Shown here piece by piece: positions 1 through 64,000 of a DNA stretch of 64,000 nucleotides. The notes beneath the pieces were generated by a model that saw only the letters and a list, made by a program, of their open reading frames with translations, had not been told where the DNA came from and did no database searches. The DNA is from Solibacteraceae bacterium (GTDB lineage: Bacteria > Acidobacteriota > Terriglobia > Bryobacterales > Bryobacteraceae). Every line of letters starts with the position of its first letter. Position 1 is the first letter of the stretch. A program made the position numbers and the translations under genes. The stretch is from positions 62,001-126,000 of the forward strand of contig JAJPJX010000162.1 in the NCBI GenBank assembly GCA_021324015.1, written 5' to 3'.

Positions 1-1865
1 AGCGCCTCCCCCGCGATCAGTCCCGAGGCCGTCAGCACCCCGGCGTTCTCCACCCGGGCGCGCTGCGCCTCATTCAGCCCCCTCCGGTTCCTGAGCACGT
101 CCGTGATCCAGCGGAACACGCCGCCCACGAAGATCGCGAAAGTGGTCTCGAGCGGCAGGTACATCCCCACCGCGAACAGCATCGGGCTGCGCACTTCCAC
201 CATGATCAGCGCCACGCCCATGAAGATCCCTACCACCACCAGCGGCCACGCCATGTTGCCGCCCACGATGCCCTGCGCCAGCGCGGCCATCAGGCCCGCC
301 TGCGGGGCGGGAAGCTGCCGGTCCCCGAACCCCGCGCCGCCCCCGCGGATGTTGCCGTAGTGCAGGATGAACAGCGGGAAATACAGCACCGCGCTCGCCA
401 CAAAGATGCCCAGGATGTCTCCGATCTGCATGCTTCGCGGCGTGCCCCCCAGGATGTGCCCTACCTTCAGGTCCTGCAGCATCTCGCCCGCCACCGCCGA
501 GGAGACGCAGATCACCGCCGCCACACCCAGCACCGCCTGCACTCCGCTCATGCCGGATACCCCGATGGAAATCATCAGCAGCGCCGCCACGATGAGCGTC
601 GAGAGCGTCAGCCCGGAGACCGGGTTGTTCGACGACCCGATCAGCCCCACCAGGTTCCCCGAAACCGCGGCGAAGAAAAAGCCCAGGATGATCATCACCA
701 CCGCCGCCACGATGGCCCCCGAAAGCACCTGCGCGAAATAGAAGTACAGCGCGATCATGCACAAGAAGGTCGCCGCCAGCCCGGCAAAGACGAACTTCGA
801 GCTCAGGTCCCGCTCCGTGCGCTCGGTGGCAGCCGCCTGCGCGCCGGATTTCTTGAGGTCCGAAACCGCGCGCCGCATCCCCAGCCCCAGGCTCGCGCGC
901 ATCCGGAACAGGGTATAGCAGGCGCCGACCAGCATGCCCCCCACCGCGATCGGCCGCACGATGAACTTCCACACGTTCTGGCTCAGCCCGTCCCAGCCCG
1001 CCGTCTCCGCGCCCGGCGGCAGCGTGGCTTTCAACTGCGGACCCAGGAAATAAATCATCAGCGGCACCATCAGCCCCCAGGCGATCACCCCGCCGGCGAA
1101 GTTCAGCGCCGCCAGGCGCGGGCCGATGATGCAGCCCACGCCCAGGTACGCCGGGCTCACCGCCGGCGCTGAAACCGTGCTGATGCCGCCCGCCGGCACA
1201 TTGGGAGCGGTCTCCCCCGCGCCCAGCCGCACCGCGCTCTTGCCCAGTTCCCCGATGCGCAGCATGAAATCCGTGCTCGCGGCGTACAGCTTGATGGCCC
1301 CCAGGAAATAAATGGCCGCCCCGAAACCCATGGCCTTGAACAGCAGCGCCGCCGCCCCGGCGCCCGCCTGCCCCGCCTTGTGAATCTCCGAAGCCGCCAC
1401 CGATTCCGGGAAGGGCAGCTCCGGGTCCTCCACCATCACCCGCCGCAGCAGGGTCACGAACAGGATGCCCAGAACGCCGCCCACCGCCATCAGCACGGTG
1501 GACTTCCAATACGCGTCCCGGAAGCCGAAAGAGGGCCAGGCCTTCGAGAGCACGAAGGCCGGAATCGTGAAAATGGCGCCCGCCGCCACGGATTCGCCGA
1601 TGGATCCCACCGTCCGCGCGATGTTCTCTTCGAGCAGCGAGCCCTTCATCAGCCGCAGCACCGCCATGCCGATCACCGCCGCCGGATACGTGGCCGCGAT
1701 GGTCATCCCCGCCTTCAATCCCAGGTAGGCGTTGGCAGCCCCCAGGATCGAAGTCATCAGCAGCCCCAGCAGGACCGCCCGGAAGGTGAATTCCGGCATC
1801 TTGTGGTCCGCCGGCACGTACGGGCGGAACCGCTTCTGGCTGGCTTTCGCCTCGGGAGGCGTCAT
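1..1865 (-). CDS. OPT-family oligopeptide transporter, C-terminus cut by window edge
   Basis: Integral-membrane secondary transporter of the OPT (oligopeptide/metal-chelate) family. The frame opens at an ATG at 1865 and stays open to base 1, so about 621 codons are visible and the end is missing. The N-terminus reads MTPPEAKASQKRFRPYVPAD, followed by a hydrophobic segment containing GAANAYLGLKAGMTIAATYP, the characteristic OPT N-terminal motif. Near the window edge is GMYLPLETTFAIFVGG, typical of the C-terminal OPT half. Many alternating hydrophobic helices lie between. The ATG overlaps the stop of the upstream YqeY-like gene (ATGA at 1862-1865), so the two are translationally coupled. The substrate cannot be told from sequence; prokaryotic OPT members are proposed to take up peptides or metal complexes. 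Confidence 0.9.
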   Translation of the reverse strand, partial: MTPPEAKASQKRFRPYVPADHKMPEFTFRAVLLGLLMTSILGAANAYLGLKAGMTIAATYPAAVIGMAVLRLMKGSLLEENIARTVGSIGESVAAGAIFTIPAFVLSKAWPSFGFRDAYWKSTVLMAVGGVLGILFVTLLRRVMVEDPELPFPESVAASEIHKAGQAGAGAAALLFKAMGFGAAIYFLGAIKLYAASTDFMLRIGELGKSAVRLGAGETAPNVPAGGISTVSAPAVSPAYLGVGCIIGPRLAALNFAGGVIAWGLMVPLMIYFLGPQLKATLPPGAETAGWDGLSQNVWKFIVRPIAVGGMLVGACYTLFRMRASLGLGMRRAVSDLKKSGAQAAATERTERDLSSKFVFAGLAATFLCMIALYFYFAQVLSGAIVAAVVMIILGFFFAAVSGNLVGLIGSSNNPVSGLTLSTLIVAALLMISIGVSGMSGVQAVLGVAAVICVSSAVAGEMLQDLKVGHILGGTPRSMQIGDILGIFVASAVLYFPLFILHYGNIRGGGAGFGDRQLPAPQAGLMAALAQGIVGGNMAWPLVVVGIFMGVALIMVEVRSPMLFAVGMYLPLETTFAIFVGGVFRWITDVLRNRRGLNEAQRARVENAGVLTASGLIAGEA

Positions 1866-2308
1866 GACAATCGGGACCTCACTTTGTCGCTCAGGGCCTT
1901 GCCGTCCACGCTTTTGCCCTTCAGCTTCCCCTGCACGGCCTTCATCACCACCCCCATCTGCTTGAGCGAGGTCACCCCCGTCTCCGCCAGAGCCGCGGCG
2001 ATGGCCGCCTCGATCTCCTCCGCCGTAGCCGCCGCCGGCAGATAGCTCTCGATCAGCCTCCGCTCGGCCTCCTCCTTCTCCGCCTGCTCCACCCGTCCGC
2101 CCTTGCGAAACATCTCGGCGGCGTCGGTTCGCTGCTTCACCAGCGACTTCAGCACCTGCATCTCCGCCGCGTCGTCCAGCGGCTTCATCGCGTCCACTTC
2201 GGCTTTCTTCAGCGCCGCCTTCAGCATGCGCAGCGCGCTCAGCCGCGCCTCGTCCCGCGCCTTCATGGCCGCGGTCATGTCCTTCTGCACTTGGTCGAGT
2301 AGAGGCAT
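1862..2308 (-). CDS. GatB/YqeY domain-containing protein
   Basis: Small cytosolic protein of 148 residues, the usual size of the YqeY family, which is homologous to the tail domain of the GatB amidotransferase subunit and is thought to bind tRNA or tRNA-modifying partners. The N-terminal helix (LLDQVQKDMTAAMKARDEAR...LSALRMLKAALKKAEVD) and the C-terminal part (GVTSLKQMGVVMKAVQGKLKG...DGKALSDKVRSRL) match family landmarks. It is almost entirely charged helix and has no signal peptide. Its stop overlaps the OPT transporter start. It begins 33 bases from a divergently transcribed aminotransferase, so promoters for both must lie in or around that short spacer. The role with the transporter is unclear; the coupling may be only positional. 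Confidence 0.9.
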   Translation of the reverse strand: MPLLDQVQKDMTAAMKARDEARLSALRMLKAALKKAEVDAMKPLDDAAEMQVLKSLVKQRTDAAEMFRKGGRVEQAEKEEAERRLIESYLPAAATAEEIEAAIAAALAETGVTSLKQMGVVMKAVQGKLKGKSVDGKALSDKVRSRLS

Positions 2309-2341
2309 GATGTCTGCTATTCTAAAAGACTAAGCGGGATC

Positions 2342-3514
2342 ATGCACATAAGAAAACAACGTTTGCTTACTCCCGGCCCGACGCCTCTCTATCCGCCTGC
2401 TCTGCACGCCATGATGGCGTCGGATATTCATCACCGCACCGAGGACTTCCGGAAGGTCTACAAATCCGCTCTCGCGGACCTCAAAGAGGTGATGGGGACC
2501 TCGCATGACGTGTTGATGTTTGCCGCTTCCGGCACCGGCGCCATGGACGCCACGGTTTCCAACCTGTTCTCCCGCGGAGACAAGGTCATCGTCTGCTCGG
2601 CCGGCAAATTCGGAGAGCGCTGGGTTGAGATCGCCAAGGCCTACGGCCTGGACGTCACTGTACTTTCTGCGCCTTACGGGGAAGTTGTCACGGTAGAAGC
2701 AGTCGCAGGCGCCCTCGCCGCCGAGCCCGCCGCCCGCGGCGTGTTCGTGCAGGCTTCGGAAACCTCCACCGGCGCCGCCCACGATGTCCGCGGCATGGGC
2801 CGCGCCGTGGCCAAAACCGACGCCATCCTCGTCGTCGACGCCATCACCGGCTTGGGCACCATGCCCCTGGATATCGACGGCTGGGGCCTGGACGTAGTCA
2901 TCGGCGGCTCCCAGAAGGCCTTTATGATTCCTCCCGGGCTGGCCTTCCTGGCCGTCAGCCCTAAGGCCTGGAAATTCGCCGACACCGCCACCCTGCCGCA
3001 TTACTACTTCAACCTCAAGAAAGAAAAGAAGAGCGGCGATGCCGGAGAGTCCAGTTGGACCCCCTCCACCGCCCTCATCCTGGCTCTGGCCGAAGCGCTG
3101 AAATACGTCCAGCAGATCGGCATGCCCAAGCTGGTGGAAAACGCGCAGCTCCTGGCCCGCGCCACGCGCGCCGCGGTCGAAAAGCTCGGCCTGGAACTGT
3201 TTGCGCCCCACTCCCCCGGCGCCTCGGTCACCGCCGTGAAGGCCCCCCGGGGCATGGATTCCGGCGTCATCGTCAAGGAGTTCCGCAACCGCTTCGGCGC
3301 CATCATCGCCAACGGGCAGGGCTCCATGAAGGGACAGATTTTCCGGATCGCGCACCTGGGTTATTTCGATTTCGCGGACCTGTTCGCCGTGATCGCCGGG
3401 CTGGAGATCATCCTCCACGCCCACGGCGTTCCCGTCGAGTTCGGCGCCGGCGTCGCCGCGGCGCAGGAAATCTACGCCGAAGCCGCCGTCGCTCCGCAAA
3501 CCGTCAACGCGTAA
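2342..3514 (+). CDS. class V PLP-dependent aminotransferase (serine/alanine-glyoxylate type)
   Basis: Cytosolic 390-residue aminotransferase of the serine-pyruvate/alanine-glyoxylate group (COG0075), not the SerC family. The N-terminus carries the family signature LLTPGPTPLYPPAL, ASGTGAMDA (62-70) binds the PLP phosphate, D166 in VVDAITGLG contacts the pyridine nitrogen, and K192 in GGSQKAFMIPPGL is the Schiff-base lysine. The gene following it by 65 bases on the same strand is serA, so its likely job is to transaminate phosphohydroxypyruvate or hydroxypyruvate in serine synthesis, a role inferred from context for this family in several lineages. Alternative: glyoxylate detoxification. A weak GGGATC ribosome site precedes the ATG. 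Confidence 0.9.
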   Translation: MHIRKQRLLTPGPTPLYPPALHAMMASDIHHRTEDFRKVYKSALADLKEVMGTSHDVLMFAASGTGAMDATVSNLFSRGDKVIVCSAGKFGERWVEIAKAYGLDVTVLSAPYGEVVTVEAVAGALAAEPAARGVFVQASETSTGAAHDVRGMGRAVAKTDAILVVDAITGLGTMPLDIDGWGLDVVIGGSQKAFMIPPGLAFLAVSPKAWKFADTATLPHYYFNLKKEKKSGDAGESSWTPSTALILALAEALKYVQQIGMPKLVENAQLLARATRAAVEKLGLELFAPHSPGASVTAVKAPRGMDSGVIVKEFRNRFGAIIANGQGSMKGQIFRIAHLGYFDFADLFAVIAGLEIILHAHGVPVEFGAGVAAAQEIYAEAAVAPQTVNA

Positions 3515-3579
3515 GCACCGGCTCGCGGCTGGCGGCCTGCCGCCGGCCGCCGCGCCGCAGGATTCCATACCCCGGACTT

Positions 3580-5172
3580 ATGAATATTCTGATCGCCGAA
3601 AAACTGGCTCCCGCCGCCGTGGAGCTGTTTCAAGCCCAAACCGACTGGAACACCATTCTCTCCGCGCCCAAAGAATACACCCAGCACCTCGCCACCGCCG
3701 ACGCCCTCGTGGTCCGCAGCGCCGTGCAGGTCACCCGCGAAGTGCTCGAGAAGGCCCCCCGCCTGCGCGTCATCGGCCGCGCCGGTGTAGGCGTCGATAA
3801 CGTGGATCTCGAGGCCGCCACCGCCGCCGGTGTCCTGGTCATGAACACGCCCGGCGGCAACGCCATCTCCGTCGCCGAGCACACCTTCGCCCTGATGCTC
3901 GCCATGGCCCGCCGCATTCCGCAGGCCACCGCCTCCACCCTCGCCGGCAAGTGGGAAAAGAAGAGTCTCACCGGGAGCGAGCTCCGCGGCAAGACTCTCG
4001 GCATCGTGGGCCTCGGCAGCATCGGCCGCGAGGTCGTCAAGCGCGCCCGCGCCTTCGAAATGCGCGTGCTGGCGCACGATCCCTACGTCACCTCCCAGAT
4101 CGCCAAGGATCTCGGCGTCGACCTCGTGGACCTCCCCGCCCTCTACGCCCAGTCCGACTACCTCACCTTGCACGTGGCCCTTACGCCCGAAACGCAGGGG
4201 CTGCTCTCCCACGCCGCCTTCCGCCAGATGAAGCCCGGCGTCCGCATCGTCAACTGCGCCCGCGGAGAGCTGGTGGATGAAGCCGCACTCCAGGAGGCCA
4301 TCGAGGCCAAGATCGTGGCCGGCGCCGCCCTGGACGTTTTCTCCGTCGAGCCCCCGCCTGCCGGCTTCCCCCTGTTCGCCTCCGGCAGCGTTTTCCCCTC
4401 CCCCCACATCGGCGGTTCCACCGAAGAGGCCCAGGAAATCGTGGGCGTGCGCATCGCCGAGCAGGTGGTCGAGTACCTGAAAAGCGGCGTGGCCATCAAC
4501 GCCGTCAACATGCCGGCTCTCTCGCCCGAACAGTACCGCGCGTTGGGACCCTACATCTCCGTCGCCGAACGCCTGGGCAATTTTGCCGCGCACATCGCCG
4601 TGGGCAACCCCCAGACCGTGCGCCTCTCCTACTTCGGTAAAATCGCCGACGCCAACACCAACCTGCTGCGCAATGCCGGCCTGGCGGGCGTACTGCACCG
4701 CTCCGTCTCCGAACGCGCCAACCTCGTCAACGCCATGCAGATCGCTTCCCAGCGCGGCTGGGACGTGATCGAGCAGCACGAAAGCCGCTCCGGCCTCACC
4801 GATACCATCCGCCTGCAACTCGAGACCGACCGCGGCGTCACCACCGTCGAGGGTGGAGTCCTGCTGGGCAAGCCCCGCCTCACCCAGGTGGATGGCATTT
4901 ACTGCGAGGCGCCGCTCTCCGGCTTCCTGATCTTCATGATGAACCAGGATGTGCCCGGCGTCATCGGCCACGTGGGCACCGTCCTGGGCCGCCACAATAT
5001 CAACATCGCCAACTTCTCGCTCGGCCGCCGCGACGTCGCCGCCGCCCCCGGCGAGCCCCTCGAAGCCGTGGCCGTGGTCTCCACCGACGAACTCGTCCCC
5101 GAGCCCGTCCTGGCACGTTTGCGGGAAAATCCCGCTGTCAAGCTGGCCCGCTCCGTCTCCTTCCGCCAATGA
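3580..5172 (+). CDS. serA: D-3-phosphoglycerate dehydrogenase
   Basis: First committed step of serine synthesis: NAD-dependent oxidation of 3-phosphoglycerate to phosphohydroxypyruvate. At 530 residues it matches the long three-domain form. The N-terminal substrate domain has VVRSAVQVTREVLEKAP and GRAGVGVDNVD; the nucleotide-binding domain has the Rossmann motif LGIVGLGSIGREV; catalytic Arg and His lie in NCARGELVDE and SPHIGGSTEEAQ. An intervening domain (about 320-450) is followed by a C-terminal ACT domain starting near GFLIFMMNQDVPGVIGHVGTVLG, the usual serine-feedback site. An upstream in-frame extension exists but overlaps the aminotransferase gene and has no family similarity, so the ATG at 3580 is used. 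It is convergent with the next gene, 12 bases away. Confidence 0.96.
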   Translation: MNILIAEKLAPAAVELFQAQTDWNTILSAPKEYTQHLATADALVVRSAVQVTREVLEKAPRLRVIGRAGVGVDNVDLEAATAAGVLVMNTPGGNAISVAEHTFALMLAMARRIPQATASTLAGKWEKKSLTGSELRGKTLGIVGLGSIGREVVKRARAFEMRVLAHDPYVTSQIAKDLGVDLVDLPALYAQSDYLTLHVALTPETQGLLSHAAFRQMKPGVRIVNCARGELVDEAALQEAIEAKIVAGAALDVFSVEPPPAGFPLFASGSVFPSPHIGGSTEEAQEIVGVRIAEQVVEYLKSGVAINAVNMPALSPEQYRALGPYISVAERLGNFAAHIAVGNPQTVRLSYFGKIADANTNLLRNAGLAGVLHRSVSERANLVNAMQIASQRGWDVIEQHESRSGLTDTIRLQLETDRGVTTVEGGVLLGKPRLTQVDGIYCEAPLSGFLIFMMNQDVPGVIGHVGTVLGRHNINIANFSLGRRDVAAAPGEPLEAVAVVSTDELVPEPVLARLRENPAVKLARSVSFRQ

Positions 5173-5184
5173 TTCCCGCGGGCA

Positions 5185-8100
5185 TCAGAACGAATATTTC
5201 AGGCTGAACTGCAGGATGCGCGGGTCGCCAGCAGCCAGGATTTTCCCGAAGTTGCTGCTTTGCAGCGAATTGGTCGGATTCGAAAAGTTGGGGTGATTGG
5301 TCAGGTTGAAGAACTCCGCCCGCACCTCCAGCCGCTGGCCCTCCACAATTTGGAAAAAGCGGCTGAGCGCGGCATCGATGTCGAAGTAACCGGGGCCGTA
5401 CAGGGAATTCACCCCCACGTTCCCAAACGTGCCGGCCGGATTCGCCGCGAAAGCGCTGCCGTTCAGCCAGTGCAGCGTGCCCAGATCCCGCAAATAGGGG
5501 CTCCCCGTCACGTTCGGACGATCCAGCCCGACTCCCGTGAGCGAGTTGTCCAGCCCCGTGACGGGATTGAAGGGGATGCCGCTGTGCACCACGAATAACG
5601 GAGCAATCTGCCAGTTCCCGAGCAGCCGGTTGGTCCACTTGCCCGCGAACTTCGGCGTGGTCGCCACGATCGAGGCATTGAAGTTGTGCCGCAGATCGAA
5701 CGAGCAGTTGCCCCAATCCGCATTGCGATTCGCCGGATTCTGATACGACGGCCCGGCAATGTCCCCGGCAAAATTTGCCGAGCTGAGGCAGTGGGAGTAG
5801 GTGTAGTTGGTCAGAATTGTGAAGTTCTGCGAAAAGCGATGCCGCGCCGTCAGGATCAGTCCGTTGAACGATGCGTTGGCGCCGTCGTCGGTCTGCGCAA
5901 TCGTGGAGTACAGAACGCCGGTGCCCGGATGCTCCCTGTACAACACCCGCCGCTGATTCGTGTTTTTCGTGGTCGAGCAGGGCTGCCCGGAGCAGGCGCC
6001 GGGCAGATACACGGCCGGGTCCAGTTCGGTGCCCGCCCAGAGGTGCGTGGTCTTGTTCCCCAGGTACGTAGCCGACAAAAGCCAGTCCTTGCCGATCTGG
6101 CGCTGATAGCTCAAATCCCACTGCTGCATGTACGTCGGGCGCAGGTCCAAAGGCTGCACCACGTAGACCCCCTCGAGCGGGAAGAACTGAGACTTGGAAG
6201 GAGGAAACGGCAGCGGGAACGGATTGCCGCCCGGATAGCCGTTGTACGGGTTGGAAAATCCGCCCGCGGGGCTCGGGATATCTACCGAACTCCCCCAGGG
6301 AGCGTTGGTTTCGAAGCGGGATTCGTAAAAAATCTCCGGCGTATCATAGCCGACGCTGTACGATGCGCGAATGCTCTGTTTCCCCTGCCCGTCCGGGTTC
6401 CAGGCGAAGCCCACCCGCGGCTCGAAATTCGCCAGCCGCCGGTTGATATACCCCGGGGGGATTCCGGGGTCGCCGAGAAAGAAGAGCCCGGGCGGAGCGT
6501 TCAGGTACTGCTGGCTCTTGGTCCCCGCGTCGAATGCGCTGCGCGAGAAGGATGCCCCGCGCCCGAAAATGTCCGTGAACGGAAAATACGGCTCCCAGCG
6601 GAGGCCCACGTGGAACGAGAACCTGGAGTTCACCCGCACGTCGTCCTGAGCGTACAGGCCGATATAATTCTGCCGGAAGTTGCCCCCGGTGGGATTGCCT
6701 TGATTGAAATCGCTGGGGCGTCCCAGCAGGAAGTCGGCCATGGGATCGTTTGTAAATTGCCCGTTGAAGGTGAATACGCCGTTGATGTTGAATGCTCCGT
6801 AGGTGTTCAACTGGTTGTGAATCCAGTCCACCCCAAACGAGAGATGGTGGCGCCCCCGCACCCAGTCCAGGTCGTCGGAGAGCTGCACCGAATTGTTCGC
6901 GAACACGGACGGAATGCAAACTCCGCAACCGATTGTGAACTCGTTACTCAATACCACATCGAGAAAATTCGGGATGGGGGCCGAAATGTTGACGCCCAGC
7001 GTCTGCGGATTAATGGTGTTCGCGGGCGGCCCGCGGTGAATCGAAAGCCGCGTCCCCGTGGCGTGCAACTCGTTGACCAGCGATGGGCCGATCGAGTAGT
7101 TATCGCCGATTACCAGCGACTGGCTCCGGTCATCCACCCCGGGCCGGCTCACCGTTAGCAGATTGCTTCCGTCGTAATACGGAGGGTTGCCGTAGTCGGA
7201 AAGGAAATAACGCGCGAAGACGGTATGTTTCTCGCTCACGTTCCAATCCACGCGGCCCGTATATTGGTCTTCTCCGCTGGGGCTGGGGATTCCGTAAGTA
7301 ATCTTGCCGCAGGGATCGTTCGACTGGGGCACGTATTTCAAAAGCGCGAGCGCCTGCGGATTAAACTGGGACGGAGAGACGAAGTTGTTCGGAAAGGGCC
7401 GCCCCGTGGCCGGATCCATGAGGGTACGCGCTTTGCCGTTGGCCTGGCAGCCGGCGGAGGTAAAAGCGCTGAAATCCCCCTGCAAAATGGAGGCTGTAGG
7501 CACGAAACTGATGGTCTGCGGCGGCGTGGTTCGCGTGCGCGTGCCCTGATATCCGAAAAAGAAGAACAGCTTGTTCCGCACCACCGGGCCGCCCACCGTG
7601 CCGCCGAATTGATTGCGCCGCAGCGTGTCGTGCGAAGGCGCGAAAAAATTCCGCGCGTTCACGTCGCCGTTGCGCAGAAACTCGAACAGATCGCCGTGGA
7701 AACCGTTGCCGCCGGACTTGGTCACGATGTTGACCACCGAGCCGGGGTGCAGCCCGTAGCGCGCCGAAAGCCCGGTGTTCTCCACGCTGAACTCCTGCAA
7801 AGCGTCCGGGAAAGGAAACGGCAGGTTCACGTTGGAAAAAGCGTCGTTATTATCCGCGCCGTCCAGCAGATAATTCGTGCCATTCGCCTGCCCGCCGGCC
7901 ACGGAAATCGTCACCGAGCTGGGATAATTCTTGGAAGTGGCCAGGTCGCCCGCGGGCGCATTGGCCGCCGCTCCGGAGAGCAGAATCAACTGCGTGGGCT
8001 GGCGCCCGTTGAGCGGCAGGTCCACGATGCGCCTCTGGTCGATGACCTCGGAGACCGAGGTGTCCTCGGTCTGTACCATGGTGGCCCCCGCCGACACCTC

Positions 8101-8463
8101 CACGGCTTCCGAAACCGCGCCCACCTTCAGCGACACATTCACCGCCAGATTGTCACCCACCTGGATCACGATGCCGGCCTGCCGGTAGTTGCTGAATCCC
8201 TTGGCGGCCACCTGGAGCGAATAGGGGCCTACCGGAAGGTTCGGGAGGACAAAACCTCCGTCACCGCCGCTGAGCGTGCTGCGATGCAGACCGGAGTTGC
8301 CCTGCTCCGCCGTGACTTGCGCCCCGACGACGGCGCTTCCGCTCGGGTCAGTGACCACGCCGTGAATCTGCCCTCCGGCCACCGCCTGCCCGAACGCCGC
8401 TTCGTGGCCGGCGATCACCGCCGCGGCGCAAAATAAATGAACTACCCACACTCTGCCGTGCAT
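5185..8463 (-). CDS. TonB-receptor-like outer-membrane protein with carboxypeptidase-regulatory N-domain
   Basis: Outer-membrane beta-barrel of 1092 residues, of the Oar/CarboxypepD_reg type greatly expanded in Acidobacteriota. A signal peptide (first about 25 residues, cleavage near AFGQA) is followed by the regulatory-like beta-sandwich (GQIHGVVTDPSGSAVVGAQV, about 32-115), a plug domain (RRIVDLPLNGRQPTQLILLSG, then GGQANGTNYLLDGADNNDAF, and SVVNIVTKSGGNGFHGDLFEFLRN) and a long barrel rich in Asn/Tyr/Phe. It ends in an aromatic residue (QFSLKYSF), the typical outer-membrane insertion signal. No TonB box is obvious. A SD of GGAGGGG stands 8 bases before the ATG and a TATAAT -10 lies 25 bases upstream. 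Substrate unknown; such proteins are often tied to glycan uptake or adhesion. No SusD partner is adjacent. Confidence 0.93.
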   Translation of the reverse strand: MHGRVWVVHLFCAAAVIAGHEAAFGQAVAGGQIHGVVTDPSGSAVVGAQVTAEQGNSGLHRSTLSGGDGGFVLPNLPVGPYSLQVAAKGFSNYRQAGIVIQVGDNLAVNVSLKVGAVSEAVEVSAGATMVQTEDTSVSEVIDQRRIVDLPLNGRQPTQLILLSGAAANAPAGDLATSKNYPSSVTISVAGGQANGTNYLLDGADNNDAFSNVNLPFPFPDALQEFSVENTGLSARYGLHPGSVVNIVTKSGGNGFHGDLFEFLRNGDVNARNFFAPSHDTLRRNQFGGTVGGPVVRNKLFFFFGYQGTRTRTTPPQTISFVPTASILQGDFSAFTSAGCQANGKARTLMDPATGRPFPNNFVSPSQFNPQALALLKYVPQSNDPCGKITYGIPSPSGEDQYTGRVDWNVSEKHTVFARYFLSDYGNPPYYDGSNLLTVSRPGVDDRSQSLVIGDNYSIGPSLVNELHATGTRLSIHRGPPANTINPQTLGVNISAPIPNFLDVVLSNEFTIGCGVCIPSVFANNSVQLSDDLDWVRGRHHLSFGVDWIHNQLNTYGAFNINGVFTFNGQFTNDPMADFLLGRPSDFNQGNPTGGNFRQNYIGLYAQDDVRVNSRFSFHVGLRWEPYFPFTDIFGRGASFSRSAFDAGTKSQQYLNAPPGLFFLGDPGIPPGYINRRLANFEPRVGFAWNPDGQGKQSIRASYSVGYDTPEIFYESRFETNAPWGSSVDIPSPAGGFSNPYNGYPGGNPFPLPFPPSKSQFFPLEGVYVVQPLDLRPTYMQQWDLSYQRQIGKDWLLSATYLGNKTTHLWAGTELDPAVYLPGACSGQPCSTTKNTNQRRVLYREHPGTGVLYSTIAQTDDGANASFNGLILTARHRFSQNFTILTNYTYSHCLSSANFAGDIAGPSYQNPANRNADWGNCSFDLRHNFNASIVATTPKFAGKWTNRLLGNWQIAPLFVVHSGIPFNPVTGLDNSLTGVGLDRPNVTGSPYLRDLGTLHWLNGSAFAANPAGTFGNVGVNSLYGPGYFDIDAALSRFFQIVEGQRLEVRAEFFNLTNHPNFSNPTNSLQSSNFGKILAAGDPRILQFSLKYSF

Positions 8464-8487
8464 TCAAACCCCTCCGATTTTGTCTGG

Positions 8488-8493
8488 ATTATA
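8488..8493 (-). promoter_or_regulatory. -10 box of the TonB-receptor gene
   Basis: Perfect TATAAT read on the minus strand (ATTATA on plus), 25 bases before the receptor start, predicting a leader of roughly 18 bases with a good ribosome site. No convincing -35 hexamer is seen at 16-18 bases upstream. Confidence 0.5.
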
Positions 8494-8626
8494 CACCGGC
8501 GCGTGAAACGGAATGCCCCCTCTGCTGCACTATGGGGCAAGCAGAGAGAGCCTTTTTGCCGATCCGGGACCGTGAGAGGGCGGTCCGAGGCAGTCCTCTG
8601 CCCATCCGCGAGGGGGGACAAATTCC

Positions 8627-10234
8627 GTGCTGCTCGATACCCGCGCCCGTCAACCGGAGACCGACGACGCCCCGCCGCCACAAGCCAAGTTCGTGGACCT
8701 GTTCGGCCTGGCGCTCTGCCTGTTCCTGCTGCTGGCCACCCTGGCCGTACTTTTTCTGATCCGCGGCCGCCTGCTGGAAGCTGAAAGCGCCCGGCAGGCG
8801 GTCCGCGAGCTGCGCGGCAAAGAGGCCACCCTTCGCCAGCGCATCGACGCCGGCCGGCAGCTCCTGCTGGCCGCCGAAGCCGATGCCGGCCGGCCGCATC
8901 CCGAAAGCACGACCCGCGACCAGCAGGTCATCGGCGACCACGTGGATGTCACCTGGAAATACCGCTACCACGACCGCGGCATGTACGTGAATTACGAAAT
9001 CGAGCTTATCCGCATCTCCCCCGGCAGGAATCAGAGCTTTACCGGCCAGTGCTCCAATGACCTGGCTGCCAACTTCCAGGATCCGGAGGCGCGAAAAAAC
9101 TGTCCCTGGTCCACGCGCTTCATGGCCACCGACCCCGGGGCCCTGCGCTCCCGGATCCTCCCCGACGTCAACAGTGACCTGCCCCCCGGCCAGTACCTCT
9201 GGCGGGTGGCTCCGGTCACGGCCAACCGCATCGAAAAACTCGGCCAGGAAGACGACGACGCCCGCCGCGCCGATTGGAGCGGTTACCGTCTCTTCGAAAT
9301 CTACCCCTCGATCCGCGACCGCATCTCCCAGACCCGCCGCATTCGTGTGGGCACCAATTTCGAGCAGGATACCAACTTCAGCCGCCGCGGGCCGGACGGC
9401 CAGCCCGAGGGCTTCGACATCTCCCTGGCGCGCGCCATTGTGGAGGGCTGCCTGGCCCTCGACCGCCACGCCGGCGCATTGGACTTCAAGGAGCCGCGCT
9501 GCGCGGACTACGTCCGCCGCCTCCGCAGCGATCCCAGACCGCCTCCCCCTGCCGGCGGCCCCGAGTCTGTGAGCGTTCAATTCGTGCCCGTCGGCAGGTG
9601 GGGCGACTGGCTGAGCATGCTCAAGCGCAAGGAGATCGACGCTTTCATCGGCTCAGTGACCCGCGCCCGCGGCCGCGAGCGCAGCGGCGTCACCTTCACC
9701 CGGGGCTACTTCCCCTACCAAACCGAAATCTACACCATCGCGGATATCGCCAGTCCGCACGTCACCCTCTCCTCCTGGCTCACGCGGCGCCGCACTATCG
9801 GCGTGATCGAAAACAGCACCAACGATTGGCTGGCCGGCTGCCTCACCCAGGCCTATGGCAAAGAGACGGTCACTACCCTCCGCTTCCCCTCTTATCCCGC
9901 TCTGGAGAGCGCCATGGACCGCGGCGACATCGACGGCTTGATCATCGACGGCACCTTCGTCTCCGGTTCCAAGGCCTGGACCTCCCTCGCGGGCTGGAAA
10001 GAAACCCCTGCCTATCGCTCCTGCTATCTCGCCGACCCCAACCACGTCGGCTTTCCTCGAGAAGAACTGGCCATCGCCACCGCGATCGACGGGCAGGATC
10101 AGGCTGACCCGGATCACGCCCTGGTGACTCTCTTCAACCGGGCGCTCGCCAGCGCCCCGCTCCGCTCGGCCCTGAAGCCTATCTGCGAAAAAGAATGGCG
10201 GCAGAGAGCCTCCATCTGCCGCAGCCTGGAGTAA
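8627..10234 (+). CDS. membrane-anchored protein with coiled coil, beta-sandwich-like region and SBP family 3 domain
   Basis: Function not established. The 535-residue protein has a cytosolic tail, one transmembrane helix (about 23-46), a charged helix/coiled coil (49-85), a beta-rich region resembling fibronectin-type folds (about 100-228, with DVTWKYRYHDRGMYVNYEIEL and LPPGQYLWRVAPV), and a type 3 solute-binding domain (about 238 to end: IRVGTNFEQDTNFSRR, EGFDISLARAIVEGC, DAFIGSVTRARGRERSG, GVIENSTNDWLAG). The domain order places the ligand-binding part outside the membrane. It starts with GTG after a strong AGGGGGGA site. A paralogue follows 4 bases after its stop. No ABC permease or ATPase is adjacent, so sensing or assembly fits better than transport; this is inference. 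Confidence 0.8.
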   Translation: MLLDTRARQPETDDAPPPQAKFVDLFGLALCLFLLLATLAVLFLIRGRLLEAESARQAVRELRGKEATLRQRIDAGRQLLLAAEADAGRPHPESTTRDQQVIGDHVDVTWKYRYHDRGMYVNYEIELIRISPGRNQSFTGQCSNDLAANFQDPEARKNCPWSTRFMATDPGALRSRILPDVNSDLPPGQYLWRVAPVTANRIEKLGQEDDDARRADWSGYRLFEIYPSIRDRISQTRRIRVGTNFEQDTNFSRRGPDGQPEGFDISLARAIVEGCLALDRHAGALDFKEPRCADYVRRLRSDPRPPPPAGGPESVSVQFVPVGRWGDWLSMLKRKEIDAFIGSVTRARGRERSGVTFTRGYFPYQTEIYTIADIASPHVTLSSWLTRRRTIGVIENSTNDWLAGCLTQAYGKETVTTLRFPSYPALESAMDRGDIDGLIIDGTFVSGSKAWTSLAGWKETPAYRSCYLADPNHVGFPREELAIATAIDGQDQADPDHALVTLFNRALASAPLRSALKPICEKEWRQRASICRSLE

Positions 10235-10238
10235 GTTC

Positions 10239-11948
10239 ATGCTTTACTGGATGTTTTTCGCCCTGTTTGCCGGTCTCGCCCTGCTGCTCCTCCGCCGGCC
10301 CGTCCAGCACCTCGCGCACTGGTGCGCCCAACAATTCTTCGACTGGGCCTTCCGCACCAAAGGTTGGGTCGCCACCTTCCCCCGCAGCCCCGTCGCGGCC
10401 GACAAAGCCACCTTCTCCGATTTCATGAGCGTTTCGGGCTTCCTCTGCACCATCATTGCCATCGGCGTCACCTGGTTCGGCATTCACACCGAGACCGAAA
10501 AGAACCGCCTGGATCACGAAAAATACGAATTACAGCAGACGATCGCCGACGATCAGCAGCAGATCGACGCCAACACCCTGCGCCTCAAAGACCTCCAGAC
10601 GGACAAAGACTCCATCAAGCTGCTGGCCCCGGCGCGCGACGCCCAGATCATCGATTCCCACATCGACCTCGAGTGGGACTACCCCAAACATGACTCCCAC
10701 GTCGCCTACCTGGTCCAAATCGGCCGCGAGAACAAGTTCAACCTCCAGCCCTACCGCGGAAAAGGCCAGTGCGACCTGATGCGGCACACCTGGTGCCTTT
10801 TCCCCGCCTCCGATCCGGCGGCCGAGCGTTCCCGTGTCAATCCGTTCTCCCTGGACAATCCGCACTCCGGCGACTCCCGCATCGCCGCCAAAGATCACTG
10901 GACCGGCGCCTTCCTGTGGCGCGTCATCGCCATCCGGCCCGGCCGCCCGGCCACGGGCGACCTCCAGGTCGAGGAAACCCGGCTTTCCGACTGGAGCGAA
11001 TACAGCCGCTTCACGATCTATCCCACCCTCGAAGAGCGCCGGCGGCAGCAAGGCGTCCTGGTGGCCACTTCCTACTCCCAGGATGCGGGCTTCAGCCGGC
11101 TCGGAGAGTCCGGCGAGCCCGAGGGCCACGATATTGACCTCATCCGTACCCTCGTCTCCGGCTGCCTGGTGCCCGGAAGCGGGAGCTACCGCTACGACTC
11201 CAAGCGTTGTCGCGCCGCTGCCCAGGCTTCTCCCCCGAAGGACCCCAATATCCACTTCCGGGCCTATGCCACCATCGCCGACGGGCTCAACGCCGTGCTG
11301 CGCAAGGAGGCCGATCTCTTCATCGGATCGCTTACCCGCGCGCGCAGCCGCGAACATAGCGGCGCGGTCCTTTTCACCCCCGGCTACTATCCCTTCCGCA
11401 CCCGTCTGTATGTCAAGAAGGATCGTTTCTCGCGGCTGGATTTCTCCGAATGGCTGCGCGCCCGTCCCACCCTGGGGGTCATCGACGGATCGAGCAACCA
11501 GTGGCTCGCCACCTTGCTGGCCGACGAAAAGGATGTCAAAGACCGGCTCACCGTCGCCACCTTTCCTTCTTTTCCGGGCCTGGAACACGCCTTCGACACC
11601 GGCGAAGTGGATGGCATCCTCGTGGATGACACCTTGGAACGCAACATGGCGGACGCCCGCCAGTTGGACGGCATCGAGAGCGTCGGCTCCGCGTGGGAGA
11701 CTTACCACCAGGATCTACGCTACGTGGGGTACCCCCGCGAGGAGTTTGCCATTGCGGTGGCCTCCGGCACCGACCACGACGGGAGCTGCCCACCCTACGG
11801 CCTGGCCGCCCTCCTCCATCCCTTCGCCAGGACCGACGGCGTCTCGAGCTTTTACTGCCAGTTGTGCGACGCTCTGCGCGACCCCGACGTGCAAGACCAT
11901 CTGCTCCCCGCCCTGCGGCAGAAGTACAAGCTGACCCCTGGCTCGTAA
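10239..11948 (+). CDS. paralogue: two-helix membrane protein with coiled coil, beta region and SBP family 3 domain
   Basis: Second member of the tandem pair, 569 residues. It shares the layout of its neighbour but has an extra N-terminal hydrophobic helix (3-18) before the main one (63-81). Then come a Gln/Asp-rich coiled coil (84-125), the beta-rich region (about 138-265: SHIDLEWDYPKHDSHVAYLV, GAFLWRVIAIRPG, SDWSEYSRFTIYPT) and the solute-binding domain (about 275 to end: EGHDIDLIRTLVSGC, DLFIGSLTRARSREHSG, TLGVIDGSSNQWLA). With two helices the C-terminal domain should still face the periplasm if the N-terminus is also outside. Cysteines in the binding domain (SGCLVPGSG, CRAAAQ, CQLCDAL) could form disulfides. 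Translational coupling with the upstream gene suggests a complex; no known system is recognised. Confidence 0.78.
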   Translation: MLYWMFFALFAGLALLLLRRPVQHLAHWCAQQFFDWAFRTKGWVATFPRSPVAADKATFSDFMSVSGFLCTIIAIGVTWFGIHTETEKNRLDHEKYELQQTIADDQQQIDANTLRLKDLQTDKDSIKLLAPARDAQIIDSHIDLEWDYPKHDSHVAYLVQIGRENKFNLQPYRGKGQCDLMRHTWCLFPASDPAAERSRVNPFSLDNPHSGDSRIAAKDHWTGAFLWRVIAIRPGRPATGDLQVEETRLSDWSEYSRFTIYPTLEERRRQQGVLVATSYSQDAGFSRLGESGEPEGHDIDLIRTLVSGCLVPGSGSYRYDSKRCRAAAQASPPKDPNIHFRAYATIADGLNAVLRKEADLFIGSLTRARSREHSGAVLFTPGYYPFRTRLYVKKDRFSRLDFSEWLRARPTLGVIDGSSNQWLATLLADEKDVKDRLTVATFPSFPGLEHAFDTGEVDGILVDDTLERNMADARQLDGIESVGSAWETYHQDLRYVGYPREEFAIAVASGTDHDGSCPPYGLAALLHPFARTDGVSSFYCQLCDALRDPDVQDHLLPALRQKYKLTPGS

Positions 11949-11967
11949 CGCGGGCTACTTCTTGCGG

Positions 11968-12675
11968 CTAATTCCACCGTGCCAGGTAGCGCTTCAGTGT
12001 CCGCGCCTCTTGGTCGAACTCGTCGCTTCCCGGATGCGCCGCCCTCAGCACCTCCAGCACGCGCAGGGCCTTGCCATAGGCCTGCCGCAGGCGATACGCG
12101 TTTCTCAGGTTGGAGAGCATGCGTGTCAGGATCTGCCGCTTGCTCACCGGGGCCAGCAGCCGGGGGTCCTCCTCTACAGGCGCCCCGGTCGCCTGCCGCG
12201 CCAGGACGAAGCACTCCGCCGGCGTCAGCACCCGCCCGCCGTCAAAGGCGTCCACAAAGACCGAATATCCGCCATCGTCATACCGCACCAGAAAATGCCC
12301 GGGGAGTCCGATGCCGTGCGCCCGCCGGCCCAGCCGCCGCGCCACCTCCAGGTAAATCACCGAGAGCGTGATGGGGATCCCGCGCCGTGAAGTCAGCACC
12401 TCGTTCAGGCAGCTATTGGCGGGATCGTAGTAGTGTTCCCGATTGCCCGTGAACCCCAGCTCGGAGAAAAGATACTCGCCCGCCGCCGCCACAAAGAGTC
12501 GGCCGCCCGCTCCCCTGCCCGTCCGGCGGTCCAGTTCCGCGGCGAAGCTGTCCAGCATTGCCAGGTACGGTTCGGGCCGGAGGCAGGGATGCTCGAACCG
12601 CGCCACTTCCAGCGCCGCGCGGTCGAGTTCCCAGTCGTCCCGTTCGCCGCGCAGCACTAAGATCAGCTCGTCCAC
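11968..12675 (-). CDS. SirB1-like protein (transglutaminase-like fold, TPR tail)
   Basis: 235-residue protein of the SirB1/UPF0162 family. The diagnostic stretch is present: YYDPANSCLNEVLTSRRGIP, then TLSVIYLEVARRLGRRAHGI, and GLPGHFLVRY. The fold is related to transglutaminases. The His of PGHFLV and the Asp of FVDAFDGG occupy the usual positions, and a Cys is present in NSCLN. The C-terminal third (QILTRMLSNLRNAYRLRQAYGKALRVLEVL) is a TPR-like helical repeat as in the family. Molecular function is not known for the family. It stands alone on the minus strand, convergent with the solute-binding pair. Confidence 0.85.
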   Translation of the reverse strand: MDELILVLRGERDDWELDRAALEVARFEHPCLRPEPYLAMLDSFAAELDRRTGRGAGGRLFVAAAGEYLFSELGFTGNREHYYDPANSCLNEVLTSRRGIPITLSVIYLEVARRLGRRAHGIGLPGHFLVRYDDGGYSVFVDAFDGGRVLTPAECFVLARQATGAPVEEDPRLLAPVSKRQILTRMLSNLRNAYRLRQAYGKALRVLEVLRAAHPGSDEFDQEARTLKRYLARWN

Positions 12676-12715
12676 TGGGGCCTAGAATACCTTTCCCGCG
12701 CGCCGCGGAAGAAAG

Positions 12716-14923
12716 TCACTTCAAATTCACGCTTTGCGCCGTCGAAACCCCCTGCTGGTTGGTCAGCGTCACCGAGACGGATTGAATCGTGTCCACCAGG
12801 TTGGAGATCTGGCTGGTGTTCACGATCTGCCCGTCCATGGTGAGCGGGATGCTGGCCGTAAACTGGCTGCCGAACGCCTGGGAGGCGGTGCTGCCGTACC
12901 AGGCGGCAAAACTCGCCTGCACGTTCAGCGACAACTTGGTGGTGGCTACGTTCTCGCCCCCCACCGGGTTGAACTGCACATCGATTTGCGTGATCGAGCG
13001 CCCGGTCGCGTACCCGGTCACCAGCAGCGTGAACCCGTTGGTGGTCTTGTTGCTGATTGCCAGGCCCGTCAGCCTGGGCGCGGACTGCGGCACGCTCAGG
13101 GTCAGCGCCGGGGGATTCGTGGGCGTCACATCGATGGCGCTGGTCTGCGTGGCGAAGGCCGGCGTGATGCTGATGGTGCCCGCCACCGTGCCTGTCTGCA
13201 CGCGGATCTGCGTGGCGTTGTTCGGAAACACCGCCTGCGTGGAGCCCGCCGGAATGGTGAAGGTCACCGTGCGGCCGCCGCTCGCGAACTGCACCGCCGG
13301 ATCGTTGGCGAAAGCTTCCGGCGTGAAGGTCAAGGTCAGCGTGCCGGTGAGCGGCAGCCCGTAGGCGGAAGCCAGCGAAAGCCCGATCGCGGGCTGCTGC
13401 GCCGCGTCTACCGTGCCGCTGGCGCCCGTGTAGCTGAAGCCTGGCAGCGGCGCCGGCGAGGTGCCGGTGGCCAGCAGCGTGAAGGTTTGCGTGTCGATGC
13501 GCAGCGTCCCGTTGTTGGTGCCCAGCGCCGTGGGGGCAAAGGTGATGGTGAACGTCACCGTGCCCCCCGCGGGCACCGCCAGTGGCAGACCTCCCAGGCT
13601 CGTCAGCGCGAAGGTCGTGGTTTGCGGGCCGCTCACGCTGATGCTGTTGATCTGCGTGTCCGCGGTGCCGTTGTTCTGCACCGAGAACTGGATGCTGGAG
13701 GTTTGCCCCACCGCCGCCGGCGGAAACGACGCGGTGCCGCCGCCCGTCAAGGTGGTGGCGCCCGCGCCCGCCGTGTAGGAGTAAATCAGGTTCGAGCCCA
13801 GGGCGGTCGCCTGCACCGTGAAGATGTCGTTGCCCACTTGCAGCTTCCCGGTGAATTGTCCGGCCTGCGCCGGCGTGAACTGGATCTTGAAGGTCACCGC
13901 GCTGCCCACCGTCAGCGGAATGGGCACCACCGGGGCCTCCGTGAGCGCGAATCCGGTGCCCGAAATCGCCAGCGTGGGGATCCGGCCGTCCTGGTTGCCC
14001 GTGTTGCGCACCCTCACCAGGATCACCGTGGGATCTCCTCCCACCGTGGCGCTGGGCACCGTGATGGTCTGCCCCGGCAGCAGGGTCGCGGCTTGTGCGG
14101 GCAGATCGTAGGTGTAGACCGGCCCCTGCGCCGCCCCCTGCACGGTGAAACTGATCCCCCGTCCCGCCACCAGGTCAATCTTCACCGTCCCGGAGACCGG
14201 ATCCAGTTGCAGCGGGCTGAAGAGAATCGAGAACTGCACCGTCGCGCCCGCCGCCACGGTGGCCGGCGGATAGGGCAGACCCGCCAGCGCGATCTGCGGC
14301 GAGCCGCTGTAGCTGATGTTGTTCACCACGCCCTGGCCGGATCCTTTGTTGGTGATGACCACGGTGGTGGTGGAGGTGGCGTTCACACTGGCCGGCGCCA
14401 GTTGGGCTGTCGCCCCGTTCGTCAGCAGCGTGCTATTGCCCGCCGGCGGCGCCAGGTAGGTGAATGCGAAGTCCGGCGCCACGCCCGTCAGGTTCAGCGA
14501 AAAGCTGCCGGTGCGCGTGCCGTCCGTGTAGCCGAACACGATCTTGGCGCTCTCCAGTTGGCTGGTGCTGGGCGTGTACACCACGTTGAATTGCAGCCCC
14601 GAGCTCTTCGTGGTGAGCGTGTAGCCCCCGGTCAGGTCCGGCACACCGTTCAGGACGAAATCCGTGGACCCCAGAAGCTGGATCGAGGTGATGACACCCG
14701 CGGCGCCCGGCGACGGGTTGGTGTAGGTGACGTTCACCAGCCCGTTGGACGCCAGGCCGATGCCGTCGGCCGGCAGATTGAACGTGCCGCCGTCCGAGGT
14801 GTTCTGGACGTTGGTGCCCTGCTGCGTGCGGATCGAAAACGGCGCCGTTTGCCCGGCCGCTGGAAACGCCGCCAGCGCGGCCAGCGCGGCGGCCGCCAAC
14901 ATCAGCTTGCCTGTGCGGCGCAT
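12716..14923 (-). CDS. exported choice-of-anchor-D / Ig-like repeat protein
   Basis: 735-residue exported beta-sandwich protein. A signal peptide (residues 1 to about 25, cleavage near AAGQTA) is followed by five or so tandem domains of about 105-110 residues, each ending in variants of a motif with VxFxIxFxPxxxGxxxGxLxI (for example GATVQFSILFSPLQLDPVSG, GSAVTFKIQFTPAQAGQFTG, GGTVTFTITFAPTALGTNNG). This is the ASH-like choice-of-anchor-D pattern. The last third differs and ends with ITQIDVQFNPVGGENV. Composition is Thr/Ala/Gly-rich with few charges and no cysteines, as expected for a secreted or surface protein. It lies 2 bases after the propeller-like gene in a three-gene operon. Likely a structural or adhesive surface component; precise role unknown. 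Confidence 0.82.
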   Translation of the reverse strand: MRRTGKLMLAAAALAALAAFPAAGQTAPFSIRTQQGTNVQNTSDGGTFNLPADGIGLASNGLVNVTYTNPSPGAAGVITSIQLLGSTDFVLNGVPDLTGGYTLTTKSSGLQFNVVYTPSTSQLESAKIVFGYTDGTRTGSFSLNLTGVAPDFAFTYLAPPAGNSTLLTNGATAQLAPASVNATSTTTVVITNKGSGQGVVNNISYSGSPQIALAGLPYPPATVAAGATVQFSILFSPLQLDPVSGTVKIDLVAGRGISFTVQGAAQGPVYTYDLPAQAATLLPGQTITVPSATVGGDPTVILVRVRNTGNQDGRIPTLAISGTGFALTEAPVVPIPLTVGSAVTFKIQFTPAQAGQFTGKLQVGNDIFTVQATALGSNLIYSYTAGAGATTLTGGGTASFPPAAVGQTSSIQFSVQNNGTADTQINSISVSGPQTTTFALTSLGGLPLAVPAGGTVTFTITFAPTALGTNNGTLRIDTQTFTLLATGTSPAPLPGFSYTGASGTVDAAQQPAIGLSLASAYGLPLTGTLTLTFTPEAFANDPAVQFASGGRTVTFTIPAGSTQAVFPNNATQIRVQTGTVAGTISITPAFATQTSAIDVTPTNPPALTLSVPQSAPRLTGLAISNKTTNGFTLLVTGYATGRSITQIDVQFNPVGGENVATTKLSLNVQASFAAWYGSTASQAFGSQFTASIPLTMDGQIVNTSQISNLVDTIQSVSVTLTNQQGVSTAQSVNLK

Positions 14924-14925
14924 GG

Positions 14926-15909
14926 TTATTGTTCCCTCCCCACGGGTACGAAGTAGACCGCCGCGCCATCCGCGCCGGCGTCGCGCAAGACGTAATAAGG
15001 ATCCTGCCCCTGCGGGTTGGCTTTGAGCAGCAGCAGCGACTTCCCGTCCAGGGTGCGCACCGTATCCGGCGCGAATTCCAGGTTGAGGCGCGCCGCCGCG
15101 CTCCGCGTGGAGACGTCGAAGACGTCCAGCGCCTGGCTGCCGCTTTCGGCCACGAACAGGCGCGTGCCGTCCGCGGAGAGGCCGATGCCCACCGGGGCGG
15201 AGACGCCACTCGAGGCTTCGGCGAACAGCATGGCGGCCGGCTGCTCATCGAAGCTCTGGACCTGCCAGATCTGCTGGCGGGCCTGATCGGCGAAGTACAG
15301 GTCGTGCTCCTGAGCGGACAGCACGATGGCCGATGGCTGGGCGGCGCCGGCCAGCCGCACCGGAGCTGCGCCTGAAGCAACGGAGTAGACTCCCCCGTTA
15401 TCGCCGGTGAAACCGGCCAGTACGTGTGCGCCGGAGCGGTCCACGGCCAGCGCGCTGAGCGTGCCCGAGAGGCTGGAGAGATCCAGCGCGTCGTCCGCCG
15501 CGGGGTTCGCCGGCAGGCCGCGCAGCACCTGCGCCTGGCCCGACGCGGAGGAATAGACCGCGGCAGTGGCGCTATCCTGCGACCACGCCAAATGATCCGC
15601 CTGGGCAATCGCGCCGGTCACCGCCGCCGCCACCGGCGAGCCGGTTCTCAACCCGCTGATCACGTACACCTGGCCTTGCCGCACGGCCAAGGCCGCCGAT
15701 CCATCCGGCGCCACGACGGCGGCATCCAGGTCCCCGACGAGGGGGTCGCCTATGTAGGCCGACCCCGGAAAGCCGATCATGGGCCGGATGGCGCGCGCCT
15801 GCGCATCGTACAGGCAGCCCGGAACCGGACCACCTACGGCCGTGCCATCGCCCGCCCCGCCCAGCAAGGGCAGGGCACAGAGAAGAATTGCATTGACTTT
15901 GAAAATCAT
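14926..15909 (-). CDS. exported beta-propeller-like repeat protein
   Basis: 327 residues with a short signal peptide (MIFKVNAILLCALPLLGG). The body shows repeated blade-like units of the type (D/A)xAVxPDGSxAxxVxxGxVYVI: DAAVVAPDGSAALAVRQGQV, ADHLAWSQDSATAAVYSSAS, LSALAVDRSGAHVLAGFTGD, AIVLSAQEHDLYFADQARQQ, GIGLSADGTRLFVAESGSQA, about six or seven in all. This looks like a WD/YVTN-type propeller. It is the middle gene of an operon with an upstream Ig-like membrane-linked protein and a downstream choice-of-anchor-D protein, so the three probably act together at the cell surface. No enzymatic motif is visible. Confidence 0.72.
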   Translation of the reverse strand: MIFKVNAILLCALPLLGGAGDGTAVGGPVPGCLYDAQARAIRPMIGFPGSAYIGDPLVGDLDAAVVAPDGSAALAVRQGQVYVISGLRTGSPVAAAVTGAIAQADHLAWSQDSATAAVYSSASGQAQVLRGLPANPAADDALDLSSLSGTLSALAVDRSGAHVLAGFTGDNGGVYSVASGAAPVRLAGAAQPSAIVLSAQEHDLYFADQARQQIWQVQSFDEQPAAMLFAEASSGVSAPVGIGLSADGTRLFVAESGSQALDVFDVSTRSAAARLNLEFAPDTVRTLDGKSLLLLKANPQGQDPYYVLRDAGADGAAVYFVPVGREQ

Positions 15910-15933
15910 GATCGTTGACCCGCCTCCCGGCGC

Positions 15934-16557
15934 CTAGTGCGGCGCCCCCACGGTGACCGGTCCCGGGCTGATGGTGACCGGTGTGGTGGTGGGAGTGCTG
16001 GACCCTCCGCCCCGCGTGGCCGCCACGCCGCCGATGATCCCGCCCACCGCCAAAACGCCCAGCAGAATCCACAGTCCCTTGTGCGACTTCCCGGCCTGCG
16101 GCGTGGTGCTGCCGCCGGTCCGGCTGTTGACCTGGGCGATGACCGTACTGGCGCTCTTGGTGCCGGAAGTGGCCGTGACTTTGATATTAAAGCGGCCCTC
16201 TTCGTCGTTCGGGGTCATGCCGCTGGCCGCGGCCATCCCTTGCGCATCGCTGCGCGCCGTTTGCGTACGCATCCAGCCGTTGAAAACTCCGCCGGGCCCG
16301 GCCGCGGGAAGTTGAAAGACCACCTCTGCCCCCACGACCGGCTTGTCGCTCGGGTCGAGAACCTGCACCACCGGCGCCGTGGCCTTGCGCTGCTTGATGT
16401 TATTGATGGCGCCCTCGCCAGACTTCACCAGGATCTTGAGTCCGCTGGGTTCGGCTACTAAGTTAGTCTTGGGCGCGCTGGTTTGCTGCGTCCAGCCCGG
16501 CGCAGGCAATAGCAGCACGCCGGACAGGAACCACGATAAAAGCGTCCTGAATTTCAA
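15934..16557 (-). CDS. exported Big-1-like (bacterial Ig-like) protein with C-terminal membrane helix
   Basis: 207 residues: signal peptide (MKFRTLLSWFLSGVLLLPAP, cleavage near GWTQQ), one invasin-type Ig-like domain (about 38-145, with PVVQVLDPSDKPVVGAEVVF, GGVFNGWMRTQTARSDAQG, RFNIKVTATSG), a Ser/Thr/Gly linker, a hydrophobic helix (about 164-184) and a Thr/Pro-rich tail. It should sit in the inner membrane with the Ig domain outside, or pass further. The start codon is TTG, chosen because it directly follows a strong GGAGGT ribosome site and begins the signal peptide. It heads the three-gene operon running to 12716. Confidence 0.75.
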   Translation of the reverse strand: MKFRTLLSWFLSGVLLLPAPGWTQQTSAPKTNLVAEPSGLKILVKSGEGAINNIKQRKATAPVVQVLDPSDKPVVGAEVVFQLPAAGPGGVFNGWMRTQTARSDAQGMAAASGMTPNDEEGRFNIKVTATSGTKSASTVIAQVNSRTGGSTTPQAGKSHKGLWILLGVLAVGGIIGGVAATRGGGSSTPTTTPVTISPGPVTVGAPH

Positions 16558-16579
16558 TGAGACCTCCGGTAAGCACGCC

Positions 16580-16585
16580 AGTATA
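16580..16585 (-). promoter_or_regulatory. candidate -10 box of the Ig-like/propeller operon
   Basis: TATACT on the minus strand (AGTATA on plus) about 23 bases before the TTG start at 16557. No good -35 match is found, so this is tentative. The divergent rpiB start is 65 bases away on the other side. Confidence 0.35.
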
Positions 16586-16649
16586 CAACAGTGCTGTGCC
16601 GATTCGTACAGAACTTTGCCGTTGCGGCGCCCGCGGTATGATGGCTCTG

Positions 16650-17102
16650 ATGAGAGTCGCCGTCGCCGCCGACCACGCTGGATTCCCCCTGAAGGCCCGC
16701 ATCATCGAGGAGCTTCAGAAACTGGGCCATGAAGCCGTGGACTTGGGCACCGATTCCACCTCTCCGGTGGACTATCCGGATTACGCGCAGGCAGTGGCCC
16801 GGAGCATCCTCTCCGGCCAGGCCGAGCGCGCCGTGCTCCTCTGCGGTAGCGGCGCCGGCGCCTGCGTGGCCGCCAACAAGTTCAAAGGCATCCGCGCCGC
16901 CACCTGCCATGACAGCTTCTCCGCCCACCAGGCCGTGGAAGACGACGACGTGAATGTGCTTTGCCTGGGCGCGCGCATCATCGGCCCGGAAGTGGCCGTG
17001 GAACTGGTGCGCGGCTATATGCACGCGCGCTTCTCCGGACTGGAGCGGCACCGCCGCCGGGTGGACAAGGTAGCTTCCTTCGAAGAGCAGTTCGGCCGGT
17101 AA
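16650..17102 (+). CDS. rpiB: ribose-5-phosphate isomerase B (RpiB/LacAB family)
   Basis: 150-residue sugar-phosphate isomerase interconverting ribose-5-phosphate and ribulose-5-phosphate. The family N-terminus MRVAVAADHAGFPLK is intact; the catalytic Cys lies in VLLCGSGAGACVAANKFKGIRAA (GSGxG phosphate loop), and D9/H10 of the ADHAG motif are present. The C-terminal CLGARIIGPEVAVELVRGYM is typical. An in-frame extension with ATGs at 16638 and 16641 and further upstream exists, but family alignment favours 16650. It is followed 8 bases later by glgA on the same strand. LacAB-type or allose-6-phosphate specificity cannot be excluded, but nothing in the neighbourhood suggests it. Confidence 0.93.
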   Translation: MRVAVAADHAGFPLKARIIEELQKLGHEAVDLGTDSTSPVDYPDYAQAVARSILSGQAERAVLLCGSGAGACVAANKFKGIRAATCHDSFSAHQAVEDDDVNVLCLGARIIGPEVAVELVRGYMHARFSGLERHRRRVDKVASFEEQFGR

Positions 17103-17110
17103 GTTCGTGC

Positions 17111-18532
17111 ATGCCCAAGATCCTCATGGTGGCCTCGGAGGCGGCGCCCTACGCCAAGAGCGGGGGCTTGGCGGACGTGGTGGGCGCGCTTCCAGAGGCA
17201 CTGCGCGTGGAAGGCTGCGAGACGGCCGTGCTGCTGCCGCGCTACCGCGCCATCCCGCTCAAGTCCGCCCGGCGCGTCTACGACCACCTGCCGGTATGGT
17301 TGGGATCCGCCCGCTACGATGTGGCCGTCTACCAGGCTTCCGCCGCAGCCCCGTTCTATTTTCTGGATTGCCCGCCGCTGTTCGACCGGGCCGGGCTCTA
17401 CGGCGAAAACGGCGCGGATTACCCGGATAACCACATTCGCTTCGCCGTGCTGGCGCGCGCCGCCCTGGCCGTGGCCCGCCACCTGTTCCGGCCCGATATC
17501 TTTCACTGCCACGACTGGCAGTCCGGGCTGGTACCGGCCTACTTGCGCACCACTTTCTCCACCGACCCCACGGTGCTGGCCATCAAGACCCTGTTCACCA
17601 TCCACAATCTCGGCTATCAGGGCCTGTTTCCGAGAAGCGTCCTGCCGGAGATTGCCCTGGATGCGCGTGTCTTTCATCCGGACGGCATGGAATTCTACGG
17701 GATGCTGAGCTACATCAAGGGCGGCCTGTTCTACAGCGATGCCCTGAACACCGTCAGCCCCACTTACGCCCGCGAAATTCAGACGCCGGCCTACGGCTTC
17801 GGGTTGGACGGCGTCCTGCGCGCCCGCAGCCAGGCACTCTGCGGCATCCTCAACGGCGTGGACTACCGCGAGTGGAACCCCGAAACCGACGCTCTCCTGC
17901 CGGCCAATTACTCGGCCCGGGATCTGAGCGGAAAGCAGGTCTGCAAGCAGCATCTGGTCAACGAGTTCGGCTTGCAGCCGGAGGCCATGGAGCGCCCCCT
18001 GCTGGGCATCGTTTCGCGCTTTACCGAACAGAAAGGCGCCGACCTGCTGGAGGCCATCGGAGGCCGGCTTGCTCAGGAATCCGTCTACCTGGTGGCCCTG
18101 GGCTCGGGCGAGCCCGAGCATGAGGATGTGTTCCGCGGCCTGGCGGCCGCCTGGCCCGGACGCATCGGCGTGCGCATCGGCTACGACAACGCCCTGGCCC
18201 ACCGCATCCAGGCCGGGGCCGACATGTTCCTGGTGCCCAGCCGCTACGAGCCTTGCGGTCTCACGCAGATGTACAGCCTGAAATACGGCGCCGTCCCGGT
18301 GGTGCGCGCCACCGGCGGCTTGGATGATACTATCGAAGACGGGACGGGGTTCAAGTTCTGGGACTACTCCCCGGAAGCGCTCTACGGCGCCATCCGGGCG
18401 GCCGTGGAGGCCTTCGGCAACCCGGAGAACTGGCGTGCCATCATGCTCCGGGGGATGCAGAAAGACTTTTCCTGGCCGGTCTCAGCCTCCGCGTACGCCG
18501 CCCTGTACCGGCGGCTGCTGAGGCAGCCTTGA
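17111..18532 (+). CDS. glgA: glycogen synthase (ADP-glucose type, GT5)
   Basis: 473-residue GT-B glycosyltransferase that extends glycogen from ADP-glucose. The N-terminal MPKILMVASEAAPYAKSGGL holds the KxGGL nucleotide-sugar motif (K16). HCHDWQSGLVPAYL, the FTIHNLGYQGLF region, the NTVSPTYAREIQTP strand and ILNGVDYREWNPETD are all family landmarks. The C-terminal donor domain has GIVSRFTEQKGADLL, FLVPSRYEPCGLTQMYSLKYG (E-x7-E region) and ATGGLDDTI. The start used is the ATG at 17111, 8 bases after rpiB, which aligns with the family; a longer in-frame ORF upstream overlaps rpiB and is not coding. It probably shares a transcript with rpiB. Confidence 0.96.
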   Translation: MPKILMVASEAAPYAKSGGLADVVGALPEALRVEGCETAVLLPRYRAIPLKSARRVYDHLPVWLGSARYDVAVYQASAAAPFYFLDCPPLFDRAGLYGENGADYPDNHIRFAVLARAALAVARHLFRPDIFHCHDWQSGLVPAYLRTTFSTDPTVLAIKTLFTIHNLGYQGLFPRSVLPEIALDARVFHPDGMEFYGMLSYIKGGLFYSDALNTVSPTYAREIQTPAYGFGLDGVLRARSQALCGILNGVDYREWNPETDALLPANYSARDLSGKQVCKQHLVNEFGLQPEAMERPLLGIVSRFTEQKGADLLEAIGGRLAQESVYLVALGSGEPEHEDVFRGLAAAWPGRIGVRIGYDNALAHRIQAGADMFLVPSRYEPCGLTQMYSLKYGAVPVVRATGGLDDTIEDGTGFKFWDYSPEALYGAIRAAVEAFGNPENWRAIMLRGMQKDFSWPVSASAYAALYRRLLRQP

Positions 18533-18578
18533 ATCCTGCGGGGTCCCTCGCGATTCTAATGTTCTGTAGGAGACAAAA

Positions 18579-18911
18579 ATGGCGGGTAATAACACGCTGA
18601 CCTTTACCGATACAACGTTTGATCAGGATGTTCTGCGCTCCGAGGTGCCAGTCCTGGTGGATTTTTGGGCCGAATGGTGCGGCCCCTGCCGGCAGATGGC
18701 GCCGACCATCGATCTGGTGGCGAAGGAGTACGCCGGCAAAGTGAAGGTCGGCAAGCTGGACGTGGATTCCAACGGCAACACGGCCATGCGCTACAACATC
18801 CGGGGCATCCCGACGCTGCTGCTGTTCAAGAACGGCCAGATCGTCGAGCAGCGGGTGGGCGCGGTGGGCAAGTCCGACGTGCAGAAGATGCTCGACGCCC
18901 ACGTGGGCTGA
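18579..18911 (+). CDS. trxA: thioredoxin
   Basis: 110-residue cytosolic thioredoxin. The redox motif WCGPC lies at residues 33-37 within VDFWAEWCGPCRQMAPTID; the cis-proline is in RGIPTLLLFKNG, and the C-terminal VGAVGKSDVQKMLDAHV helix is complete. Length and motif spacing match E. coli thioredoxin 1. A strong TAGGAG ribosome site stands 6 bases before the ATG. It follows glgA by 46 bases and ends just before a 9-base-pair hairpin shared with a convergent gene. Confidence 0.97.
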   Translation: MAGNNTLTFTDTTFDQDVLRSEVPVLVDFWAEWCGPCRQMAPTIDLVAKEYAGKVKVGKLDVDSNGNTAMRYNIRGIPTLLLFKNGQIVEQRVGAVGKSDVQKMLDAHVG

Positions 18912-18920
18912 TCCAGGTTC

Positions 18921-18945
18921 GGGCAGCGGGCATGCTCCGCTGCCC
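18921..18945. terminator. bidirectional hairpin between trxA and the convergent DksA-type gene
   Basis: Perfect 9-base-pair stem GGGCAGCGG / CCGCTGCCC with a 7-base loop, filling the space between two convergent stop codons (18911 and 18946). There is no U-tract on either side, so termination may be weak or factor-assisted. Confidence 0.6.
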
Positions 18946-19359
18946 TCATGCCTCCCGCAGTTCAGGGGTCTTCAGGTTGCGGAATTCCTCTCCCTCTTCC
19001 CGGGAAGCGGCCTGTTCCTGGCAAGGCACGCAATACCGGGCCCACGGCACAACGCGCAGGCGCTTGGCGGGAATGGCCTGCTCGCAGGACTGGCACGTGC
19101 CGTAGTCGCCCAGCCGGATGCGGTCCAGGGCTTCGTCGATCAGGCGAAGCTGCGAATAATCCAGACTGTTCAGACGCAGGGAGACGAACTCGTCATGGGA
19201 GATCTGTGCCTGGTCCTCTTCCGCCACCCGGCCCATGCGGGCCAGCGTATCGAACTTGGCGCCTAAGCCGCCCAACACCTGCTGGCGGCGCGCCAACAGC
19301 ATCCCGCGATAAACCTCCAAGCTGTCTTCCTCTTCGCGAACCCGGGCGTTCCGGCTCAT
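18946..19359 (-). CDS. TraR/DksA-type C4 zinc-finger protein
   Basis: 137-residue protein with a long N-terminal helical hairpin and a C-terminal C4 finger (CQSCEQAIPAKRLRVVPWARYCVPC, spacing C-x2-C-x17-C-x2-C). DksA/TraR proteins insert the coiled coil into the RNA polymerase secondary channel and modulate initiation with ppGpp. The tip region DYSQLRLIDEALDRIRLGDYGTC resembles the family. Two earlier in-frame starts exist (ATG at 19395 and another at 19428), but a GGGAGGAA site 5 bases before the ATG at 19359 fixes this one. It could be a DksA-like regulator rather than true DksA. An AT-rich stretch upstream (about 19400-19460) probably holds its promoter. Confidence 0.88.
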   Translation of the reverse strand: MSRNARVREEEDSLEVYRGMLLARRQQVLGGLGAKFDTLARMGRVAEEDQAQISHDEFVSLRLNSLDYSQLRLIDEALDRIRLGDYGTCQSCEQAIPAKRLRVVPWARYCVPCQEQAASREEGEEFRNLKTPELREA

Positions 19360-19465
19360 CGTGTTCCTCCCGCGCAAATCGCGCATTTCGGACATCGAAT
19401 TACCCAATTGGTTCCGAAAAATTAACAAAAATCTCGCGGAAAGACAATCCTTTTTTGGCGGGTAT

Positions 19466-20020
19466 TTATTTGGCGGGGGCCTGTTTGGGGGGAGCGGCCA
19501 GGACGCCGGAGAGATCTCCCAGCATTTGCCGCTCTTCGGGGTTGTACTTATTCTTGAACTCTTCGCTGTTCAGACGGGTCTGGCGCTCGCTCTCCGGCAG
19601 GCCGCGAAGCTGTTCGAATTCCTTGCTGAGGGTCTGGCGGCGCTCGTCGGGAAGCTGCATGAATTTGCCGATGTCCCGGCGCACCATGTCCTGTTTTTCG
19701 GGGGGCAGTTGCAGGAATTGCTGGTAGCGTTCGCGCAGTTGCTGGCGCTCGGCGCGGGGCAGGCGGTTGAAGCGTTCGATGCGTTCGCGGATCTGCCGCT
19801 GGCGCTCGGGCGGCAGCTTGGCCAGGGCGCGCTGCCGCTCGGCGGGCGTCATCTGGTTCCAGCGCTCCAGCGCGTCGCGGCGGGGGTGCGGCTGCGCGCC
19901 GCCCATGCCGGAGAAGTTGGGCCCGTTGCCGCGTCCGCCGCCGCGGCCGCCGCGCTGCGCCCAGACACCGCCGGCCAGCAGCAGCCACAACAACCCGCAA
20001 CTGGTCAACGCCCGTATCAA
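19466..20020 (-). CDS. exported DUF3106-type Arg/Gln/Pro-rich protein
   Basis: 184 residues with a signal peptide (MIRALTSCGLLWLLLAGGVWAQ) and a Gly/Arg-rich linker, then repeated helical units with the consensus (L/M)(T/P)PExRQ: WNQMTPAERQRALAKLPPER, RFNRLPRAERQQLRERY, FLQLPPEKQDMVRRDIGKF, FMQLPDERRQTLSKEF. This is the pattern of DUF3106 proteins, with about 20-24 residues per repeat. It is periplasmic and very basic. It is the last gene of an operon with an ECF sigma factor and its zinc-finger anti-sigma factor, 10 bases after the latter, so it may take part in the envelope signal sensed by that pair. The family has no established function. Confidence 0.82.
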   Translation of the reverse strand: MIRALTSCGLLWLLLAGGVWAQRGGRGGGRGNGPNFSGMGGAQPHPRRDALERWNQMTPAERQRALAKLPPERQRQIRERIERFNRLPRAERQQLRERYQQFLQLPPEKQDMVRRDIGKFMQLPDERRQTLSKEFEQLRGLPESERQTRLNSEEFKNKYNPEERQMLGDLSGVLAAPPKQAPAK

Positions 20021-20030
20021 CGCGCGCTCC

Positions 20031-20531
20031 TTACATCGAGTCCGGCGAGTGCTTCTCGACGCCCGTAGCCTCCGTAAACTGGTGCAGCAGCTCCAGGTCG
20101 TCCAAAGTGCGCTCCACCTGTTCGGCCTGCACGCTCTCCACGCGCACCGCGGGCGGAGCGGGCGCCGGGCGCCGCTCGCCGGGACGCTGTGCGATGATGC
20201 CGGCCATCACCAGCAGGCAGGCCGCCGCCGCCAGCGGCAGGCCCTGCCGCAGCAGCACGGGCCGGAAAGGTTGGAACAGGCGCTGCCACCAGGTATACCC
20301 TTCGGCTTCGATGCGCTGGTAGAGCCTTCGGTCAAAGTCCGCCGGCACGGGCGGGGCTTCCCAGGTGTCCAGGGCCTCCCAAACTGTTTGCTGGGCCTCC
20401 TGAAAGGACCGGCACGCCGCGCAGGACCGCATGTGCCGCTCGAGCGCCGCCGCCTGGGCCGGGTCCAGCCTGTTGGCACAGTACGCCAGCAGGGTTTCCG
20501 CATGTTCCTCAGTTTCGATCGGGCACCTCAT
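20031..20531 (-). CDS. anti-sigma factor with zf-HC2 domain and one membrane helix
   Basis: 166-residue membrane protein. The N-terminal zinc-binding anti-sigma domain has the C-x(n)-H-x3-C-x2-C pattern (YCANRLDPAQAAALERHMRSCAAC). A transmembrane helix follows around 111-128 (LPLAAAACLLVMAGIIA), then a periplasmic tail (about 130-166). It lies immediately downstream of an ECF sigma gene and overlaps its end, the standard sigma/anti-sigma arrangement. The ATG at 20531 (MRCPIETEEHAETLLAYC) is preceded by GGAG; a longer frame upstream runs into the sigma gene and is not needed. Release is likely by regulated proteolysis or a conformational change, but no partner protease is nearby. Confidence 0.85.
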   Translation of the reverse strand: MRCPIETEEHAETLLAYCANRLDPAQAAALERHMRSCAACRSFQEAQQTVWEALDTWEAPPVPADFDRRLYQRIEAEGYTWWQRLFQPFRPVLLRQGLPLAAAACLLVMAGIIAQRPGERRPAPAPPAVRVESVQAEQVERTLDDLELLHQFTEATGVEKHSPDSM

Positions 20532-20547
20532 ACCTAACTCCGCACCT

Positions 20548-21168
20548 TCATGCCATGTGCGCCAGCCGCGCGCGCAAGGTCTCATAGGCCCGAAACAGCA
20601 GGGATTTCACCGCCGATTCCGAGCACCCCAAGACCTTCGCGATCTGAGAATATTCCATCTCCTCGTACTTGTGCATCAACACCGCCGCGCGCTGCTTTTC
20701 CGGCAGCAGGCTCACGGCCCGGCGCACTTCCTCCAGCCGGGCGCGGTAGACCATGGACTGCTCCACGGTGGGCGCAGCATCGGAAATCTGCCGCACCGGC
20801 AGCTCCGCCACGCTTCCGTCCAGGGACTCCTGGCCACGCTCGTTCTTCCCGTCGCGCAGGGCGTTCAACGCCAGGTGCGTCGCTATCCGAAACAGCCACG
20901 TGGTGAACTTGGCCGTCGGTTCGTAGGTGCTTCGGGAGCGGTACACCCGCAGGAAAACTTCCTGCGCCAACTCTTCCGCCACGGCGTGGTTCTGCACCAT
21001 CCGGTAAAGGAAGTGGATGACCGCGGAGCGGTGCTTTTCGAGCAACAGACCGAAGCTCGCCCCATCCCCTTCCTTGACGCGGAGCATCAGCTCAGCATCG
21101 TAGTCGAGAGCCGCCGCAGCTCCCCCCATATCGGTGTTAACCCTCTCTGGCATCAAAGGTTGCGCCAC
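20548..21168 (-). CDS. ECF-family RNA polymerase sigma factor (RpoE-like)
   Basis: 206 residues. Region 2 spans about 30-100 (DGASFGLLLEKHRSAVIHFL, AEELAQEVFLRVYRSRSTY, FTTWLFRIATHLALNALRD) and region 4 about 145-200 (RAVSLLPEKQRAAVLMHKYE, YSQIAKVLGCSESAVKSLLF), with the usual acidic linker between. It should direct transcription of a small regulon, probably including its own operon. The start may be 21168 or the ATG at 21153; both give a full region 2. The downstream anti-sigma gene begins inside its last codons, and a DUF3106 gene follows. Confidence 0.92.
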   Translation of the reverse strand: MAQPLMPERVNTDMGGAAAALDYDAELMLRVKEGDGASFGLLLEKHRSAVIHFLYRMVQNHAVAEELAQEVFLRVYRSRSTYEPTAKFTTWLFRIATHLALNALRDGKNERGQESLDGSVAELPVRQISDAAPTVEQSMVYRARLEEVRRAVSLLPEKQRAAVLMHKYEEMEYSQIAKVLGCSESAVKSLLFRAYETLRARLAHMA

Positions 21169-21192
21169 GCCGCGGAAAACATCAGCGCCTCC

Positions 21193-22191
21193 TCATTCGC
21201 CCTTCAGGGAGCGTTCCATGAGCCGCCGGATGGCTTCCCGGGGGTCCAGGCCGAAGTGCAGCATTTCGTACATCTGCGAGGAGATGGGCATTTCCACGCC
21301 GTAGCGGCGGGCCAAGTCCACGGCCGCGTTCGTAGTCTTGATCCCCTCGGCGACCATCTGCATCGAGTTTACAATTTCGGGCAGCTTCCGGCCACGGGCC
21401 AGTTCCAGGCCCACGGTCCGGTTGCGGCTGAGTTCCCCGGTACAGGTGAGAACCAGATCGCCCAGTCCGGCCAGCCCGGCGAGGGTCTGCGGGCGGCCTC
21501 CCATGGCCACGGCCAGGCGGGTCATCTCCGCCAGGCCGCGTGTGATGAGGGCCGCCAGCACGTTGCTGCCAAACCCCAAACCGTAGCAAACCCCAGCCCC
21601 GATGGCCACCACGTTCTTCACCGCGCCGCCGATTTCCACACCCACCGGATCCTGGCTGGTGTAGAGCCGGAAGGTAGGACCGGAGAAGGCCGCCTGGATC
21701 TTCTGAGCCGCCGCCGGATCGGCCGAGGCCACCACCAGCGCGGTCGGATCGCCGCGCGCCACCTCTCGCGCGAAGGTAGGACCCGAGAGGACCACCACGC
21801 CCGGTGCGAAGCGCTGGCCGACCACTTCGCCGATCACCTCGGAGGGGCGCAGCAACGTGCCATTCTCCAGGCCCTTGGTGGCGCTGACGAACACCATGCC
21901 AGGCTCCAGCAGCGGGAGCATCCGGGCGTACAGGTCGCGCACCAGGTGGGAGGGCATGACGCTCAACACCACGTCGGCGCGCTCCAGGGCGGCGGCAAAT
22001 TCGGTGCATACTTCCACGTTGGACGGCAACCGGAAGCCGGGGAGGTACACGTCGTTTTCGTGTCCCGCCCCCATACGTGCTGCCAGATCCCTTTCGTAGA
22101 CCCACAGGCGCACCCGCCGGGCGCGCGGAGCGAGCACGATGGCCAGCGCCGTACCCCAACTGCCGGCGCCGATAATCGCCAGCGACTGCAT
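21193..22191 (-). CDS. gpsA: NAD(P)-dependent glycerol-3-phosphate dehydrogenase
   Basis: 332-residue cytosolic enzyme producing sn-glycerol-3-phosphate for phospholipid synthesis. The N-terminal Rossmann motif is AIIGAGSWGTALA; the catalytic lysine lies in GGAVKNVVAIGAGVCYGLG; AGLGDLVLTCTGELSRNRTVG and AEGIKTTNAAVDLARRYGV are family signatures. The start ATG at 22191 overlaps the plsY stop (TGATG), so it is coupled to plsY, the acyltransferase that uses its product. A GTG codon lies one codon earlier. Directly downstream (24 bases) is the ECF sigma gene, which may or may not be co-transcribed. Confidence 0.96.
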   Translation of the reverse strand: MQSLAIIGAGSWGTALAIVLAPRARRVRLWVYERDLAARMGAGHENDVYLPGFRLPSNVEVCTEFAAALERADVVLSVMPSHLVRDLYARMLPLLEPGMVFVSATKGLENGTLLRPSEVIGEVVGQRFAPGVVVLSGPTFAREVARGDPTALVVASADPAAAQKIQAAFSGPTFRLYTSQDPVGVEIGGAVKNVVAIGAGVCYGLGFGSNVLAALITRGLAEMTRLAVAMGGRPQTLAGLAGLGDLVLTCTGELSRNRTVGLELARGRKLPEIVNSMQMVAEGIKTTNAAVDLARRYGVEMPISSQMYEMLHFGLDPREAIRRLMERSLKGE

Positions 22192-22790
22192 CACTTGCGG
22201 CCCCCGAAGGAGAACACGTTCTCCTTGCCCCGGCGCAGCCGCTCAATGTTTTCCACGTGCCGGTAGACGATCAGCGCACCGCTGGCCACGGCGGCGGCTA
22301 CCACGGAGAGGGGTGGGTGCAGGATCAGCCACACAGCCAGCGGAAAAGTGCCCGCCCCCAGGATGGAGCCCAAAGAAATGTAGCGCGTGCGCGCTACCGT
22401 CAGCCCGAAGACCAGCAGCACGGCTGCCAAGGGAACCGGCGTGAGATAGAGGTAGGCGCCCACGAAACTGGCCACCGCCTTGCCGCCCTTGAACTTCAGG
22501 AATACGGGATAGATATGCCCCAGCATGACCGCCACCGCCGCGGCGCTCATCCAGTGGAGGCTGCTGGAGGTCAGCCTGCCGGCGAGCCACACCGCCACGA
22601 AACCCTTGGCGATATCCAGCAGCAGAGTGGCCACGCCCGCCAGGCGCCCGGTGGTACGCAGCACGTTGGTGGCGCCGATGTTGCCGCTGCCGGACGCGCG
22701 CACGTCGGCGCCGGTCTTCCATTTCACCAGCAGAAATCCGAAAGGAATCGCGCCCAGCAGATACGCGGCGGCCAGGGCCAGCAGAGGCAT
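22191..22790 (-). CDS. plsY: acyl-phosphate glycerol-3-phosphate acyltransferase
   Basis: 199-residue inner-membrane enzyme that acylates glycerol-3-phosphate from acyl-phosphate, first step of phospholipid assembly. The three PlsY signatures are visible: SGNIGATNVLRT (motif 1), GHIYPVFLKFKGGKAVAS (motif 2) and the IVYRHVENIERL region (motif 3). Six or seven hydrophobic helices are spread through the protein. It overlaps thpR upstream (TGATG at 22790) and gpsA downstream in the same way, so all three are translationally coupled. Length equals the family norm. Confidence 0.96.
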   Translation of the reverse strand: MPLLALAAAYLLGAIPFGFLLVKWKTGADVRASGSGNIGATNVLRTTGRLAGVATLLLDIAKGFVAVWLAGRLTSSSLHWMSAAAVAVMLGHIYPVFLKFKGGKAVASFVGAYLYLTPVPLAAVLLVFGLTVARTRYISLGSILGAGTFPLAVWLILHPPLSVVAAAVASGALIVYRHVENIERLRRGKENVFSFGGRK

Positions 22791-23353
22791 CACTTGGAAA
22801 TTGGAAACTCCGAGATCTTAGTGTACACGGAACCGTTCGGACCCCGGCGGCTGAGGTACAGGTAGAAGCGCTCGGCGACAAATTCCCCGAAATCCAGCGA
22901 GGGCAGCCCGGCGATGGTCTCGCGCAGCGCCTGGAGCGGCACGCGCTCCTGGATGCGCGCCAGGGTGAGGTGAGGCGAGAAAGGACGATCTTCGCGCGGG
23001 ACGCCGAGGTTGGCGAGCAGCGCGTCGGTCCGCTCCGCCAGTGCGGCCAGGTCCGGAGACGCCTCGATGCCCGCCCAAAACACCCGCGGCGCGTGTGGAT
23101 TCGGGAAGAACCCGAGACGCCGGACGGAGATACGCGCGGGCGCGAAACCCGGCACGGCGCGCAGCGCGGTGTTCACCTCGTCGAGGCGTTGCTCCGGCCA
23201 CTCGCCCAGGAACTTGGTGGTGATGTGCAGGTTCTCGAGCGGACTCCAGCGCAGCCGCGCGGTGGGGCGCAGGCGAGCCAACAGCCGCTCCAGGTTGTGG
23301 ACGATCTCCTCCGGCACGTCGATCCCGGTGAACAGTCGCATTTGCGCGATCAT
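22790..23353 (-). CDS. thpR: RNA 2',3'-cyclic phosphodiesterase (2H family)
   Basis: 187-residue member of the 2H phosphoesterase family (LigT/ThpR), hydrolysing 2',3'-cyclic phosphodiester RNA ends. Both HxT motifs are present: LENLHITTKFLGEW and FSPHLTLARI, spaced as in the family. MRLFTGIDVPEEI is a typical N-terminus. The start could be the ATG at 23353 or at 23341; neither has a strong ribosome site. It is divergent from the DNA glycosylase gene, whose start lies only 8 bases away, so both promoters overlap coding DNA. The coupling to plsY and gpsA is structural; no metabolic link is evident. Confidence 0.92.
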   Translation of the reverse strand: MIAQMRLFTGIDVPEEIVHNLERLLARLRPTARLRWSPLENLHITTKFLGEWPEQRLDEVNTALRAVPGFAPARISVRRLGFFPNPHAPRVFWAGIEASPDLAALAERTDALLANLGVPREDRPFSPHLTLARIQERVPLQALRETIAGLPSLDFGEFVAERFYLYLSRRGPNGSVYTKISEFPISK

Positions 23354-23361
23354 ATTGTCCG

Positions 23362-23955
23362 ATGGATCCTCTTTCAGTTGCAACGCGCGGGCGCATTCTG
23401 CCGCGTTCCTTTTACGCGCGTCCCACGATCGAGGTCGCCCGGGGCCTGCTTGGAAAACTGCTGGTGCATGGCAAGACCGCGGGCATGATCGTGGAGACCG
23501 AGGCCTACCTGGGCGGAGAGGACCTGGCGGCGCATTCGGCGCGCGGACTAACAGCCCGCACCAAGGTGATCTTCGGGCCGCCCGGGCACGCGTATGTCTA
23601 CTTCATCTATGGGATGTACGATTGCCTGAACATCGTCGCCGAGCAAGATGGTAAGCCGGGATGCGTACTTCTGCGAGCCCTGGAGCCAGTGTGGGGCATC
23701 CACATCATGAAGGAGCGAAGGCCACGGGCGCACTCCTTGCGGGACCTGACGTCCGGTCCAGGAAAGTTGACTTTGGCGATGGGGATTACGAGGAAATCGA
23801 ACGGCGCAGATATCACCAGAGGAAACCTGGTGGTGCGCGAATGGCTCCCGGCTGTGGAGATCGCGGTGACACCGCGCATCGGCATCCGTCACTGCCAGGA
23901 TTGGCCGCTACGTTTCGTGATTTCCGGAAACCAATTCGTCAGCCGGCGCATCTAA
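23362..23955 (+). CDS. 3-methyladenine DNA glycosylase (AAG/MPG family)
   Basis: 197-residue base-excision repair glycosylase of the AAG (MPG) fold. The catalytic Glu is in MIVETEAYLGGEDLAAHSAR; YVYFIYGMYDCLNIV carries the base-flipping/intercalating tyrosine region; VLLRALEPVWGI and SGPGKLTLAMGI are conserved family blocks, and the C-terminal RIGI...DWPLRFVISGNQFVS is typical. It removes alkylated purines. Full length for bacterial members. It is divergent from thpR. The final codons include one of three TTCCGGAA palindromes clustered at 23922-24037. Confidence 0.95.
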   Translation: MDPLSVATRGRILPRSFYARPTIEVARGLLGKLLVHGKTAGMIVETEAYLGGEDLAAHSARGLTARTKVIFGPPGHAYVYFIYGMYDCLNIVAEQDGKPGCVLLRALEPVWGIHIMKERRPRAHSLRDLTSGPGKLTLAMGITRKSNGADITRGNLVVREWLPAVEIAVTPRIGIRHCQDWPLRFVISGNQFVSRRI

Positions 23956-24037
23956 ATTTTTTGGTAGTTTCAGGTCTCATTTCGCTTCCGGAATCGGCAT
24001 TGCGGATGATATACTAGCTGCTAACGCCCTTCCGGAA
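23922..24037. repeat. three TTCCGGAA palindromes in 116 bases
   Basis: The 8-base palindrome occurs at 23922-23929, 23986-23993 and 24030-24037 (start-to-start spacing 64 and 44 bases). The middle copy falls where a -35 element would be for the TATACT at 24010-24015, and the third lies just downstream of that -10 box. This geometry suggests an operator for the receiver-like gene at 24069. The palindrome also occurs singly elsewhere in the window (for example near 2447 and 48826), so only the clustering is notable. Confidence 0.45.
24010..24015 (+). promoter_or_regulatory. candidate -10 box of the receiver-like gene
   Basis: TATACT, 54 bases before the ATG at 24069. With an 18-base spacer the -35 position would be TTCCGG, part of a palindrome, which is a poor sigma-70 match and suggests activator or repressor control. 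Confidence 0.35.
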
Positions 24038-24068
24038 ACGGGGACAAAGGGGGCTGGGCCAGGTTTCC

Positions 24069-24539
24069 ATGACCTACGATTCACACGTGAGCACAATCGC
24101 GGCGTCCAGGGCGCGCGCATGGCAGCATCTGGCGGAGGATGGCGCCGCCACTCTGCTGGTAGTGAGCCCGCAGGAGAGCGATCATAGCGCCTTGCGCGAC
24201 ATCTTTGCCGGCACCAACTGGACTGTGCACTATTCCTACACCTGGGAAGAAGCCCGGGAGTGTCTGGAGGAGCATCGCGTTTCAGTAGTGGTGTGCGAGC
24301 GCGATTTGCCCGATGCGACCTGGCGGGACGCGTGGAAGAGCCTGGTGCGCGTGCCCGGCGCACCGATGCTGGTAGTTGCCTCGCGCCTGGCGGACGAACG
24401 CCTGTGGGCCGAAGTGCTGAACCTGGGCGGCTACGACGTCATCCTGAAGCCCTTCGAACCCAACGAAACCAAGTGGGTCGCCGGGACCGCCGCCTGGAAG
24501 TGGCAGCAGCGGCGCCTGGAACGCCAGTTGGTGTGTTAG
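24069..24539 (+). CDS. orphan receiver-like protein with Glu at the phospho-acceptor site
   Basis: 156 residues with the alpha/beta layout of a response-regulator receiver: strand LLVVSP, helix ALRDIF, strand VVVCERDLPD, strand PMLVVASRLAD, then YDVILKPFEP. Aligned to receivers, the phospho-acceptor Asp is replaced by E77, the Ser of the Ser/Thr switch is kept (S105) and the Lys is kept (K127), while the acidic metal pocket is mostly lost (SPQES). There is no output domain. It shares the near-identical block ASRLA(D/N)ERLWAEVLNLG with the protein at 53803-54285. A constitutively active or non-phosphorylated protein-binding module is plausible. Ribosome site not strong. Confidence 0.72.
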   Translation: MTYDSHVSTIAASRARAWQHLAEDGAATLLVVSPQESDHSALRDIFAGTNWTVHYSYTWEEARECLEEHRVSVVVCERDLPDATWRDAWKSLVRVPGAPMLVVASRLADERLWAEVLNLGGYDVILKPFEPNETKWVAGTAAWKWQQRRLERQLVC

Positions 24540-24543
24540 TCCT

Positions 24544-25512
24544 TCAGCGTTTGTGAATCTTCACTAGACTGCGGTCGATCGCGGCCAGATTCGGTTTTCC
24601 ACAGAGTCCCATGGCCAGCGCCAGTTCCGTCTGTATCAGTTCCAGAACCTTCTGCACACCTTCGGCTCCGTAAGCCGCCAATCCCCACAAAGGCGGGCGG
24701 CCGAGCATTACCCCATTTGCGCCCAGGGCGAGGGCCTTCAGCACGTCGGTTCCGCGCCGGAATCCGCTATCGATCAGAACCGGCACGTGCCTTCCCACTG
24801 CCTCCACCACAGCCGGGAGCGCTTCGATAGCCGCCATGGCTCCATCGACGAGGCGGCCGCCGTAATTCGAAACGATGATGCCCTGGGCTCCCTTCTCCAC
24901 CGCCGTGCGGGCCTCGCCGGGAGCCAGGATACCCTTGATCCAAAGAGGCGCCGGGGTCCACTCGCGGACACGCGCCACCAGGGTCCAGTCCACCGGCGGC
25001 GCGGGCTTCTCGCCGCGCCAGCCCGCGCTGAGGCAGAGAGCCTGGGCGCCGGCGTCCGTAGCGCGCCGCACCAGTTGCCGGAATTCGCCGGCGCCGGTCT
25101 CCGGTTCCAGTTGACACCAGAAGGCGCCCCGCGCCTGCGCCGCAATTCGCTCGAGCGGGATGCCGGGACGGCTGCTGAGGACCACCGTGGCCTTGGCCGC
25201 GGCCGCTCCCCGGAGGGTTGCCAGTTCGCCTTCCGGATGGAGCAGAGTTTGGCGGCTGGTGGGAGCCACCAGGATGGGCGTCTCCAGTTTGCGGCCCAGG
25301 AGTTGCGTGCCGAGGTCCATGGCGCGCACATCCACCAGCACGCGCGGCCGCAGGGTTATGCGGTCGAAGGCCTCGCGATTGCGGCCCAGGGTCAGCCCGG
25401 CACCGGCGCCCGCAGCGATGCTCTCGAACAGCTCCGGGGCGAGGCGCTGGCGAGCCACTTCCTCGACCTCGAACAGATTCACCAGTTCTTCGAGAGGCGG
25501 AAGGCGGCTCAT
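24544..25512 (-). CDS. FMN-dependent alpha-hydroxy-acid dehydrogenase paralogue lacking catalytic residues
   Basis: 322-residue TIM barrel of the lactate/glycolate oxidase superfamily. FMN and fold landmarks are kept: ILVAPTSRQTLLHPEGELAT, WIKGIL (K193), VLIDSGFRRGTDVLKALALG and VMLGRPPLWGLA. However, the active-site motif SNHGGR reads SNYGGR, so the base histidine is Y217; the TVD-type Asp/Arg region reads CLSAGWRGEK; and the N-terminal catalytic Tyr segment reads FESIAAGAG. It therefore probably no longer does hydroxy-acid oxidation by the usual mechanism. It starts inside the stop of the intact paralogue (ATGA, 25509-25512). No signal peptide. It may form mixed oligomers with the neighbour or have another activity. 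Confidence 0.82.
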   Translation of the reverse strand: MSRLPPLEELVNLFEVEEVARQRLAPELFESIAAGAGAGLTLGRNREAFDRITLRPRVLVDVRAMDLGTQLLGRKLETPILVAPTSRQTLLHPEGELATLRGAAAAKATVVLSSRPGIPLERIAAQARGAFWCQLEPETGAGEFRQLVRRATDAGAQALCLSAGWRGEKPAPPVDWTLVARVREWTPAPLWIKGILAPGEARTAVEKGAQGIIVSNYGGRLVDGAMAAIEALPAVVEAVGRHVPVLIDSGFRRGTDVLKALALGANGVMLGRPPLWGLAAYGAEGVQKVLELIQTELALAMGLCGKPNLAAIDRSLVKIHKR

Positions 25513-26720
25513 GCGAAATCCACAAGGACCGCCGAGCGGTCGATGGCGGCAATGGTGGCGCAGCCGGTGGCAGCCATGGCCATGGCCAGTTCCGCCTGGA
25601 GCACTTCGAGGACGCGGCGGACGCCCTCGGGGCCGAAAGCACCCAGCCCCCACAGCGGCGGCCTTCCCACGAGCACGGCGCGCGCGCCCAGGGCCAGAGC
25701 CTTGAAGACGTCGCTGCCGCGGCGGAAGCCGCCGTCGATGAGCACGGGGATGCGCCCGCCGACTGCCTGCACAATTTCGGGGAGCGCCTCCAGGGTGGAC
25801 GGGGCGTAATCCAGGTAGCGCCCGCCGTGATTGGAGACCACCACACCGCTCACGCCGTGCTCCACGGCCAGCCGCGCATCCTCGGCGGTGAGGATGCCCT
25901 TGAGCAAGAAGGGCACGTTGGTGTACGCGCGGATGGCCTCCACGGTCTTCCAGGAAAGATCCGGGTTCTGCGGTTGCAGGCGATAGGGCGCCGGCGGAGC
26001 GCCAGCCTGGCGGCGCGAGCGGGTTCTGACGGGCACACCCGCGGCGGGGATGTTCAGATGGCGATCGTGCAGCATGCGCTCGCGGTGGGACATATATTGC
26101 GTGTCCACGGTGAGCAGGACCGCCTGGCAGCCAGCGGCCAGGGCGCGTTCCACGCGGTCGCGGGTACCTTCCGGCGTGTCACGCGCGTAGAGCTGAAACC
26201 ACACCGGACCCTTGGCCGCGGCGGCCACCTCCTGGATGGGATAGCTGGAATTGGAGCTCACCGCCATCAGCACGCCGGCCGCCGCGGCGCCCTGGTGAGT
26301 GGCCTTCTCTCCTTCCGGATGCACTTGCGAATGCGCCGCGGTGGGGGCCACCAGGATGGGGCAGGGGAGCTTCTGGCCGAAGATTTCGGCGGAAAGATCC
26401 GGCGCCGCGGCGGGCGCCAGCGCGCGGGGCACCAGCTCGGCCCATTCGAACGCCTGGCGGTTGCGGCGCAGGGTGAACTCGCCATCCACCCCGCCGGCGA
26501 CGTAGTCATAAGCAGTGCGCGAAATCCGCGCGCGGGCCACGGGCTCGAACTCCAGCACGCTTTCGATTTCTTCAAGCGCGGGCACCCGCTCGCGCAGTCC
26601 CGGAGGGCGCTGCTGGCCGCCGAGCTGGTACAGGGGGGAACTCGCCGCGAAGGCTCCCAGGCGGCGCAGGGCAGCCCGGCGGGAGAAGGGCGCAGGCATG
26701 GGTCGCACGACGGGGGACAT
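25509..26720 (-). CDS. FMN-dependent alpha-hydroxy-acid oxidase/dehydrogenase with Tat-like leader
   Basis: About 403 residues. A twin-arginine-like leader (PFSRRAALRRLGAFAASSPL) precedes a barrel with intact catalytic features: AYDYVAGGVDGEFTLRRNRQAF, LLTVDTQYMSHRERM, FLLKGILTAEDARLA and SNHGGRYLDYAPS with the base His. It should oxidise an (S)-2-hydroxy acid such as lactate or glycolate, or a larger relative, probably outside the cytoplasm if the Tat signal is real. Starts at 26720 and 26699 are both possible. It is divergent from the YkgJ gene with only 23 bases between, and its stop overlaps the start of a degenerate paralogue. Confidence 0.87.
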   Translation of the reverse strand: MSPVVRPMPAPFSRRAALRRLGAFAASSPLYQLGGQQRPPGLRERVPALEEIESVLEFEPVARARISRTAYDYVAGGVDGEFTLRRNRQAFEWAELVPRALAPAAAPDLSAEIFGQKLPCPILVAPTAAHSQVHPEGEKATHQGAAAAGVLMAVSSNSSYPIQEVAAAAKGPVWFQLYARDTPEGTRDRVERALAAGCQAVLLTVDTQYMSHRERMLHDRHLNIPAAGVPVRTRSRRQAGAPPAPYRLQPQNPDLSWKTVEAIRAYTNVPFLLKGILTAEDARLAVEHGVSGVVVSNHGGRYLDYAPSTLEALPEIVQAVGGRIPVLIDGGFRRGSDVFKALALGARAVLVGRPPLWGLGAFGPEGVRRVLEVLQAELAMAMAATGCATIAAIDRSAVLVDFA

Positions 26721-26743
26721 TGTATCTAAAATCGAAACCAACG

Positions 26744-27367
26744 ATGCCCTTTGCGGACGCGGACGCCGCCGACCGGCGGCTGATCCAGATCGTGGATGCA
26801 GCGCTGGCGGAGGGCGGGCGCAGAAGCGGGGCCTGGCTGGCCTGCCGCGTGGGCTGCACGGAGTGCTGCCTGGGGCCGTTCCCGATCAACATGCTGGACG
26901 CGCGGCGCCTGGCCCGGGGGCTGGCGGGACTGGCGGCCCGGGACGCGGAGCGCGCAGCCCGAATCCGGGAGCGGGCGCGGCAGGCGGTGGCGGAGCTGGC
27001 GGCCGATTTTCCGGGAGACCCGGCGACCGGGATCCTGCGCGAAGACGAGAAAGCCGAGGAGCGCTTCTGCGAACGGCACGCCGCGCTGCCTTGCCCCGCC
27101 CTGGACCCGGACTCGGGCGGCTGCGAATTGTATGCCGCGCGCCCGCTGAGTTGCCGCTCTTACGGCCCGCCGGTGCGGTTGGGCGCGGAAGCGCTGCCAC
27201 CGTGCCGCTTGTGCTACCAGGGAGCCAGCCAGGCGGAGGTGGAAGACTGCCGGGTGGAGATCGACCCCGAGGGCGTGGAGTTTGCGGCGTTGGAGGAACT
27301 GGAGGCAGCCGGGGCGCCGCGCGGGCAGACACTGATTGCTTTTGCGCTGGCGGGAAGAGACACGTAG
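26744..27367 (+). CDS. YkgJ-family cysteine-cluster protein
   Basis: 207 residues with the Cys pattern of the YkgJ/FliB-related zinc- or iron-binding family: ACRVGCTECCLGPFPIN, later FCERHAALPCPALDPDSGGC, LSCRSYGPP and CRLCYQGA. Some members are thought to bind a metal cluster; others are linked to methylation of lysines, but the function here is unknown. It has no signal peptide. The start MPFADADAADRRL at 26744 is preferred over an in-frame ATG 24 bases earlier, which would overlap the divergent dehydrogenase. It is followed by a strong intrinsic terminator. Confidence 0.86.
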   Translation: MPFADADAADRRLIQIVDAALAEGGRRSGAWLACRVGCTECCLGPFPINMLDARRLARGLAGLAARDAERAARIRERARQAVAELAADFPGDPATGILREDEKAEERFCERHAALPCPALDPDSGGCELYAARPLSCRSYGPPVRLGAEALPPCRLCYQGASQAEVEDCRVEIDPEGVEFAALEELEAAGAPRGQTLIAFALAGRDT

Positions 27368-27408
27368 GCTGAAACCGAGAGTTCGGAAGACGGGAAAAGC
27401 GCGGGGAG

Positions 27409-27462
27409 GCAGGCCGGACGGGCGGAAGTGCCCGTCCGGCCTGCTGTTCCGCGGCTTTTTTG
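27409..27462 (+). terminator. rho-independent terminator after the YkgJ gene
   Basis: Perfect 15-base-pair stem (27409-27423 GCAGGCCGGACGGGC with 27430-27444) and a 6-base loop, followed after a short GC-rich stretch by a T-run ending near 27461. It sits 42 bases after the stop at 27367. The T-run starts about 11 bases beyond the stem rather than adjacent, so efficiency may be reduced. Confidence 0.75.
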
Positions 27463-27492
27463 TGTTCTTTTCTGCTTGCGGGATCGATCCCT

Positions 27493-27518
27493 GCTCCCCG
27501 TCTTCGCAGACGGGGAGC
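27493..27518. repeat. 11-base-pair hairpin in convergent intergenic region
   Basis: Perfect stem GCTCCCCGTCT / AGACGGGGAGC with a TCGC loop, 31 bases after the first terminator. The 342-base gap 27368-27709 between the convergent YkgJ and dehalogenase genes also contains a 6-base-pair hairpin (GCCGCG/CGCGGC, about 27640-27660). No gene is evident in the gap. This hairpin may terminate the opposite-strand transcript, though no T-run is on that side. Confidence 0.5.
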
Positions 27519-27709
27519 GCAGTCACGCCTGTGACGTTGAAAACTCGGGTGGGCCCACCAACTGCTGCGTTCTATCGTGGCTGCTTCGGCGACGAGCAGC
27601 TCTTTTCGATTTCAGGGTAACCGCGAGGCCGTGGGGCGAAGCCGCGCCATTCGCGGCAAGCGCTTGAAAAAGCGGGTGAATAAATTTCTCTTTCGGGCGT
27701 GACTCATGG

Positions 27710-28399
27710 TCAGGCATCCCCGGCGAGAAAAGGCAGATCGCTCAACGAAGCGATTTCGTGGTCCGGGAGACCGGGCAACCGCTCGCGACACTGGGCATAG
27801 CGGTTGCACCAGACCACCCGCATGCCAAAAGCCGAAGCGGCCCAAGCATCCCAGGCGTTGGACGACTGGTAGGAAATGGCGCGGGGCTGCACTCCCAGGC
27901 GGTCGACGGCAAGCTGGTAAACCCGAGGATGCGGCTTGTAGACCCCCACTTCCTCCACCGACAATACCGCGTCAAGAAGCCGGCCGATGCGCGCATGGGA
28001 GACGGCGGCGTGCAGCATCTCGCGGGAACCGTTCGAGAGGATGGCCGTCTTGATCCCTTTGGCCTTGAGCTGCTCCAGCACGGTGGGCACCTCCGGAAAC
28101 GCGTCGAGGGCGAGGTAAGCCTGCATCAACTTTTCGCACAGCGAAACAGCGGGGAGTTCCAGGGTCTCGAGCGCGAAATCCAGCGCGTCGCGGGTCACTC
28201 GCCAGAAATCGGCGTGCTTTCCCTGGAGCGTGCGAAGCCAGGTGTACTGAAGCTGCTTCTCCCGCCAGAGATTGTTCAGTTGCTCGCGCCGGGGGCCCAG
28301 GACCGCGCCGCAGCGGGCCGCGGCCGAGGCGTAGTCAAACAGGGTGCCGTAGGCATCAAAGACGCAAGCTTGAGGGAACTCAACAGAAGCGCCGGGCAT
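27710..28399 (-). CDS. haloacid dehalogenase-type hydrolase (type II HAD)
   Basis: 229-residue HAD-superfamily protein of the (S)-2-haloacid dehalogenase branch. Motif I is ACVFDAYGTLFD with nucleophile D15; motif II is AILSNGSREML; motif III lysine lies in EVGVYKPHPRVYQLAV, and motif IV is YQSSNAWDAWAASAFGM, where SSNAWD is characteristic of 2-haloacid dehalogenases. It may dehalogenate 2-haloacids or act on phosphate esters. No operon partner on its strand. Upstream, between it and a divergent AAA gene, is a 9-base-pair hairpin. Confidence 0.88.
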   Translation of the reverse strand: MPGASVEFPQACVFDAYGTLFDYASAAARCGAVLGPRREQLNNLWREKQLQYTWLRTLQGKHADFWRVTRDALDFALETLELPAVSLCEKLMQAYLALDAFPEVPTVLEQLKAKGIKTAILSNGSREMLHAAVSHARIGRLLDAVLSVEEVGVYKPHPRVYQLAVDRLGVQPRAISYQSSNAWDAWAASAFGMRVVWCNRYAQCRERLPGLPDHEIASLSDLPFLAGDA

Positions 28400-28447
28400 A
28401 CGCTTCCATTCTGACGCGGCTCACGCCAGCGTCGCAGAACCAGACAG

Positions 28448-28468
28448 GCTGTCGCCGGGGGCGACAGC
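28448..28468. repeat. 9-base-pair hairpin between divergent dehalogenase and AAA genes
   Basis: Perfect stem GCTGTCGCC / GGCGACAGC with a GGG loop, between the dehalogenase start (28399) and the AAA gene start. It could be an operator or part of a leader for either gene. Confidence 0.4.
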
Positions 28469-28587
28469 GGGCGCCCGGCCGGCGCATCCCGGAAGCGCCT
28501 ATGTCCTTGAACCTGCGTTTCCGTGGAGATCGGCGGGCTGGATTCCCGATTGCTTCGCAAACCGGCGAAAGGCATCACCGGCACGGC

Positions 28588-29748
28588 ATGATCGGAAGCA
28601 AGGTTCGACTGGATCCATCGCAGACCGGGCAGGAGGCGGACGCCCTCCGGGCGCGGTTGCGCAAGTATGTCATCGGACAGGATGAGGCGGTCGCCGAGAT
28701 CGTGAACATCTACCAGATGCACTTGATCGGCATGACAGCGCCAGGACGGCCAGTGGGCAACCTGCTGCTCATCGGCCCGACCGGCTCGGGCAAGACCCGC
28801 ATCGTCGAGGCCACCGCCGAAGCGCTGGTGGGAAATGCCAGCGCGGTGGTCAAAGTCGATTGCGCCGAGTTCCAGCACAGTCATGAGATCGCGAAGCTGA
28901 TCGGCTCGCCGCCCGGTTACCTGGGGCACCGGGAAACCCATCCGCTGCTGAGCCAGGAGAATCTCGACCGCCACCACACGGAACACTGCACGGTGAGCTT
29001 CGTGCTCTTCGACGAGATCGAGAAGGCCAGCGATGCGCTGTGGAATCTCCTGCTGGGCATCCTGGACAAGGCAAGTCTGACGCTGGGAGACAACCGCCGG
29101 GTGGACTTCTCCCGCGCGATGATCTTCCTGACGGGCAATCTGGGCGCGGCGGAGATGAGCGCGATCCTGTCGCCGAAGATGGGCTTCTACGCGGGCGGGC
29201 CGCCACATCGGAACGGGGACGCGGATGGGAGCATCACCGGGAAGATCTCCGCGGCAGCCATGCACGCCGCCCGGCGGAAGTTCACGCCCGAGTTCCTCAA
29301 CCGCCTGGACAAAATCGTCGTCTTCAAGCCCCTGGGGGAAGCCGAGCTGAAGAACATCCTGGAAATCGAGCTGGCCGTGGTACAGCAGCGAATCCACCAG
29401 TCTCAGGCGTACACACCTTTCACCCTGGGCCTGACGGCACGGGCGAAGGATATTCTGCTCCAAGAGGGAACGGACCCGCGATACGGCGCGCGACACCTGA
29501 AGCGCGCCATCGATCGCATGCTGGTGCATCCGCTCGCGAACATCATGGCCACGCACCAGGTGCGTTGTGGAGACCTGGTGCGGGTGGATGTGGAAGAAGG
29601 CACCGGACACCTCGTCTTCCTGCGGGAGGCCGGGAACGCGCCCACGGGCGATGCGCCCTCATCCCCCATAGCGCCGCTGGCGGCAGTTTGCGCCGCCCGC
29701 GAGGCCGGCGCATGCGAGGCTACGAATCAGGGCGCCGGCGCCGAATAG
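28588..29748 (+). CDS. stand-alone AAA+ ATPase resembling the ClpB/ClpA second ATPase domain
   Basis: 386 residues from this start. One AAA+ module only: KYVIGQDEAV, Walker A LLLIGPTGSGKT, pore-loop region GSPPGYLGHRE, Walker B FVLFDEIEKA, sensor 1 FLTGNLG, Arg-finger region FTPEFLNRLDKIVVF, and a C-terminal D2-small domain with sensor 2 YGARHLKRAID. That order matches Clp/Hsp100 D2. There is no N-domain, no first ATPase ring domain and no ClpX zinc finger, and no tripeptide for ClpP docking is obvious. A start at 28501 is possible, but its extra 29 residues show non-coding-like third positions. Likely an unfoldase or remodelling factor; substrate unknown. Its stop is 16 bases from the convergent regulator. 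Confidence 0.82.
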   Translation: MIGSKVRLDPSQTGQEADALRARLRKYVIGQDEAVAEIVNIYQMHLIGMTAPGRPVGNLLLIGPTGSGKTRIVEATAEALVGNASAVVKVDCAEFQHSHEIAKLIGSPPGYLGHRETHPLLSQENLDRHHTEHCTVSFVLFDEIEKASDALWNLLLGILDKASLTLGDNRRVDFSRAMIFLTGNLGAAEMSAILSPKMGFYAGGPPHRNGDADGSITGKISAAAMHAARRKFTPEFLNRLDKIVVFKPLGEAELKNILEIELAVVQQRIHQSQAYTPFTLGLTARAKDILLQEGTDPRYGARHLKRAIDRMLVHPLANIMATHQVRCGDLVRVDVEEGTGHLVFLREAGNAPTGDAPSSPIAPLAAVCAAREAGACEATNQGAGAE

Positions 29749-29764
29749 GCGGCCCGGGCGCGCT

Positions 29765-31144
29765 TCAGGCGGGCCCGCTTTCCCCGTCCCCGGCGTTCTG
29801 GCCGAGGAAGCGATACAAGGTGGCGCGGTGAATCCCGAGGATCTTGGCGGCGCGCAGCTTGTTGCCACCGGCCCGCTCGAGCACGCGCAGAACGTGGCGG
29901 CGCTCGACTTCGGCCAGCGGCAGTAGTTCCGCGTCCTCGCTGCTCCGGGAAGATCCGGCGCGCAGCGGATCGGGGAGATCGCGCGCGTCGATCCACTCGC
30001 TCTCCGCCATCATGGCCGCGCTGCCGATCACGCTCCTCAGCTCGCGGACGTTGCCTGGCCAGGGATACTGCGCCAAAACAATCTGCGCGCGCGGGGTCAG
30101 GCCCCGCAAAGGCTTGTGGTACTGCGCCGCGAACAGGTCCACAAAGTGGCGAACCAGAAGGGGCAGATCTTCGAGCCGTTCCACCAGGCGGGGCAGCCGG
30201 ATCTCGACCGACGCCAGCCGGTAGTACAGGTCTTGGCGAAAGCGCTTCTGTTCGATGAGGTCGTGCACATCGTGATTGGTAGCGGCGATCACGCGGACGT
30301 CCACCTTGCGGACGGCGGGCGAGCCCACGCGCTGGAGTTCGCCGTATTCCAGGGCCCGCAACAGCTTGCTCTGGGTCTCAAGCGGCATGTCGCCGATCTC
30401 GTCGAGCAGGAGGGCGCCACCGCTGGCGTACTCGAACAGGCCGATCTTGTCCTGCATGGCTCCGGTGAAAGCGCCCTTGACGTGCCCGAAGAGCTCACTT
30501 TCGACCAGCGTCTCGACGACGGCCGCGCAGTTGCAGACCGCAAATCGTCCGGAAGAGACGGGGCTCAGATGGTGCAGGGCCGCGGCCACCAGTTCCTTGC
30601 CGGTGCCGGTAGCCCCCGTCACCAAGGCCGTCCGAAAGTGCGGCGCGACGCGGCGGACCCGGTCGAACACCTGGAGCATGGCCGGGCTTCTGCCGATCAT
30701 GCCCTCGAACTGAGAGGCATGCAGCAGTTCCGAGTCGAGCCGGAGCACAGCTTGCCGGCGGCGCGCCTGCTCGATAAGCCGGTTGACCCGCTCGCGCAGG
30801 AGGCTCACGGAGAGCGGCTTGTTGAGATAATCGCTGGCGCCCTTGCGGATCGCCTCGACGGCGGATTCGGTGGAGTAGTGTCCGGTGACCAGTACGACTT
30901 CCGTTTCCGGCGAGAGTTCGAGCGTCCGCTCGAGCACTTCCATACCGCTCATTTCGGGCATGACCAGGTCCAGCAGCAGGATGTCGGGGTGCGTGCCGCG
31001 GATGAGTTCGAGGCCGGAGCGGGGATCGGTAGCAGTCAAGACCTGCAAGGGCTGCTGCTTTAGAGCTGCCGTCACCAGTTTGAGGCTCTCCGGATCATCG
31101 TCAATCGCGACGAGGGTGGCGAGTGGCTTTTCCACGGGCGTCAT
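29765..31144 (-). CDS. NtrC-family sigma-54-dependent response regulator
   Basis: 459 residues. Receiver domain: acidic pair D15/D16 (VAIDDDPES), phospho-acceptor D59 (DILLLDLVMPEMSG), Lys in DYLNKPLS. Central AAA+ domain: Walker A VTGATGTGKE (176-185), GAFTGA loop (224-229) that contacts sigma-54, Walker B GALLLDEIGD. C-terminal Fis-type helix-turn-helix: GNKLRAAKILGIHRATLYRF. It should activate sigma-54 promoters once phosphorylated by the kinase encoded just upstream, whose stop overlaps this ATG (ATGA, 31141-31144). Target genes are not known; no clear -24/-12 promoter was found in the adjacent spacers. Confidence 0.95.
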   Translation of the reverse strand: MTPVEKPLATLVAIDDDPESLKLVTAALKQQPLQVLTATDPRSGLELIRGTHPDILLLDLVMPEMSGMEVLERTLELSPETEVVLVTGHYSTESAVEAIRKGASDYLNKPLSVSLLRERVNRLIEQARRRQAVLRLDSELLHASQFEGMIGRSPAMLQVFDRVRRVAPHFRTALVTGATGTGKELVAAALHHLSPVSSGRFAVCNCAAVVETLVESELFGHVKGAFTGAMQDKIGLFEYASGGALLLDEIGDMPLETQSKLLRALEYGELQRVGSPAVRKVDVRVIAATNHDVHDLIEQKRFRQDLYYRLASVEIRLPRLVERLEDLPLLVRHFVDLFAAQYHKPLRGLTPRAQIVLAQYPWPGNVRELRSVIGSAAMMAESEWIDARDLPDPLRAGSSRSSEDAELLPLAEVERRHVLRVLERAGGNKLRAAKILGIHRATLYRFLGQNAGDGESGPA

Positions 31145-32712
31145 GGAAGGCCTCCGGCCGCGGATTCGGCCTGTTCCACCGCGAGGGTGAAGGTAAAGCG
31201 GCTGCCTTTGGCCGGCTCGCTTTCCACCCAAATGGCGCCGCCGTGCAACTCGACCAGCCGTTTGGTGATGGCCAGGCCCAGGCCAGCGCCCGCGGGGACG
31301 CTTTTCGGAGCTTTTCCGGGCCGGAACTCGTCGAAAATTCCGGACTGCTCCTCCAAGGGGATGCCGATCCCCGTGTCGGCGACGGAAAAGCGGAGGGCCC
31401 GCGGCTCCCGGGAGGCCTTGATGGTCACCCGGCCGCGCTCGGGAGTGAACTTCACGGCGTTGCTCAGGAGGTTCAGGAAGATTTGCCGGAAGCGCGTGCG
31501 GTCGGCGCAAACCGAGAGATGCGCCGGCACGTAGCTGTCCACCAGGATCCTTTTGGCTGCCGCAAGCGGCGCGATGGTGGAGAGCACCTCGGCAAGCACA
31601 TCCGACGCTTGAAACGGCTCCAGCCGGAGCTCGACCCGCCCGGCCTCGATCTTCGATAGGTCGAGAAGATCGTTGATCATCTCCACGAGATGGCGCGCCG
31701 CGCCGCGGATACTGGCGACGAAGTCCCGGTAGGTCTGGTGGAGTGGTCCTTCGCCCTCTTCCGCCAGCAGGTCGGAGAAGCCGACGATGGCGTTCAGAGG
31801 GGTGCGGAACTCATGACTCATGCGGGCCAGGAATTCACTCTTCCGGCGGGTAGCCCGCGCCAGCTCCGCGTTGGTTTCAGCGAGCTGGCGGTTGGCTTCG
31901 GTGAGCTGGGCGGTGCGTTCGGCGATGAGCTCTTCCAGGTCGGCGTTCAGACGCCGGACCTGCCCTTCGGCCCGGTCGCGCTGGGTCTCCTGGGCAATCT
32001 TCTCAAGGGCGAAGCCGAGATCCGCCGTCACCTCGTCGAGGAGGGAGACAATATCCGGATCGAAGAAATCGGGCTCGGCGGCGTAAACCGTGAAGGCGCC
32101 GACGAGCTTCCCCTCGACGCACAGGGGAAAGGCAGCGTTCGAGCGGTACCCTCGCCGCAGAGCTTCGTGGCGCCAGGGACCCATCCGTGGGTCGGCGCCA
32201 ATATCCGTGCACACGAAATGCCGCACCTCGCGCAAGGCGGCCCCGGTGGGACCACGGCCCTCCGGCTCTTCGGCAACGGAAATTCTGATGTTCTGGAGAT
32301 ACCCTTCTTCGAAGCCCGCGTGAGCGACGGGAACCACCAGGCCCGTGCGTTCATCCACTAGGCCCACCCACGCCATCCGAAGCAGGCCATGTTCCACGGC
32401 GGCGCGGCAGGCTTCCGCAAAGAGCAGGTCGCGTCCGCGAACCCGCGTGATCGCCTGGTTGATGTGCGTCAAGGTTGCGTACATCCGGTTCAAGCGCGCC
32501 AGCCGGGTTTCGGCCCGGCCGCGCCGGGCGACTTCCCGTGCCAGCCAGTAGTACACGGTGGAAAGGATGGCCACACCGAGGAGCGCGCCCATCCCGAGCA
32601 GGAACGCGGGGCTTCCAGCGCTCCGCGGGGCAGCGCGCGCCGGAGTGACGTACCAAAGCGCCAGGGCCAAAAGAAAGGCCAACCCACCCGCGTTCTTGAA
32701 CAGCGTCTTCAT
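31141..32712 (-). CDS. membrane sensor histidine kinase with GAF domain
   Basis: 523 residues: two transmembrane helices (about 8-28 and 35-57), a GAF domain (about 92-237, MAWVGLVDERTGLVVPVAHA and AAFPLCVEGKLVGAFTVYAAE), a coiled-coil (245-292), a HisKA domain with H300 (FLARMSHEFRTPLNAIVGF) and a HATPase_c domain (N box FLNLLSNAVKFTPE, G1 VADTGIGIP, G2 AGLGLAITKRLVE). It partners the NtrC-type regulator encoded next. The periplasmic part is only a few residues, so the signal is probably sensed by the GAF domain inside the cell. Confidence 0.94.
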   Translation of the reverse strand: MKTLFKNAGGLAFLLALALWYVTPARAAPRSAGSPAFLLGMGALLGVAILSTVYYWLAREVARRGRAETRLARLNRMYATLTHINQAITRVRGRDLLFAEACRAAVEHGLLRMAWVGLVDERTGLVVPVAHAGFEEGYLQNIRISVAEEPEGRGPTGAALREVRHFVCTDIGADPRMGPWRHEALRRGYRSNAAFPLCVEGKLVGAFTVYAAEPDFFDPDIVSLLDEVTADLGFALEKIAQETQRDRAEGQVRRLNADLEELIAERTAQLTEANRQLAETNAELARATRRKSEFLARMSHEFRTPLNAIVGFSDLLAEEGEGPLHQTYRDFVASIRGAARHLVEMINDLLDLSKIEAGRVELRLEPFQASDVLAEVLSTIAPLAAAKRILVDSYVPAHLSVCADRTRFRQIFLNLLSNAVKFTPERGRVTIKASREPRALRFSVADTGIGIPLEEQSGIFDEFRPGKAPKSVPAGAGLGLAITKRLVELHGGAIWVESEPAKGSRFTFTLAVEQAESAAGGLP

Positions 32713-32918
32713 GGCAGCGCGCCAGGGAGGGGCAACTCTTCGGCGCGGTTCCGGCGAAACGCGCGTTTCAGGGACGAATCTCGACCATCGCCTCTTCTCT
32801 ATTAGGATCGCTCTATTTCATCCGCCCGGCTGCATCCACAAAAGGTGGCGGCCATTTCAGCCCGAACAGCCGCTGGTTGAAGCGGCGGCGGGGGGTTTGT
32901 CATACTGGCTGCTCGACC

Positions 32919-33824
32919 ATGCAGCGCATCCCCCGCGACAAACTGACTCCCGTGTTCGACCGCCGCCTGGAGCCGGTGGCGCGCGTCCGGCCGGGCGAGG
33001 CGTTCGTAGTGGAGACCGAAGATTCGCGCGGCGGGCGGACGCGAGTGCCGGAGCACACCACGCCAGAGTACCTGCTGGCCATGCGCCGGCGCGGCTACCA
33101 CGGCAACCCGGTGACCGGACCGGTCTTCGTGGAAGGCGCGCAGCCCGGCGACGCCCTGGCGGTACACATTCTGGAACAGAAGTGCGACTCGCTGGGGTAC
33201 ATGGGCTACTGGCCGTTCCTGTTTCACCTGGAAGACTATTTCCCGCGGCCCGCCACGGTACTGGTGGAGATCCGCGACGGGCACGTGATCTTCGCCGGCG
33301 ATATCCGGATCCCCGTGCGGCCGGTGATCGGGACCATCGGCGTGGCGCCGGCGGTGGAGGCGATTCTTTCGGGTAGCATGGGGCGGCACTGCGGGAACGT
33401 GGACGTGCAGGAGATGGCGGCGGGCAGCACGGTGTACCTGCCGGTGTTCGTGGAAGGCGCGCTGCTGTGCCTGGGCGACTGTCATGCCATCCAGAGCGAC
33501 GGAGAGATCGGCAGCGTGGAGATGCGCAGCGAAGTGACGCTGCGCTGCGAGGTGCTTGCCGGGGGTGGGGCGGGTATGAACTGGCCGCGGATCGAGACAC
33601 AGGACGCGCTGGTGACGGTGGGGATCGCCACCCCGCTCGAGGAAGCGGCGCGGCAGGCGCTGCGGGAGATGCTCTGCTGGATCGAGGAGCGCACCGGCAT
33701 GAGCAAGCACGAGGCGTACCTGCTGGCGGGCTGCGTGGGACACTGGCGGCCGGGCCAGGTCCAGGTGCCCAATTATTCGATGCGCTGCCTTTTTCCCAAG
33801 GAATACCTGAGAAACCGACGATGA
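32919..33824 (+). CDS. FmdA/AmdA-type acetamidase/formamidase
   Basis: 301-residue cytosolic amidase of the acetamidase/formamidase family, hydrolysing short amides to the acid and ammonia. Family blocks present: RLEPVARVRPGEAFVVETED, NPVTGPVFVEGAQPGDALAV, VRPVIGTIGVAP, GRHCGNVDVQEMAAGSTVYL, FVEGALLCLGDCHAIQSDGEI (GDxHAxQGDGE-type motif), and QDALVTVG. The start MQRIPRDKL at 32919 is preferred; an earlier in-frame ATG lacks similarity. Its stop overlaps the start of a dimethylformamidase-like gene (ATGA, 33821-33824), so the two are likely coupled and may serve a common amide-degradation route. Confidence 0.93.
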   Translation: MQRIPRDKLTPVFDRRLEPVARVRPGEAFVVETEDSRGGRTRVPEHTTPEYLLAMRRRGYHGNPVTGPVFVEGAQPGDALAVHILEQKCDSLGYMGYWPFLFHLEDYFPRPATVLVEIRDGHVIFAGDIRIPVRPVIGTIGVAPAVEAILSGSMGRHCGNVDVQEMAAGSTVYLPVFVEGALLCLGDCHAIQSDGEIGSVEMRSEVTLRCEVLAGGGAGMNWPRIETQDALVTVGIATPLEEAARQALREMLCWIEERTGMSKHEAYLLAGCVGHWRPGQVQVPNYSMRCLFPKEYLRNRR

Positions 33825-35440
33825 ACGTATTGGCTTACGTAAGCGATGAAATGTATGTGGCCCTGCCGGACGTGCTGGCCGAATTTGTCTCGGAGACGAC
33901 CGGGGAGACGGCCGTGCTGCGCTCGGCGACGAGCGGGGCTTTTTACGGCGACCTGCCGCCGGGGCCCTACCACGTGCTGCTGAGCAAGAACGGCTACGGC
34001 TCGAAGACCTCGCGGGTGACGCTGGGGGGCGGGAGCATGCCCCAGTTGCGCCTGCTGAGCGACGGCCTCCTGGGCTACATGTGGCCGAAGTGGGTGCGGG
34101 GCGGCGAGACCGCCGAGTACCGCGTGCACGCGGTGGAACAGTACCAACTGACGCTGTGGCGCTACGGATGGAAGAAAGAGTACGTGCGCATGATCGGGTG
34201 GGTGGACGAGCACGGACCGCAGGCCAACCGGCAGACCCTGCCGGACGGCGACTTCACGCCGGGCGGCGTGCGCTGGAACATGGACGGATATCCGGCGCGC
34301 CCGGTGATCACGGCGCCGGAGCGCACGGGACTGTACTACGTGTGGGCGCGCACGCCTTCCGGCAAAGCCTTCTCGTTTCCCTGGGTGGTGGCGCCAAAAG
34401 AGCCGCAGGCGAAGATCGCGGTGCTGGCTTCCACCAACACCTGGAACGCATACAACAACTTCGGCGGGCGCAGCAATTACATCAACGCCACGCGGCTGCC
34501 GGATCGACCGGTGGTGAACGCGCGGCAGGACCTGGACCGGTACCAGAAGCCTTCGGCATTCGGCACGTGGCGGTTTCCGGACGCGGAGTACACGCCGCTC
34601 TCGTTCGACCGGCCCGAGCCGAACAACCACCTGTTCGACGACCCGCAGGTGACCGACCCGGTGCAAGGCCGCGTGCAATGCGGGCAGGCTCCGGGAGAGT
34701 GGCGCCTGCTGGGCTGGCTAGAGCGGGAGGGCTTCGACTACGACCTGTACGCCGAGGCGCAGTTGCACGACGGCACGCTGAACCTGGACGCGTATGGCGT
34801 GGTGATGCTCTCCATCCACCCGGAGTATTGGACGCGGGAAATGTACCTGACGTTGAAGCGCTGGGTGTTCGAGCGCGGCGGCCGGCTGATGTACCTGGCG
34901 GGAAACGGCCTGAACTGCGAGGTGACGCTGAACCAGCACGGGCAGATGCGCTGCCTGACGCACTTGAACAGCCTGCACGGCGAACTGGGCGGGCACTCGG
35001 AAGACGGAACGATCGAATACGAGAGCCGTATGCACCGGACGCTCGAATCCGAGGCCAACCTGCTGGGCGTGGCGTGCTCGGAGACGGGCATCATGACGGC
35101 GGCGCCCTACCGGGTGCTGGACGCTTCGCACTGGATCTTCGAGGGGACCGGGCTCCAGAACGGCGACTTGTTCGGGGAGCAGACGCTGCACGAGCGGGTG
35201 CCGGGGGGCGCCTCGGGCCACGAGACCGACAAGCGGACCGCTTCCTCGCCGGCCAACACGCTGCTGCTGGCCAAGGGGACCAATCCCAACGAAGGCGGTT
35301 CGGAGATCGTGGTGCACGAGCCCGGCGGGGGTGGCGCGGTGTTCTCGGTGGGCTCCATCACGTGGGTGCCGGCGCTGTTCCCCGATCCGCACGTTTCGCG
35401 GATCACGCGCAACGTGCTGACGCGCTTTTTGCGGGATTGA
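33821..35440 (+). CDS. N,N-dimethylformamidase beta-subunit-like protein
   Basis: 539-residue protein with an N-terminal beta-rich region (DVLAEFVSETTGETAVLRSA, GPYHVLLSKNGYGSKTSRVT) and a large domain typical of the N,N-dimethylformamidase beta-subunit family (GLYYVWARTPSGKAFSFPWV, IAVLASTNTWNAYNNFGGRS, LGWLEREGFDYDLYAEAQLH, YGVVMLSIHPEYWTREMYLT, GGRLMYLAGNGLNCEV). The known enzyme is a Fe-dependent amidohydrolase that makes dimethylamine and formate. Iron-ligand Tyr/Glu residues cannot be assigned by eye. Translationally coupled to the FmdA gene, so a secondary amide is a reasonable substrate guess. No signal peptide. Confidence 0.85.
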   Translation: MNVLAYVSDEMYVALPDVLAEFVSETTGETAVLRSATSGAFYGDLPPGPYHVLLSKNGYGSKTSRVTLGGGSMPQLRLLSDGLLGYMWPKWVRGGETAEYRVHAVEQYQLTLWRYGWKKEYVRMIGWVDEHGPQANRQTLPDGDFTPGGVRWNMDGYPARPVITAPERTGLYYVWARTPSGKAFSFPWVVAPKEPQAKIAVLASTNTWNAYNNFGGRSNYINATRLPDRPVVNARQDLDRYQKPSAFGTWRFPDAEYTPLSFDRPEPNNHLFDDPQVTDPVQGRVQCGQAPGEWRLLGWLEREGFDYDLYAEAQLHDGTLNLDAYGVVMLSIHPEYWTREMYLTLKRWVFERGGRLMYLAGNGLNCEVTLNQHGQMRCLTHLNSLHGELGGHSEDGTIEYESRMHRTLESEANLLGVACSETGIMTAAPYRVLDASHWIFEGTGLQNGDLFGEQTLHERVPGGASGHETDKRTASSPANTLLLAKGTNPNEGGSEIVVHEPGGGGAVFSVGSITWVPALFPDPHVSRITRNVLTRFLRD

Positions 35441-35528
35441 CGGCGTATCCCGGGTGTTCAATTTCTTTCGCCTGAAGGAAATTGGACGCCAGGAGCGGGG
35501 CGCGCTGGTAAGGTGGCGGCGTACGGCC

Positions 35529-38405
35529 ATGAAAACGCCAGCCACCTTCGCCGCAGCCGCCGTGCTGTTTGCCCTGGCGCACGCCGTCCCCGCGCGGGCG
35601 GACCGCAACCTGGCGCAACCCTTTTATATCTCGCCGCGGAGCGGGCCGCAGCACATATCGCTGGATGGCGAGTGGGAGCTTGCGTATCGGGACACTCCGG
35701 TGGCCGGGCCGCAGGAGTTGAGCCGGCAATCCAAGTGGGTTCGCGCGCAGGTGCCAGGCTCGGTGCAGTGGGCGCTGGCCCGCGCCGGCGAACTGCCGCC
35801 CCCATACGACCATAAGAACGCGCAGAAGTACACGTGGGTGCTGGGGAAAGCCTGGTATTACCGCAAGTCATTCGAGGTTCCCAGCCGTGCCGAGGGGCAG
35901 TACGTATTTCTGTGCTTCGACGGTATCGACTACTACGCGCGGGTGTGGCTCAACGGGCAGGAACTAGGCCGCCACGAAGGCATGTTCAGCGGTCCCATGG
36001 TGGAGGTGGGATCGTTGCTCCGGCCGGGGCAGCGCAATGAAGTGGTGGTGGAGGTCCGGGCGGCGAATTATGAACTGCGCGACCGCTTCAAACCCTGGGC
36101 GCCAGGAAAGGTCACGCTCTCCTGGGGGCTGACGGGAGGGCTGGGGCTGATTACCGGAGGCGGCGGGAGGAAGTGGGCCAGCGGCGCGGCGTTGCCGGGC
36201 ACGGTGGGCGTGGAGGATTACTTTCCGGTCGGCATGTGGCGGGGCGTACGCCTGGAGATCGTGCCGCGGATTCACCTGGCGCGCCCGTTCCTGGTGACCG
36301 AGGAGGCGGACGGCAGGATGGCCCGGCTGCTGTTAAACGTCGAAGTCCTGGCGAACACCACGGCCCTGGATACGATTCTGGGCAAGCAGGTGGGGAGATT
36401 CCGCAATGCGTGGACGTCCCGGAAAGCGCCGTCCTCCCCGGGCCTGCGGTTCGAACTGCGCGATAAGGCCTCGTCACGGGTGGTGGCGAGCCAGGACATT
36501 CCGCTGCGGCTGTACGAGGGCCGCAACTGGGTGAGGCAGGAGATTCAGGTTCCTTCCCCCCGGCTGTGGTGGCCGAACGGTATGGGCGATCCGTACCTGT
36601 ACACAGCCCGGCTGGCGCTCGTCGAGCAGGGCCGCGTGACCGACAGCCTGGAGTTCGATTACGGCATCCGCACCATCCGCTATCTGCCGACGGCCGGGCC
36701 GCGCACGCAGGACCGCTGGATCCACTGGCAATTCGTGGTGAACGGCCGGAAGTTCTTCGTCAAGGGCATGGACTGGTGGACGGCCGATATCCTGCTGGAC
36801 CTGCCGCGGGAGCGCTACCAGTGGATTTTGAAAACCGCGCAGGCCGCGGGAATCCAGTTGATGCGCACGTGGGGCGCGGGCATCCTGGAGACGGACGATT
36901 TTTACGATCTGTGCAACCGGTACGGCATTCTGATCTGGCAGGATTTTCCGATCGGCAACATGGACACGCCGGAGTGGCCGCAGGATATCTGGGAGGCGCA
37001 GGTGTTGCAGAACATTTTCCGGATCCGCAACCATCCGGCACTGGCGATCTACTGCGGAGGCAACGAATTCAATCCCTACTCGGTGGGCAACACCGCGACC
37101 ATCGGAGTGCTGGAGCGTTCGGTGAAGGACTTCGACGGCACGCGCCTGTTCCTGCGCACCACGCCGGACCCGGGAGATATTCACGTGTACCCGGACATGG
37201 ACCCCACCTGGTACCGGCACCTGTATTCCCTGGTGCCATTCCTGAGCGAGACCGGGCCGCACTCGGTGCCGGAAGCCCGGGCGATCCGGCAGTTCGTGGA
37301 CGCCGGGGAACTGGCGGGGCCGCTGCGGGACATCAACAGCCAGGAGTTCATGGATACGCACCCGGAGTTCGTCTACCACAACATGGAGTACGGCACCAAC
37401 CGCACGGTGCTTTTGCTGGCGCGGGCTTCGCAGGTGGACGACATGAACGCGCCCAGCCTGGAAGAGTACTCGGTGGCGGGCCAGGTGGCGACGGGCGAGT
37501 TCCTGCAAGTGGTCTCGGACGCGATGCAGGCGAACTATCCGGTAACGGCGGGACTTTCACCGTGGGTGTATGACACGCCCTGGCCGCTCTCCACGTTTTG
37601 CATGTTCGTGGACTACGACGGGCAGCCGGTGGCTTCCTACTACTTCCTGAAGCGCACCTATGAGCCGACGCACGTAGCGGTGAACCTGCCTCACCTGGTG
37701 TGGGGCAAGGGAGAAAAGCTGCCATTGTCGCTGCGCGTGATGCACGCTCCGCCGGAGGGTCTCGCGGGGCTGACGGCCTCCCTCGTAGTTCTAGACCGCG
37801 AGTACCGCCCGCTGTGGCGTGGGGAGCGGAAACTGGATGCCGGTCCCGGACCGTCCGTGAGCCGCGCGGAACTGGGGGAATTCGCGATTCCGGAGGAACT
37901 GGAGGAACACTTCTTTCTGCTGGTCGCGGAACTGACGGCGGCCGACGGCAAACTGGTCTCGCGATCGGTGAACTGGCCGCGCTGCCTGAAGCGGATGGCC
38001 GATCCGGCATTCCGGGAGCAATACCGGGCGTCTCCCCAGAAATCGCTGACCTTTCAGAACGGGCCGTGGCTGCGGAAGGAGGTGGCGGGCGCCAGAACCA
38101 ACCTGGAGCTGGAACTCGTTTCGCAGCGCGGCGAGGAAGCGAACCAGAGCCGCATCCAGGTGAGGATCCGCAACAACGGGCCGCGGCCGGCGTTTTATAC
38201 GGAGGTGGGGATCGAAGGGACGAAGCGCACTTTTTACGCCAGCGACAACGGCTTCTGGCTGGCGCCGAAAGAGGAGCGGCGCATGGATCTGCACGTGCGG
38301 TGGCGCGATCCGGCAACGCGGGATCGGGCCATGGTGACCTGCGGCGCGTGGAACGCCGACAGCCGGCAAGTGCCCGTTTTCGGAGCTTCCCGTGGAAAGC
38401 CGTGA
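35529..38405 (+). CDS. exported GH2 glycoside hydrolase (beta-mannosidase-like)
   Basis: 958 residues with a signal peptide (MKTPATFAAAAVLFALAHAV, cleavage near ARAD). N-terminal sugar-binding domain (ISLDGEWELAYRDTPVAG, then DGIDYYARVWLNGQELGRHE), Ig-like domain, TIM barrel (FVKGMDWWTADILLDLPRER, MRTWGAGILETDDFYDLCNR, YGILIWQDFPIGNMDTPEWP) and C-terminal beta domains. The acid/base is E513 in IYCGGNEFNPYS and the nucleophile E574 in PFLSETGPHS, both in expected positions. Architecture resembles beta-mannosidase or exo-beta-glucosaminidase; the sugar is not certain. Its end overlaps the next start (GTG at 38392). It begins 88 bases after the dimethylformamidase-like gene. Confidence 0.92.
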   Translation: MKTPATFAAAAVLFALAHAVPARADRNLAQPFYISPRSGPQHISLDGEWELAYRDTPVAGPQELSRQSKWVRAQVPGSVQWALARAGELPPPYDHKNAQKYTWVLGKAWYYRKSFEVPSRAEGQYVFLCFDGIDYYARVWLNGQELGRHEGMFSGPMVEVGSLLRPGQRNEVVVEVRAANYELRDRFKPWAPGKVTLSWGLTGGLGLITGGGGRKWASGAALPGTVGVEDYFPVGMWRGVRLEIVPRIHLARPFLVTEEADGRMARLLLNVEVLANTTALDTILGKQVGRFRNAWTSRKAPSSPGLRFELRDKASSRVVASQDIPLRLYEGRNWVRQEIQVPSPRLWWPNGMGDPYLYTARLALVEQGRVTDSLEFDYGIRTIRYLPTAGPRTQDRWIHWQFVVNGRKFFVKGMDWWTADILLDLPRERYQWILKTAQAAGIQLMRTWGAGILETDDFYDLCNRYGILIWQDFPIGNMDTPEWPQDIWEAQVLQNIFRIRNHPALAIYCGGNEFNPYSVGNTATIGVLERSVKDFDGTRLFLRTTPDPGDIHVYPDMDPTWYRHLYSLVPFLSETGPHSVPEARAIRQFVDAGELAGPLRDINSQEFMDTHPEFVYHNMEYGTNRTVLLLARASQVDDMNAPSLEEYSVAGQVATGEFLQVVSDAMQANYPVTAGLSPWVYDTPWPLSTFCMFVDYDGQPVASYYFLKRTYEPTHVAVNLPHLVWGKGEKLPLSLRVMHAPPEGLAGLTASLVVLDREYRPLWRGERKLDAGPGPSVSRAELGEFAIPEELEEHFFLLVAELTAADGKLVSRSVNWPRCLKRMADPAFREQYRASPQKSLTFQNGPWLRKEVAGARTNLELELVSQRGEEANQSRIQVRIRNNGPRPAFYTEVGIEGTKRTFYASDNGFWLAPKEERRMDLHVRWRDPATRDRAMVTCGAWNADSRQVPVFGASRGKP

Positions 38406-39405
38406 GCGGGTCTTGCGAGCCATCCATTTCGGCAAGCCGGACCGGCCGCCGATCTCGCACGCCATTCTGCCATCCGCCCAGTACCATTACGGCGAAGCGC
38501 TGCGGGCGATCACCGATGCGGTGCCCGAGGACTTCGGCTGGAGCTGCCTGCCCGACCTGCCGGCGGAGAAGCTGCCTCCGCTGTACAAGGAAGGCGAGCA
38601 CCGGGACGAGTTCGGCACGCTGTGGCGGGTGACCCAGCAAGGCCGCTGCGGCATCCCCATCGAATATCCGATCGCGGCGGACTGGAGCAACTACGCGCAG
38701 TTCCGCTGGCCGGTGTTCGGCGCAGGGGTGCCGAAATACCGCCTCTACAGCGGGCACATGGCCGGCACGGACCCTTCCTACTACGCCCGCGGAGGCTGGA
38801 TCACCTTCTTCGAACAGATGCAGCAGTTACACGGGTTCGAGGCTACGCTGGTGGACCTGGCCAGCGGGCGCCGCGAGATCTACCGCCTGCGCGACGACCT
38901 GCTGGAATTCAACCTGGACTGGCTGGACCGCTGGCTGGAACACCCCTACCAGGGAATTCACTTCGCCGACGACTGGGGCTCGCAGACCAGCCTGCTGATC
39001 TCGCCCGCGCAATGGCGCGCCTTCTTCAAGCCGGTTTACCAGGCCATGTTTTCCAAAGTGAAGCAGGCGGGCATGCACGTGTGGTATCACAGCGACGGCA
39101 ACATCACGCAGATCCTGCCGGACATTCTGGAACTGGGGGTGGACGTGCTGAACTGCCAGTCTTCCTTGATCGGCACGGAAAATCTGAGGCCGTTGGTGGG
39201 AAAGATCTGCTTCCGCACGGATATCGACCGGCAGCACGTGCTGCCGTTCGTCTCGCCGGGCGAGGTGAGGCGCTATATCTTCGAGCTGTTCGAGACCCTG
39301 GGGACCCCGGAAGGGGGCATCATCGCCTGCGGCGAGGTGATCGAAGACGTGCCGCTGGCCAACATCGAAGCCATGTACCAGGCCTTTCTGGAATTCCGGT
39401 ACTGA
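38392..39405 (+). CDS. uroporphyrinogen decarboxylase-family protein (methyltransferase-like, not HemE)
   Basis: 337-residue TIM barrel of the UroD superfamily. Family landmarks: MESRERVLRAIHFGKPDRPP, IHFADDWGSQTSLLISPAQW, KQAGMHVWYHSDGNITQILP, ELGVDVLNCQSS, and GGIIACGEVIEDVP. This sub-branch contains corrinoid-dependent methyltransferases and many uncharacterised enzymes in sugar clusters; classical HemE would have other active-site blocks and a tetrapyrrole neighbourhood. The start is GTG inside the last codons of the GH2 gene. Followed 6 bases later by a sugar symporter, so a carbohydrate-linked role is inferred. Confidence 0.85.
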   Translation: MESRERVLRAIHFGKPDRPPISHAILPSAQYHYGEALRAITDAVPEDFGWSCLPDLPAEKLPPLYKEGEHRDEFGTLWRVTQQGRCGIPIEYPIAADWSNYAQFRWPVFGAGVPKYRLYSGHMAGTDPSYYARGGWITFFEQMQQLHGFEATLVDLASGRREIYRLRDDLLEFNLDWLDRWLEHPYQGIHFADDWGSQTSLLISPAQWRAFFKPVYQAMFSKVKQAGMHVWYHSDGNITQILPDILELGVDVLNCQSSLIGTENLRPLVGKICFRTDIDRQHVLPFVSPGEVRRYIFELFETLGTPEGGIIACGEVIEDVPLANIEAMYQAFLEFRY

Positions 39406-39411
39406 GGGCGT

Positions 39412-40443
39412 ATGCACCTGGTTGCGGGTATCGCGGTGGCGGTGCTGGCCGGCACGATCAACGGCCTGTTCGCGCTGCCGATGAAACTGGCTCCCCGGTG
39501 GAGCTGGGAAAACATCTGGCTGCCGTTCAGCGCGCTCGGGCTGGTGCTGTTCCCGCGCCTGCTGGCGATGAAGGGCATCCCGCGCCTGGAAGACGCGCTG
39601 GCGCAGGCCGGCTGGTCGCGGCTGCTGATCGCGCTGGTGTGGGGCATCCTGATCTACAGCGGATCTCTGATGTTCGGGCGGTCGATGGTGTATCTCGGGA
39701 CGGCGCTGGCCTTTGCGCTGCTGGTGGGGAGCATGAGCATCGTGGGCGTGCTGGCTCCCATCCTGGCGTACTCTCCGGGCGTGCTGGGCGCGCCGGGGGG
39801 CCGGTGGATACTGGGCGGAATGGCATTCCTGTTCGCCGCGCTGGTGCTGTGCGCGAGGGCGGGGGCGCTGAAAGCCAGCGCTAGGGAGGCCCGCGCCGGC
39901 TCGCGGCGGGCAGCGCTGTTGGGAATGGCGCTGGCAATTTCGGGAGGCGCGCTTTCGGGCCTGCTGTCTCTCGGGTTGAACACGGGCTGGGCGCACCGCA
40001 TGACGGAGGCGGCGGTGCGTGTCGGAGGAGCGCGGGAGTCCGTGGCGGCGAACGCCGTGCTGATTCCGGTGCTGGCCGGCGGCGCCATTCCCAACTGCCT
40101 GTACTGCGTATACCTGCTCAACAGAAACGACACGTGGAAGAGATACCGGACGGGGAGCGGGGCCTACTGGCTGGTAGTAGTGCTGATGGCCGGCATGTAC
40201 TCGGGGAGCACTGTGCTGTGGGGCATCTCGACTTCCGCCACCATGCTGGGCCGGCTGGGGCCGTCGGTGGGATGGGCGTTATTCATCGGCGCGATTGCGG
40301 TGAGCTCAAACATTGGAGGGTTCCTCACGGGAGAGTGGAGGGATGCCGGAACGCGGGCGAGGCGCACCATGGTGAGCGGGCTGGCGCTGATGGTTACGGC
40401 CATGGGACTGGTGGGCTATGGGAACCTGGTGCTGAACCGGTAG
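39412..40443 (+). CDS. RhaT-like sugar/proton symporter
   Basis: 343-residue inner-membrane protein with about ten hydrophobic helices, of the L-rhamnose/H+ symporter (RhaT) family. N-terminus MHLVAGIAVAVLAGTINGLF with LPMKLAPRWSWENIW; central LGTALAFALLVGSMSIVGVL; later ISGGALSGLLSLGLNTG, AGGAIPNCLYCVYLL and SSNIGGFLTGEWRDAG, all typical of RhaT. The substrate may be rhamnose or another deoxy- or mannose-type sugar. Neighbours: UroD-like enzyme 6 bases upstream and isomerase-like TIM barrel 12 bases downstream, consistent with one transcript for uptake and use of a sugar. Confidence 0.9.
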   Translation: MHLVAGIAVAVLAGTINGLFALPMKLAPRWSWENIWLPFSALGLVLFPRLLAMKGIPRLEDALAQAGWSRLLIALVWGILIYSGSLMFGRSMVYLGTALAFALLVGSMSIVGVLAPILAYSPGVLGAPGGRWILGGMAFLFAALVLCARAGALKASAREARAGSRRAALLGMALAISGGALSGLLSLGLNTGWAHRMTEAAVRVGGARESVAANAVLIPVLAGGAIPNCLYCVYLLNRNDTWKRYRTGSGAYWLVVVLMAGMYSGSTVLWGISTSATMLGRLGPSVGWALFIGAIAVSSNIGGFLTGEWRDAGTRARRTMVSGLALMVTAMGLVGYGNLVLNR

Positions 40444-40455
40444 ACGGAGAGAAGC

Positions 40456-41301
40456 ATGAGTATCGAAATCGGTGTGAATCTGGAATTCATCCGCTGCGAG
40501 GACAAATCGTTCGCCGAGGGCGTGGCGCGCGCCGCCCAAATCGGCTACCACTACTGCGAGCCGCTGGTTCACAGCGGGTACGAGTTGTTGAGCGGTGGAG
40601 GGTACTACCACTCCTTTTCCATGCAGAACGATCCGTACGAGATGAAGGACATCCTCGCTCAGTACGGGCTGAAGCCTTCGGCCTTGAGCTCGCACGCGCC
40701 GCTGATGCGGCCGGAGGTGGCGATACCGTACATGGAGCAATCCATCCGCTTCGCGGCGGTGGTGGGCGCGCCCGTGCTGACCAGCGACGAGGGCATGCGG
40801 CCGCCCTGGGTGCCGGTGGAAGAGGCATTCGACGTGATGAAGTACACGCTGACGCGGCTGTGTATGATCGCGGAGCGCTACGGCATCTATATCGGCATCG
40901 AACCGCACCAGGCGATCACCAAGAGCACGGAAGGCCTGATGCGCGTGGCCACGCTGGTCAACTCCCCGATGCTGCGCGTCAACTACGACACCGGCAACGC
41001 GTACCTGGGAGGCGAGGATCCGTATGCGGGCCTGCGGGCGGTGGGCAAGCGGCTCATCCACATGCACGCCAAAGACATCAGCGTGCAGCAGTCGGAGAAG
41101 GAGCGCGGCGCGGTCACCGGCACGCCGGTGGGATGCGCGTGCGGCGACGGCGTGATCGACTGGGCCAAGGTGATCGGGATTCTGCGGGAGAACGGATTTT
41201 CGGGCGTGCTCTCGGTGGAGTGCGGCACCCCGGCGCAGGCGGCGCGCAGCCTGGCGCATTTGCGGGAGGTGCTGGCAAAATCGGCCGCGGCTGTGGCGTA
41301 G
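40456..41301 (+). CDS. xylose-isomerase-like TIM-barrel sugar isomerase/epimerase
   Basis: 281-residue member of the AP-endonuclease-2/sugar phosphate isomerase-epimerase superfamily. Metal-ligand candidates are in IGIEPHQAIT (Glu), VNYDTGNAYLGGEDP (Asp), LIHMHAKDISV (His/Asp) and VLSVECGTPAQA (Glu), the usual order for this fold, and ALSSHAPLMRPEVA provides the early His. It probably isomerises or epimerises the sugar brought in by the preceding RhaT-like symporter; the exact reaction is unknown. A GAGAG ribosome site precedes the ATG. It is the last gene on this strand before a convergent AraC-type regulator. Confidence 0.88.
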   Translation: MSIEIGVNLEFIRCEDKSFAEGVARAAQIGYHYCEPLVHSGYELLSGGGYYHSFSMQNDPYEMKDILAQYGLKPSALSSHAPLMRPEVAIPYMEQSIRFAAVVGAPVLTSDEGMRPPWVPVEEAFDVMKYTLTRLCMIAERYGIYIGIEPHQAITKSTEGLMRVATLVNSPMLRVNYDTGNAYLGGEDPYAGLRAVGKRLIHMHAKDISVQQSEKERGAVTGTPVGCACGDGVIDWAKVIGILRENGFSGVLSVECGTPAQAARSLAHLREVLAKSAAAVA

Positions 41302-41338
41302 GGCGAGGGAAAGCCCCAGACCACCGCTCCCTACGGTC

Positions 41339-41373
41339 GCGGCTCGGTTACATGCGGCTCGGTTATATGCGGT
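41339..41373. repeat. 15-base tandem repeat, 2.3 copies
   Basis: Two copies of GCGGCTCGGTTA(C/T)AT (41339-41353 and 41354-41368), then a partial third unit running into the stop of the AraC-type gene. It lies between two convergent genes and may simply be slippage. Confidence 0.6.
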
Positions 41374-42399
41374 TCAGGCTACGGCCTGGGCAGCGCAGGC
41401 GCGCACTTCGTGCGGCGAGCGGCCGAACCTGCGGCGGAAGAGCGTGGCGAAGTACTGGCTGGAATAGAAGCCGCAGGCCAGGGCGATGCTGGTGATACTC
41501 TCTTCCGGTCTTTCCAGGAGCAATTTCCCGGCGCGCTCCAGGCGGCAGTGGTTCAAGTATTGCGCCGGCGGCATGTTGGTCAGGCGCTTGACGTGGTAGA
41601 TGAACTGGGTGGCGCCTAATCCGCAGGCGGCGGCCATGCCATCGACGGTCCAATCGGAGCCGAGCTTCTCCGGACAGGCGCGCAGGTCCTCCAGCAGGCG
41701 CTCGACGGTCGGGCAGGAGCCCGAATGGGGCTGAACCAGCCGGGCGTTGGGCCGGCGCAGCATTTCCAGCAGCAGCAGGAAGAACTCGTTGAGGCGGACG
41801 GTGAGGTGCGACACGGCGCTGCCGTTCTGGTCCGACTCGACAGCGTGGCCGATCGCCTGAAAGCAGCGGCGCATGGCCATGGTGGCTTTCCACACCGGCT
41901 GCTTGTTGCGCCGCATCAGTCCGGTGACCTCGGCGAGATCGGGCTGGCTCAGCACCACCCACGGAGGCCACTTCCAGTTCTGCCGGGGCCCACGGACTCC
42001 CACGTCCACGATCAGAAAATAGAGGCGGCCGCGCGTCACGTGAGGCAGGCCGACGCGGTGCTCCTGCCAGGGCTGGCAGATCGTCAGGTCATCGGGTTCC
42101 AGCGTGTACTCGCACCCTTCGACAGCGTACCCGAGGCTGCCGCTGGCCAGAAAGGTGAACTCCACGCCCTCGTTGCGGTGCGTGGCGAGGCCCCAATCCT
42201 GGTCGTGGTCGGTATCCCAGTAGCCCACGCTTTTGACCGCGGCAAGGACACCCTGTGGGAGTCTCTTTCCCGGATAGTGGCCGTGAGCCAGGGCTTGGGA
42301 GCGAAGCTCCCCCGAGGCAAGGGCGCGCCGGACGGGCGCACAGGTATCCGCCTGGTATCTCCGGCTGTGATCCCGATAGATCGGAATTGCGTTCGACAT
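41374..42399 (-). CDS. AraC-family transcriptional regulator
   Basis: 341 residues from the ATG at 42399. The N-terminal cupin-like sensing domain (about 65-160: DQDWGLATHRNEGVEFTFLA, CEYTLEPDDLTICQPWQEHR) is followed by a helical linker and the C-terminal AraC DNA-binding domain with two helix-turn-helix units (VDGMAAACGLGATQFIYHVK; SITSIALACGFYSSQYFATL, RRFGRSPHEVRA). It probably controls the adjacent sugar operon (RhaT-like, isomerase-like, UroD-like, GH2) in response to a sugar. Starts at 42426 and 42399 are both possible. No operator could be identified. Confidence 0.9.
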   Translation of the reverse strand: MSNAIPIYRDHSRRYQADTCAPVRRALASGELRSQALAHGHYPGKRLPQGVLAAVKSVGYWDTDHDQDWGLATHRNEGVEFTFLASGSLGYAVEGCEYTLEPDDLTICQPWQEHRVGLPHVTRGRLYFLIVDVGVRGPRQNWKWPPWVVLSQPDLAEVTGLMRRNKQPVWKATMAMRRCFQAIGHAVESDQNGSAVSHLTVRLNEFFLLLLEMLRRPNARLVQPHSGSCPTVERLLEDLRACPEKLGSDWTVDGMAAACGLGATQFIYHVKRLTNMPPAQYLNHCRLERAGKLLLERPEESITSIALACGFYSSQYFATLFRRRFGRSPHEVRACAAQAVA

Positions 42400-42490
42400 G
42401 GTCAGGCCCCGTTCCACAACGGACAATTTTGTCCGATTGACTGAATTCTAGTCAACCCCCGGCGCACGGTCAAGCGGGGCGCCGTATTTC

Positions 42491-43411
42491 CTAGCGGCTG
42501 CGGCCCGACTCCGTCCGCAGAAAGGTCCCCTGCCTGAGTTCGTCGAAGGCCTGGCGGAGCTGCTCCTGCGTGTTCATGACGATGGGGCCGTACCAGGCGA
42601 CGGGCTCTTCGAGCGGCTTGCCGGAGACCAGCAGGAAGCGGATGCCCTCTGCTCCGGCCTCGACGGTGAGCTCGTCTCCGCGGTCAAACAGGATGAGCGA
42701 GCGGTTATCGGCCTGCGTGGGAGGCGCGGTATCCGCCCAGCCGACGCTTTCGGTGGGCACGGCCAGAGGGCCGGAGGCGTTGCAGAACTTGCCGCTGCCA
42801 GCGAAGACGTAGGCGAAGGCGTGGCGCGTGGTCTCGACCGGGAGGGTCTTCCTCAAGCCGGGGGGCACGGAGACATCCAGGTAGATGGGGTCGGCGGCGA
42901 TGCCATCCACGGGGCCGGTCTTGCCCCAAAAGCTGCCGCACACGATGCGCACACGGGCGCCATCGTCGTCGGTGATGACGGGGATATCGGCGGCGTGCAC
43001 TTCCTGGTAGCGGGGCGAGGTCATCTTGAGGGCCGCGGGGAGGTTGGCCCAGAGCTGAAACCCGTGCATGTGTCCCTGGGGGTCGCCCTTGGGCATCTCC
43101 TGGTGGATGATGCCGCTGCCGGCGGTCATCCACTGCACGTCGCCGGCGGCGATGACGCCGCGATTGCCCATGCTGTCGCCGTGCTCCACGGTTCCCGCGA
43201 GCACATAAGTGATGGTCTCGATGCCGCGGTGAGGGTGCCAGGGGAAGCCCGCCAGGTAGTCCTCGGGACGGTCGCTCCGAAAATCGTCCAGCAGGAGGAA
43301 GGGGTCGAAGTCGGTGGTGTTACCAAAGCCGAAGGCGCGCCGCAGGTGCACGCCGGCGCCTTCGACGGTGGGCTTCGAGCGGCTGAGCCGTTTGATGGGG
43401 CGAAGGGACAT
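42491..43411 (-). CDS. pirin-family cupin protein
   Basis: 306-residue bicupin of the pirin family. N-terminal metal site: FPWHPHRGIETITYVLAGTV with HPHRGIET, then IIHQEMPKGDPQGHMHGFQL; typical FDPFLLLDDFRSDRPEDYLA precedes. The C-terminal cupin half is also present (RHAFAYVFAGSGKFCNASG). Some pirins act as quercetin 2,3-dioxygenases, others regulate transcription; the role here is not known. It lies 65 bases after the small gene of the ATPase module on the same strand but has the usual high GC composition, unlike that module. Confidence 0.93.
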   Translation of the reverse strand: MSLRPIKRLSRSKPTVEGAGVHLRRAFGFGNTTDFDPFLLLDDFRSDRPEDYLAGFPWHPHRGIETITYVLAGTVEHGDSMGNRGVIAAGDVQWMTAGSGIIHQEMPKGDPQGHMHGFQLWANLPAALKMTSPRYQEVHAADIPVITDDDGARVRIVCGSFWGKTGPVDGIAADPIYLDVSVPPGLRKTLPVETTRHAFAYVFAGSGKFCNASGPLAVPTESVGWADTAPPTQADNRSLILFDRGDELTVEAGAEGIRFLLVSGKPLEEPVAWYGPIVMNTQEQLRQAFDELRQGTFLRTESGRSR

Positions 43412-43476
43412 AAGGGATCTCCGATAAAGATGAGTCTATCGCGCCATCCCAGGCGGCGTGTGCCTCGCATGAGCAG

Positions 43477-43959
43477 TCACCTTCGCGGCGGGCGTGCCAG
43501 CTCGTCGAGGTCCAGTTTCCTGGTAGGGAATCGAAGCCCCTGCTGGGCGATCCTGCGCGCTTCCGGACTGGTGCCCGGAAACGATATCTTACCGGTCGCG
43601 ACCCAGCAATAGCGGGCCGGCATTTTATCCAATGCGGGGGCCTCCCGCGCCCGCCATTCCCGCAGCCACAGCAACTTTTTCAGGACGTCGCCCACATGAC
43701 GGGACGATGATGCCGGATGCGCCTCGATCCAAACCACCAAGTCGGCGCTTAGGGTGTCGCGGATGCCGATGGCGTAGTCCCATCGCGACGCATTCGGATG
43801 TACTATGCGGAGGGCTTCGTCCAGATCCACGCTGCCGCGCAGCCGGCGCGTATCCGCGCATTGCAGCCGGTTTCGATCCGCCTCCCGGATCCCTTGAAGC
43901 CCTTTCTGAAAATGATCAAGGATGGCGGCCGTGCTCCGCACGGCCTTTTCAAAGGTCAC
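43477..43959 (-). CDS. unrecognised 160-residue protein, partner of the adjacent ATPase
   Basis: I do not recognise this family. The start is a GTG that overlaps the ATPase stop (GTGA at 43956-43959), so the two are translationally coupled. It is soluble, mixed alpha/beta and basic at the C-terminus (RPPRR). Conserved-looking features are HPNASRWDYAIGI (W60-D61), strand LVVWIEAHPASS (E79-x-H81) and VLKKLLWLREW (K94/K95, W98). A D...ExH...K arrangement could be a PD-(D/E)XK-like nuclease core, but this is speculative. No membrane helix. By analogy with ATPase-plus-effector defence pairs it may be the toxic or nuclease effector. It could also be a regulator of the ATPase. Confidence 0.7.
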   Translation of the reverse strand: MTFEKAVRSTAAILDHFQKGLQGIREADRNRLQCADTRRLRGSVDLDEALRIVHPNASRWDYAIGIRDTLSADLVVWIEAHPASSSRHVGDVLKKLLWLREWRAREAPALDKMPARYCWVATGKISFPGTSPEARRIAQQGLRFPTRKLDLDELARPPRR

Positions 43960-45116
43960 CTGCTTTCACCTGCCGCGACGGCATCGGCAACCGCGTTTGC
44001 CACGCGCCCACTCAACTCCGTCAGGCCGCCCCATCCAGCTTCAACCTTTTCGGCCGATGCCGGGTCGAGATTGGAGATGTCCCGGGTCTTGCCGGACTCA
44101 CGATCGAAGTAGTACACGCGGGCGTCCTTTTGCAGTGCAGTTCTTCCTAGGTCCAGCGTAGTCGGACCGGGCTTGATTTTGAAGATCCGGATCACGGCCC
44201 TTGCGTCAGCCTTGTTTTCGCGGAGGTTCCGCAACGCCCAAACGAGATCAAGAACGTACGGCGAGTGAGTTGACAGGCACACCTTGTAACCACGCCACAA
44301 CAACTCAAGAACAATCACCAACAAAGTTTCAATGGCTTCCGGATGCAAGCCCATCTCAAGCTCTTCAATGATCACCCACTGTATTTCGCCCCTGCGTTTG
44401 ACCTTTGTAGGCGGCAGCAGCCGGTACAGGCCCAGCAGCAAGGGAACAAACTCGCGCTGGCCCGCCGACCACACCATGTACGGCAGTTTCCGGGTATGTT
44501 CGGCATCGCTTAGCACGAGCCGTTTCTGCGGGCCGGTCTTTTCCAACTCAAGTTGAAAGCCGGAAAATATGTTGCGGGACAGCAATTTCCGGATTTCGCT
44601 CTTTAGCCTTTTCGGCTGTGGATAGACCGCCTCACTCCGGCCGAGCCCTTCCATCAATAGACGCAACTTCTCGCTGAAATCCCGCACGGCGAATGGATCG
44701 CCCGGCTTGTAGTCGGTGAAAGGCCGCAGCCAACCGTCCCGGCTGAGAGTGAGCACCCGTTGAGCAGGAATAAAAAAACTACGTTCGACGCCGGCTTTTC
44801 TCTTGGCGCGAACCAACTCATCGAGCGAGACCCGCTCGCCGCGCCAGATCATCTCACTGCCCTGTGAGTTCCAGATGCGGCCGGTGCCCTCGCCAAGATA
44901 TAACTCGAGGAAGTCGGCCGCGTTTTTACGCCAATCCAGTCCATGCAGTTTGAGGGTATGGAAAATTGGTCCGGTGTCGACCAAAAGCTTGAGAAATTGC
45001 AGGAAGATGCTTTTTCCGCTGGCTTGGGGCCCCACCATCACGGTGAGATCGCCAAAGTGGATATTGGCCTCTATAATCGGCCCAATCCGCTTCAGTATCA
45101 GAGTCTCGTTCGTCAT
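43956..45116 (-). CDS. SMC/OLD-type AAA ATPase (AAA_15/AAA_21-like)
   Basis: 386 residues. Walker A GPQASGKS (29-36), a lid/coil insertion in the middle, an ABC-signature-like WSAGQREFVP (216-225), Walker B VIIEELEMGLHPEA with E251/E252, and H-loop LSTHSPYVLD (281-290). This is the compact RecF/OLD-like ABC ATPase without a TOPRIM domain. Composition is clearly less GC-rich than its neighbours, with A/T-ending codons and an A-run near 44769. It is co-encoded with a 160-residue protein by a GTGA overlap. The pattern resembles anti-phage systems (Septu, PARIS, Gabija relatives), but the partner fits none that I know. The start MTNETLILK is preferred over an earlier in-frame codon. Confidence 0.85.
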   Translation of the reverse strand: MTNETLILKRIGPIIEANIHFGDLTVMVGPQASGKSIFLQFLKLLVDTGPIFHTLKLHGLDWRKNAADFLELYLGEGTGRIWNSQGSEMIWRGERVSLDELVRAKRKAGVERSFFIPAQRVLTLSRDGWLRPFTDYKPGDPFAVRDFSEKLRLLMEGLGRSEAVYPQPKRLKSEIRKLLSRNIFSGFQLELEKTGPQKRLVLSDAEHTRKLPYMVWSAGQREFVPLLLGLYRLLPPTKVKRRGEIQWVIIEELEMGLHPEAIETLLVIVLELLWRGYKVCLSTHSPYVLDLVWALRNLRENKADARAVIRIFKIKPGPTTLDLGRTALQKDARVYYFDRESGKTRDISNLDPASAEKVEAGWGGLTELSGRVANAVADAVAAGESR

Positions 45117-45167
45117 GGTGAGCCATGCCCCCAGAGCCGCCAACTGGCGGCACACGCAATTCCTATC

Positions 45168-45626
45168 CTACTTGCGTTCGTAGCGGCCGAGGTAGTGGGC
45201 CTCGGCCAGGATGTGGCCGCGCAGGGCTTTGTCGAGGGCGGCGCGGCCGGCGCCTTCGGGGAGGCCGAGGGAGGCTGTGTCCAGCGCGTAGAGCTTGAAG
45301 TAGTAGCGGTGGGCGCCGTGGCCGCGCGGGGGGCAGGGGCCTCCGTAGCCCAGGCGGCCGAAATCGTTCTTGCCGCTCTTGCCCAGGCTGCCGGGCTTGT
45401 AGCCCTGGGCAAGGGCGTGCACGGAAGGGGAAAGGTCGTAGAGCAGCCAGTGGTTCCAGGTGCCAGCGGGGGCATCGGGATCGTCCATGATGAGCGCGAA
45501 GCTCTGCGTGGGGGCGGGCGAATCACTCCACTCGAGCGAAGGAGACAGGTCCGCACCGTCGCAAGTGTGGAGCCTGGGAATCATGCCGCCTTCCGGGAAC
45601 GCGCTGATGATGAGCTGTAGAGCCAT
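45168..45626 (-). CDS. YbhB/YbcL-family PEBP-like protein
   Basis: 152-residue phosphatidylethanolamine-binding-protein-like fold. Family marks: MIPRLHTCDGADLSPSLEWS, FALIMDDPDAPAGTWNHWLL, YGGPCPPRGHGAHRYYFKLY. Bacterial members are cytosolic ligand-binding proteins without a settled function, called Raf-kinase-inhibitor-like by fold only. It follows the GH116 gene by 6 bases on the same strand and has the same GC-rich composition, so it probably belongs to that operon. The ATPase module starts 51 bases further on. Confidence 0.9.
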   Translation of the reverse strand: MALQLIISAFPEGGMIPRLHTCDGADLSPSLEWSDSPAPTQSFALIMDDPDAPAGTWNHWLLYDLSPSVHALAQGYKPGSLGKSGKNDFGRLGYGGPCPPRGHGAHRYYFKLYALDTASLGLPEGAGRAALDKALRGHILAEAHYLGRYERK

Positions 45627-45632
45627 AGCAAA

Positions 45633-48236
45633 TTACCCCAGAGAGAGCTCGAGCTTTTCTCCTTGACGAAGCGCCACGGGGGAGGCGAAGCGGATCACGG
45701 CTTCGCCCGCGGATACGGCCAGGGTGGCCGGCACAGCGGAGGTCAACTGGGCGGCGGCGTTTTCGAACGGCAACCGAAGGGCGGCCATCTCCAGCCGGCC
45801 GCCTTCGACCTGGATGCGGGCGGCGAGTTTTCCGGCGGTACGCTCCTGAGAATAAGCACCCCAGGAAGTGCCGGTGGAGAACAGGCAGCGGAAGCGGTCC
45901 GGGGAGGTGCGGGGGCGGAAACCCAGCTCGCGGCGGGGCGCCGACCAGGAGAATCCGGAGAGGGCCGTCAGCACGGACCAGCTGGACATGGCGCGGGCGT
46001 AATGGTGGCCGCACTCGACCTCGTTCCAGGGATTGCGGCGCCGGCCATCGTAGCGGGAGCGCACGGCATCCACGATGGCCAGGCCTTCTTTCACGCGGCC
46101 TTCGTAGATGAGATGCGCGGCCACCTGATATTCGATCCCGGTCCAGACTTCATCGGAATAGACAAAGGGCAGCGCGGGGCGCTTGCCCTGCGGCCAACTG
46201 CACAGCAACAGGCCTTTCTCATCTTCCAGCGCGTAGATGCGCTGGGCGTTGGGCAGGGTCTCGAACTCCTGGCGGAAGTTGTAGCGGTAGATGGAATCGA
46301 GGGCCTTCTGCACGTGATCGTGGGGAAGGAGTTTGCCGAGGTTGACGACCTCGGCGAACCACTGGCCGAGCAACTGGTCGGAGAGGCAGCCTTCGCCGTA
46401 TTGGTACTTGGCGGCCTTGGGCTGGGACTCATCCACCTTTTGCACGTAGTATTCGCCGTTCCACAGGAGCCGGTCGAGCCGCGCGGCGCCCTGGCGGAAG
46501 AGATCCTGGTAGGCGCGGGCGGCAGCCTGATCGCCGAGATGGGCGGCCATTTTCGAAGCGGCCAGCAGGGCTCCCAGGTAGAGGCTGCCCATCATGGAAT
46601 TGGGGCCGTAGAACTCGATGTCGTAGGTGTTGTGCTGCTCGCCTTCCATGACGCCGTCGCGGTCGGCGTCCCACTTGGCCCAGGCATATTCGAGAGCCCG
46701 CCGGACTTTGGGCCAGAGCTTGCGGAGCCACTCGTCACCGGCGCCAAGCTGCCATTCGCGGTAGACCTTCAGGACGCAGCCCATCTGGCCGTCGGCCGCG
46801 GGATGGATGTGGTTGCCTCCCTGGCGCAGCGGCACGGGAGTGCGGAAGCTCATGCTGCCGTCGGGCCGCATGTTCACCAGGAAGTCGATCTCGCGCATGC
46901 CGCGCTCGACATCGGGGTAAAGATGCGCCATGGCCTGCTCGTAATTGAAGACGTGGGTGCAGTTCATGGGACAGCAGCCGCCGTTGTCGTTGCAGCCTTC
47001 AAAGGCCAGGGTTTTGGGGCCCGCAAGCACCATCACGGTATTGGTGCGCAGGATGGAGGCCTGGCTGGAAACGGCGTCCAGCACGGGCGCGGGCAAGGTA
47101 GAAGAGAAGAGCGTATCGCGGTAACGCAGCGAGCGGGCACGCAGGGATTCGTAGTGCGAAAGCGTATAAGCGGCGGGCTCCCAGGCCGACGGCCAGCGGC
47201 TGCCGTAGTGGTTGGGCAGGGGCTCGCCTTTATGCTCGGGTTCGCTGGTCCAGTAGTTTTCGGTGTTGGGAAAATGCCAGGCGAGGACATGCACGACCTG
47301 GCGGGATTCACCAGGGGCGAGGGAGAAATGCGAGGCCAGGGTGGCGTACTCGGTCTCACCTTCGGCGGAGGGCTGGGAAGCATTGCCGGGGAAGCGGCCC
47401 TTGGAGAGGAATTCGTCCCACCATTCTTGAAAGTCGTCCCACCAGGGACCGTGATCCCATTCCAGCCGGTAGGAGGTATCGGCAACGGAAGTCAGCAACG
47501 CCAGGGAACCGTAGTGCGTGGAGTCGGCCGCGTACTTCCGCGAGGAGAGGAACAGTCCTCGCTGGCCGTCCGCACTGCGGAATTCGTTGAAGTTCTGACC
47601 GAAGAACGAGGCGCGGCGGCTGTGCAGGCGGGAGACGCCGTCGTAGCCGGCGGGATTCATCAGGGAGAAAGCCAGCGCGGCATCCAGACGGGAGCGGGCC
47701 CGGGAGGTGACGCGGTAGGCGAGTATGGCGACAGGCAGGGAGGAATCGCCGGTCTCCAAGGGGATCATGGGGTTGAAGGCCTCGAGGGACACCTCGACGG
47801 GGAGACGCGCGTCGCGGAAGCGGACGTGGGCGAACGGGTAGGCGCCGGTGAACGTGGCTTCCTGGAAGTGCGGCAGGCCGATGGCAGTTTCGCGCGGCAC
47901 ACCGGAGCCGCCCGTGAAGGGCGGCAGGGGGATGCGCTCGAGTACACGGATGCGCGGCTTGGCCAGACCGCCGCCGGAGAGGCGCAGCGCGGCGAAAGTG
48001 AACGGCAGGACGCCGCCTTTATTCGGGCGGTTGAAGATCTCCCAATCGCGCAGATTGCCGTAGCCGCCGAGCGAGACGGTCCCGGTGCCGATGCCGCCGA
48101 GAGGGAAGGCGATTTCGCGCAGGGCCTCGCCGGTGAAAACACGTCCGGTGGCCGGTTGCGGCGCAGAGCCAGTCTGGGCGGGAGCGGCGGCCGCGGCGGC
48201 GGAACCGGCGAGCAAGTGACGTCTGCTGATCCTCAT
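45633..48236 (-). CDS. Tat-exported GH116-family glycoside hydrolase (GBA2-like)
   Basis: 867 residues. A twin-arginine leader (MRISRRHLLAGSAAAAAAPA) is followed by the N-terminal beta domain (REIAFPLGGIGTGTVSLGGY, NLRDWEIFNRPNKG) and an (alpha/alpha) barrel (GCCPMNCTHVFNYEQAMAHL, NHIHPAADGQMGCVLKVYRE, DRDGVMEGEQHNTYDIEFYG, WTGIEYQVAAHLIYEGRVKE). These match GH116 (glucosylceramidase/beta-glucosidase-type). The expected acid/base Asp could be that of NTYDIEFYG; the nucleophile Glu cannot be placed with certainty by eye. Its ATG overlaps the stop of a COG0523 GTPase gene (ATGA, 48233-48236). An extended frame upstream overlaps the GTPase and is not coding. The sugar substrate is unknown. Confidence 0.9.
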   Translation of the reverse strand: MRISRRHLLAGSAAAAAAPAQTGSAPQPATGRVFTGEALREIAFPLGGIGTGTVSLGGYGNLRDWEIFNRPNKGGVLPFTFAALRLSGGGLAKPRIRVLERIPLPPFTGGSGVPRETAIGLPHFQEATFTGAYPFAHVRFRDARLPVEVSLEAFNPMIPLETGDSSLPVAILAYRVTSRARSRLDAALAFSLMNPAGYDGVSRLHSRRASFFGQNFNEFRSADGQRGLFLSSRKYAADSTHYGSLALLTSVADTSYRLEWDHGPWWDDFQEWWDEFLSKGRFPGNASQPSAEGETEYATLASHFSLAPGESRQVVHVLAWHFPNTENYWTSEPEHKGEPLPNHYGSRWPSAWEPAAYTLSHYESLRARSLRYRDTLFSSTLPAPVLDAVSSQASILRTNTVMVLAGPKTLAFEGCNDNGGCCPMNCTHVFNYEQAMAHLYPDVERGMREIDFLVNMRPDGSMSFRTPVPLRQGGNHIHPAADGQMGCVLKVYREWQLGAGDEWLRKLWPKVRRALEYAWAKWDADRDGVMEGEQHNTYDIEFYGPNSMMGSLYLGALLAASKMAAHLGDQAAARAYQDLFRQGAARLDRLLWNGEYYVQKVDESQPKAAKYQYGEGCLSDQLLGQWFAEVVNLGKLLPHDHVQKALDSIYRYNFRQEFETLPNAQRIYALEDEKGLLLCSWPQGKRPALPFVYSDEVWTGIEYQVAAHLIYEGRVKEGLAIVDAVRSRYDGRRRNPWNEVECGHHYARAMSSWSVLTALSGFSWSAPRRELGFRPRTSPDRFRCLFSTGTSWGAYSQERTAGKLAARIQVEGGRLEMAALRLPFENAAAQLTSAVPATLAVSAGEAVIRFASPVALRQGEKLELSLG

Positions 48237-49252
48237 ACGATCTCCTGGAAACGATGTTCTGGGGTGGGAGGCGCCGGGCGGAAGGCTTCCACGTGGCGTA
48301 CCTGGAGGCTGCCGGGAAGCCCGGCGGCGGCGCGGTCCACCAGGGCGCGGAGCAACTCGGGCGGGCCGCCGGCGCGGAGATTGAGCACCAGCCGGTGGCG
48401 GCGCGCGGGCGCCGCATCGAGGGCGCCCTCGACCTCCGGCGGGTCGCCATTGCGGCAGATGCCGGCTTTGAGACAGCCGGTGCGGGTCTGCGCGAACAGC
48501 TTGAGGTGCGCGATCGAGACGCTTTCGGCGGTGAGGGCGCGGTCCAGAGCGTCGAGCAGCGGGCCGGCCACGGCGGCGGGGGTGAGCGCGCGGCGCAGAC
48601 TCAGCCCGGCCTCCCAGTTGAGCCAGCCCAGAGCAGCCTCGGCTTCGGCGTAGCGCCGGTAATCGATGCGGAGGAGGCGAGAGCCGGCGGGAAGGGCGCC
48701 TTCCAGCACCTCGGCCAGCCACTCGGCGACCCCCTGCCCCGTGCGGGCGCTCAAGGAATGCGGCAGGCCGGGGTAGAGGTCTGCCTTGGTGTAGCGCACC
48801 AGGTCGGCTTCCGCGAGTTGTTTCCGGAACAGGTAAGCCACGTGCGGGCCTTCGAGAGCGCGCTCCCGTGCGGGATCCACCAGCACCGTGAGGGGCGCGA
48901 GGCGGAAGCGATCCCCGTAAAACATCTTGATCGGCTGGAGGATTGTAGCGGAGAGGTCCGCGCAGCTTCCCACCGGCTCGGCTAGGATGACGTGAGGCGC
49001 GGCGGCAAGCAGGCGTTCGGCCGAGCGCAGGAACTCGGAGAAGCGGCAGCAGAAGCAGCCGGCGGTGATTTCTTCGGTGGCGAAGCCGGCGGCGGCGAAG
49101 AGGCGGGTATCCACCAGTTCCCCGCCCTGATCGTTGGTGACGATCGCCACGCGCCGGCCGGCCGCGCGCAAGCGGGTGGCGGCGGCCAGCAGCAAGCTCG
49201 TTTTTCCGGCGCCAAGGAAGCCGCCTACCAGGACCAGGGTGGGAGCCGCCAT
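48233..49252 (-). CDS. CobW/COG0523-family GTPase (metal-chaperone type)
   Basis: 339 residues. Walker A VGGFLGAGKTS (G10-T18), the metal-binding CxCC motif at 66-69 (AGCFCCRF), a Walker B-like LAEPVG, and TKAD in place of NKxD for guanine recognition. C-terminal extension includes GCLKAGICRNGDPP with two more cysteines. COG0523 proteins such as CobW, YeiR and ZNG1 deliver metals (Zn, Co, Fe) to targets. It lies between a GT2-methyltransferase gene (17 bases) and an overlapping GH116 gene, so one idea is metal supply to a neighbour; nothing in the sequence shows which metal. Confidence 0.88.
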   Translation of the reverse strand: MAAPTLVLVGGFLGAGKTSLLLAAATRLRAAGRRVAIVTNDQGGELVDTRLFAAAGFATEEITAGCFCCRFSEFLRSAERLLAAAPHVILAEPVGSCADLSATILQPIKMFYGDRFRLAPLTVLVDPARERALEGPHVAYLFRKQLAEADLVRYTKADLYPGLPHSLSARTGQGVAEWLAEVLEGALPAGSRLLRIDYRRYAEAEAALGWLNWEAGLSLRRALTPAAVAGPLLDALDRALTAESVSIAHLKLFAQTRTGCLKAGICRNGDPPEVEGALDAAPARRHRLVLNLRAGGPPELLRALVDRAAAGLPGSLQVRHVEAFRPAPPTPEHRFQEIV

Positions 49253-49269
49253 GTGAGAGATGGTAGCAC

Positions 49270-50685
49270 TCAGCGGGACGGCGGAAGCTCGGCCACGAGG
49301 ATGAGGGAGAGGCCGCGGACGGGCAGGACGGGGTCCAGGCGTCGCAGCAGCCAGACCGTTTTATCGAACAGCTTGAGGGTGAGCTTGTTGATGCTGCCGC
49401 GACCCAGCAGGCGGCTGTACACGCGCCAGGGAGTGGCCCCGGCCTTGTTGAAGTCGTACACCCTGCGGATGCGGAAACCCTGCTCCTCGACCAGAGCGGC
49501 GGCTTCCTGGCGAGTGAAGCGCCGCTTGTGGCCCATGGCGCGGTCGAGCGAGCCGTAAAGCGCGGGATTCTGGGGCACGAGCACGACCAGCACGCCGCCG
49601 GGCGATAGCGTCTCCCGCAGCGCGTGGAGAGTGACGGCGGGGTCGTCCAGGTATTCGAGCACGTTCAGGCACAGGACCGTATCGAAGCTGCCGCGGAGGG
49701 GCTCGAAATCGGCGGGGACGGCGGGATCGATGCGGCGCACGCAGACGTTGGGGGTGCGCAGGAAGCGATTGTGGAGGGCGTGCAGATGCAGGGGATCTTT
49801 TTCGCCCGCGACGTAATACAGGCGGCGGGACATGAGCCGCGCGGTAAGATTGCCGATGCCCGCGCCGACTTCGAGCACGGTGTCGCCCAGGTGCGGGCGC
49901 ACAGTGCGGGCCAGCCAGCTCAGGTATTGCGGCGTGCCCGCCAGGTTACCAAGCACGCCGCGGCCGTAGGTGGTGACGTAGAGATCGTCGATCAGCCAGA
50001 ACTTCAGGATGACGCCGAGCGCCTTGACGCCGTCCTTCCAGCCGATTTTCTTGCCCTCCTCGTAGGTGCGGCCGTGATAGCTGATGGGCACTTCATAGAT
50101 GCGCAGCTTGCGCTTGGCGCACTTCATGACGAATTCCGGTTCGAAGCCGAAGCGGTCCGATCGGATGGGGATGCTCTTGAGCAGGTCGGTGCGGAAGACC
50201 TTGTAGCACGTCTCCATGTCGGTGAGGTTTAGGTTGCAGAACATGTTGGAGAGCGTGGTGAGGCTCTTGTTGATCATGGAGTGCCAGTAGGGCAGCACGC
50301 GGGTCTGCTCGCCGGCGAGATAGCGGGAGCCGAACACAGCATCGGCGCGGCCATCCAGCAGAGGGCGGAGGAGGCGGGAATACTCGATGGGGTCGTACTC
50401 CAAGTCGGCATCCTGGATCAGCGAGAAGTCGCCCGTGGCGTACTGGATGGCGCTGCGCACAGCAGCGCCTTTGCCCCGGTTGACCTCGTGGCGATAGAGG
50501 CGGATGCTGGGGGTGGAGCCGGCGAGGCGCTCGAGGATGTCGAAGGTGCCGTCGGTGGAACGGTCATCCACGATGACCAGTTCGCGCTCCATCTCTTCGG
50601 GGAGCGGCGCGGCGAGCACGCCGGCGATGCAGCGCTCCACGACCGTACGCTCGTTGTAGACGGGCATGAGGATGGAGAGTTTCAT
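49270..50685 (-). CDS. fusion of GT2 glycosyltransferase and SAM-dependent methyltransferase
   Basis: 471 residues. N-terminal GT2 domain (1 to about 230): MKLSILMPVYNERTVVERCI, ELVIVDDRSTDGTFDIL, NRGKGAAVRSAIQYATGDFS, LIQDADLEYDPIEY with D92/D94 as the DxD-like motif, and TDMETCYKVFRTDLLKSIP, as in dolichyl/polyprenyl-phosphate hexose synthases. C-terminal class I methyltransferase (about 255-471): motif I VLEVGAGIGNLT (270-281), FDTVLCLNVLEYLDD, LSPGGVLVVLVP. No membrane helices in the glycosyltransferase part. Likely makes a lipid-linked sugar and then methylates something in cell-envelope glycan synthesis. The start MKLSIL at 50685 is used rather than an upstream in-frame codon. Confidence 0.9.
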   Translation of the reverse strand: MKLSILMPVYNERTVVERCIAGVLAAPLPEEMERELVIVDDRSTDGTFDILERLAGSTPSIRLYRHEVNRGKGAAVRSAIQYATGDFSLIQDADLEYDPIEYSRLLRPLLDGRADAVFGSRYLAGEQTRVLPYWHSMINKSLTTLSNMFCNLNLTDMETCYKVFRTDLLKSIPIRSDRFGFEPEFVMKCAKRKLRIYEVPISYHGRTYEEGKKIGWKDGVKALGVILKFWLIDDLYVTTYGRGVLGNLAGTPQYLSWLARTVRPHLGDTVLEVGAGIGNLTARLMSRRLYYVAGEKDPLHLHALHNRFLRTPNVCVRRIDPAVPADFEPLRGSFDTVLCLNVLEYLDDPAVTLHALRETLSPGGVLVVLVPQNPALYGSLDRAMGHKRRFTRQEAAALVEEQGFRIRRVYDFNKAGATPWRVYSRLLGRGSINKLTLKLFDKTVWLLRRLDPVLPVRGLSLILVAELPPSR

Positions 50686-50800
50686 AGCGGACGGGAACGG
50701 GTCTCCCCCAGCGGACACTCAACCCTTCACTATACTAGGAGAGCGATCCGCGGTCAGCGATCGGCAGCCAGCCAGAGTTGACCGCCGGGAGGACTTAGAG

Positions 50801-51916
50801 ATGCAAGGAAACGGCACACGGCGCGATTTTGTAGCGGCGGCTGCGACGATTCTGGAGCCGGCTCTGGTGCGCGGCTCGCAGGCGAATTCGGCGCTGACGG
50901 TGGGGTTGATCGGCTGCGGGCGGCGCGGCATGGCCATCAGCGGGATCTTCGCGCGCAACGAGTTCGCGCGGATCGCCGCGGTGTGCGACGTCTACGACGA
51001 TCAACTGGCGGCGGCCACGGCGAAGTTTTCCGGCGCGCGGGCGTTCAAGAACTTCAACGAACTGCTGGCGAGCAACGTGGACGCGGTCTACATCGCGACG
51101 CCGCCGTTTCTACACCCGGAACATTTCGAGGCCGCGGTGAAGGCCCGCAAACACATCTTCATGGAGAAGCCCGCGGGGGTGGATCCGGCTGGGTGCCGGC
51201 GGGTGCTGGAAGCGGCCAGGCGGGCCGATCCGCACAAGCGCATCACGGTGGACTTCCAGCAGCGCTACGGGAAGGACTACCGGCAGGCGTACGCCCTGGT
51301 GAAAGCGGGGCAACTGGGCGGGATCAAGCAGGTGCGGGCTTCGTGGTTCGGAGGCGGACTGCCGGTGCGCCAGGGGCACCCGCTGGACGAAGAGCAGATG
51401 CGCAACTGGCTGTTCTACCGGGCGCGCTCCGGCGACATTATCGTGGAGCAGAACTGCCACAACCTGGACGTCGTGAACTGGTTCATGGGGACGCACCCGG
51501 TGCGCGCGGCGGGGTACGGCGGGCGGCAGGTGCGTAAGAACATCGGCGACATTCTGGACAACCTGGCGGTGACGCTGGAGTTCGCCAACGGCGTGGTGTT
51601 CAGCTACGCCTCCAACCAGTTTTCGGCGGGCGGCTACCGGGACGTCTCGGAAACCTTCATTTGCGAGAAGGGGGCGATTCAAACGTCCCGGCAGGGCTAC
51701 GCGCTTTACCACAACGACGCCCGCGGCGCCGAACCGGAGCGGGTGGCGACCAAGTACGACATTACACAGGACGCGGTGAACGAATTCGTGGAAGGCGCGC
51801 GCACGGGGAAGATCGAGAACGCGGCGTTCGCGGCGGTGGAGAGCACGCTGACGGCCATCATGGCGCGGGAGGCGATCTACACCGGGAAAGAACGCACGTG
51901 GAAGGACGTCGCGTAG
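50801..51916 (+). CDS. Gfo/Idh/MocA-family oxidoreductase with Tat-like leader
   Basis: 371 residues with an N-terminal NGTRRDFVAAAATILEPALV (twin-arginine-like leader) and a Rossmann domain (LTVGLIGCGRRGMAISGI, AAVCDVYDDQ, VDAVYIATPPFLHPEHFEAA, IFMEKPAGVDPAGC) with the catalytic Lys in EKPAG, then the C-terminal alpha/beta domain (QRYGKDYRQAYALVKAGQLG, QNCHNLDVVNWFMGTHP). Members oxidise sugars or inositols with NAD(P). The GGGAGGA ribosome site is 9 bases before the ATG; an in-frame extension upstream is not coding. It is followed 16 bases later by the archease gene, with no clear functional link. Confidence 0.93.
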   Translation: MQGNGTRRDFVAAAATILEPALVRGSQANSALTVGLIGCGRRGMAISGIFARNEFARIAAVCDVYDDQLAAATAKFSGARAFKNFNELLASNVDAVYIATPPFLHPEHFEAAVKARKHIFMEKPAGVDPAGCRRVLEAARRADPHKRITVDFQQRYGKDYRQAYALVKAGQLGGIKQVRASWFGGGLPVRQGHPLDEEQMRNWLFYRARSGDIIVEQNCHNLDVVNWFMGTHPVRAAGYGGRQVRKNIGDILDNLAVTLEFANGVVFSYASNQFSAGGYRDVSETFICEKGAIQTSRQGYALYHNDARGAEPERVATKYDITQDAVNEFVEGARTGKIENAAFAAVESTLTAIMAREAIYTGKERTWKDVA

Positions 51917-51932
51917 CGGCGCGCGGACGCGC

Positions 51933-52343
51933 ATGGAAGGGCGTTCGTTCGAGATCCTGGAACATCCGGCGGACATCGGGTTCCGGGCATTCGGAGGCAC
52001 GCTGGCGGAGCTGTTCGCGAATGCCGCGCTGGCGCTGCTCTCGATCGCGGACGAGCCCGGCGGCGTGGAAGGGCGGCAGGAGTACCCGCTCGAGGCCGGC
52101 GGGAGCGATTACGAATCGCTGCTGGTGGCGTGGCTGAGCGAGGTCCTGTACTGGTTTGACGGCAAGCGGGTGGGGTTCCGCGAGTTCCGCGTGATCTCGC
52201 TCGAGCCCACGCGCATTGAGGCGATTGGCCGGGGCGAGCCCGGTCACGGCGCGAAACTCATCGTCAAGGCGGTCACCTGGCACCAGTTGCGCGTAGCCGC
52301 GACTCCGCACGGCTGGGTGGCGGAAGTTTACCTGGACATCTGA
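51933..52343 (+). CDS. archease
   Basis: 136-residue protein of the archease family, the activator of RtcB RNA ligase. The N-terminus FEILEHPADIGFRAFGGTLA matches the family LEHTADIG motif, with Asp and Glu metal-type residues, and the C-terminal VKAVTWHQLRVA plus a terminal YLDI are typical. It lies 1 base before the rtcB start on the same strand, the classic archease-rtcB pair. Archease promotes multiple-turnover guanylylation of RtcB in the archaeal and human systems; the same role is inferred here. Confidence 0.94.
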   Translation: MEGRSFEILEHPADIGFRAFGGTLAELFANAALALLSIADEPGGVEGRQEYPLEAGGSDYESLLVAWLSEVLYWFDGKRVGFREFRVISLEPTRIEAIGRGEPGHGAKLIVKAVTWHQLRVAATPHGWVAEVYLDI

Positions 52344-52344
52344 A

Positions 52345-53787
52345 ATGCCGCACGAGATTGCGATCGAACGCGTGGACGCATGGCGGCACCGGATCCGCCG
52401 CGACGAACGCCGCGGCATGCGGACGGACGTCATGGTGTATGCCGGCGAATCCCTGCTGGCTCATATCCGCCGGAACCTTTCGCTGGAGCAGGCGATGAAC
52501 GTGGCCACGCTGCCGGGAATCACCGGGCCGAGCCTGGCCATGCCGGACATTCATCAGGGATACGGATTCCCGATCGGCGGGGTGGCGGCGACGGAGGTGG
52601 AACACGGCGTGGTCTCGCCGGGCGGCGTGGGCTTCGACATCAACTGCGGGGTGCGGCTGGTGCGCTCCACCCTGGGGGCGCAGGACGCGCGGCCGCGGAT
52701 GAGGGAGCTGATCACGCAGATTTTCCGTGACGTGCCGTGCGGCACGGGCAGCGAGGGCTTCGTAAAGATCCGGGCGCCGCAGCTCGACCAGGTGCTGGTG
52801 AAAGGTGCGCGCTGGATGGTGGAGAACGGCTACGGCGAGGCGCGCGACGCGGAGTTCGCCGAAGCCGGCGGGGCGCTGGAAGGAGCCTGCCCGGAGCATG
52901 TCTCGGAGCGGGCCAAGGAGCGCGGGCTGCCTCAACTCGGCACGCTGGGGAGCGGCAACCACTTTCTGGAAGTGCAGTACGTGGAGGAGATCCACGACCG
53001 GGAAGCGGCCGTGGTATACGGGCTGGAGGAAGGGCAGGTGGTGGTGCTGATTCACTCCGGCTCGCGAGGGCTGGGGCACCAGGTGTGCACGGACTACGTG
53101 GCCATCATGAACCGCAAGATGGCCGACTACCAGATCAAGCTGCCGGACCGGCAACTGGCTTGCGGACCGATCCGGTCGGAAGAGGGGCAGGCGTACCTGG
53201 GAGCGATGTGCGCGGCGGCAAACTTCGCCTGGGCCAACCGGCAGGCGATTCTGCACTTCCTGCGCGGCGCGTTCCGGCGGATTTTCGGGGAAGGCGCGCG
53301 GCTGGACCTGGTCTACGACGTGTGCCACAACATCGCCAAGCGGGAGCGCTACGAGGTGGAAGGGCGGAAGCGCGAGGTGCTGGTGCATCGCAAGGGGGCC
53401 ACACGGGCGTTCCCGGCGGGGCACCGGGAGATCCCGGCGGCCTACCGGACAGTGGGGCAGCCGGTGTTCATTCCGGGCAGCATGGGCACGGCCTCCTGGG
53501 TGCTCGTGGGGCAGCCCGGGGCGATGCAGGAAACCTTCGGCAGCGTGTGCCACGGCGCGGGACGGCTGATGAGCCGTACGGCGGTGAAGAAGGGCCGCGA
53601 CGCGCGGCTGGAGACCCGGAAACTGGAGGAAGCCGGCATCCTGGTGAAGAGCGAGAGCCGGGACGGCATCCTGGAAGAGTTGCCGGACGCCTACAAGAAC
53701 GTCGATGAGGTGATCGAGGTGGTGCACCACGCCGGCCTCGCGCGGAAAGTGGCGCGCCTGAGGCCCATGGGCGTGATCAAAGGGTAA
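52345..53787 (+). CDS. rtcB: RNA-splicing ligase RtcB
   Basis: 480-residue GTP-dependent ligase joining 2',3'-cyclic phosphate or 3'-phosphate RNA ends to 5'-OH ends. Metal/nucleophile motifs: MPDIHQGYGFPIGGVAATEV, GFDINCGVRLVRS (Cys at codon 101), LGTLGSGNHFLEVQY, LIHSGSRGLGHQVC, and SVCHGAGRLMSRTAVKK with the guanylylated His at codon 403. Length and motif spacing match archaeal and long bacterial RtcB. It is coupled to archease (1 base between). Likely job: tRNA or stress-related RNA repair. It is convergent with the second receiver-like gene. Confidence 0.97.
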   Translation: MPHEIAIERVDAWRHRIRRDERRGMRTDVMVYAGESLLAHIRRNLSLEQAMNVATLPGITGPSLAMPDIHQGYGFPIGGVAATEVEHGVVSPGGVGFDINCGVRLVRSTLGAQDARPRMRELITQIFRDVPCGTGSEGFVKIRAPQLDQVLVKGARWMVENGYGEARDAEFAEAGGALEGACPEHVSERAKERGLPQLGTLGSGNHFLEVQYVEEIHDREAAVVYGLEEGQVVVLIHSGSRGLGHQVCTDYVAIMNRKMADYQIKLPDRQLACGPIRSEEGQAYLGAMCAAANFAWANRQAILHFLRGAFRRIFGEGARLDLVYDVCHNIAKRERYEVEGRKREVLVHRKGATRAFPAGHREIPAAYRTVGQPVFIPGSMGTASWVLVGQPGAMQETFGSVCHGAGRLMSRTAVKKGRDARLETRKLEEAGILVKSESRDGILEELPDAYKNVDEVIEVVHHAGLARKVARLRPMGVIKG

Positions 53788-53802
53788 AGCCGCGATCGCG
53801 TG

Positions 53803-54285
53803 TCACGCGGACGCGCGCGCCGAGAACTCCGGGGCCGTACGATGCCAGTGGGCGCGCGCGTTGCGACGGCTTTCCCGGACGGCGGCGTCGACCACGCGGA
53901 CGACCTCCCCTTCTTCGAACGGCCAGGGGATCAGGTCGAAGGCGCCCAGGTTCAGCACTTCGGCCCACAGGCGTTCGTTGGCTAGCCGGGAGGCAAGCAC
54001 CAGCGCCGGAGAGCACTGCGCTTCCCCGAGAACGGTCACCAGGCCACGCCAGTCCACTTCGCGGAGATCGTGATCGAGAATCACGACCGAGGTGCCGGCG
54101 CGCTCGACCGCCTCCAGGATTTCCGCGCGTGAGCAGGCCCGGATAAGAACATAGTCTTCCGGGTGCAGCGTGTCGCGCAGGCGAACGGCGAAGGAATCTT
54201 CCGCGGTAGCCACCACGACTAACGGCCGGCCCAATAATCTGGGATAGCACCCTGGCGATGCGTTCCTAGAGCGGCTGACTTTCAT
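53803..54285 (-). CDS. orphan receiver-like protein, phospho-acceptor Asp kept but Lys lost
   Basis: 160-residue relative of the protein at 24069-24539. The fold order is the same; D71 in VVILDHDLRE is the phospho-acceptor equivalent, while the conserved Lys is W121 (LIPWPFE) and the acidic metal pocket reads ATAED. It shares ASRLA(N/D)ERLWAEVLNLG with its relative. No output domain and no partner kinase immediately adjacent on the same transcript, although a PAS kinase/LuxR pair is just upstream. The ATG at 54285 lies inside a TATAAT-like AT-rich stretch, so a leaderless or very short-leader transcript is possible. Function unknown. Confidence 0.75.
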   Translation of the reverse strand: MKVSRSRNASPGCYPRLLGRPLVVVATAEDSFAVRLRDTLHPEDYVLIRACSRAEILEAVERAGTSVVILDHDLREVDWRGLVTVLGEAQCSPALVLASRLANERLWAEVLNLGAFDLIPWPFEEGEVVRVVDAAVRESRRNARAHWHRTAPEFSARASA

Positions 54286-54352
54286 TATAATTCAGATAAT
54301 AGCAGATAAATTTCCGTGGAAAAAACTAGGAAATCTCCTCGTTGCCCGGGGG

Positions 54353-54979
54353 TCACGGCGCAATCAGGCCGTGCTTGATCGCAAGGGAGGTCAGCTCAGC
54401 CGTGCTCCGGGCGCCCAAGCGGCGCATGAGCCGGTATTTGTGAAATTCCACAGTTTTGGCCGAGAGATGCAGCACCCAAGCGATCTCCTTAAGGCTGCGG
54501 CCTTCGGCCACGAGTTGCAGGATCTCGCACTGGCGCGCGGTCAGGGCGTGGCGCGGCCCCTCCTCGGGGCCGAGAGGGGCGGAGAGAGAAGCGCCGGGCG
54601 GGAGCGGCACCCGCTCACCCCGCAGCGCGGCGTGGATGGCTCCCACGAGTTGATCCGGGGCGTCGCGCTTGAGCACATACGCGGAGCCACCGGCGCGCAT
54701 GGCTTCCCGCATGAAGGCCGCATCCGCGTGCATGCTCAGGAAGACCACCCTGGTTTGCGGGGCGGTGGCGGAGAGCCGGCGGACGGCGTCGATGCCGTTG
54801 AGGGAGGGCATGGAAACATCGGTGACGACGACGTCCGGCTGGAGAACGCCCGCGGCATCGAGCAACTCGCGGCCATCCTGGACCGCGCCGACCACGTCGA
54901 AGTCGGATTCCAGCAGCTTCTGGAGGCCGGCCAGAAACATGCGGTGATCATCCGCGAGCAACACGCGCGGCTTTTTCAT
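54353..54979 (-). CDS. LuxR/NarL-type response regulator
   Basis: 208 residues: receiver domain with acidic pair (LLADDHRMF), phospho-acceptor D54 (DVVVTDVSMPSLNG) and Lys in AYVLKRDAPDQ; C-terminal LuxR helix-turn-helix LTARQCEILQLVAEGRSLKE, IAWVLHLSAKTVEFHKYRLM. It is preceded by a PAS histidine kinase whose end it overlaps by about 30 bases (54948-54979), so both are made together. The ATG at 54979 is used; a TTG two codons upstream is possible. Targets unknown. Confidence 0.94.
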   Translation of the reverse strand: MKKPRVLLADDHRMFLAGLQKLLESDFDVVGAVQDGRELLDAAGVLQPDVVVTDVSMPSLNGIDAVRRLSATAPQTRVVFLSMHADAAFMREAMRAGGSAYVLKRDAPDQLVGAIHAALRGERVPLPPGASLSAPLGPEEGPRHALTARQCEILQLVAEGRSLKEIAWVLHLSAKTVEFHKYRLMRRLGARSTAELTSLAIKHGLIAP

Positions 54980-56525
54980 GCGCAACCTCCGACAAGGGGA
55001 TCCAGACCTCGATAAGGGCGCCGCGGCCGATGGCCGAATCCACGGAAAAGATACCGCCGGCCAACTGGACGCGTTCCGCCATGCTGATGATTCCTAATCC
55101 AGGCCCCCGGCCGGAAGCTCGTGGGTCGAAGCCCACACCGGAATCCTGGATCGAGAGACAGACCCCGTTTTCACGGCTCCCCAGGGACACCGAGACGCTG
55201 GGTGCGCGGGAGTGGCGGGCGGCATTGCGCAGGGCTTCCTGCGCCACCCGGTAGAGGCACAGGGCGACCTCATCCGGGAGCCACAGGCGCGAGGCACGGC
55301 ATTCAAAACTCACGCGAATACCGGTCCGCGCGGAGAAGGCCTGGCACTCGGACTCCAGGGCGGCCTGAAGGCCGAACTGCTCGAGCCGCGCGGGGTGCAG
55401 GCGTAGCGCCAGATCGCGGAGCGCATCCGAGGCGTCGCCGACCGATTTCCTCAGCACCCTGAGTTCCTCGCGCAGGGACGAAACCTCCGGAGGCAGGCTA
55501 TGCTCCATACGGCCGATGTCGAGAATCAGGACGGCCAGGCGCTGGTTCAGGTCGTCGTGCAACTCGCGGGAGATGCGCTTGCGCTCGGACTCCTGGGCGA
55601 CGAGCAGCGCGTGGGCCAGCAGATGCAGCCGTTCCTGCTCGCGGCGGGCTTCCTCGGCCTGCCTGACTTCCGTCACATCGGCCCAATAGCCGATGATCTC
55701 GGCGGGGGCTCCGGATTCGTCGCGAATCAAGGCGGCGGAGTCGTGCACCCAGCGGTACGCGTCGTCCGCATGCAGAAAGCGATAGTCCCCGGTTAAGCGG
55801 CCGGTCCGAGTGATCCGCCCGGCTTCCGCGAGCACGCGGGCGCGATCTTCGGGATGAACGTGATCGGCCCAGAAGCGGGGATCGGCAGTGAATCGTTCCG
55901 GAGGGTACCCGAACACCGCGGCGACATTGTCGCCCATGAAGGTTACATTGAACTCCCCCGAAGGGAGGCAACTGTAGACCACCCCGGGGACGCTGCGCAG
56001 GAGGTGCCGCAGCCGCTCCCGGCTGGCACGCAGTTCTGCTTCCGCGCGATGGCGCTCGTCGATCTCGGCTTGCAGCCGGGTATTCGCGCGCGCCCGCTCG
56101 CAAGTGCGTTCCGCCACACGTCCCTCCAAGTCGGCGTGCGCGCGCGCCAGAGCCTCCGCAGCCGTATTGCGCGCCGTGATGTCGTTGGAGCACCCGACGT
56201 AGCCGACCAGAACGCCCTCGCGGCGGATGGCTGCCACGCGCAGCTCGATGAAGATCGCAGCACCGTCTTTGCGGCGATGGCGCAGGGTGACTTCGTGGAG
56301 GGCGGCGGTCTCAAGGGGGCCGAAAACAGCGGCTGGCAGGAGTTCGAGATCCTCCGGAAAGTACAGCATGGCCACGCTTTGCCCGATGGCTTCAGACTCC
56401 GGATAGCCGTACACGCGCTGGGCGCCGGAGTTCCAGACCTGGATAATGCCTTGCGCGTCCGTAGCGATGACGGCGTCGTGCACGGTGGATAGCAGAGCGG
56501 CTTCAGAGAAGGGCGAGGGACACAT
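54948..56525 (-). CDS. cytosolic PAS-PAS sensor histidine kinase (HisKA_3 type)
   Basis: 525 residues from the ATG at 56525. Two PAS domains (first about 8-115, with VIATDAQGIIQVWNSGAQ and YGYPESEAIGQ plus its PAC motif; second about 170-285), then HisKA_3 with RISRELHDDLNQRLAVL (H about 323) and a HATPase_c domain ending near AERVQLAGGIFSVDS. No membrane helices, so it should sense a cytoplasmic signal. An earlier start at 56567 is possible; neither has a clear ribosome site. It pairs with the LuxR-type regulator. Confidence 0.9.
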   Translation of the reverse strand: MCPSPFSEAALLSTVHDAVIATDAQGIIQVWNSGAQRVYGYPESEAIGQSVAMLYFPEDLELLPAAVFGPLETAALHEVTLRHRRKDGAAIFIELRVAAIRREGVLVGYVGCSNDITARNTAAEALARAHADLEGRVAERTCERARANTRLQAEIDERHRAEAELRASRERLRHLLRSVPGVVYSCLPSGEFNVTFMGDNVAAVFGYPPERFTADPRFWADHVHPEDRARVLAEAGRITRTGRLTGDYRFLHADDAYRWVHDSAALIRDESGAPAEIIGYWADVTEVRQAEEARREQERLHLLAHALLVAQESERKRISRELHDDLNQRLAVLILDIGRMEHSLPPEVSSLREELRVLRKSVGDASDALRDLALRLHPARLEQFGLQAALESECQAFSARTGIRVSFECRASRLWLPDEVALCLYRVAQEALRNAARHSRAPSVSVSLGSRENGVCLSIQDSGVGFDPRASGRGPGLGIISMAERVQLAGGIFSVDSAIGRGALIEVWIPLSEVAHEKAARVARG

Positions 56526-56755
56526 CTTAGTCTGACAGCCTGGGCTTTTGGGTGTTTGATGTCCCATCGCAAGTTGAGGTTGCAGAGTTTTTGAGGGGGC
56601 CGCGCTGCGGAATTTTGCAACACAAGGGGGTGCGGGGGACTCGTGGAGCAAATTTCTGCTTCCGGCAGCCGGAGCGGCACTACAATAAAGGTAGGCTTTC
56701 TTCTTCCGGCCACGGTTTGGGAGGGCGAAGGCCATGTTTGACTGCCACAACGCGC

Positions 56756-56820
56756 GTCCGGTTCCGGACACAGAGGTGCAGGAGGGTCTGGCACCTCGGG
56801 CAACCCTGACTAACAGTTGC
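56756..56820 (+). promoter_or_regulatory. hairpin-rich leader of the cytochrome c gene
   Basis: Three consecutive hairpins end just before the ribosome site: GTCCGG/CCGGAC (56756-56769, 2-base gap so tight), GAGGTGC/GCACCTC (56773-56797, 11-base loop) and GCAAC/GTTGC (56800-56820, 11-base loop). They stand directly upstream of AGGAGGTGAGCT and the ATG at 56834. This may be an RNA control element, but I cannot match a known riboswitch class. The 268-bp space from 56526 to 56833 holds no convincing gene. Confidence 0.4.
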
Positions 56821-56833
56821 GAGGAGGTGAGCT

Positions 56834-57286
56834 ATGCTCCGCGTGGCGAGACTGCTGCCGGTGGCGGCCCTGCTGCTGGCCGCTGCGGCATGCGATTCAG
56901 GACGCCACTCTTCGGCGGGCTTCCGCCTGCCGGAGAGCGGGGATGTGGAGAGAGGCAAGGCCGTTTTCGTGGCGTTCGGGTGCTACCATTGCCATGAAGT
57001 TCACGGCGCGGACCTGCCGCGGCCCGATGTACAGCCCCCGGTGCCGGTGGTGCTGGGAGGCGAAGTGACCAAGGAACTCACCGACGGCTACCTGGTGACG
57101 TCCGTCATCAATCCGTCACACCGGCTGGCGCCTTATCCCAAGGAACTGATCACGACGGGCGGGCATTCGCGGATGACCTCGTACGCCGATCAGATGACGG
57201 TGCGGCAACTGATCGACCTGGTAGCGTATTTACAGTCGCGGTACACCGTGCGGCGGACGCCGCCCGGGCGGTACTCCTACTACTGA
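56834..57286 (+). CDS. lipoprotein c-type cytochrome
   Basis: 150 residues. A signal peptide ends in a lipobox (LLLAAAAC), so it should be anchored by lipid outside the inner membrane. Heme motif CYHCH (GCYHCHEVHGADLPR). A later Met in GGHSRMTSYADQMT may be the sixth ligand. The C-terminal helix (TVRQLIDLVAYLQSRY) is as in class I cytochromes c. A strong AGGAGG site precedes the ATG. It is followed 20 bases later by a 49-residue membrane protein. It probably shuttles electrons in a respiratory chain; no oxidase gene is nearby. Confidence 0.9.
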   Translation: MLRVARLLPVAALLLAAAACDSGRHSSAGFRLPESGDVERGKAVFVAFGCYHCHEVHGADLPRPDVQPPVPVVLGGEVTKELTDGYLVTSVINPSHRLAPYPKELITTGGHSRMTSYADQMTVRQLIDLVAYLQSRYTVRRTPPGRYSYY

Positions 57287-57306
57287 CGGCGGGAAGGAGG
57301 CACATT

Positions 57307-57456
57307 ATGCTTTCCCACTCTCACACCCCCGGCAGGCAGAGTCCGGATCTGCTGCGGGAGATGATGGTGCAATCCCTGCGGACGGCCGGAACGCTGGCTC
57401 TGGCGATTTTTCTGTTCCTGGGCGTCTACCTGGTGGTGGTGTTTCTGGAGCGCTAG
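57307..57456 (+). CDS. 49-residue single-helix membrane protein
   Basis: Short gene not seen by length filters. MLSHSHTPGRQSPDLLREMM then a helix (TLALAIFLFLGVYLVVVFLE) and a terminal ER. A near-perfect AAGGAGG ribosome site lies 9 bases before the ATG, supporting translation. It is 20 bases after the cytochrome c gene, so it is likely co-expressed and could be a small subunit or assembly factor for an electron-transfer complex. Function unknown. Confidence 0.65.
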   Translation: MLSHSHTPGRQSPDLLREMMVQSLRTAGTLALAIFLFLGVYLVVVFLER

Positions 57457-57509
57457 GCGAGCCGGAATCCGGCAAGGTCGAGGAATTCACGCATCTCGCG
57501 GAGGGTCCG

Positions 57510-57562
57510 GCGCATCCGCATAGGTATGCGATAGTGGGGGGATATACGCATGGCGGATGCGC
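57510..57562. repeat. inverted repeat straddling the start of the sigma-54 activator gene
   Basis: GCGCATCCGC at 57510-57519 and its exact complement GCGGATGCGC at 57553-57562, enclosing the GGGGGGAT ribosome site and the ATG at 57550. A nested palindrome CGCATA-GG-TATGCG lies at 57517-57530. It could mask the ribosome site in mRNA or act as an operator. Confidence 0.45.
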
Positions 57563-59619
57563 GAATATACCCGGATTCCCTGGAGGCGCGCTACGCGGCG
57601 CTGCTGGAGGTTACCGAATCCATCGTGCGGCACCGGCAGCTTGCGGATCTGTTCGGGGAACTGAACCAGAGCCTGCACCGGCTGGTGCCGTTCGACTTCA
57701 TCGCCCTGGTGCTGTGTGACGCCGGGTTGAAGACGGCGCGGCTGCACCTGGTAGCCAGCGACCAGCCGCACCAGGTCCGGGTAGGGCGCACGGCTCCGGT
57801 GGAGCAGTCGCCGGTCGGCGTGCTGCTCAAGACGGGCGAGCCCTTCTACACTACCGATATCCAGGAAGATGAGCGGTTCCCCGAGTTGTACCAGATCCTG
57901 CGCGCGGAGGGGATTCGCAGCTACTGCGCCCTGCCGCTGCGCACCGCGCAGCGCTTCCTGGGGTCGGTGAATTTCGGCTCGCGCAGCAGCGGCTCGTACT
58001 CTCCGGCGGACATCGAATTCATGCAGCAGGTGGCGAAGCCCGTGGCCATCGCCGTGGAGAACGTGCTGAACTACGAGGCGGCCGTAGCGGCGCAGCAGGA
58101 ACTGGCGCGGGAACGGGACCGCTTGCGGCTGCTGCTGAATGTGAACAACGCGGTGGTGAAGCAACTGAACGCCCGCGAGCTGTTCAAAGCGATTTCCTCC
58201 AGCCTGCGCGAGACGCTGGACATCGATTACGTCAGCATGGCTCTGTGGGACGAGGAGCTGGGACAGTTGCGGCTGCCGGTGTTCGACTATCCGGACGGCC
58301 GCAGGCTGCTGCCGGAGAACGTGGTGCTGCCGATGGACGGGTCGCCGGCAGGGAAAGCCTTCACGGCGCGGCGGCCTCTGGTGTTCCAGCGGGAGGAGAT
58401 CCAGAGCCTGTCGCCGGAGGCTTCGGAATTCGTCCTGGGAGCGGGGCTTGAAAGTATGTGCGCCCTGCCGCTGCTGATGGGTCCGAAAGCGCTCGGCACG
58501 CTGAACGTGGGCAGCCGCCGGGGGAACGCCTTCGCGGAGGCCGACGTGGCGCTGCTCACGCAGGTGGCCGGGCAGATTTCCATCGCCATCGACAACGCCA
58601 TTTCCTACCGGCGGATCGAGGAGCTAAACGCCAAGCTCTCCGAAGAGAAGCTATACCTGGAAGACGAGATCCGCAGCGAATACCAGTTCGAGGAGATCAT
58701 CGGGCAAAGCGAGGCGCTGCGGGCGATTTTGCGGCAGATCGAGACGGTGGCGCCGACCGATTAGACCGTGCTGATTTACGGCGAGACGGGCACCGGCAAA
58801 GAGCTGCTCGCCCGGGCCATCCACAATCTGAGCGCGCGGCGGCAGAACACGTTTGTGAAGCTCAACTGCGCGGCCATTCCGACCGGGCTGCTGGAGAGCG
58901 AGCTGTTCGGGCATGAGAAAGGCGCGTTCACGGGCGCGATCACGCAGCGCATCGGGCGGTTCGAACTGGCCCACCGGGGCACGATCTTCCTGGACGAGGT
59001 CGGCGAAATCCCGCTGGAATTGCAGCCCAAGCTGCTGCGGGTGCTGCAGGAGCGGGAGTTCGAGCGCCTGGGCAGCGCGCGCACGCTGCGCGTGGATGCG
59101 CGGCTGGTGGCGGCCACCAACCGGGACCTGCTGCAGATGGTGCAGGAAAAGGAATTCCGCGCCGACTTGTATTACCGGCTGAACGTGTTTCCGATCTCGG
59201 TGCCGCCGCTCCGGGAGCGCCCGGAGGATGTTCCGCTGCTGGTGCGGTACTTCGCGCAGCAGTTCGCGCGGCGGATGAACCGGAATTTCGACACCATTCC
59301 CTCCGAGGCCATGGAGGCGCTGATCCGCTACTCGTGGCCGGGAAACATCCGGGAGTTGCAGAACCTGATTGAGCGGGCGGTAATCGTTTCGCCCGGGCCG
59401 GTGCTGCGGATCCCACTGGGAGAGTTGAAGGGCCACGCGGAGACGGGAGCCAGGCCGGTGCAGACGCTGGAGGAAGCCGAGAGGCAGCACATCCTGCAGG
59501 CGCTCGAGCAAAGCAAGTGGGTCATCGGCGGGCCAGCCGGAGCGGCGGCGCGGTTAGGCCTGAAGCGCTCCACGCTGCAATTCCGCATGGCGAAGCTGGG
59601 AATCCAGCGGCCGCGCTGA
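57550..59619 (+). pseudogene. sigma-54-dependent activator (FhlA-like, GAF-GAF-AAA-HTH) interrupted by one in-frame TAG
   Basis: Continuous 690-codon frame broken only at codon 405 (58762-58764, TAG). Before it: two GAF domains (about 25-165 and 195-350) and the linker FEEIIGQSEALRAILRQIET. After it: Walker [18 protein letters not shown] in [11 protein letters not shown], Walker [10 protein letters not shown], and a Fis-type helix-turn-helix ([20 protein letters not shown]). The stop stands where homologues usually have Ser in APTDSTVL, so a TCG-to-TAG single-base change explains it. Frame and composition continue unchanged on both sides. Reading as two separate genes would leave the second with no ribosome site. 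Sequencing error or a recent mutation is most likely; the activator would not work as split. Confidence 0.82.
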
Positions 59620-59627
59620 GGCGCGGC
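59610..59627. terminator. hairpin overlapping the stop of the sigma-54 activator
   Basis: GCCGCGC / GCGCGGC (7-base-pair stem, TGAG loop) at the junction of two convergent genes (stops at 59619 and 59630). No T-run follows, so activity as terminator is uncertain. Confidence 0.3.
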
Positions 59628-59629
59628 AC

Positions 59630-61705
59630 TCACTGGTTCAGGAGCTCGGCGGCGAGAAAAGCGAGTTCGTCCGCGCCTTCGTCGATCACCTTATCCACGG
59701 AGCCCTGGCCGCTGTGGCCGCCGCTGACGTCGTAGCGCAGCAGAATGGGGTTTGGCGAACTGCTGGAAGCCTGGAGCAGGGCTGCCATTTTGCGGGCGTG
59801 GGCAGGGTCCACGCGGGTATCGGAATCTCCCGTAACGAACAGCACGGCAGGGTAGGCAACTCCTTTGCGGACTCTCTGGTAGGGCGAGTAGCGATAGAGG
59901 TATTCGAACTGCTTCGGGTCCGAGGCAGAGCCGTATTCGGCAGCCCACCAGGCTCCGACCTTCATCTTGTCGAAGCGCAGCATATCCAGGACGGGCGCAC
60001 CGCAAATGACGGCTTTGAAGAGCTCGGGGCGCTGGGTGAGCGCTGCCCCCACGAGCAGGCCTCCATTAGAGGCGCCCTGGATGGCGAGCCGCGCGGGGTT
60101 GGTGTAGCCGTTGTGCACGAGCCATTCGGCGGCAGCCAGGAAATCGTCAAAGACATTCTGCTTTTTTTCGAACATGCCAGCGCGGTGCCAGCTTTCGCCG
60201 AACTCTCCCCCGCCGCGCAGATTGGGCACGGCATAGACGCCGCCCATTTCGGTCCAGACGGCCACCAGGGGACGGAAGGCGGGCAGCAGGCTCACGGCGA
60301 AGCCGCCGTAGCCGTAGAGCAGGGTGGGCCGCCGGCCGTCCAGCGGGAGGCCGCGGCGATGCACCACGAACATAGGTACACGGGTGTGGTCCTTGGATTC
60401 GTACCACACCTGCTTGGCTTCGAGGTCATCGGTCTTGATCGGCATGCGGGGACGGAACCAGACATCCTGCCGGCCGGTGGCGACGTTGTAGCGGTACACG
60501 GTTCCCGGCGTGGTGAAGGAAGTGAAGGTGTAGAACAGTTCGCGGCTGTCCCAGAGCGCCTCCGGCTCGGAAGCCTGGCCGAGGGCGGGCAGCGCGAGGT
60601 CGCCCAGGTCCTTACCCGCCAGATCGAACTGCCGGATGCGGGAGTGGACGTTCTCGATGTAGCCGGCAAAGATGCGGCCGCCGGCCAGGCTGAGGCCGCC
60701 GATGACTTGCGGCCCCTCGGGGATGATCTCCTTCCAGCGGGCGGGTTCGGGGTGCTGTAAGTCCACGGCCAGAACCCGCCAGTTCGGAGCCTTCCAGTTG
60801 GTCCAGAGCAACAGGCGGCGGCCGCGAAGGAAGGGGCGAAATTCGGCGTCGATGCCCTGGACGATCGGGCGGAAGGAGCCGCCGGCGGCGAGGTCCTGCA
60901 CGTAGACATCGACCTTGCGGGGCGGCACGCCGAAAGCCACGGCAACGGCGAGGTAGCGGCCGTCGTCGGAAAGCTGAGACTCGATCAGTTGCGTGGGGCC
61001 GTATCCTTCTCCGAAGAGCTCACGCTCCGCGGAAGCTTGGCCGCCCATGGCGTGGTAGTAAACGCGCGAGCCGACGCCATCACGAAATCGGGAGTAGTAG
61101 TAGCCGCGGTTGTCGGGCTGGAGATCGAAGGAGAAATAGCGCCCGCGGGGGAGGCCATCGGGCAGCAGCTTGCGCGTGGCCACATCCAGGATGCGAATGT
61201 CGGTTTCGTCTTCCCCGCCTCGGCGGATGCCGTAGACGAGCAGGCTGCCGTCCTTGGAAGCATCCAGCAAGACCGGGGCGCTGGCGGGATCGGGCGCTAC
61301 GGAAGCGGGTTCCACGAGCACTAGGTCCGGCCCCGTGTAGCCTGCGCGCATGCAGATGGAGGCGCGGTCTTCGCCGGCGCGGCGGCGGGTGAAGAAATAG
61401 CGGCCGCGGCGCTCCAGCGGCCGGCCGATAGTATCGATGCGCAGGGCAGAGGCGATTTTATCCTTGAGCGCATCGCGGCCCGGCACGCGCGCCAGGAACT
61501 CCTCGGTATACCGGCGCTCGGCTTCGATCCAGGCACGCGTTTCCGGGGAGTCCTGATTTTCGAGCCAGCGGTATGGGTCGGGGACTCGCACGCCGTGGAA
61601 CACATCGACGACGTCATCGGCGCGGGCAGGCGGGTACGGAGACGCGCACCAGGCCGCCGGGCCGAAAAGCAGGAATGCCAGGAAGAATAGGCCAGGACGC
61701 CGCAT
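59630..61705 (-). CDS. exported prolyl oligopeptidase (S9A serine peptidase)
   Basis: 691 residues with a signal peptide (MRRPGLFFLAFLLFGPAAWC). N-terminal beta-propeller (VRVPDPYRWLENQDSPETRA, FSFDLQPDNRGYYYSRFRDG, VGSRVYYHAMG) and C-terminal alpha/beta-hydrolase with the catalytic triad: Ser546 in IQGASNGGLLVGA, Asp in TGDSDTRVDPAHARK and His in DVSGGHSGQGS. It should cleave short peptides after proline in the periplasm. The ATG at 61705 is used over one at 61723. A TATACT sits 75 bases upstream. Confidence 0.94.
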   Translation of the reverse strand: MRRPGLFFLAFLLFGPAAWCASPYPPARADDVVDVFHGVRVPDPYRWLENQDSPETRAWIEAERRYTEEFLARVPGRDALKDKIASALRIDTIGRPLERRGRYFFTRRRAGEDRASICMRAGYTGPDLVLVEPASVAPDPASAPVLLDASKDGSLLVYGIRRGGEDETDIRILDVATRKLLPDGLPRGRYFSFDLQPDNRGYYYSRFRDGVGSRVYYHAMGGQASAERELFGEGYGPTQLIESQLSDDGRYLAVAVAFGVPPRKVDVYVQDLAAGGSFRPIVQGIDAEFRPFLRGRRLLLWTNWKAPNWRVLAVDLQHPEPARWKEIIPEGPQVIGGLSLAGGRIFAGYIENVHSRIRQFDLAGKDLGDLALPALGQASEPEALWDSRELFYTFTSFTTPGTVYRYNVATGRQDVWFRPRMPIKTDDLEAKQVWYESKDHTRVPMFVVHRRGLPLDGRRPTLLYGYGGFAVSLLPAFRPLVAVWTEMGGVYAVPNLRGGGEFGESWHRAGMFEKKQNVFDDFLAAAEWLVHNGYTNPARLAIQGASNGGLLVGAALTQRPELFKAVICGAPVLDMLRFDKMKVGAWWAAEYGSASDPKQFEYLYRYSPYQRVRKGVAYPAVLFVTGDSDTRVDPAHARKMAALLQASSSSPNPILLRYDVSGGHSGQGSVDKVIDEGADELAFLAAELLNQ

Positions 61706-61779
61706 TGTGGAAGTCTCCAGCATAGGGGGTCCCGCCGGACGGGTGCAAGGGCTCCGGCGCCGATTGTCCGGCAGCCGCC

Positions 61780-61785
61780 AGTATA
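61780..61785 (-). promoter_or_regulatory. candidate -10 box of the prolyl oligopeptidase gene
   Basis: TATACT on the minus strand (AGTATA on plus). The overlapping plus-strand TATATT could serve the divergent STAS-like gene. No -35 match for either. The 211-base spacer 61706-61916 also contains small hairpins (GCCGGC/GCCGGC at 61809-61827; GCCAGA/TCTGGC near 61870-61890) and no gene. Confidence 0.35.
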
Positions 61786-61916
61786 TTGGCGCGGAGCTTC
61801 CGGCACGCGCCGGCAGGGGGTGCCGGCTCCTTCTTGTAACACTATGCGGATGAGGCAGATAGCAGCCAGACGAGACTCTGGCAGGAGGTGTGCCCTTAGC
61901 TCCGTGGAGCAGGGCG

Positions 61917-62204
61917 ATGTTGAAGATCACGATCCACGACACTCCCCAGGCGTTTCGGCTCCAGTTGGAGGGCAAGCTGGCCGGTCCCTGGGTGGCCGAA
62001 CTCGAATCGTGCTGGCAGACGGGCTCTTCGACGGTGCTGGAGCGGGACCTGGTGGTGGACCTGAAGGGCGTGACGTTCGTGGACGCAGCCGGAAGGTGTC
62101 TGCTGGTGCGTATGCACCAGGCAGGCGCGCAGTTCACTACCTGCGGCCTGATGATGCGGGCGCTGGTAGATGAAATCCGTCAGGCGGCGACTGCCGCGCA
62201 CTGA
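61917..62204 (+). CDS. STAS-domain-like small protein
   Basis: 95 residues with an anti-sigma-antagonist-like fold: MLKITIHDTPQAFRLQLEGK, LAGPWVAELESCWQ, DLVVDLKGVTFVDAAGRCLL, VRMHQAGAQFTTCGLMMRAL. The Asp-Ala-Ala-Gly at the place of the D-S-x-G phosphosite (VDAAGR) lacks Ser, so phosphorylation like in SpoIIAA is doubtful. It stands 23 bases before an EmrA-type gene on the same strand; a role in regulating the efflux operon is possible. An in-frame ATG at 61890 is also possible, but 61917 follows a GGAGCAGG site. Confidence 0.7.
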   Translation: MLKITIHDTPQAFRLQLEGKLAGPWVAELESCWQTGSSTVLERDLVVDLKGVTFVDAAGRCLLVRMHQAGAQFTTCGLMMRALVDEIRQAATAAH

Positions 62205-62227
62205 GAGAACAGAGGGACACACGAATC

Positions 62228-63508
62228 ATGGAAACCTTGGTGGAAGAACTCGAACTGGAGCAACAGACGGGGGAGCGGGAGGAGAAGCGGACGCCGGGAA
62301 GACGGGCGCGCACCAGGCTGGTGCTGGCTTTCGCCGGCGGGCTGGTGGCAGCGGCCGCGGTGGGCACAGGGATGTGGCTGCACTTCCGGAATCGCGTCTC
62401 CACCGACGACGCCCAGGTGGACGGACACCTGGCGCCCGTGGCGCCGAAGATCTCCGGCAACGTGGTGGCGATCCTGGTGGACGACAACCAGCCGGTGAAG
62501 GCCGGACAGGTACTGGTGCGCATCGACCCGCGAGACTACCAGGCGAAGGTGGACCAGGCCAAGGCGGCGCTGGCGTACGCGGAGAGCCGGATGCGCGGCG
62601 CGCAGGTGATGGTGCCGCTCACGGCCGAGACCACCGGCAGCGGGACCTCCGGGGCGGCAGCCCAACTGGCGGCGGCGCAGGCGGAGTACGACCGGGCGAA
62701 GCTGACTTACGAGAAGTCCGCATCCTCGGAGCTGGCCTATGCGCGAGCCAACGTGGAGGCGCAGCGGGCCACCTACGAGCGCGCCAGCGCGGACCTGTCG
62801 CGCATGCGGCCGCTGGTCGCCAAGGCGGAAATTTCGCAGCAGCAGTTCGACGCCTACGTGGCCGCCGAGCGGGTGGCCCAAAGCCAGTGGAAGGCGGTGC
62901 AGGAGCGGCTGGCGGCAGCCGGGCAGGAGGTGCGCACCAACCAGGCGGCGCAGGCGGCAGCAGGAGCGCGCGTGGAGCAGATGCACGCGGCGCTGGCGCA
63001 ATCGCAGGCCAGCCATAAGCAGGTGGCCATCAGCACGGCGCAGGCTTCTTCGGCGAGCGCGGCGGTCGCGCAGGCGCGGGCCAACCTGGAAGCCGCCGAG
63101 CTCGAGCTCAGCTACACCACCATTACGGCGCCCATCGACGGCGTGGTCACGCGCAAGGTGGTGCAACTCGGGCAGATCGTGCAGCCGGGGCAGGACCTGC
63201 TGGTAATCGTGCCGCTGGACCAGGTCTGGGTGACCGCCAACTTCAAGGAGACGGACCTGGCGGAAGTGCGGCCGGGCAACCGCGCCGAGGTGCACGTGGA
63301 CATGTACGGGCGGAGCTTCCCGGGGCGCGTGGACTCGATTGCGGGGGCCACCGGCGCGCGGCTGAGTCTGCTGCCGCCGGAGAACGCCACCGGGAATTTC
63401 GTGAAGATCGTGCAGCGCATCCCGGTAAAGATCGTGCTGGACCGGATGCCGGAGGGGTTCGTGCTGCGGCCCGGCATGAACGTGGACGCGACCATTCTCA
63501 CGCGGTAA
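62228..63508 (+). CDS. HlyD/EmrA-family membrane-fusion protein
   Basis: 426-residue periplasmic adaptor of an efflux pump. One membrane helix (about 33-54), biotinyl-lipoyl-like halves (VDGHLAPVAPKISGNVVAIL, VLVRIDPRDYQAKVDQAKAA), a long helical hairpin (about 130-290) and a C-terminal beta-barrel domain (ITAPIDGVVTRKVVQLGQIV, WVTANFKETDLAEVRPGNRA). It should bridge the following MFS pump to an outer-membrane channel. The next gene (DHA2-type permease) begins 25 bases after the stop. No regulator gene is visible in the window besides the small STAS-like protein upstream. Confidence 0.94.
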   Translation: METLVEELELEQQTGEREEKRTPGRRARTRLVLAFAGGLVAAAAVGTGMWLHFRNRVSTDDAQVDGHLAPVAPKISGNVVAILVDDNQPVKAGQVLVRIDPRDYQAKVDQAKAALAYAESRMRGAQVMVPLTAETTGSGTSGAAAQLAAAQAEYDRAKLTYEKSASSELAYARANVEAQRATYERASADLSRMRPLVAKAEISQQQFDAYVAAERVAQSQWKAVQERLAAAGQEVRTNQAAQAAAGARVEQMHAALAQSQASHKQVAISTAQASSASAAVAQARANLEAAELELSYTTITAPIDGVVTRKVVQLGQIVQPGQDLLVIVPLDQVWVTANFKETDLAEVRPGNRAEVHVDMYGRSFPGRVDSIAGATGARLSLLPPENATGNFVKIVQRIPVKIVLDRMPEGFVLRPGMNVDATILTR

Positions 63509-63533
63509 GCGCACGCGCAACAGGGGTGCTGTC

Positions 63534-64000
63534 ATGACGCTCGCAAACCGGCAAAGCCGGGAAGTGAACCCGTGGGTGATCGCGCTCACGGTGATGCTGG
63601 CCACGTTCATGGAGGTGCTGGACACCAGCGTGGCGAACGTAGCGCTGCCGCATATCGCGGGAAATCTTTCGGCCACGGTGGACGAATCCACCTGGGTGCT
63701 GACCTCGTACCTGGTTTCCAATGCCATCGTGCTCCCGCTGAGCGGCTGGTTTTCCAGCCTCTTCGGCCGGAAGCGCTTCTACATGACCTGCGTGGTGCTG
63801 TTCACGGTGAGTTCGGCGTTGTGCGGGCTCGCGCCCAGCCTGGGGATGCTGGTGCTGTTCCGGGTTTTGCAGGGCTTCGGCGGGGGCGCGCTGCAACCGG
63901 TCTCGCAGGCCATCCTGGTGGAAAGCTTCCCGCGGGAGAAGCAGGGCATGGCCATGGCGGTCTACGGCATGGGAGTCGTGGTGGCGCCGGTCATCGGCCC
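63534..64000 (+). CDS. DHA2-family MFS multidrug transporter, cut by window edge
   Basis: First 155 codons of an EmrB/QacA-type permease, open to the window end. VALPHIAGNLSATVDESTWV and YLVSNAIVLPLSGWFSSLFG, RKRFYMTCVVLFTVSSALCG, and GFGGGALQPVSQAILVESFP are DHA2 N-terminal motifs (motif A-like GxxxxxxGRKR and the D1-like LDTSVANVALP). About four helices are visible. Coupled to the EmrA-type adaptor. Substrate range unknown. Confidence 0.93.
   Translation, partial: MTLANRQSREVNPWVIALTVMLATFMEVLDTSVANVALPHIAGNLSATVDESTWVLTSYLVSNAIVLPLSGWFSSLFGRKRFYMTCVVLFTVSSALCGLAPSLGMLVLFRVLQGFGGGALQPVSQAILVESFPREKQGMAMAVYGMGVVVAPVIG

Follow-up and report, generated by a model that had tools for sequence, protein, structure and literature searches.

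Type-3 solute-binding domains (SBP3), which fold as Venus flytraps, are known components of ABC transporters and also of kinases, cyclases and ion channels. Histidine kinases of the BvgS/EvgS type are SBP3 receptors with cytoplasmic output, and in GluR0 a channel pore interrupts the SBP domain. The use of SBP domains as receptor ectodomains is established (PMC9602780, PMC8846402), as in RmcA, an arginine-sensing c-di-GMP phosphodiesterase with an SBP3 ectodomain (PMC8846402). SBP3 signalling free of any transporter is established as well: in Corynebacterium and Mycobacterium, the SBP3 lipoprotein GlnH binds aspartate or glutamate and signals through GlnX to PknG (PMC9769921). Here we describe two tandem genes, encoding P0001 and P0002 (Table 1), from a 64,000-nucleotide stretch of a Solibacteraceae genome (the window, assembly GCA_021324015.1). 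The first-pass annotation had suggested that the pair could be a receptor of a new kind, which goes too far given GlnH-GlnX-PknG and RmcA. The reading that we prefer, and to which we give an even chance of being right, is that the two products are inner-membrane, periplasm-facing receptors for amino acids or amino-acid-like ligands, and that both are cases of a rare, ABC-independent module of patchy occurrence in which a transmembrane (TM) helix is followed by a fibronectin type III (FnIII)-like domain and an SBP3 domain.

Table 1. Features of the tandem gene pair, in window coordinates.
Feature	Position	Strand	Basis or remark
Upstream intergenic, presumed promoter region	8464..8626	.	163 bp between divergent Oar-like TonB gene and pair; ORF layout
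Shine-Dalgarno-like GAGGGGGG	8610..8617	+	9 bases upstream of gene 1 GTG start; sequence
Gene 1 (P0001, 535 aa, GTG start)	8627..10234	+	TM - helix - FnIII-like - SBP3
Gene 1 single TM helix (aa 27-45)	8705..8761	+	hydropathy 2.91; within AF2 helix 22-86; N-terminal tail ahead ~22-26 aa
Gene 1 juxtamembrane helix (aa 46-86), possible coiled coil	8762..8884	+	AF2 helix; modest heptad content
Gene 1 FnIII-like beta-sandwich (aa 98-228), Cys142/Cys159 insert	8918..9310	+	alignment to gene 2
Gene 1 SBP3 (aa 229-535)	9311..10231	+	T345, R350, S397, T398, D441; lobe-1 insert with Cys275/Cys292
Gene 2 (P0002, 569 aa, ATG start)	10239..11948	+	TM - loop - TM - helix - FnIII-like - SBP3
Gene 2 TM helix 1 (aa 1-19)	10239..10295	+	hydropathy 1.95
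Gene 2 loop (aa 20-58, 39 aa), presumed cytoplasmic	10296..10412	+	TM prediction; topology inferred
Gene 2 TM helix 2 (about aa 59-81)	10413..10481	+	hydropathy 1.73
Gene 2 juxtamembrane helix (aa 82-130)	10482..10628	+	weak DivIC-like TM/coiled-coil match, E 0.003
Gene 2 FnIII-like domain (aa 131-263)	10629..11027	+	AF2 model matches FnIII structures
Gene 2 SBP3 (aa 264-569)	11028..11945	+	T366, R371, S418, S419, D463; Cys309/Cys324

The two proteins are paralogous over their whole shared length, far beyond chance (32% identity across 520 aa, E = 6e-70; local alignment score 586, against 39+/-5 for shuffled sequences). The first-pass annotation had described adjacent paralogues 4 bases apart, one with a single membrane helix and the other with two, and this description was borne out: its coordinates and frames are exact, the gap between the genes is 4 bases, and hydropathy gives one strong TM helix in gene 1 (aa 27-45) and two in gene 2 (aa 1-19 and 59-77). 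Each gene has a plausible ribosome-binding site, that of gene 2 (GGAG) overlapping the end of gene 1, and a consensus scan found no sigma-70-type site in the 163-bp upstream region. The pair is flanked upstream by a divergent Oar-like TonB receptor gene and downstream by a convergent Transglut_core2 gene, around which synteny is not conserved among relatives. Neither an ABC permease nor a histidine kinase adjoins the pair, as had been noted at first pass, and the nearest confirmed histidine kinase lies ~19 kb away (31141-32712). Both frames are intact, and the GC and GC3 of the pair (GC3 = 0.84 in gene 1 and 0.83 in gene 2) are like those of the window and give no hint of recent acquisition from a foreign source. 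Elsewhere in the window, three successive exported-looking genes on the minus strand (12716-16557), with ASH/HYDIN-type Ig domains, an SGL-like propeller and a carboxypeptidase-regulatory-like domain, perhaps form a surface-structure operon.

From profile matches, and for P0002 also from its 32% full-length identity to P0001, both members can be assigned a type-3 solute-binding domain. P0001 matched SBP_bac_3 (PF00497) above the gathering cut-off of 26.4 (E = 4.6e-6, 26.9 bits) and P0002 below it (E = 0.0026, 18 bits), while TIGR01096 matched both (4.8e-8 and 3.2e-5). A profile built from the pair and a distant relative, P0003, recovered 89 PDB sequences (E ≤ 1), with the ancestral amino-acid-binding protein AncQR, cyclohexadienyl dehydratase and LAO/His-binding proteins at the top and GluR0 lower. 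The SBP3 ligand core of GluR0 (Slr1257) is homologous in sequence (1ii5, E = 4e-5), but its channel pore lies within the SBP domain, whereas hydropathy reveals no TM segment inside the SBP domains of the pair. Alignment to the LAO-binding protein, with the sequence, numbering and residue roles that we assume for it, places R350/R371 at Arg77, D441/D463 at Asp161, T345/T366 at Ser72, S397/S418 at Ser120 and T398/S419 at Thr121, which we take to be the residues holding the alpha-amino acid. The pocket arginine and aspartate, proposed at first pass as a check, are thus conserved in both copies, and R77, D161, S/T72, S/T120 and S/T121 of the LAO type are also kept in P0003 and in a second relative, P0004. 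Asp11 and Tyr14, which presumably contact the side chain of cationic ligands, are not conserved in the pair. Because the residues for the alpha-amino acid are kept and these two are not, the ligand is probably an amino acid or something similar, and not specifically lysine or arginine. Cysteine pairs are common to both copies in the lobe-1 insert of the SBP domain (275/292 and 309/324) and in the stalk (142/159 and 178/186), which fits a periplasmic, oxidising location.

No Pfam family matched the middle region. When modelled with AF2, this part of gene 2 has 7 strands at low confidence (pLDDT 48.5); with the model, the Foldseek list was mostly FnIII (best E = 0.037), and VIA-align returned nearly all FnIII structures (Z 5.9-6.8 over 79-92 residues). 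An FnIII-like pattern can also be read in the sequence (strand B xVDxxWxY, strand F YLWRVxx, strand G DWSxYxxFxIYP), and we regard the beta-sandwich as FnIII-like with moderate certainty. For full-length P0001 the AF2 model is poor (pLDDT 41), with residues 22-86 as one continuous helix (pLDDT about 60-80). The heptad content of the juxtamembrane helices is modest, and those of gene 1 and gene 2 align no better than chance. The domain order given at first pass stood for the membrane helix, the beta-sandwich and the SBP3 domain, while the predicted coiled coil is only partly supported; the FnIII nature of the stalk, like the caspase-fused relative described below, went beyond what had been foreseen. 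A tie to cell division through the weak DivIC match was rejected, the match spanning TM and helix only. Searches with PADLOC and PHROGs gave nothing convincing for the pair, an LmuB match (E = 0.031) falling in the helical part. Pfam and NCBIfam scans detected no output domain in P0001 or P0002, and the Pfam scan no recognised domain in the loop of gene 2, which is presumably the one stretch of appreciable size that the pair exposes to the cytoplasm.

Relatives of the pair are few. Searches of about 1,000 genomes of the phylum, in overlapping sets at the level of phylum (396), class (399) and order (257), of which the first two are samples, gave no close homologue, and there is no further homologue in its own genome. 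Genome-contig searches with P0002 and with the pair alignment found no relatives, a weak negative given that the method needs exact short-peptide matches. Scans of viral contigs found no relative, and tblastn gave no match for P0001 and P0002 against plasmids or for P0002 against phages; P0003 and P0004 matched only ordinary SBPs or caspases on plasmids, with no full-length fusion among them. The two distant relatives, P0003 and P0004, came from profile searches. Among other candidates, a match in genome G781 was an unrelated ORF, and those in G892 and G973, together with the matches other than P0004 in further searches, were ordinary SBPs, SBP-permease fusions or SBP kinases. SBP3 proteins at four other loci (L040, L041, L052 and L053, phylum family f29) carry a C-terminal extension of ~110 aa that looks like a small additional domain and has KAPK.I.......MDRLDGF.L.LEG as a common motif.

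P0003 (G615:C30, 456 aa) is a stand-alone protein whose TM segments are followed by a short FnIII-like region and then SBP3. Its neighbours are an IS66-type transposase and enzymes, with no ABC genes. Near P0003, ~5-8 kb into L032 (G615:C30:60001-75000), there is a nucleotidyltransferase with a CD-NTase-like look, an AAA ATPase and a possible WYL-type regulator, by eye a possible defence island. P0004 (L063:7127-9313, minus strand, G372:C8, 728 aa) resembles the prokaryotic caspase homologues (orthocaspases/metacaspases; PMC3501461) in its N-terminal caspase domain (Peptidase_C14, E = 1.5e-14, with GHG and DCCYSG motifs), which is followed by one TM helix, an FnIII-like part (INWRVR...RWSNWSNFKLYR) and an SBP3 domain (E = 4.4e-10), making it a candidate ligand-gated membrane protease. 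Unlike P0004, the window pair has no caspase by Pfam, and tblastn with P0004 residues 1-245 as the single query found none on the pair's contig, C111. No second caspase fusion was found in 92 other genomes of the same class as that of P0004. The main text of a caspase survey (PMC3501461) makes no mention of SBP, solute/substrate-binding or fibronectin, and we found no description in the open-licence literature of a caspase-SBP fusion, of a C-terminal SBP3 domain on an FnIII stalk or of an output-less tandem of this kind.

The four proteins share the order TM-FnIII-SBP3 and a junction between FnIII and SBP3 in which a tyrosine is followed six residues on by an arginine ([IL]Y[PR]xxxxxR). When only sequence is compared, the FnIII-like parts of these two relatives, P0003 and P0004, are weakly linked to those of the pair (z about 1 to 4). 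In a maximum-likelihood SBP3 tree of 38 rows (the four module proteins, LAO and 33 other SBP3 matches from the same searches), the domains of P0001-P0004 group together (91/93; 89% of bootstrap trees), and P0003 lies next to the window pair (98/79). The support for this grouping is good but not decisive, P0004 being on a long branch. As judged from the same tree, the pair is a lineage-specific tandem duplication, the window copies being sisters (100/99) with a longer branch for gene 2 (1.06 vs 0.49). The relatives found lie outside ABC operons, unlike the homologues routinely encoded in such operons that the first-pass annotation had named as refuting its proposal.

In what we infer of topology, ligand class, signalling role, partner and co-assembly of the two products, the FnIII-like stalk and the juxtamembrane helix would hold the type-3 Venus flytrap off the membrane, the flytrap would close on an amino-acid-like ligand, and closure would be passed via the stalk and the TM helix to a cytoplasmic partner. 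In P0004 this partner would be the caspase-family protease of the same chain; for the window pair, it would be a separate protein, for which the gene 2 loop is a possible docking site. Since only ~26 + 39 residues of the pair are presumed to be cytoplasmic, a partner in trans would be required. The tandem arrangement and the differing TM layout make a hetero-oligomer of P0001 and P0002 plausible. BvgS/EvgS-type kinases and RmcA likewise use SBP3 as the ectodomain of a transmembrane receptor. However, in the SBP3 kinase matches examined, SBP3 is N-terminal and the output C-terminal, whereas the TM-FnIII-SBP3 family has SBP3 at the C-terminus, separated from the TM by FnIII; the window pair, unlike SBP-type sensor kinases and cyclases, has no cytoplasmic output domain in the same chain. 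Several points speak against the receptor reading: besides the missing output domain, the weak FnIII sequence link and the less than decisive SBP grouping, there is no candidate partner next door, the contig gave no caspase, a single caspase fusion was found and the AF2 models are of low confidence.

The precedent of GlnH, GlnX and PknG (PMC9769921) suggests another arrangement, in which the pair would sense an amino acid and activate a separate transmitter or soluble kinase in trans, with gene 2 as transmitter and gene 1 as co-receptor. As in that system, SBP3 would bind an amino acid at the outer face of the inner membrane and signal instead of transporting. The pair may function by analogy with it, and the extra TM helix and 39-aa loop are found in gene 2 alone. 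However, GlnH, a lipoprotein, has neither FnIII nor TM and works through the four-TM GlnX and a kinase, while in the pair SBP3 shares its chain with a TM and an FnIII stalk and is duplicated in tandem, the anchor being a TM helix instead of a lipobox. With no GlnX-like four-TM protein or kinase adjoining and with a gene 2 loop that is short and lacks a recognised domain, we consider this specific arrangement unlikely. The two copies could also be ectodomains that have lost an effector, such as a caspase, and that now sequester ligand, attenuate full receptors or serve no function. The effector of P0004 in its own chain, its absence from the window copies, the longer branch of gene 2 and the finding of the pair in its own genome only all suit such a remnant or decoy, but the intact frames with genome-typical GC3, the retention of all tested pocket residues in both copies and the lack of any further homologue in the genome to be dampened make it improbable. 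That the pair are membrane-tethered binding proteins feeding a permease, of the amino-acid ABC type or another, whose gene lies elsewhere in the genome is very unlikely: SBP3 domains are typically ABC components, the intact pockets would suit capture and SBP genes distant from their transporter genes are known (PMC9602780), but the own genome (8.2 Mb, 98.8% complete) has no polar-amino-acid (PAAT) ABC permease domain TIGR01726 in a search whose controls were positive in 11/14 genomes, the proteins have an FnIII stalk and a TM anchor that looks uncleaved, and the relatives are likewise without adjoining transporter genes. The pair therefore does not qualify as the binding component of a PAAT transporter, and a transport role is unlikely because no permease adjoins the pair and TIGR01726 has no match in so complete a genome. 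The own genome gave no other strong PF00497 match; since the pair itself escaped this search, weak SBP3s may be present.

Returning to the receptor reading, a bolder extension of it is a hitherto unrecognised class of bacterial receptors in which an amino-acid-gated SBP3-FnIII ectodomain controls cytoplasmic caspase-type proteases: one lineage would have the two in a single chain, and in the window organism a two-subunit receptor would act on an effector in trans; we consider this doubtful. To our knowledge, the triggers of most bacterial caspase homologues are unknown. An FnIII-stalked, transporter-free SBP3 protein with a caspase-fused relative would tie extracellular amino-acid sensing to bacterial caspase-type proteolysis. 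P0004 offers a directly testable chain from ligand through receptor to protease, and the window pair would be a two-gene receptor in which the choice of partner can be studied.
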